Below are positions 1 through 27,470 of a DNA stretch of 27,470 bases, one piece after another. This DNA comes from Utricularia gibba (Eukaryota; Streptophyta; Magnoliopsida; Lamiales; Lentibulariaceae). The stretch lies in contig NEEC01000140.1 in NCBI GenBank assembly GCA_002189035.1, forward strand, positions 1-27,470. Reading direction: 5' to 3'. Both the position numbers and the translations under genes were made by a program. Below the pieces are notes generated by a model. It had not been told where the DNA came from, made no database searches, and saw nothing but the letters and a program-made list of their open reading frames with translations. Position 1 is the first letter of the stretch; every line of letters starts with the position of its first letter.

Positions 1-429
1 TAGAACTTAAAGAAAAAGCATAATTTTCAAAATTTATTATAATCAAAATTGTTTCCAAACAAGAATGAAGCCATTTTTAAATAAATAGGGAAATGGGCCT
101 ACACAAAATAAAAGCAACGTTAGTGAACTAAAATGTTATAACCCAATTTTACTCAACTTGATCTAATTTAAATAGGTTGAACTCAATGTCATATGTTTCA
201 TAGTTTTTCTGATTGGTTTACAATTTCATAATAAGTTTTTTATTTTTTCATGTTATTGATCTAGTAATTGTCTCAAGTGAAATTATGAGATGATTAGTAT
301 TATTATTTTCTTCAGTTTCATTATCTTTATTTATATTATTTATGATCGCATCAGCTTTTTTTTTTCAAACAAAAAATTTTAAGAGTAGTGTTTGTCCAAT
401 CTTTTCTTCTTTTGATCCTTTCCTCACAT
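1..429. other. AT-rich intergenic DNA
   Basis: Very AT-rich sequence with no recognisable gene. An open frame from 342 runs into the retrotransposon remnant that starts near 430, but it shows no family features of its own. The stretch may be decayed flank of the same retroelement. Confidence 0.5.
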
Positions 430-715
430 CTCTTTGGCCTGACGAATGCTCCCTTCATATTTTTTTCTCTCATGAATATTATTTCCTATTGTATATTCAC
501 AAGTTTTTATTGATATTTTTTATGATATTCTTGTTTACAACAAAATGAATAAATGTACTAGCAAACTCTTTGCTAAGCTATCAAAATGTTTCTTTGGAAA
601 ACAATTTATCCAATACGTCACTATGTTATTGCCTACAAATCTAAAAGCTCTTTCTAAGTTTTATGGTTTCATGGGTTATTACCAACAATTTATCCATCAA
701 TCTCTGACTTCTTAA
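430..715 (+). mobile_element. decayed Ty3/gypsy-type reverse transcriptase fragment
   Basis: Three short stretches in different forward frames resemble consecutive blocks of a Ty3/gypsy polymerase. Near 430-480 a frame reads FGLTNAP followed by LMN, like the block that precedes the catalytic motif. Near 490-545 a second frame reads VFID and DILVYNK, like the catalytic VFIDDILVYSK block, but the aspartate pair is disrupted. The same frame continues through 545-715 with KLFAKLSKCFFG and then GFMGYYQQFI, like the KLYAKLSKC and GLTGYYRRFI blocks. Frameshifts and stops separate the parts, so this is a dead relic. No LTRs, integrase or protease were seen. The call rests on motif order, not on a search. 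Confidence 0.6.
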
Positions 716-1733
716 TTCGACTTTCAACCAGAAATAGTACTATAGAAGCAAAATGGATTATTTGACATTTTCAGAATTTTTTTACTTCTCGTTTCTTTTT
801 ATTCTTTATATCAAGATTGTGACTATTGGATGTACCATTATTTTTGTTTCATGAAGATATTTTGCTTATCTTTAGTTTGATTGACTAGATTAGAGCAATG
901 CCTTAGGAAGATGTGGAAGAAGTAGTCATTTTAGTCTAGATTCAAAAAGAAAAATGTGCTAGTTTAAATCTTCATAACAATCTAGTATATATATCTAGTA
1001 GGGAAAAAAATAATTCTAACTTGGGAAACCCAACCTAGAGGTAAACTAATGGATATATATGATGTAATTAGATAGTTGATTTTTTTGGATAGAGATTAAT
1101 ATGATTGAATAAATCTATTCTTATTAATTTTATAAAATGGTAGACTTGAGGGTAAGGTGAAAATAGGATACCTAAGTAAATTAAAATAAAAAAAAATAAT
1201 TGATTTGAGTAGATTTAGATCATCTTGAGCTAGTTTGAAACATGAGTTGAATGAACATTCCACTTTTAGAATTATAAACATATTATCTCTTTATTTTTAT
1301 TGTCACGCAATTATTGAATTCATGCTAGTTTTTGCTTAAACTTGAAATCGATTTTGAAACTAGAATGTATTAAATTTCATGCAATAGGTATTAAACTCCT
1401 TATGTTCAAGCTTAATTCCACTATACAATTGCTTGATTTGTATCTCTAAAAAATTAGGTTTTATAAATTTTATTTGAATCAAAATTTTCATAATTAAACA
1501 ATGACATGGATTTTCGTTTATCAGAAGTCCAATGTGGAGGAAAAGGAAGGTGGAACTAGTGTGTTCTCCTTGGGAATAATGGTATGAAGAGACACAATAA
1601 GCACTCATTAGAGAGATTAAATAGCCGAGCATGCACTCCATGGTTGGTTAACCATCAAAACTGTCTATAATTAATAATGAAAGAACTATCTGCAATTTAT
1701 AGCCAACATCATATTATCATGTTACATGATCTT
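716..1733. other. AT-rich intergenic DNA without a recognised gene
   Basis: Open frames here are short, low-complexity and match no family I know. It may be decayed retroelement sequence continuing from the left, but no specific motif supports that. Confidence 0.5.
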
Positions 1734-2100
1734 GCAAGTCTAAACCAGCACTAGATAGAGTGTTAAATGGTGCAACGTAAAAACTACAATGCTTCAAAGT
1801 TTGATCCCACATCAAATAGAGTGGTATGCACCATTGAGTAAAGCTGCAGTCCTCCACAACTTTAAACCAATATTAGATACAACATTATGCAGTGCTGCAT
1901 GAAGTTGTTCTTTACAATTTTAAACCAACGTTGGATAGGGTTACATAATGCTACATGAAATTGCAATCCTTTGTAAGTTTAAACTACTAGCAGATAGAAT
2001 GGTACGCAGTATTGCATGAAGGTCGTGCCTTTGCAAGTTCAAACCCAACACGAATGGAGTGGTACACAATGTTGCATGAATGTGCAATCATATGAATGTC
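1734..2100. repeat. diverged 60-bp tandem repeat, about six units
   Basis: About six consecutive units of close to 60 bp can be laid under each other. Each starts with a version of aagttTaAACCa, has a middle like agATAGAGTGGTA, and later a version of TGCATGAA. The TGCATGAA or TACATGAA octamer falls near 1896, 1952, 2013 and 2073, a spacing of 56, 61 and 60. Units differ at many positions, so the array is old. No unit contains an open frame of note. This is a minisatellite-like or decayed satellite array, not a CRISPR array, because there are no spacers between conserved repeats. Confidence 0.75.
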
Positions 2101-2595
2101 AAATTTGAGCATTCAATATAAGCATTTTCCTATGAAATCCAAACAATATTATAATAAGATGCAAATATTCAGTTCAACATTTAACATAAGTATTGGTAGA
2201 GCTTGAGAAAATTTTTAAGGTTGGTCAATCCATGAAGTTAAACAAGATTTCTAAGTAAAATATAAATTAAATTAACATATAATTTTTTTTAAGATTAGGT
2301 CAAGGCTGAGTTTGCTCAAGCCCAAGCTCCACCTTAAACATAAACATTGTCATATGAAATCAATAGTCATTCCACTAGAATTTGAAATTATTGACCGGCA
2401 AACGGTTTATAGATGTCCGTGCACGGTTTTGAGTTTCGCATTTTTTATTTTAAAAATGATTATGATAAATTATAATTCAATTAATAAATAGAATGCTTGG
2501 TTTTGGATTTCCAAAGTTTGGATGGCAACTACCGTGCTACGTGGACGTCTTGGCCAACATAACTCATTCCGTGGTGTCTTTCAACCAAAAAAAGG
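2101..2595. other. intergenic DNA and likely promoter of the monooxygenase gene
   Basis: AT-rich sequence between the tandem repeat and the flavin monooxygenase gene. No gene is visible. The last 200 bases are less AT-rich and include ACGTGG near 2539, a possible ACGT-core bZIP site, which is inference only. Confidence 0.4.
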
Positions 2596-2604
2596 TTTAA
2601 ATAG
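2596..2604 (+). promoter_or_regulatory. possible TATA box of the monooxygenase gene
   Basis: TTTAAATAG lies about 70 bp before the ATG at 2673, a usual distance for a plant TATA element with a short leader. Position and composition are the only support. Confidence 0.4.
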
Positions 2605-2672
2605 AGGCTTCCATTTTCCCCCCAAATCCAGTCAAAGCAACTAATCCCTTAACGCAAACTCAAACAGTCAAA

Positions 2673-5146
2673 ATGCAGAAGAGAGTCGCGATCATCGGCG
2701 CCGGAATGGCCGGCCTCCTGGCCTGCAAGCACGCCGCCGCCGCTGGCTTCAATCCTGTGGTCTTCGAAGCCGCGGGGCAAGTCGGCGGGTATGGAATCAC
2801 ACGATGAAGACGACTCGGCTCCAGAACCTGAAACGCTACTTCAGGTTCTCCGATTTCGATTGGCCGTCTCCCGACGCCGACGAGATGTTTCCGGCGGATC
2901 AAGTCCGAGTACGTCAATTCCTACGCCAAGCATTTCGATTTGGCGCGCTACATCAAGTTCAACAGCAAAGTGAGGAGCGTGGATTACGTGGGGGAAAGCG
3001 AAGAGGAAATGGGCATGGGAATTGTGGGGAGGAAGCGGGAGGGCATTTGGATCTAAAGGCAAGTGGAAGCTCCAGGTTCTTGACACCTTATCTAAATCCA
3101 CAGAGGTATTTTTTTTTATTTTAATCACGTAAATTCCCAAGTCAATTAATTAAATATATCGTAACATTATATTATATTCTTTAACTAAGAAATTTAACCA
3201 TAGTTTAGTCATCACCTAAAATAGTAATAATGAAGAGGAACTAGAATGGTGGGGCTGTGGTGTCTTTAATAAATTTTTAAAATATTTAGATTTTTTAAAA
3301 AACTTATTTATGGATTTAAGATAAAAAATGTATTTATTGACTACATTTTTTTTATTAAGTATTGTGTTTGATTAATAGTTATTAAAAATTGAATTTATGA
3401 TTATTAAAATCAAAATTACATTGGTGTCTTTAATAAAATCTTTTTTACTTTCTTATTAATTGTATGAAAAGGGTGAATTTAAAATAATGAGGTTTTTATG
3501 CACCAAACCTATGTAAGAGTTTTGATTGAAATCTTGAAACCCAACTAAATTCTAATTTAATCCTACTTTTGATATCGTTTGAAACCCTAATTGGAGTCCA
3601 TCAATGAGTTAAATGATTAGTGTGGACTATTTTTTTATTAACTTTTAAAATATTATTAATTTAATTCATGTTTTTTCGCCGATTGCTCTTTACGATTTGA
3701 AATCGTTTATCTTGAGTAACAATTTACAGCGATTCTGCCGTAGGAATATGAAGCGGACTTCCTAGTCCTCTGTATCGGAAGGTTTAGCGGCCTTCCGAAT
3801 ATACCAGACTTCCCGATGGCCGTGGACCGGAGATATTCTCCGGGAAAGTCCTGCATTCCATGGACTACTCCGCGATGGACAATGCTGCCGCATTGGAGCT
3901 CATCAAAGGGAAGCGAGTCGTGGTCATCGGCAGTAATAAATCAGCCGTCGATGTGGCTTACGAGTGTGCACTTGCAAACGGTGAGGATTGGTGAATCTCT
4001 GTGTGTTTTTTTCGGTGAATTGCATTTTTCTGAAAGTGATTGAGGTTGGGATATTGTGAATTGAGCTTTGGTCGGCTTTTGGTTTCCAGGAAACGAACTT
4101 CCGTGCACGATGTTGCAACGAACTATTCCGTGGATGATGCCGGACATGTTTCCACGGGGAGTTGATATAGGTGCTCTTCTTTTCAATCGCATTACTGAGA
4201 TGCTGATTCATAAGCCTCGTGAAGGGCTGCTTTACGGTCTCTTGGCTACACTGTTGAGTCCCATGGTATGGTACAAATTTGATCAACATGAAGAATGACA
4301 AAGGTCTAAATTATTTTCTGTTCTCTTTTTTGTAGAGGTGGGCGCTTTCCAAGTTCGTGGAGAGCTATTTGAAGCGGAAGCTTCCACTGAAGAAATACGA
4401 CATGGTTCCAAAGGAACCATTTGTGCAGTATGTTTCCACTTGTAAGGTCATGATCATACCATCGGACTTCTACGACAAAGTGGAAGCGGGAAGTATTGTG
4501 TTCAAGAAGCCTAAAAAGATTTCTTTTTGCAAAGAGGGCTTGATTCTAGATGAACAAAAGGACCAACCATTGGTAGCAGATGTAGTCATCTTCGCAACGG
4601 GATACAAAGGAGACGAGAAGCTCAGGAACATGTTTTCGCGCTCGAGCATCCGAGACATCGTCATCGGCCGGTCTCCAACTTCCCTGATGCCCCTCTACAG
4701 GTACTTTTACTTAGCTTGAGCTTGTATTTGAGTCTCATTGTAAGATGTGTGTTACAACTTTGCAAGTCTATGATGTTTGTTACAGGCAAATGATTCATCC
4801 ACGCATCCCACAAATGGCGGTTATCGGCTATTCAGAGTCTCTTTTGAACATCTACACATTCGAAATGAGCTCCAAATGGCTCGTGGCGTTACTAGATGGG
4901 GCGTTTACGTTGCCCAGCATAAAGGAAATGGAACAGGACATTGAAGAGTGGGGAAAGTACATGAAGAAAATCTCGGTTAATAATGAGTATAGGAGAGCTT
5001 GCATTGCGGGCTTTCACATTTGGTACAATGATCAACTCTGCAAAGATATGGGCTGCAATCCTAGAAGGAAACAGGGGCTAATCCGAGAACTGTTTGAATC
5101 TTATACAGCTGCTGATTATACTGGATTAGACTCCAAGTTGTCATAA
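2673..5146 (+). CDS. plant flavin-containing monooxygenase (FMO1-like), four single-base frame breaks in the assembled sequence
   Basis: Five exons can be placed: 2673-3105, 3744-3980, 4090-4265, 4336-4700 and 4786-5146, all with GT-AG introns and compatible phases. The product is a class B flavoprotein oxygenase that uses FAD and NADPH to oxidise soft nucleophiles. Exon 1 starts with the FAD-binding fingerprint GAGMAG (residues 9-14). Exon 2 holds the FMO-identifying segment [11 protein letters not shown] and the NADPH-binding stretch [14 protein letters not shown]. Exon 4 carries FATGY. As written, the frame breaks at 2787-2789 (one G missing), 2901-2902 (one A extra), 3007-3009 (one A extra) and 3812-3814 (one C missing). 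Allowing for these, the total is 524 codons with stop, a normal length for the family. Exons 3-5 are uninterrupted. It is either a functional gene with consensus errors or a young pseudogene; the substrate cannot be told. Confidence 0.85.
3106..3743 (+). other. intron 1 of the monooxygenase gene
   Basis: A 638-bp AT-rich intron from GTATTT at 3106 to a TAG acceptor at 3741-3743. It joins codons ending ACA GAG to GAA TAT GAA in phase 0. No gene or structured element was seen inside. Confidence 0.7.
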
Positions 5147-5293
5147 GTTTTGATGTATGAAATACTTTGCATTGGTATACAGTATGCATATAAACTTTTA
5201 TGTACTCAGTAGGAGCTCTCTTTGAATTGTGTCTTACAAGAGCATTGGATGTGAATTCTCAGTTGAATTTATTTGATCTATTCTTTCTAGTAC

Positions 5294-5299
5294 AATAAA
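5294..5299 (+). terminator. polyadenylation signal of the monooxygenase gene
   Basis: AATAAA lies 148 bp after the stop codon at 5144-5146, a reasonable position for the 3' end signal. The convergent DUF688 gene ends about 50 bp further on, so the two transcripts probably meet or overlap here. Confidence 0.5.
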
Positions 5300-5345
5300 G
5301 AGCCAACCACATCAAGAGTGAACGCTGCTACTGTAGTGATCTTCA

Positions 5346-6907
5346 TCACACTCTGGTATGCTCATCAGCTTTTCCTGCCCAAAACAGATACGAAGTAGTG
5401 TAACATGAAACTGAAGGTGATATCAAGAATCCGACAGACATAGGTAAAAGAGCGCATACTTTAGATGAATTCCAATTGCTGGTAAAACTAAGTTTTTGAG
5501 GACTTGCTGCAGGAACAAGCACTGGTTTCGAAAAATTTTTCTGGGGAGCAGATGCTGATAGTGATGGCAAAGCGCGGCACAGCCAGGAATCCGATGGAGA
5601 TTTTGGTAAAGGCGGAGGAAGTGGGCGCTCTGAAGATTTTCTGCGGAGGTTATCCCGAGTTCTTGCTCTCTGCAGATGCTTCTCCACATCATCTGCAGAT
5701 AGCGACAGAGTTACCTCTAAATGCTTCATGTGGGAGTAAGCAGGAAATGTTGTTTTCTTTTGGATGGTAGAAATAAGCTGTTGCTCTGTTCTTTCCCACT
5801 CTTCATCAATGATACTATCATCCATGGGAGAATCTGTTTCATGCATCTGATTCATAATCCGCGAAGTGATCTCATGTTCATTTTCAGGTGAGGAGGGAGA
5901 ACTCAGATTACTCACTTTCTGCAAAGTATCAACAAGGACAGTTTTCTCAACTACAGAGTCACTTGAATCTGAATCTTTCTCAGGTGGTGTTTTAGTTGCA
6001 GAAGAAAGAGATGCTCTTGATCTCAGATTCAAACTAGGAACATGGTTTTGGAGGTAAAATGGGCTCTTCAGACAAAGATTTGAAAATAAACCACATACCC
6101 AGGAAAACTACCGTTGAAATCACATTCCTTTTCATCATCATCTTCATCGTCCTCTTCTTCTTCTATTGCTGCATCCAAACCAAAATGAGAGTACTTCTTT
6201 GCAAAACTAGGTCCATATCTGAGTTCAGGCTTGCCAAAAAATCCCTGTTTCACTTGCAATGGTTTTTCTCTTGCAAGAGATTGTTTTGGGGGTAAATATG
6301 TAGGTGTCTCGGAAGCAATTGCTTTTGCTGCAGGGATAAACCTCTTCATCATGAACTCATTCGCATGCGGACCAGCTGGAAATTTCTGTGACAGATTCTC
6401 ATCCAAATCCGAGAAGTCACTCATACCACAATTCAAATAAGATGATTCTGTCCAGGACAATCTATCAGGTGCATCTGCATATTCGTCATCACAGTCAGAA
6501 GAACTCTTGCTTCCCTCAGTTTCCCTTCGCAGTTTCTCAAAATCATCAATCTCTTCACTGGGAGATGGACTTTTCACTGAGCCACAGGGGAATTCAGCAA
6601 TGAATCTGCCAGGAGGAAGCTTAGGAGCCATCCGCAGTTCTGGTTTTATCTCTGCCTTGGGCTTTCCAGGTTTGTGTTCCCATTGAAAAGGCACTGCTCC
6701 AGGATCGCTGATAGGTCCAGATTTCAGGTCGGATATGTAGTACGGAAGCCGAGGGAGAACCAAGGGAGACTCTTGTCGATCATGTGTCACTGATGCCCCT
6801 TTTCCAGAATGTCTTCTAACTGATATAAGAGGTTTCTTCAGATCAATCTGCTTGTCATCCATCAGAGACTTCACCAGCCCCTTTTTACCTTCAAGGAGTG
6901 ATTGCAT
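5346..6907 (-). CDS. DUF688 family protein of unknown function
   Basis: Two exons on the reverse strand, 6907-6099 and 6033-5346, are joined by a 65-bp intron (donor GG|GTATGT, acceptor CTAG|TTTG) and give 498 residues. The N-terminal part has the plant DUF688 pattern: MDDKQIDLKKPLISVRR, then SDLKSGPISDPGAVPFQWEH, and APKLPPGRF. A serine- and acid-rich middle follows, with an EEEEDDEDDDEKE run before the splice site. The first ATG is at 6905-6907, but the family usually begins near MDDK, so the ATG at 6860-6862 is an equally good start. The last 40 or so residues are less typical: a possible further donor after the codons for NWNSSK could splice to an acceptor near 5375. The biochemical role is unknown. 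No frame breaks are needed. Confidence 0.75.
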
Positions 6908-9103
6908 GACAAAAACAATAAAAATAGCAGCTCAGAGAACAAATACCAGGAAAAAACACAACACCCCTTGTTTCACCCAAACAAGGATCATACACCCAAA
7001 GTCATTTGCATTCTCAACTTGGATCCAAGAAACTCATCATAAGTTGGGGATATGTCCCAGTAAAGAATTCATGAAACAACAACATGATTCCCTAATCAAA
7101 TTTCTTGCAAACTCCAATATCAGTGGGAGAACACAGAAAGTTAACCACAAAACGCTTATCCAAAAGAAAAAAAGTGCGGTGGAGCTTCTTACCACAAATG
7201 AGAACCCATCAACTCGACAAGGCTTTTCCGGAGACCTGAATCATTACTTCCCGATGCAACAACACTGCACATGTCTTCCCATTTATTACCCGAAATCTTT
7301 GAACAGAAAAGTAAACAACAAGATTGCGGGTGGTAAAGCAAACCAGATTCTTCTCTAATCTGCGCTGCACTATGCACGAAAAACACGCCGACAGGTTTCA
7401 CGGGGGGAAGACAAAGACCCAGAAAGAATGGAACGAAAAGATTGATTTTTGGAGTCAGGAAGCTAAAGAATTCAGAGAACTTATAGATGGGTTGGAATCG
7501 AATTCATCAAATCGCAGTTTGTCCATCCATTTCAGCGAGATAATGCGGTAGTGGAGTCAGGGCCCAAAGAAAGTTAGACGATAGACACTTTGAACACATG
7601 CAATCAGCTGTCATTCATTCGTTTGCTGTGGAAGGTGACGTTTAACCAGAGGGGAACACCGACGCTACTTTTCAACAGATGCTGAAGCTGAACCGTTACC
7701 GTCAATCTGTTTTTCTTTTCCATTTTTTTATGAATAAAATTACTCTAATATTTTAAATTTTGCAGTCCAGTCAAGCGTCGACTGCCTCATGGTGCTTGTC
7801 ACCAGGCATTCATTCGCATTTTATGTCATTCCATCTGAAACCTAACATGCAAATTAAATAATAATAATCATGATAATACTAATAATAATAGTAGTTGTTA
7901 TGGTTCCAAAGTTATGTCAACAACCGATTAAGTTTTTGTGGTGATATGGATTTATTCTTTTTGGAAAAGAAAAATGCGCAAAAATTGGTGAAATTCGAAA
8001 AAACATGAGAATCACAAATGATTCTATTCAAATTAATGTTTAAAATCAACTAATGATGAAAAAAAGAACGAAAGTTTACCTCCCAACAATGAAGAGCTTG
8101 CGATCAGGCTACACTCTATTAAAGATTGATGAGATGATATATATACGATTTTATTTTGTTTCATTTTAAAACATATTTTATTATTATTATTGAGATTCTA
8201 ATTTTTACTTTACCTATCATTGTATCTTAAATCTATATTGATTTTTAATCTTTTATATTAATTCTATATTTCGAAAATAAAATATATTTTATGAATTTAT
8301 ATAACATTTTCGACTCAATTTAAAGATAAATCAAAATTTAACAATTCATGAATTTGAAAATGTATGAATTCGAGCTTAAAATAAGGCTTAAGTTGCATGA
8401 AGAATGAAAATTTGATCCAATATCTTAGGTTCACATGAATATCTAAATAATGATGTTGTTTTAACCAATTTTCTCTTATATTTTTCATATTTTACAGTCA
8501 AATGTATGCGCTTGAACACTTTTTCATAAAGAATATTATGCAAATCCTTGTATATGTTGATATTTTATTATGTTATTTGATATTTAATTTAAAATTTTTC
8601 TTGTCAATTTGCTCGTGTGTGGCTAAAGACTAAGTACATGTTAGAAAATCCAAATTCATCTTCAGCATCTAAGTAGAAGTGTTCAATTAGGAATCATTAT
8701 TGAAACACATTTAACCTAACTTATATGGAAGGTGTAAACTATAGGATTTAGAATCCAATGTTGAGAATAATAGATTATCAAGGTAGGTGAAATGATTTTG
8801 GTAATATGATTGATTATATAATTCCACTAACAAATTATGATGTTATAATAGTTATCGATTAGTATTAATTTAGAATAGCACACATATAAAGGGGAGCAAA
8901 CATTTACACTGATGAAGTAATGATCCAAAATGATTATTTTCTATAATTTTACATCATTTTTTTTTGTTTTTTTTTCCATTTATTTTTGTTCATGTTTAGA
9001 AAGTACAACATAATCATTTTTATGTAGAGTACCTTTTTTATTATTTCAATGATTCTATTATACATGCATAATTAACCCTATTGGGAAGTCATATGGTTAG
9101 CTT
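6908..9103. other. intergenic: 5' side of the DUF688 gene, then AT-rich DNA
   Basis: Bases 6908 to about 7700 are of mixed composition and probably hold the 5' leader and promoter of the DUF688 gene. Open frames on both strands here are not family-like. From 7700 to 9103 the DNA is AT-rich with no recognised gene or clear repeat. Confidence 0.5.
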
Positions 9104-9585
9104 TAGCGTTTTAAAAACGGTTTGAACCCATTCAACCATTTAACTATGGTTTTGGGTTGAACCCTTTTTAAAATAGGTTGAATCAGTTTCATTTATTTTA
9201 AGTTATACTTATTAAAATATTAAAATACAATTATAAAACCATAATTTAGTACATCAAAATATTAAAAAATAAAAATATGTATCTTAATAATTGATACAAT
9301 TACATTAAAAAGTTTTATCAAAATTATTTTTATTGTTTCATATCTCATTCAAATAATATATAATTTAAATACAAATGCAATACAAATACATATATAAAAA
9401 TATAATTATTAAGATTTATTTGAAATATATCAAATGTTTAAAATATGTTTTATATTTCTTTATAAACATTCTCATAAAGTAATAATAAAAAATTAAAAAA
9501 AAAAAGTAGAGTTGGATCCAGTCCATTAAAACATGGATTAGGATCTAACCTGATCGAACCATGGACCCAAGTTTTTAAAACACTG
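9104..9585. mobile_element. non-autonomous hAT-type MITE with 8-bp target duplication
   Basis: The left end reads TAGCGTTTTAAAAAC (9104-9118) and the reverse complement of the right end reads CAGTGTTTTAAAAAC (9571-9585). These 15-bp terminal inverted repeats match at 13 positions. Both ends fit the YARNG start common to hAT elements. The element is flanked by GTTAGCTT at 9096-9103 and again at 9586-9593, an exact 8-bp duplication, the size hAT transposases make. Inside, the sequence is AT-rich with GGTTTGAACCC and GGGTTGAACCC-like stretches and no coding frame. It would need a transposase from elsewhere to move. Confidence 0.8.
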
Positions 9586-9593
9586 GTTAGCTT

Positions 9594-10061
9594 GAACTAA
9601 AGATCAATTCAATGTCTCCTTTTAATGTGAAATTTATGTCCTTTTATATAAGTCACTTTCTTCATTAGATGGAACCACCTTATACACAAGATCATATCTT
9701 AATATGATTATAGTTTAGATATAAGGGATCTTTTATTACTTCTTGAGGAATTATGGGTTTCATGAGGACTTCCAACATATGGAATTTCATGATATAAGAT
9801 GAAATGCTATGTAGATTTATATTTAATTTTGAAAAGTTGTTTGGATAATAATTTCAAATGATTGATTTTACATTTATAAAATAGTAAAAAAATTGAGAAT
9901 AAACATTCAATTTAATATAAAATATATGAATTCTAGAAAAGCATATATTTGAATTTTAAAATTAATTTTAATTTAAAATTATTTCCAAACGCAAGTAGAT
10001 GCAATAAAATACCCCTGAAGTCTGAAAGCCATAACCTAAAACCTAAAACTGTGCAGCAACG
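9594..10061. other. AT-rich intergenic DNA
   Basis: No gene is supported. The last 60 bases contain ACCTAAAACCTAAAAC, which resembles the AAACCCTA telo-box found in some plant promoters, just before the coding-like patch that follows. Confidence 0.4.
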
Positions 10062-10540
10062 ATGAGCAGTACTTCCAGTGGAGAAGGAAGAAGACAGTTC
10101 ACATTTCTGGAACGATCCGCAGGTAGTGCCCTTCCCACTTGGAAGTGAGAGTATGCGCTTCCTGGAGACAATGCGGAGCACAGCAGCACAGCACAGCACA
10201 GCGATCCCGAAAGAGTCGTTGAAGGATGAAGGAGGAGAAGGAGGAGGAGGAGATGCCCGAGAGAATCTGTTCACGCAGACATCAAAAGATGCGAAGGACG
10301 ATGCAGCAGCATTCATTGTGGTTGAAATCGCTTCTCTTGACTACCCCTCGGCCTCTGCCCCAAAGAATTCATTTTTTTAGGACAATCGTACTGTGGAGCT
10401 AATGCCCCACGACAACTACACTCAGCCCAACCAAGGCGGGCATGTCCGGAGCTCCTTCTGGGTTCTCGAGCCGACTCAAAAAGGGGTAGGTTCAGGTTCA
10501 GGTTCATTTCATCGAAAAAATGTCCACCATTAAATTAGTT
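10062..10540 (+). other. unidentified coding-like patch, possible small gene
   Basis: This GC-richer island has protein-like frames but I do not recognise a family. From ATG at 10062 a frame of 20 codons begins MSSTSSGEGRRQFTF and reaches a possible donor (GCAG|GTAGTG) at 10118. A second frame, 10078-10380, is rich in Glu, Gly and Asp. After an acceptor-like TTTTTTTAG at 10372-10380, a frame reads DNRTVELMPHDNYTQP and continues through GGHVRSSFWVLEPTQK to a stop near 10533. I could not join these blocks in one consistent phase. It may be a small gene, the remains of one, or a non-coding transcript. A short GCACA-type repeat lies at 10177-10202. Confidence 0.3.
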
Positions 10541-11478
10541 TGTTTGAGCTGATCCATTTTCAAGAACAAACAAAACCCATGGGCTTAATCAGTGGAGTCG
10601 ATATAAGGTTTCGACATTTTCTTACCGTCAGATTTCTACTGCGGACAAGCTTCAATTTCCAAAGAGTAAAAGCACTTTTACCAGCCAGGGAGGGGTGATT
10701 TTTCTGGTTGCTTTGTCACATTAAAGTCGTTTCAGTTTAGAACCCTAAAGTGTCGGCCTTTCTTTAAGCCATGAACAGAAACAGCAGCATTACCTCATGC
10801 GTGTTTTGTAAATTGGACAAATTCTTTCTCTTTCTTAGACACAGGTACTGTGCTTTTTCATCGTAATGCCCACAGCCAAAAACCCTAGAGCTGTTCTGAG
10901 TGTTAATGCCTGTAAATCATGAACGAATGCGGTTTAGGGTTTACATAAACACTCACAAAACCTTACTCTTTTGATAGTGGGATCAAATTCATTTTCTAGA
11001 AAATGGAGTCGATCTGCTAATGAAGACTCCATTGAAACAAAGCTTAAATGAAGGAGTTTTAGATCTATAAAGGACTGGTTCCACTGTGCTGACTGTGCTC
11101 GATCGGTGGTTGATGGGGCGTTGCAAAAGGCAGAAAGTAGAGGACTCTTGGAGCACAGCCGCCCTGAGCCGCTGACCAGTTCCTAGGCAGGAATTGAGTT
11201 TTTCTTTCTCAGATGAGATAATAAAGAAGCAGGCGATTGAATCTAGAGCTTGTGATCATTCTCTAAGCTTGATAAAGTGCTGAGCTGGGGTTTCCCTAGA
11301 ACTTTACAGTACAGTGTGATTCATACTGTTCTTGAGATTCATAGTCATGTGATCCATGAGTAACACCATGAATTCGAATACGCAATCACTAATTTTACAG
11401 ATACAGAAGAAAAAGAGGAAGAAAGGGCAAGATGGAGAGAGCTGGTGGGATTCTTAGTTTACCAAAATGTCCAGCAAA
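10541..11478. other. intergenic, mixed composition, no gene recognised
   Basis: Base composition is less AT-rich than the other spacers, and two telo-box-like AACCCTA motifs occur near 10741 and 10879. No long or family-like frame is visible. It may include untranslated sequence of the patch at 10.1-10.5 kb or the 3' region of the ALOG gene. Confidence 0.4.
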
Positions 11479-11973
11479 TCATGGAAAGGGAGAAGAGGAA
11501 GAAGGTCCCCCATCATCATTTTTGCTCGCCTTCTTCTTCTTTTTATCGTACGGCACTCCTCTAGCCTTCCCCTGATGCTCCTTCACCTGCTTCAGATGAT
11601 TCTTTATGTGCCCATTAGCAAACGGGTTGGTCTCCGCCGATCCCCGTTCTCCTCGTAGGCGGCGCGTAGCCTCCCGATCAGGGCGTCGAGGCTCCCCCAA
11701 GCCTGTCGGAGCGGACACGGACACGGCGCCGGCGGCTCCGGGTGTCCGAAGAAGATACACCCTTGGTAATGAACCTTAGTTTTCCCGAACTGGTCCAAAT
11801 ACTGGAGGAACTCGAGGACGTGGGCGCTGGTGCAGTGATACAGGGCCACCGGGGGGCTGGTTCCGGAGGAACTGATTGAAAGTATTCCAGTCACGGCGTT
11901 TCTGCGACTCGTAGCGGCTCGGCGCCGGTGGACCGGACTCGGAGACGGGGAGGGGAACCGGAGACTCGGCCAT
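11479..11973 (-). CDS. ALOG domain protein (LIGHT-DEPENDENT SHORT HYPOCOTYLS type), two compensating single-base frame breaks
   Basis: A single-exon gene for a small nuclear ALOG protein. The family acts in the nucleus in organ boundary, meristem and light-related development. From ATG at 11971-11973 the frame gives [19 protein letters not shown], the first helix of the domain. It then breaks in a run of six G on the forward strand (11851-11856), where one base is in excess. The next frame reads [20 protein letters not shown] and [19 protein letters not shown], the heart of the domain. It breaks again at a four-base C run (11642-11645), where one base is missing, and finishes with [20 protein letters not shown] and a basic KKKKKASKN stretch likely to be a nuclear signal. 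Because the two shifts cancel, the total is 165 codons with stop. Not one conserved domain segment is lost, which argues for sequence errors rather than decay. Confidence 0.9.
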
Positions 11974-13149
11974 GGGTAGATGGGAGGCTGATGAGTGGAT
12001 CTGATGGCCCGGAGATGAGAGGAACAGGAGAGAATAGGGCAAACAGGCAAATTGTCAAGATGCAGACGAACAGGAAGAAGGTGAGTTGACAACAAATGGG
12101 CCATGGATCCCCGCTCGCCCTTATCAGTCTTTGTGCAGCTCTGCGCATTTTCATCCTCCCTTCACCTTTTCTGTTTTCAGAACCTTGGAGACCAAACCTC
12201 CATTTTCCTGCTCATTTCAGAAATAATCACATTTACCCACACCGCTGACCACAGATATATTTCACCCGCCTTCCATGAACTTTCCTCGTCCTGAAAAGGT
12301 GCATGGAATGATGGAAAACCATGCACCTTTTCTGTTGGGCTCAAAAACTGGCTTCGTGTGGGCCAAACACGCCTACTGTAGCCCAAATCTGAACCCCAAG
12401 CCGAACTGGAGGATCGAGCTGCTGCTGGAAAGAGTGTGTGTGTGTGTGTTTAAGAACATTTTCTCTGGAATTTAATCATATCAACAGTTTCTAAAAGACT
12501 TCACCGCTACACACCAGCATAATTAAGGAGCAAAACCCATGTAACAGGTTCAAGAGACTGAGAGCCAGCGCCTCTGCTCTTGCAAGACATCACCTATAAA
12601 AGTGGTAGCTAACTAAAGCCCTTTCGTAAAGCATCACCTGCACAGTTGCAAGGCTTCCCTTTCCTTCCATCTACGGTTAGTTCCTGCTGCCTGGAACAAG
12701 GCAAAAAAGTATCATTTTGAGACCTGAAAGCACATTCTTCTGCACACTGTTTACAGGCTTATCAGATCAAGATGAACTTCAGGGTGCGGTGGGGTGAGGT
12801 AATTTAAAGGACAAAAGCCTTGTGTTTGCTGTAGTAAAGACACATCAATGTGGAGTACTCAACAGTGTGATGCCAAGAACAAAATGGATCACAAAATTGC
12901 AATTTGCTCAATGACAATCACATCCCCTATTTTTGTTTATCAAGATTCACTCCAACTGGATTTCAGCATGCTCCTTGCTCATAAGCATTCAAATTCTTCA
13001 CAGTATTATGTTATAGTAAAGCAAGCCATAATCGTCTACTAAAACTTGAAAAAAATGAGCAGATCATGTAAGATTTAGCTGAATCAAGAAGACTCAGCAG
13101 CAACTGCAGAAAGCTAAAGTACAGATAAATTTGATGGATACTCACCATT
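11974..13149. other. intergenic: 5' side of the ALOG gene and 3' side of the trihelix gene
   Basis: The ALOG promoter and leader should lie in the first several hundred bases. No other gene is supported. A CTATAAAA at 12594-12601 is in forward orientation and has no matching gene downstream, so it is probably chance. Confidence 0.4.
12434..12449. repeat. (GT)8 microsatellite
   Basis: An uninterrupted run of eight GT dinucleotides in the spacer upstream of the ALOG gene. It is a likely length-variable marker, with no sign of function. Confidence 0.85.
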
Positions 13150-14257
13150 TCAGGAGCTGGGTTTGGCACGCTTTAGCTTCTCAAGCCGGACTTGGCATTC
13201 AACAAACATTTGCATTCTCTGCAGCTCCAAGTCTTTAGTGAACTGAATCCTCTGTTTCTCCATCTCCACCATCTGCCGCTGCTTAGCTTCTTCGACCTTT
13301 TCATATATCTGCGCCAATTTGGATATCGATTCCGCCAATTTGGCATATCCTTCTCCAACCGATGACCCCTCTTCATGTGAAGGCCTTGATCTTTTCATAC
13401 CGGAAGAAGTCGCCGGCGGCAGCGTCGGAGGACGTCGCCATGAACTGGAATTGTGCTCTTCCTCTTCATTCTCCTCCCATCGTCGTAATATTCGTCTTCC
13501 TCTTCAGCCTCCATAGCCGCTGCCGCTGCTGCCATGACAGAGAAATTTCTTTCCGTGACAATTCCAGGCCCAGCCCTCTTTGACCTTGGCCCAACCGGCA
13601 CCGACCAGTGAGGGAGATGGTTTGCGACCGGATCTTTTCGACGGTGATTACTAATCGGAGACTTAGGGCCGTGCCGATCCACTGTGGAGGGAGATGACGA
13701 TTTTTCCGATGATGACGAGTCTCTCCGGCGAAGTTTCCCTGAATGACCATTGGCATCAGCGGTGTTGCCGTTAACCTTTGAGAAGGAGTGGCCGATGAAG
13801 GAGTCAAGGATCTGAAAGTGGGCCACGTGGAGATGTACCGGCCGCTGGATTGAGCAACCTTAGACTTCTCGATCTTGTACTTCTTCTTGATTGTGTCGAT
13901 TCGGTTCTTGCACTGGACATCGGTGCGTTTCAGCTTCGCTGTCGCGGCGTGACGAGCGTTGACGGCGTCGGAAACCGCTTGCCAGTGCTTTTGCCGGAGG
14001 TTTCCCCTGTTGAGTTGCAGATAGTGTGAACCCCATGCATCAATCAGCGTTCTAGTAGCGTCCTCCGACCAGCAATCTTCGCGATTAGGAAAACCGGGAT
14101 TCCGAACGGAAGCCGGCTGCTCTTCCGGCGAAACGTCGTTTTCCGGTGGAGACTCTGGTGGCGATGGAGCCACCTTCCCTTCGCCGGAGATTCGGCGTTC
14201 CGGCGACGGAGAGGCGGACTCCGTCGAAGAAGGAGTCGCTAGGGCTCGAGAAGACAT
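13150..14257 (-). CDS. trihelix transcription factor, ASIL-like (Myb/SANT-like DNA-binding domain), two single-base frame breaks
   Basis: A single-exon gene for a GT-factor type regulator that binds DNA in the nucleus. After a Ser/Pro/Glu-rich start from ATG at 14255-14257, the trihelix domain runs [38 protein letters not shown], then [20 protein letters not shown], matching the ASIL1/ASIL2 group with its conserved tryptophans. The frame breaks at 13820-13822 (one base short in a three-base run) inside the block that continues to [13 protein letters not shown] second break at 13476-13478 (one base short) lies in an acidic stretch. The last frame has a C-terminal coiled coil, [20 protein letters not shown], typical of this clade. 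With both bases allowed for, the length is 369 residues, normal for the group. The frame breaks look technical. Confidence 0.88.
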
Positions 14258-16096
14258 GTCGTTGTTTTGCGGCCGTGGTGACCGCTTTGGAAATTGGAGG
14301 ACCGGCTTCAGGGAACAACCCCGGCGAAGGGTTAATTAAATCAGCAATTCGAATTATTTTCTTTTTCCCCCCTGCACTTTAATATTTTCGTTTCTAGTCC
14401 TCCTCTTTGAAACAATTTCCCTTTCGCCTCAAATCTGTGCCCATTTCCCCCTTACTCCTCCTTTTCTTCCCCTTCTCTACTCGAGACCCCATCCTCCGAC
14501 AACAATCATTGAATCACGTGCAAAATATAACATCCCACGTAATTTTATTTTTCCATAAATAAAATCTATAATGATCCAAGTCCCCTTCAACAATCCACAA
14601 ATTACAAAACAACCCATAGGCCTCAATCTCTTGGAAAAAAAACTCGATCTCAAGTGAATTAAAGAAATAAGGTTGTTGAATTTTTTTGAAAAAATATCAT
14701 TTTTTTAAATAATGCAATAAATAGAAATAAAATATAATATGATCCAATGAACCATATGGAGTCGCAGTCAAAAAGTAAAAAGAACGCATGAGAAATTGTT
14801 TTATAACCACACGTTTTTTCCTCATAGGGAAAGTATTATTTTATTATACAAAGTTGAGAAAAATACTGATTCTGGCCACCAACTTTATTATATTCTCAAT
14901 TGGTGTCACGCTAAATGAAAAATCTCATTATGCGCTAGGTTTTTTTTTTTTTTGAGAGGAAAAAACATGCACACTTTTTTTAGTTATCGATTTTATATTT
15001 AAAATGTCTAAGTCCAAAATTCAATTTTTTGAAAAACTAAAAATATAAAAAGAAGATTTCATGAAATGGCTTACAAAATTCTGTTCAATAATTAAAATAA
15101 TTTAGTAATGATTATTACAATATTTTAGTCGAATTTAATATAATTTATCAAATAATTTTAAAAATATATAATTTATTATGATCAAATTGGTGTTTAATTT
15201 AAAGAAGGTTTAGACAAACATGCGGCTGCGTGACCGTTCTACCCACCTGTTGCCCGCCGGCCGTATGTTTGTTTGTTTTTTTAATATAAATTAACGAATG
15301 TAAATTAAATAATATAAATAAATATATCTATCAATTATATAATTATTTTAAATCCAAATAATCATAAATAATACATTATTATTTATCATGTGTTTGATAT
15401 AAATATTTATAATTAAAATTTACAGGTAATATTATTAAAATACATATAATTAACTATTTATTATATGATTGAAAAAAAATATAATATCCTAAAATCACCC
15501 CATATATGAGTTTGTATTTTATTATAAATGAAAAGTTAAATAAAAAAATTGGCGAGATATCCAATTCATGATGTGGTATATTATTAAGATTTGTTATTTA
15601 TTATAAAACCATCTTTCACATCCTATCAAACGCATCCTAATAATTTTGACTTGTGTCATACAATAAACATTTAACTTGAGTATTTAATTATTATAAAAAA
15701 ACGTGTTATTAGAAAGAGATTGATTTACTAATATCTGAATTTTAAAAGTTTTAATTTGAATAATATGTATATTGATTATGCGCTGGTACAAGTAATTTGG
15801 GGGAAAAAACAATTGCTCTGAAACCCATGAAATTGTTTCCCAGTTTTCATTACTTTCATTTGGACCCAGAAACTCTCAAAATCTTCTGTCAAACCTCTCA
15901 ACTATTGGAAATTACGGACCTCAACTTTGGCAATTTGCTTTTTATGCCTTTGCTTGGACTCTCACATTCGCCGGTGGGGAAGAGACTTGCCAGGTGCGAC
16001 CTTTTTCTCCTTCCCTACTTCATTTTGTTTTTCTGATTCTCGAAATTTCAGTAGCTGTCGGAATCCGGAATCCTGCGATTGTCTCTTGGATCGCCG
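14258..16096. other. divergent spacer between the trihelix and 14-3-3 genes
   Basis: The 14258-14530 part is GC-richer and likely holds the trihelix leader and promoter, with a CACGTG G-box at 14515-14520. From about 14530 to 15790 the DNA is very AT-rich, with a short GC-rich island near 15220-15265 and no gene. The last 300 bases probably contain the 14-3-3 leader. Both genes read away from this spacer. Confidence 0.45.
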
Positions 16097-17782
16097 ATGG
16101 CACCTTCCATGGATCGGGAAACCGCCGTGTACCTCGCTAGACTTGCCGAGCAAGCGGAGCGATATGATGGTGAAATTTATGCCTTTTGAACTCTGTCTTC
16201 TGGTGTTTTTGATTTGATGTGGTTTTCTTTTTTCATTTTAGTGTTAATTATTTATTCTGATCTTTGGGGAAATTATGAATGAGCGAAGTCGTGAGATATC
16301 TCATATTTGGATCAATTTGTTGTGTGGTAGCTTGTGTATTTCGCACTGCGAGAAGTAAGTTAAACTCATCGTTGTGTAGTGTTTTTTTTTTCCTTTTTGT
16401 CTGAAGAGGAAGGATATATTATTGGGTAAAAAATAGCATTACTTCCATGTTTTTCAAGCCAAAACACTGCAGCTATCAGATGCTTTTACTTCAGTATGTA
16501 TTCTTTCTTAACTCATATTTTGTTAAGGGTATATGTTCCTTCTTGAATTACCTGAAGAGAAGTATGCAGTAGCTTTTATTTTTCCTAGAAAACTGATCGC
16601 CTAAGCAGGACTTCTGATACTATGAGAATTGGATTTCATGTTGCAGAAATGGTTGAGACTATGAAAGTGGTGGCTCAGATGGGTGTGGAATTGACAGTAG
16701 AGGAGAGGAACTTGCTCTCAGTGGGCTATAAGAATGTAGTTGGGTCTCGAAGGGCGTCTTGGAGAATATTGTCATCCATTGAGCACAAGGAGGAATCTAG
16801 AGGAAATGAGCAACACGTCAAACAGATCAAAGAGTATCGCCATAAGGTGGAGGCAGAGCTCACCAATATCTGCAGTGAAATAATGACGCTTATTGATGGA
16901 CATCTTATTCCTGCTTGCACAACTGGTGAATCCACTGTGTTTTACTACAAGATGTGAGAGTCCTATACTAATGTAACGCTTGATTCTGCCTGATTTCGTG
17001 TTAACTGTTTTTTTTTTTTTTTTTTTGGTTTGTTAGGAAAGGAGATTACTATAGGTACCTTGCTGAATTCAAGACCCGTAATGATAGGAAGGAGGTGGCT
17101 GATCTGTCACAGGAAGCTTATGAGGTATATGCTGCGCCCGTTTGCATGCTTAATGGCTATAGAAATTGTTCGCTGTGTGTTTGCTGCATATGGTTTGAAA
17201 ATTCATGCTATTTAATCATCTTGAATTGTCAATGAATTTTAGACTTTTTAGTCTAATTGATCCGTATATTTTTTTATCCACTGAAAAACCGGCTTTGCAT
17301 TTGTCCTTGCTGATAGAATGCAACGAAAGCAGCTGAGGCAGAGCTTCCACCAACCCACCCAATCCGCTTGGGTTTGGCTTTAAATTATTCAGTGTTCTAC
17401 TATGAAATCTTGTATTCTCCTGAAAGGTTTGTCTTGCTGCCAATTTATGAAAACGATTCTCTTTTCTTAGCTTTTAAACTCACTCCACTCTCTTTTCAGG
17501 GCATGCCACCTTGCAAAGCAAGCATTTGATGAAGCAGTTTCTGAGCTTGATACCTTGGGTGAGGAATCATACAAAGATAGCACCTTGATCATGCAACTCC
17601 TTAGGGACAATCTGACGCTGTGGACCTCTGACATCACAGATGAAGCAGGTTAAATTCAAATTTCCAATTGCACCTTCCTTCTCCCACCACCGCAATCACT
17701 TGAAAACTAAAACACATACATATCTGCAGATGAACCCCAAAAGTCAGATACTGCCACCAAAGACGGCGCCGTGGTACCATAA
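16097..17782 (+). CDS. 14-3-3 protein, epsilon-like group
   Basis: Six exons, 16097-16169, 16647-16953, 17037-17124, 17317-17426, 17500-17648 and 17730-17782, join in phase with GT-AG introns into 259 residues. 14-3-3 proteins are dimeric cytosolic and nuclear adaptors that bind phosphoserine or phosphothreonine motifs and alter the activity or location of client proteins. The sequence shows the helix-1 region [14 protein letters not shown], the first family signature [33 protein letters not shown], and the second signature-type block around [18 protein letters not shown]. The MVETMK and [10 protein letters not shown] region is closer to the plant epsilon group than to the non-epsilon group. 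An in-frame ATG four codons later (MDRETAV) is an alternative start. All exons are intact. A damaged copy of the exon 3 end, intron 3 and exon 4 start lies inverted at 24651-24877. Confidence 0.95.
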
Positions 17783-18313
17783 TACACTCTCAAAAGCCTT
17801 CATAGTTACCAAACCAGTATAGAGTAACTCTTCTGGCACTTTTGCAGTGAAGTAGCACGTGCTTACCATCATGACAATGGCCTCCAGTACCCATGGTGGA
17901 GTCCAAGGTTTTCTTCTGAACCGTTCATCATCCCATGTTGGTTTTCCTGCCATTCCGCTCTCCATCGATTCCATCGTCTGTCTTATTTCTTTAAGAAGAA
18001 CCCCGGTTTGTTTTTGCATTTGTCCTAGTGTGTGGCTCATAGGTGGTTTTATTTTAGCGACTGCCTTTGCCAGAGGCTTTGCATTCCCCTTGTGGTGTAC
18101 CAGTCTCCTGGTTTGCTCTACGTCAAATACATATTATATGTATCCCCAGTATCCTATTCCTATTCCGATTCCTGATTCATGTTGTGGTGCCTGTTTGTCA
18201 GGGAGAGAGCATAGCATTTTCTCCATATCTTCTTCCCCTTCGGCACCTTCCTTTATTCGGTTTGGAATTGTTCCCAAATGCTCATAACCATTCTGTATGC
18301 GTATCTGTGGTGC
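17744..18313 (-). other. unidentified reverse-strand coding-like frame overlapping the 14-3-3 3' end
   Basis: One reverse-strand frame stays open from 18313 to a stop at 17744-17746 except for a single TAA at 18134-18136, about 190 codons in all. The upper part reads like protein (EGAEGEEDMEKMLCSLPDK, then a GIGIGIGYWGY run). The lower part, from ATG at 18038-18040, encodes a likely amphipathic segment HTLGQMQKQTGVLLKEIRQ and then RRKPWTPPWVLEAIVMMV. I do not recognise the family and could not find an intron that removes the stop. The tail is antisense to the last 14-3-3 coding exon. It could be the 3' part of a convergent gene, a pseudogene, or chance. Confidence 0.35.
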
Positions 18314-18755
18314 TCAACGCTTCAGTTTTCACCGGAAAATTGAATCCGATCGGTTAATCCGTTGAAGGAAAATCTATCGGTTTGATTGGTTTCTGGATTT
18401 TTGGGGTATTAATTTTATGTGTGGCCTAGATTCAAAGCACTAATGGATTATGATGGTAAGTTTTTATTACTAAATATTTTGAATATGAAAAGAGGATCAT
18501 GTATAGGAGGATGAAATCTGTGAGAGAACATATTCAAGAAATCCGTACATTTGGGTGCTCCATTGTCTTGACTCGTCATCAGGTAGAGACCGCATATCCC
18601 AGAATCATCCCCCGTCTAACGGAAGCTTCCAATTCCCGATGCTGCCATCAGGGCCGCGTCTTCCCTGAAAAAGAATAATTGTTCTGTTGCACGAACAAAA
18701 GATAAACAACCCCTTTTTTTCCCGCTTTCATTGGCGGGGAATCAATCCCCTTCCC
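18314..18755. other. spacer with no recognised gene
   Basis: Mixed-composition DNA between the reverse-strand coding-like frame and the promoter of the HAD gene. Upstream parts of the former may lie here, but no further family-like frame was found. Confidence 0.35.
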
Positions 18756-18763
18756 TATATATT
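18756..18763 (+). promoter_or_regulatory. TATA box of the HAD/riboflavin-kinase-like gene
   Basis: TATATATT lies 60 bp before the ATG at 18823, in a good position for a TATA element driving a transcript with a leader of about 30 bases. Confidence 0.5.
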
Positions 18764-18822
18764 GATTGACAAGGTTTCCCAGGTTTCCTGCGCACTCCCA
18801 GGAACTTGTCGTTGCCTCCGCC

Positions 18823-20639
18823 ATGGAGAATTCGGCTGAGATATCGGCAGTTATCTTTGATTTGGATGGGACACTTGTGAACACAGGTAACTAGCTATCT
18901 GGGTTGTTGGTTTTTCGAACTGGGCTGCGACCAAATCGTGTGTTTGTGTGTGTTTTCCACAGAGCAGGTGACGAAGCATGTCGTGAAGGAGCTGTTGGGT
19001 AGATATGGGAAAGTGCAGGATCCTGAGAAGGAGAAGAGGAGGCTGGGTATGACTTTCAATGAGTCCGCTGTGTCGATCGTGAATGACTATGATCTTCCAT
19101 TGACGCCGGAAGAATATATGCAGGAGATAATCCCTCTCTACCAGGGGAAGTAAGCCTCCTTCTTCTGCATTGTAGAATTCAGTTAGCTGCTACGATGGAG
19201 GAGTTTGATCTTGTGACTGGAACTCTGCACTCTTCTTTTGTATGCAAGGTGGGTACTGGCCAAAGCACTCCCGGTGCAAACCGTCTCATGGTTCATCTTC
19301 AGAAGCATGGGATTCCATTTGCGCTTGCTTCCAATTCCCTGCGGAGGAATATCGATGGGAAGATTTCTCATCATACTGGTAAGTTACCTGCAGGCTTGCT
19401 TGCTTTCAACTCTGATGTTTGAGCTTCAGGCACTTGAATGTCGTGCTCTGGATTCCCTTAGGTTGGAGTGAAAGGTTTGCTGTGATTCTCGGGAGTGATC
19501 AAGTGAAATCAGGGAAACCTTCTCCGGACATGTAGCCATCCATCTCTCTGTGTCCACAGTTTGGCAATCCAGTCTAATGTGCTTCTCTGCATGTTCAGAT
19601 TTCTGGAGGCTGCGAAGACAATGGGAATGGATCCATTTCATAGCCTGGTGATCGAGGACTCCATGTAAGATGACAGGAAGCCTTCAAGAATCTGATGAGG
19701 TTACTCATGATGGGATCATCTTTTGTGTGCAGTGTTGGTGTGAGGGCCGGAAAGGCAGCTGGAATGAAGGTCGTAGCCGTGCCGTCGCTTTGGACGGACT
19801 CCGATTCATATTTGATTGCTGATTCTGTACTTCACTCACTCCTACAGTTCGATCCTGCGCAATGGGGTCTCCCACAATTTGATGACTGTATTATGCTGCT
19901 CATTCATCTTTCAAAGATCACTCACCGCTTTTTTCTTACCACCGGTGAGTTATTGATGGGAATGCCATCCTCGTTGCAGGGATTGATGATGCTTTGCCTA
20001 TTGAACCAATTCATCTCTTTGGAGCATTCAGCAAAGGGCTTTTCCACCATCACTCAGGTTTGATCTGCATAGATTTCTAGTGCATGACACTCCTAAAAGC
20101 TTGAGGTTCAAGAGCATTTTAAGCAGCCATTCCCTTTTGCTGGTTGTCATTTCCTCCTCCAGATAATGAACTGTCACTTCCTGAACAAATCTGGGGACTG
20201 CATGTTGGCTGGGTAAAGTTTGAAGGCTCAAGGGTCTCCAAATCAGTAATAAGCATTGGCTTTAGCCATAGTTGCTGCGGTGGCTCCAAGAGAAGAATAG
20301 TGAGTGCTTGGTTATAGAAATACCATATATTTCAAGCTCAATCTCTAATTCATCCTACTTCCAGCAAACATGTGTTTTAGACGAAATCGATGACAACAAG
20401 AAGACTACTCAAATGGTGATCACTGGGTACCTCAAGAGATCCATCACTGCGGTATGGTTGTGTTCCAAATCTTCCACTTTTGGCTGCTGTGTTCCAGTTC
20501 CTGAGTGGTGAGGTTTGTTTAGGGCAATGGAGTGCAGAGCATTGACATTGTTGAGGAAGACAAATGGAGTGCTGAAGCTGCATTGAAGTTATCTGCATTT
20601 TCACATAAAGTATGCAAATCCTTCTTCCATGAGGAGTAG
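18823..20639 (+). CDS. HAD phosphatase fused to a degenerate riboflavin-kinase domain (paralog of bifunctional riboflavin kinase/FMN phosphatase)
   Basis: Ten exons join in phase: 18823-18886, 18963-19149, 19249-19378, 19462-19531, 19599-19664, 19733-19887, 19980-20057, 20163-20299, 20365-20451 and 20523-20639. One C must be allowed for at 19270-19272, giving 363 residues. The first 225 residues form a HAD hydrolase: the nucleophile motif FDLDGTL with D13 and D15, motif II LASNS (about 110-114), motif III lysine in SGKPSPD (about 146), and the acid motif VIEDS (about 171). Blocks such as LPGANRL, AGKAAGMKVVAVPS and QWGLPQFDDW match plant FHY, which dephosphorylates FMN and makes FMN from riboflavin. 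The rest follows the kinase domain in order (LPIEP, SKG, VGW, SKSVISIG, VITGYLKR) but lacks its glycine-rich LGIPTAN loop, the NPYF block and the EPW..HDF catalytic region. Phosphatase activity is plausible; kinase activity is unlikely. Confidence 0.82.
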
Positions 20640-20685
20640 TAAGTAATTCATGCTCTGTATTTTTATTATTTTTCAGACTATTTAG

Positions 20686-20691
20686 AATAAA
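20686..20691 (+). terminator. polyadenylation signal of the HAD/riboflavin-kinase-like gene
   Basis: AATAAA lies 47 bp after the stop codon at 20637-20639. The convergent X8 gene ends at 20872, so only about 230 bp separate the two coding ends. Confidence 0.55.
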
Positions 20692-20871
20692 GAATTATTC
20701 TAGTTATCCTTCAACCAGGAGTAAATTGGAATTATTGGAAAGTAGAGGGTGGTAGGTGTAATTCAAATAATTATTAGCACTAGATTCGATGAAATCAAAC
20801 CCTAGATCTCTGCGGGATAGATACAGATATCATGTACGTCTCGCCATCACCGGCCAAAAATTCGGATTACC

Positions 20872-21536
20872 TCATAGCATCACCAAGGCTATCGCTCCAA
20901 AAAGAAGAATTTCAGATGATCGCCAGTACCGATTCCGCGATATCGATCCACTGGTGCTGAAATCTTGGGCGTCGGAGTACACCGTCACCGATCCATTCAC
21001 GCTTCCGTCGTCGGAGTTCAGGCTGCTGCACACCTGAATGTAAGATCGATGAACAGAGTGTAATTCGGAAGCAAAATCGTCTCACCTTGGTGGATATCTG
21101 CAATTATTGTGACCTACATCGAGATGCAGATCTGTTAATTGAACAAATCGATTCACAAATTGAAATGGACTAGGGTTTGTCGGAAGTTGTGATTACTCGG
21201 GTTGAGGGACGTGAGCGCCGCAGTGTTGGCGAAATTGCAGTTCTCGTCGGAGGGGCCGTGCTTGAGGAAATAATCGTTGAAGACGAACGACGCCGTGCGA
21301 CGGATGTCGTAAGCATCGTAGCAAGCGCCACCGAGTTGGATGGGACTGCAATCGGCTCCGCCAGCGCTGCAAGCCCAGTCGATCGCCGATTGGAGAGCGG
21401 CGTCCGCGGCGTTGTTCTTAGCGACACACCACAGCTTCCTTCCCGCCGCGACGGCTCCTCCCTGGGCTGCCGATGGTGAACAAGAGAGCCAGAAGACGAG
21501 CAAAAGGTAACCGGCGGCGAATAGTAGCGATCCCAT
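20872..21536 (-). CDS. X8-domain callose-binding protein, PDCB5-like, GPI-anchored
   Basis: Three exons on the reverse strand, 21536-21197, 21113-21086 and 21025-20872, give 173 residues with all phases matching. The protein starts with a signal peptide (LLFAAGYLLLVFWLSC) that would send it to the secretory route. The X8 (CBM43) domain follows: KLWCVAKNNA, AIDWACSAGGADCSPI, GGACYD, ASFVFNDYFLKHG, and ENCNFANTAALTSLNPS. The last domain cysteine, in HNNCRYPP, is encoded by the 28-bp middle exon. Exon 3 adds a Ser/Asp-rich spacer and ends in a short hydrophobic tail, ILLFGAIALVML, typical of a GPI-anchor signal. X8 proteins of this class bind callose at plasmodesmata. If the introns were missed, the protein would end early without the last cysteine and anchor. 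The nearest relative I can name is the PDCB5 type. Confidence 0.88.
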
Positions 21537-21857
21537 TTACTGCAGTGGGTAAGTTACTGAACGATGAAGAAAATTGACAAAAGGATCGATCAGCTACGGA
21601 GTAGCCGTTAAAAGACGTGGAACATACGTGAAAAATGCCGTCCAAAAAATATATATTATTCTACATTACACATATTAAAAAGAAAATCGTAACGGGCACA
21701 TCGGAAGAGCCGCACTCGTCGATTGAACGCGTCTATCTTCTGTTATCATTAACAATTTATTTTAATTTTAAATAAAAATGGATTAATCAACAAATTAAAA
21801 CATTTTTCCTTATGTAAATCCAAGGTCTTTGATGATTATGGTATATCATATTGGTCA

Positions 21858-21985
21858 CATATAAAAAAGAAAAACGTGTTTAAATAGAAGTATCCTTTTA
21901 ATATTACATGAAATATTTTTTTTAGATGAATAACATAAAATCGTAAGGATTAAATATTTTAAGTGGATGTTAAACCTAAGATCAT
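21858..21985. repeat. imperfect direct repeat, left copy
   Basis: This stretch and 22610-22745 share, in the same order, ACGTGTTTAAATAGA, a run like ATC..TTAAT.TTA.ATGA, GATAACATAAAA, and TAAGG.TT. The two copies are diverged by many substitutions and small indels and lie about 750 bp apart. They could be ends of a small decayed element or an old tandem duplication. Confidence 0.55.
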
Positions 21986-22609
21986 GCTAATGGTGAAATG
22001 AGGTGATACTCAAAGATAAGAAGGGAATAAATATAATGTTGTTGTGATTGAAAATTGACAATGAGGCGGGATTGATTTCTGGGTTACGGGCGAAGGTGCA
22101 CGTGTTGGATCGGATTTGAATGTAAGCGTTTTGGATGAAACGATGCGGATGATAGGAATGAAAATAGATTGGGATTTTAACGTAGAAACCGTCAAAGAAT
22201 GGAAAAACCATAAAATTGTTGGAGCTCGTCGGAAGATGGTTTATCAGACAGAGGTAGAGAAAAGATACAAATTAAAAAGCTGGGAGTTTAACTCTTTCTT
22301 CCTTAGGGTTTTTTATATTTATAAAGGAGCCTAATTCGATCGAATTTTGAATCTTATAGATGTCAACTATTTTCTACGTCTGCCAACCGTATCATAGTCC
22401 TATAATCGGATAATTGTCGACTATTCTTACATTGTCGTAATTTGGTTACTTTTCAGACTATCCAAAATGACCATTACTGGCAAACTATGATACTTGTCGA
22501 TCTGTCGACCTGTGCCAGTTTATTAGGGCATCTTTTAGCTCCTTTTAGTAGTCGATTTAGATCGCATCAAATGTAAAGTTCTTTGTGATGGTTATTATAT
22601 TCTACATTA

Positions 22610-22745
22610 GTTATAAACGAGGAAAAAGACGTGTTTAAATAGAGATATCATCTTAATCTTATATGATGTTTTTTCTCCAAAAGAAGATAACATAAAACCA
22701 TAAGGGTTGGGTGTTCAAAATGGACAATATTATAATGAGTCATAA
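22610..22745. repeat. imperfect direct repeat, right copy
   Basis: This is the partner of 21858-21985, with the same order of shared blocks in the same orientation. The sequence between the copies has no recognisable coding capacity. Confidence 0.55.
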
Positions 22746-22988
22746 CACTTAAGCCTGTTAGATTATTTTAATATAATCTAATTTTTTATTAATTCACATT
22801 TGATAGTCAATTACATAAAAAAAACTCATCTCATGATGAATTAAAAATTGAATTTAAATAAAATAAACAATTAGCTAATTTCATTTGAAGTACATAAAAT
22901 GATCTTGAAAACTACATACATGATTTGAGCATGATGTATGAAGCCTTTGACATAAATCATTTTGAAAAATACTTATCTTGTATTTCTA

Positions 22989-24650
22989 TCATATACATGA
23001 AGATAAAAAAATGATCGTTTTTTTTTCACACAAAATATGATCATCGCTTGCTATATCATCCTTTTGCACGATGCCAACGTAGATGGGCATTTGAATGAAT
23101 AGCAATACGACCTCACCAGCCTTGAAATCCTCTTGTAAGACTGAATGTTGTCTAAAATAAGAAAGATATGAAAGCAATGAGCAAAGATGACTGACTGGTT
23201 CTATTCCTAGTAAGACAGTACCACATCTCCTACCATAGAAGGCATCAAGTGATATATCAAGCAATCCAATCCAAATCTATTCAATAGGCACCTCCAAGAA
23301 TCATTGACTAAAGACCATCCTAGAGTTTTTATTATTGTGTAGTCTCCTTTTGTCTCACTAATCAGAAATACTTGATCTTTTTGTGAAATATGTTGTTTAG
23401 TAAAAAAACCAACTCTATACTTCATTTGGTTGGGCAATGAGAATTCTGTTTTCTTACTCCCTTATATTCTTCATCTTCTTTATGAATCTCTCCTCCATTT
23501 CCTACAAAACGCAACAGGTAGCACCAGTGAACGGTGGGTTCCTTCCTACCCTTAAAAGAAGAAGCATTTTGATGTTACTTGCATAGTTTCATGGTATCTG
23601 AATACATGATCATTTTTCATCTTCTTCTCTAGAAAGTTGATGGCCTCTTGATCTTTTGACCAGATGAATGCTTACATAGAAAAAGCAATGACCAGCAGAA
23701 TCACACTTGGAAGGAGTGAGAGCCTTTTTGCTCATCAATGCCAAGGAGCATAGCAACTTTGTGGGCACATATACGAACATCCACACCAAACACTAAGAGG
23801 TCTCATGTGACCTAAGATTGGTCATGAATCCTGCATACAAGACTACCAAACAAGAATGAATAAATAATAAATAATACTTTTGATACAGAGATGAAAAACA
23901 TGTGAATGAACCGAACCACCAGAAAAATGATGAACAATTCGACATCTACCATCTTGCCACCACATCAACAGGTATTTCATGGCCATAAGGAAAACAGAAC
24001 TCCATTGCTTAATTACTCACTTGCTAAACAAGAATCCTTTCATTAGGTACAACCAAGAGACAAGCCAATGTGAATTACACACGAACGAAGAATGGCAAGA
24101 ATAGTTTTCTTACTATGAGGTTCCACAATCAATAAAATAACAACCAGAGAGAAGTCAAATGCTTCTGAAAAGCATCGGATTGAAGACATAAAAGGGTAGG
24201 TATACTACAATGAGCATATACGTCCTTCCAATGGCCAAAAAACCAAGGTACTTGATAATCCAAAACAACTAGGAAAGACTTGTCTAATCCAAAAGCTCAA
24301 CCGGTCAAAATTAAATGCAAGTAAGTATCTGAAGCTAGGTGAACACCCACAATCGAGGTGATTCAAGCACCCTTGATTGCCTTGAAAGCATATTCTGAAT
24401 AAGAAAAATGACATAAATCCAAATTGCACATGACATGCTCATCCCAGCCAAACTAAACCATCATCAATCAGCTGTATGCAAGAAGTTAACACAAGAAATC
24501 TGCCAAAGCCTTTTGTAGATGATTCAGTGACGTCACAATTATCCTTCTTGACTTGGTGGAGACGACCAAAGCTCCACTCAGCTCATCCTTGAAGCCTCTT
24601 CTAAGTTTCAACAGAAGTTGTGGGCAGGAAGAATGGAGTAGAGCCACAAA
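22989..24650. other. unidentified, moderately AT-rich DNA, possibly decayed transposon or captured sequence
   Basis: Base composition here is less AT-rich than the flanks, and the reverse strand has several medium open frames (about 23437-23207, 23264-22989 and 24429-24205). None shows a motif I recognise. The stretch borders the inverted 14-3-3 fragment, so it may belong to the same rearranged block. Confidence 0.35.
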
Positions 24651-24877
24651 TCTGCCTCAACTGCTTTTTTAGTCGTCAATTAGAAAGCAAAAATGCAAAA
24701 GGCCGGTTTTTTAGTGGATAAAAAAATGAATCAATTAGACTAATCAAAAATCTGAAACTCATTGACCATTCAAAAGGATTAAATAGCATAGAGCTTCCAA
24801 TCATATGCAGCAAACATACAATAAACAATTTATATGGTCATTAAGAATGCCAAGTGGTGCAGTATATACCTCATAAG
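24651..24877 (-). pseudogene. inverted fragment of a 14-3-3 gene (end of exon 3, intron 3, start of exon 4)
   Basis: Read on the reverse strand, this stretch follows the forward 14-3-3 gene at about 17118-17340. It starts CTTATGAG|GTATAT like the exon 3 end and donor. It keeps intron blocks such as TTTGCTGCATATG, ATGCTATTTAAT, TCTAATTGAT, TTTTTTATCCACT and AAAAACCGG, and it ends with AAAGCAGTTGAGGCAGA, close to the exon 4 start. By eye about four bases in five agree over some 220 bp. Because intron sequence is present, the copy came from genomic DNA, not from an mRNA. It stops sharply at 24877, where a hAT-like end begins. No further 14-3-3 exons were seen nearby. Confidence 0.8.
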
Positions 24878-26810
24878 TAGAACTGGGCATGGATACAGGT
24901 TGACCCGTGAGGGGTCTGATCTGTTACTCGTAACCATCGAAAATAGATATGGGATGGGTCAATGTACACCAATACAGGTCGACCTGATGGGTTAGCCAAA
25001 ATGGACCTATAGTGTAGTGTATTAAGAAGTGTTGGGCTGCTTAATTGTTGGACTTCAATCTATTTTATGTATATGATGTTACAAAGTCCCAATTCACAAG
25101 AATATAAATACATGGGCAGCTCATAACATGATTATGAAACGCTTGTACCCTTTTTGCTTAAATACAAGAAAATATTCAAACGCTTGTGTTGTTCATTGCG
25201 CATTTAGGAGCTGAATTCTGAATTTTTGAAGGCTGTCGGACAACAATTGGATCTGAATCTCTAGAACCCACATGCTTTGCGGTGTTTGAGACCTTCCAAA
25301 AGGTATGTGCGCAACTATCCAAAGAGAAATGGACGTGTGTATCTGCGGCTTATAGTTATTTATGTAAGGTTTGGGAGTGATTTGTTTCTCTCAATTGTGT
25401 TTCAGATAACTAAATATTGAAGAATCACATCAAAGTGTGATACGTTCACACGAACAACATCTCGAGTGTGATATTGAGGTGTCGAGCGATGGGGAAGATG
25501 TCTCTTTCACCTCAAAAAAACAAGATGCTTCATGCATCAATTGGCATGAACATTTCAATTGTGATAAGGAGGCCAAAAAGTATGTTATAAATATTGTGGA
25601 ATCGTGTATGACCATGGTAAACATGATTCAACTTCTAATTTCATTCGTCACATTAGAAATAAGCATATAAATGAGATATGTACTTCATTGAGACAACCTA
25701 CTATAAATTTTATGTGTGGTCATGTTTTGAGCTTTTCATTTGATCTTGATGCTACCCAAATTGATTATGTACTTACATTGATTGCTAGTGAAAAGCCTTT
25801 TGTAGAAGTAGAAAATCCAATTTTTAGAAATTTTTATTAATCTAGATTGCAACCTAGATTCGCTCCCATGTCTCGAAGAAAAGTAGTTAGAATTGCATTA
25901 AAACAATTCAAAAAAAAAATCACGTTTGATCTTTGATTTTCAATCTATGAAATGTAAATTTGGTTTGACTTGTGATGATTGACATGGTATTAATGGTGAG
26001 AATTATGTAGTTGTAATTGTTCATTGAATTGATTGCAAATGATTTATACAAAAGAGAATCTTTGGATTTAGACCTTTGGATTCTCCACACACGGGGGCAT
26101 AAATTGCTGAATTTGTTACTTCTATATGTATTGAATATGTAATTGTTGATCGTATATTTAATATACATCTTGATAATGCTCCAAATAATACTGTTGTGAC
26201 ATCCATATTGAAATCATCCATGAATATTATTTTAGGTTGGTGTTTATTTAGATCAAGATGCATTTGTCATATTTTTAATTTATATATACAAGATGCACTA
26301 AATGAAAATGATAATGAGGCTGTTTTGTCTAGCATGTGTGTAGGATAGTTTATCATATGAAGATGTTTAGCACAAAAAGAGTATCTTTTAAGCATCTATA
26401 TGAGTTAAAGGGTCTATCCTTTCGAACTCTAAAAAAAGATTTGTCAACACGATGGAATTCTATGTTTTCATGCTTCAATCTTTTATTCCTTATAGAGAAG
26501 TTATTCATTGTTTTTAACTACGCATACCGATCTAAATATTATGATTGATGATGATGTGTATGTTAAATTTGACATATTAGTTGACTTGCTTTTTATTTTT
26601 CATAAATACACTAGATTATTTAATGATGTTTACTATCCTATCACACATGTTGTGTTGTCTGCCTTGGTTTCCATAGTCTTTGATATTCTAGTAAACATGC
26701 TTGATTCTAGGGTGAAGTCAACCGGTTTAAATTTGTTTTGTGATTATTTTACATTTCTTGGACTTCCTAATATTCGACCAGATGCAAAAAAAAATGTATA
26801 CCTTTGAATT
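24878..26810 (+). mobile_element. truncated hAT transposon (BED-finger transposase) with left end present
   Basis: TAGAACTGGGCATGG at 24878 looks like a plant hAT left end, followed by subterminal GGTTGACCCGTG-type sequence. The transposase relic starts near 25437 and runs to 26807 in shifting frames. No matching right inverted repeat or second copy of the preceding CTCATAAG is seen in the window. The right part has therefore been lost or lies beyond the window, and the element cannot move by itself. Confidence 0.65.
25437..26807 (+). pseudogene. hAT transposase pseudogene
   Basis: An acidic start (ECDIEVSSDGEDVSF) leads to a BED zinc finger, NWHEHF, then KYCGIVYDHGKHDSTSNF and RHIRNKH; a shift near 25590 separates the two halves. 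Later blocks in hAT order are VENPIFRNF, PRFAPMSRR, FGFRPL with SPHTGA, HLDNAPNN (the catalytic-region DNA.NN block), RCICHIFNL, STRWNSMF, and a YYPITHVVLSAL stretch. Stops occur at about 25840, 25980 and in several places after that. The frame ends at about 26807 before the C-terminal dimerisation domain, which is missing. The relic is too damaged to be functional. Confidence 0.8.
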
Positions 26811-27470
26811 ATGTAAACCCTAAACCCTAAATTTTAGATTTTTTACCCTAATCTGAATTATGTAAATCTATTAAGTTAATTTTTTTGAAAAATAATCTAA
26901 TAAAACAGAAGTTAAATCTTTATATTTCTTAAAAATGTAATACTATTCAAAAATTTTAGTATTAATAGAATAAAATTCAATTATATTTGAGAAAAAACTC
27001 TTCAAAATGTATCTTTATTAATATTTTGAATTTTTGGTTTTAAAAATACATTACATTCTTTTTCAATTTCCCTAAAATTTCTATTTTTAAATCTAATTCT
27101 AAATCTGAAATTTTCCATATTTCTAATATAGATGTGAATAGAATTAAAAAAAATCATGAAATTGAATAATAATATTTTGAAAAGTTTTTTTGGTAATAAA
27201 ATATTTGATTAAAATAAAAATAAAAGATATTTTGATGAGTCAAAATATCATGAGGCAACAAAACAACAGGCAATGTTAAAAAAAAACACGAGACAAGCAT
27301 TAAATGTCAAACCAAAGTCATTTTGATGAATAAAAAAAACAACAGGTATTTTAGAAAAAAAAATTCTAACACAGAGAATTCAACAAATTTCTGCAACATC
27401 AAGTACAGAGGTGCAGAAAGCTGAAATCAATATTTGAAAAAAAAACTTTAATCACAAAGGCTGAAATTAG
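26811..27470. other. AT-rich DNA without a gene
   Basis: Low-complexity AT-rich sequence. Two and a half copies of the telomere-type AAACCCT unit occur at 26815-26830 (telo-box like), too few for an interstitial telomeric array. No end of the hAT element could be found. Confidence 0.5.

Follow-up and report, generated by a model that had tools for sequence, protein, structure and literature searches.

A second FMN phosphatase/riboflavin kinase-type gene in Utricularia gibba with conserved phosphatase motifs and a degenerate kinase half

The window considered here, 27,470 bp in length, is an entire contig (C247) of the Utricularia gibba genome, with searches extending across 100 Mb of sequence in 516 contigs. 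At positions 18823-20639 of the forward strand lies a gene of ten exons, all with GT..AG borders, which belongs to the FMN/FHy (FMN phosphatase/riboflavin kinase) type known in plants. This gene is flanked by the end of a 14-3-3 gene (17000-17800, forward strand; 180.5 bits) and by an X8-domain gene (20800-21550, reverse strand; 69.1 bits). The window also holds an inverted repeat of approximately 230 bp with 79% identity, one copy of which (17117-17342) falls within the 14-3-3 gene, mostly in an intron, and the other of which (24651-24877) is found on the opposite strand. Positions 1-3000 recur on contig C249 (5805-14136) at approximately 99% identity, as complete or partial copies lying in both orientations.

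Exons 1-6 and their introns (18823-19887, forward strand) correspond to a HAD phosphatase half, 224 residues long in the second copy of the gene described below. Exon 1 (18823-18886) contains HAD motif I, FDLDGT (residues 12-17; 18856-18873), and is followed by exon 2 (18963-19149), exon 3 with motif II, SNS (19249-19378), exon 4 with motif III, GKPSPD (19462-19531), exon 5 with motif IV, VIEDS (19599-19664), and exon 6 (19733-19887). Exons 7-10 and their introns (19980-20639, forward strand) correspond to a degenerate riboflavin kinase half of 139 residues that contains no in-frame stop. These comprise exon 7 (19980-20057), exon 8 (20163-20299), exon 9 (20365-20451) and exon 10 (20523-20639), the last of which encodes the C-terminal region and includes the stop codon.

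When the exon 3 acceptor homologous to that of the paralog (19249) is used, the letters of the window yield a coding sequence of 1,091 nt, one base short, and the frame is lost within exon 3. An unbroken protein of 357 residues can be read from the window only upon use of an AG acceptor 17 nt downstream in exon 3 (1,074 nt, with no inner stop). By contrast, a second copy of the gene, found on contig C244 and 99.9% identical, presents an open frame encoding 363 residues with the normal acceptor. The two copies differ after position 19269, where CCCC in C244 is read as CCC in the window, such that the disabling change is not common to all copies. The first-pass annotation had considered the gene to be spliced and open. 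This holds for the ten exons and for the 139 codons of the kinase half but not for the window frame as a whole, which breaks in exon 3. The four HAD motifs reported in the same annotation are indeed all present, starting at residues 12, 112, 145 and 168 of the C244 copy.

A protein search of the genome using the window gene as query returned 27 matches, found at its own locus (C247 and C244), on contig C414 and, more weakly, on C213 and C98. The C414 gene encodes a bifunctional enzyme of 378 residues (Flavokinase, 121.1 bits; HAD_2, 100.5 bits). Exons 1-6 are of equal length in the C244 copy and the C414 gene (64, 187, 131, 70, 66 and 155 nt), and all nine introns are identical in position and phase. 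Exons 7-10 differ from those of the C414 gene by -18, -15, +3 and -15 nt, respectively, all multiples of three. Given this agreement in the lengths of exons 1-6 and in the positions and phases of the introns, the two genes are, as judged from gene structure, true paralogs, as had been proposed, and the kinase-like half is by the same measure homologous to the kinase rather than being a chance tail. In a profile comparison, the kinase half scored 19.6 bits, as compared to no more than 3.6 bits for shuffled copies (the 729 listed of 1,000 made), and hhalign aligned it to three riboflavin kinases with a probability of 94.5%. In a structure search (E up to 0.01; best 60 of 64 matches), no riboflavin kinase chain was matched by the window gene.

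Shared neighbors were sought by comparing 26.5 kb around the C244 copy with 24.5 kb around the C414 gene (ORFs of at least 25 residues, E up to 1e-3), with none being found. Nine matches were obtained, eight of them inside the gene itself, including one in antisense orientation, and one a short match elsewhere (27 residues, 48%). An origin through whole-genome duplication with conserved neighbors was accordingly rejected over this range. Saturated synonymous divergence, together with the lack of common neighbors out to roughly 10 kb on each side, indicates that the duplication is old. In trees of few taxa and long branches that included a provisional Arabidopsis AtFMN/FHy sequence, the C414 paralog grouped with Arabidopsis and the window gene fell outside, with support of 95 (four sequences), 96.1/96 (seven sequences) and 96.4/95 (eight sequences). 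This suggests, as a lead rather than as evidence, that the duplication predates the split from Arabidopsis. A scan of viral contigs for relatives elsewhere, performed once, returned nothing.

The HAD half of the window gene scored 96.6 bits against PF13419 (cut-off 23.8 bits) when the downstream exon 3 acceptor was used, as compared to 100.5 bits for the paralog. The two halves align without gaps and are identical at 107 of 224 positions (47.8%), with identity dropping to 32% in exon 2. Identity to human PUDP is 39.4% (85 of 216 positions) for the window gene and 35.2% for the paralog. In a six-sequence tree, the HAD branches measured 0.56 for the window gene and 0.66 for the paralog and, as such, the former evolves no faster than the latter. 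By profile score, identity and branch length, this half is conserved to much the same degree as its counterpart in the normal paralog, in keeping with the earlier view of a retained phosphatase, and it is under constraint equal to that in the bifunctional enzyme.

The HAD domain most likely acts as a magnesium-dependent phosphomonoesterase of the FMN type, with family membership pointing to FMN as the probable substrate. It could be that the HAD half instead switched to another small phosphate ester, leaving the dead kinase half as a relic. The modest overall identity to the paralog and the lower value for exon 2 would fit such a switch, as would the closest solved structure of the HAD half among the best 60 of 64 matches, namely, human pseudouridine-5'-phosphatase (3l5k), which scored 121.8 bits with the window gene and 108.3 bits with the paralog. 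Human PUDP/HDHD1 (3l5k, 9m7l) is matched by the HAD half alone. Nonetheless, the HAD half matches the family models about as closely as does that of the paralog and shows no acceleration, and a change of substrate is considered rather unlikely.

In the kinase half, by contrast with the paralog, most signature residues are lost. This half fell below the cut-off of the Flavokinase Pfam model (19.6 bits), scoring 12.4 bits when the whole protein was used and 14.6 bits when the half was considered alone, as compared to the 121.1 bits of the paralog. It shares 28.0% identity with the paralog (37 of 132 positions) and 22.0% with the human kinase, with the latter two being 49.6% identical to each other. 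Fifty positions do not vary among the kinases of the paralog, human and S. pombe; the window gene keeps 16 of these in a MAFFT alignment and 14 when residues are read from the intron junctions.

Exon 7, shorter than its counterpart in the paralog by 18 nt, has, in the intron-junction reading, lost the GFGRGSK arch and has HSDN in place of PTAN across intron 7. Because the MAFFT alignment deletes PTAN whereas the junction reading gives HSDN, placement of this region is uncertain, with the PTAN motif being absent in both. In exon 8, which is 15 nt shorter, GVYFGW is replaced by GLHVGW and GWNPYF by GFSHSC. Exon 9 begins with a Gln codon (CAA) at the position of the catalytic Glu codon of the paralog (GAG), has lost EDFYGE and has kept VITGYLKR. 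The replacements listed in the first-pass annotation were recovered, namely, LFHHHSDNELSL for the PTAN loop, SHSC for NPYF and QTCVLDEIDDNK for the EPW..HDF region, as were the C-terminal landmarks SKSVISIG and VITGYLKR, in that order.

The ligand residues described for human riboflavin kinase (RFK) are Pro33, Thr34, Asn36, Glu86, Phe97 and Tyr98 (PMC1079889). In the junction reading of the window gene, the first three correspond to His, Ser and Asn, the catalytic Glu86 corresponds to the Gln that opens exon 9, and both Phe97 and Tyr98 are lost. Catalytic and nucleotide-binding residues are hence missing, as had been claimed, considering the Glu-to-Gln change and the loss of the arch loop and of the Phe and Tyr of the nucleotide site. 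Some nucleotide binding by this half is conceivable, since the magnesium ligands Thr and Asn may survive as Ser and Asn. Alternative exons that would supply the LGIPTAN and EPW..HDF segments, a possibility already raised in connection with the earlier reading, were sought in a genome-wide Flavokinase search run exon by exon on the best candidates, where a miss is no proof. Three candidates were scored and the sole match was the C414 paralog, such that this possibility was rejected.

The combination of a frame and intron phases that are kept with a majority of invariant kinase residues that have changed, as initially described, was borne out by comparison with the paralog and by simulation. Neutral drift was simulated using a simple model with an assumed base composition, starting from the kinase half of the paralog in place of the true ancestor. 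Stop-free outcomes were seen in 8, 3, 0, 1 and 1 of 4,000 runs at 44, 36, 31, 22 and 17% retention of the invariant residues, respectively. As unconstrained drift of such degree almost never leaves the frame open, an old simple pseudogene is unlikely. Relative to the paralog, the kinase half differs at 68 first, 61 second and 93 third codon positions of 132 (third versus second, p = 0.0001). Since first and second positions differ less than do third positions, residues of this half were constrained part of the time, with part of the signal coming from the branch of the paralog. NG86 estimates of dN were 0.49 (HAD half) and 0.79 (kinase half); dS was undefined and, because synonymous sites are saturated, no dN/dS ratio was derived. 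Exons 7-10 match the introns in GC content (0.432 versus 0.438), and codon usage gives a weak signal of 0.088 bits per codon in the true frame, versus -0.096 and -0.437 in the others (with training partly on the gene's own HAD half). Taken together, the in-frame length changes, the simulation and the codon position pattern, alongside the weak codon usage and intron-like GC content, argue for sustained selection to keep the frame open, with demands on the residues having been relaxed or changed.

Such selection need not act on the residues themselves. The kinase half could be an inert tail whose residues drift freely, with stops in exons 7-9 being avoided because, falling ahead of an exon junction, they would subject the mRNA to nonsense-mediated decay, or because they would destabilize the protein. 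This would account for the frame and splice borders having been kept with 34 of the 50 invariant kinase residues changed or gone. The two alignments disagree on whether losses concentrate in the ligand loops. In the MAFFT alignment, 5 of 20 invariant residues are kept in the loops versus 11 of 30 outside (p = 0.54), as freely drifting residues would predict; in the junction reading, a larger share is kept outside the loops (12 of 30 versus 2 of 20, p = 0.03), which speaks against free drift, as does the smaller number of differences at first and second codon positions, allowing for the contribution of the paralog's branch. An inert tail of this kind is considered rather doubtful.

The exon 3 deletion raises the further possibility of a young pseudogene, with the missing base being a genuine allele of a dying gene. 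The whole window (1-27470) is a second, nearly identical version of the stretch C244:1591188-1624045. Across 8.5 kb at the locus, the two versions differ in seven alignment columns, the missing C among them. Within two alignment blocks spanning the window, 6 mismatches were seen and bases were absent at 34 places in the window and at 7 in C244. An excess of missing bases is the pattern of uncorrected long-read deletions. With so many bases absent from the window contig, the exon 3 frame break is likely an assembly error, and frame shifts read in this contig therefore need comparison with C244. At the same time, the contigs look like real alternative versions. C244 contains a 5.3-kb insertion with identical 390-bp direct terminal repeats and a five-base duplication, CCCCC (1607164-1612510, coordinates derived by hand from the alignment), for which window positions 11507-11511 present the empty site. 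This insertion is a very young LTR-type element that is absent from the window version. Given this difference between the contigs, the deletion present in the window could be a real allele. With the C244 copy intact and missing bases so unevenly distributed, a gene in the process of dying is quite improbable.

It is highly improbable that the kinase half still works as a slow or atypical riboflavin kinase with a rebuilt site, HSDN serving for PTAN, for while Ser and Asn occupy the places of the magnesium ligands Thr34 and Asn36 in the junction alignment and bacterial variants of PTAN exist (PMC2972280), the proposed base Glu is replaced by Gln, with changes of this residue to Ala or Asp crippling the C. 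ammoniagenes enzyme (PMC2573891), the arch loop, Phe97 and Tyr98 are lost, and the score lies under the family cut-off.

We thus favor, with moderate confidence, a reading in which the window gene is an old FMN/FHy paralog comprising a likely active HAD phosphatase and a retained, folded, kinase-dead domain. The phosphatase would work in one direction, converting FMN to riboflavin, since no functional kinase would remain on that polypeptide to run the reverse reaction. The C-terminal domain would have stayed folded but kinase-dead, with probable roles in stability, assembly or contact with a partner or ligand; an inert but folded tail, or one that protects the mRNA, fits as well as does a putative regulatory module. 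A bolder and doubtful version places the gene in an ancient, second lineage of FMN/FHy genes in flowering plants that arose before the divergence from Arabidopsis, with the kinase domain having become a non-catalytic sensor or docking module controlling a one-way FMN phosphatase. Were this so, FMN breakdown would be uncoupled from FMN synthesis.

A bifunctional plant FMN hydrolase/riboflavin kinase has been described (PMC2972280). Like AtFMN/FHy, the window gene places a HAD phosphatase before a riboflavin kinase-like domain, a structure shared with the normal C414 paralog; it differs from AtFMN/FHy in lacking the kinase signature, catalytic Glu and arch loop, and in scoring under the Flavokinase cut-off. 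In plant flavin metabolism, loss of one of two activities with retention of the dead domain has been called a common occurrence, with AtFADS1, AtRibF1/2, PyrD and PyrR serving as precedents (PMC9678776), to which RIBA2 and RIBA3 can be added (PMC3509567). All are homologs of bifunctional enzymes in which one domain is catalytically empty or inactive yet encoded. Likewise, the second domain of the window gene is in frame and without catalytic residues in the C244 copy, with the window copy being frame-shifted upstream of it. The precedents are other enzymes of the pathway, with loss having been assayed for AtFADS1, AtRibF1/2 and RIBA2/3; unlike them, the window gene is a paralog that accompanies an intact bifunctional copy, its kinase loss being read from sequence. 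No kinase-dead FMN/FHy paralog was found in the PMC literature among the matches listed. Subject to a search of plant proteomes, the gene may thus be an addition to the known plant habit of keeping dead domains.

Why plant flavin enzymes keep inactive domains is described as an open question (PMC9678776). The window gene would add a phosphatase/kinase case, in which a second copy is probably limited to phosphate removal and an intact copy is present in the same genome. This pairing with an intact paralog permits direct comparison of the role of the dead domain.
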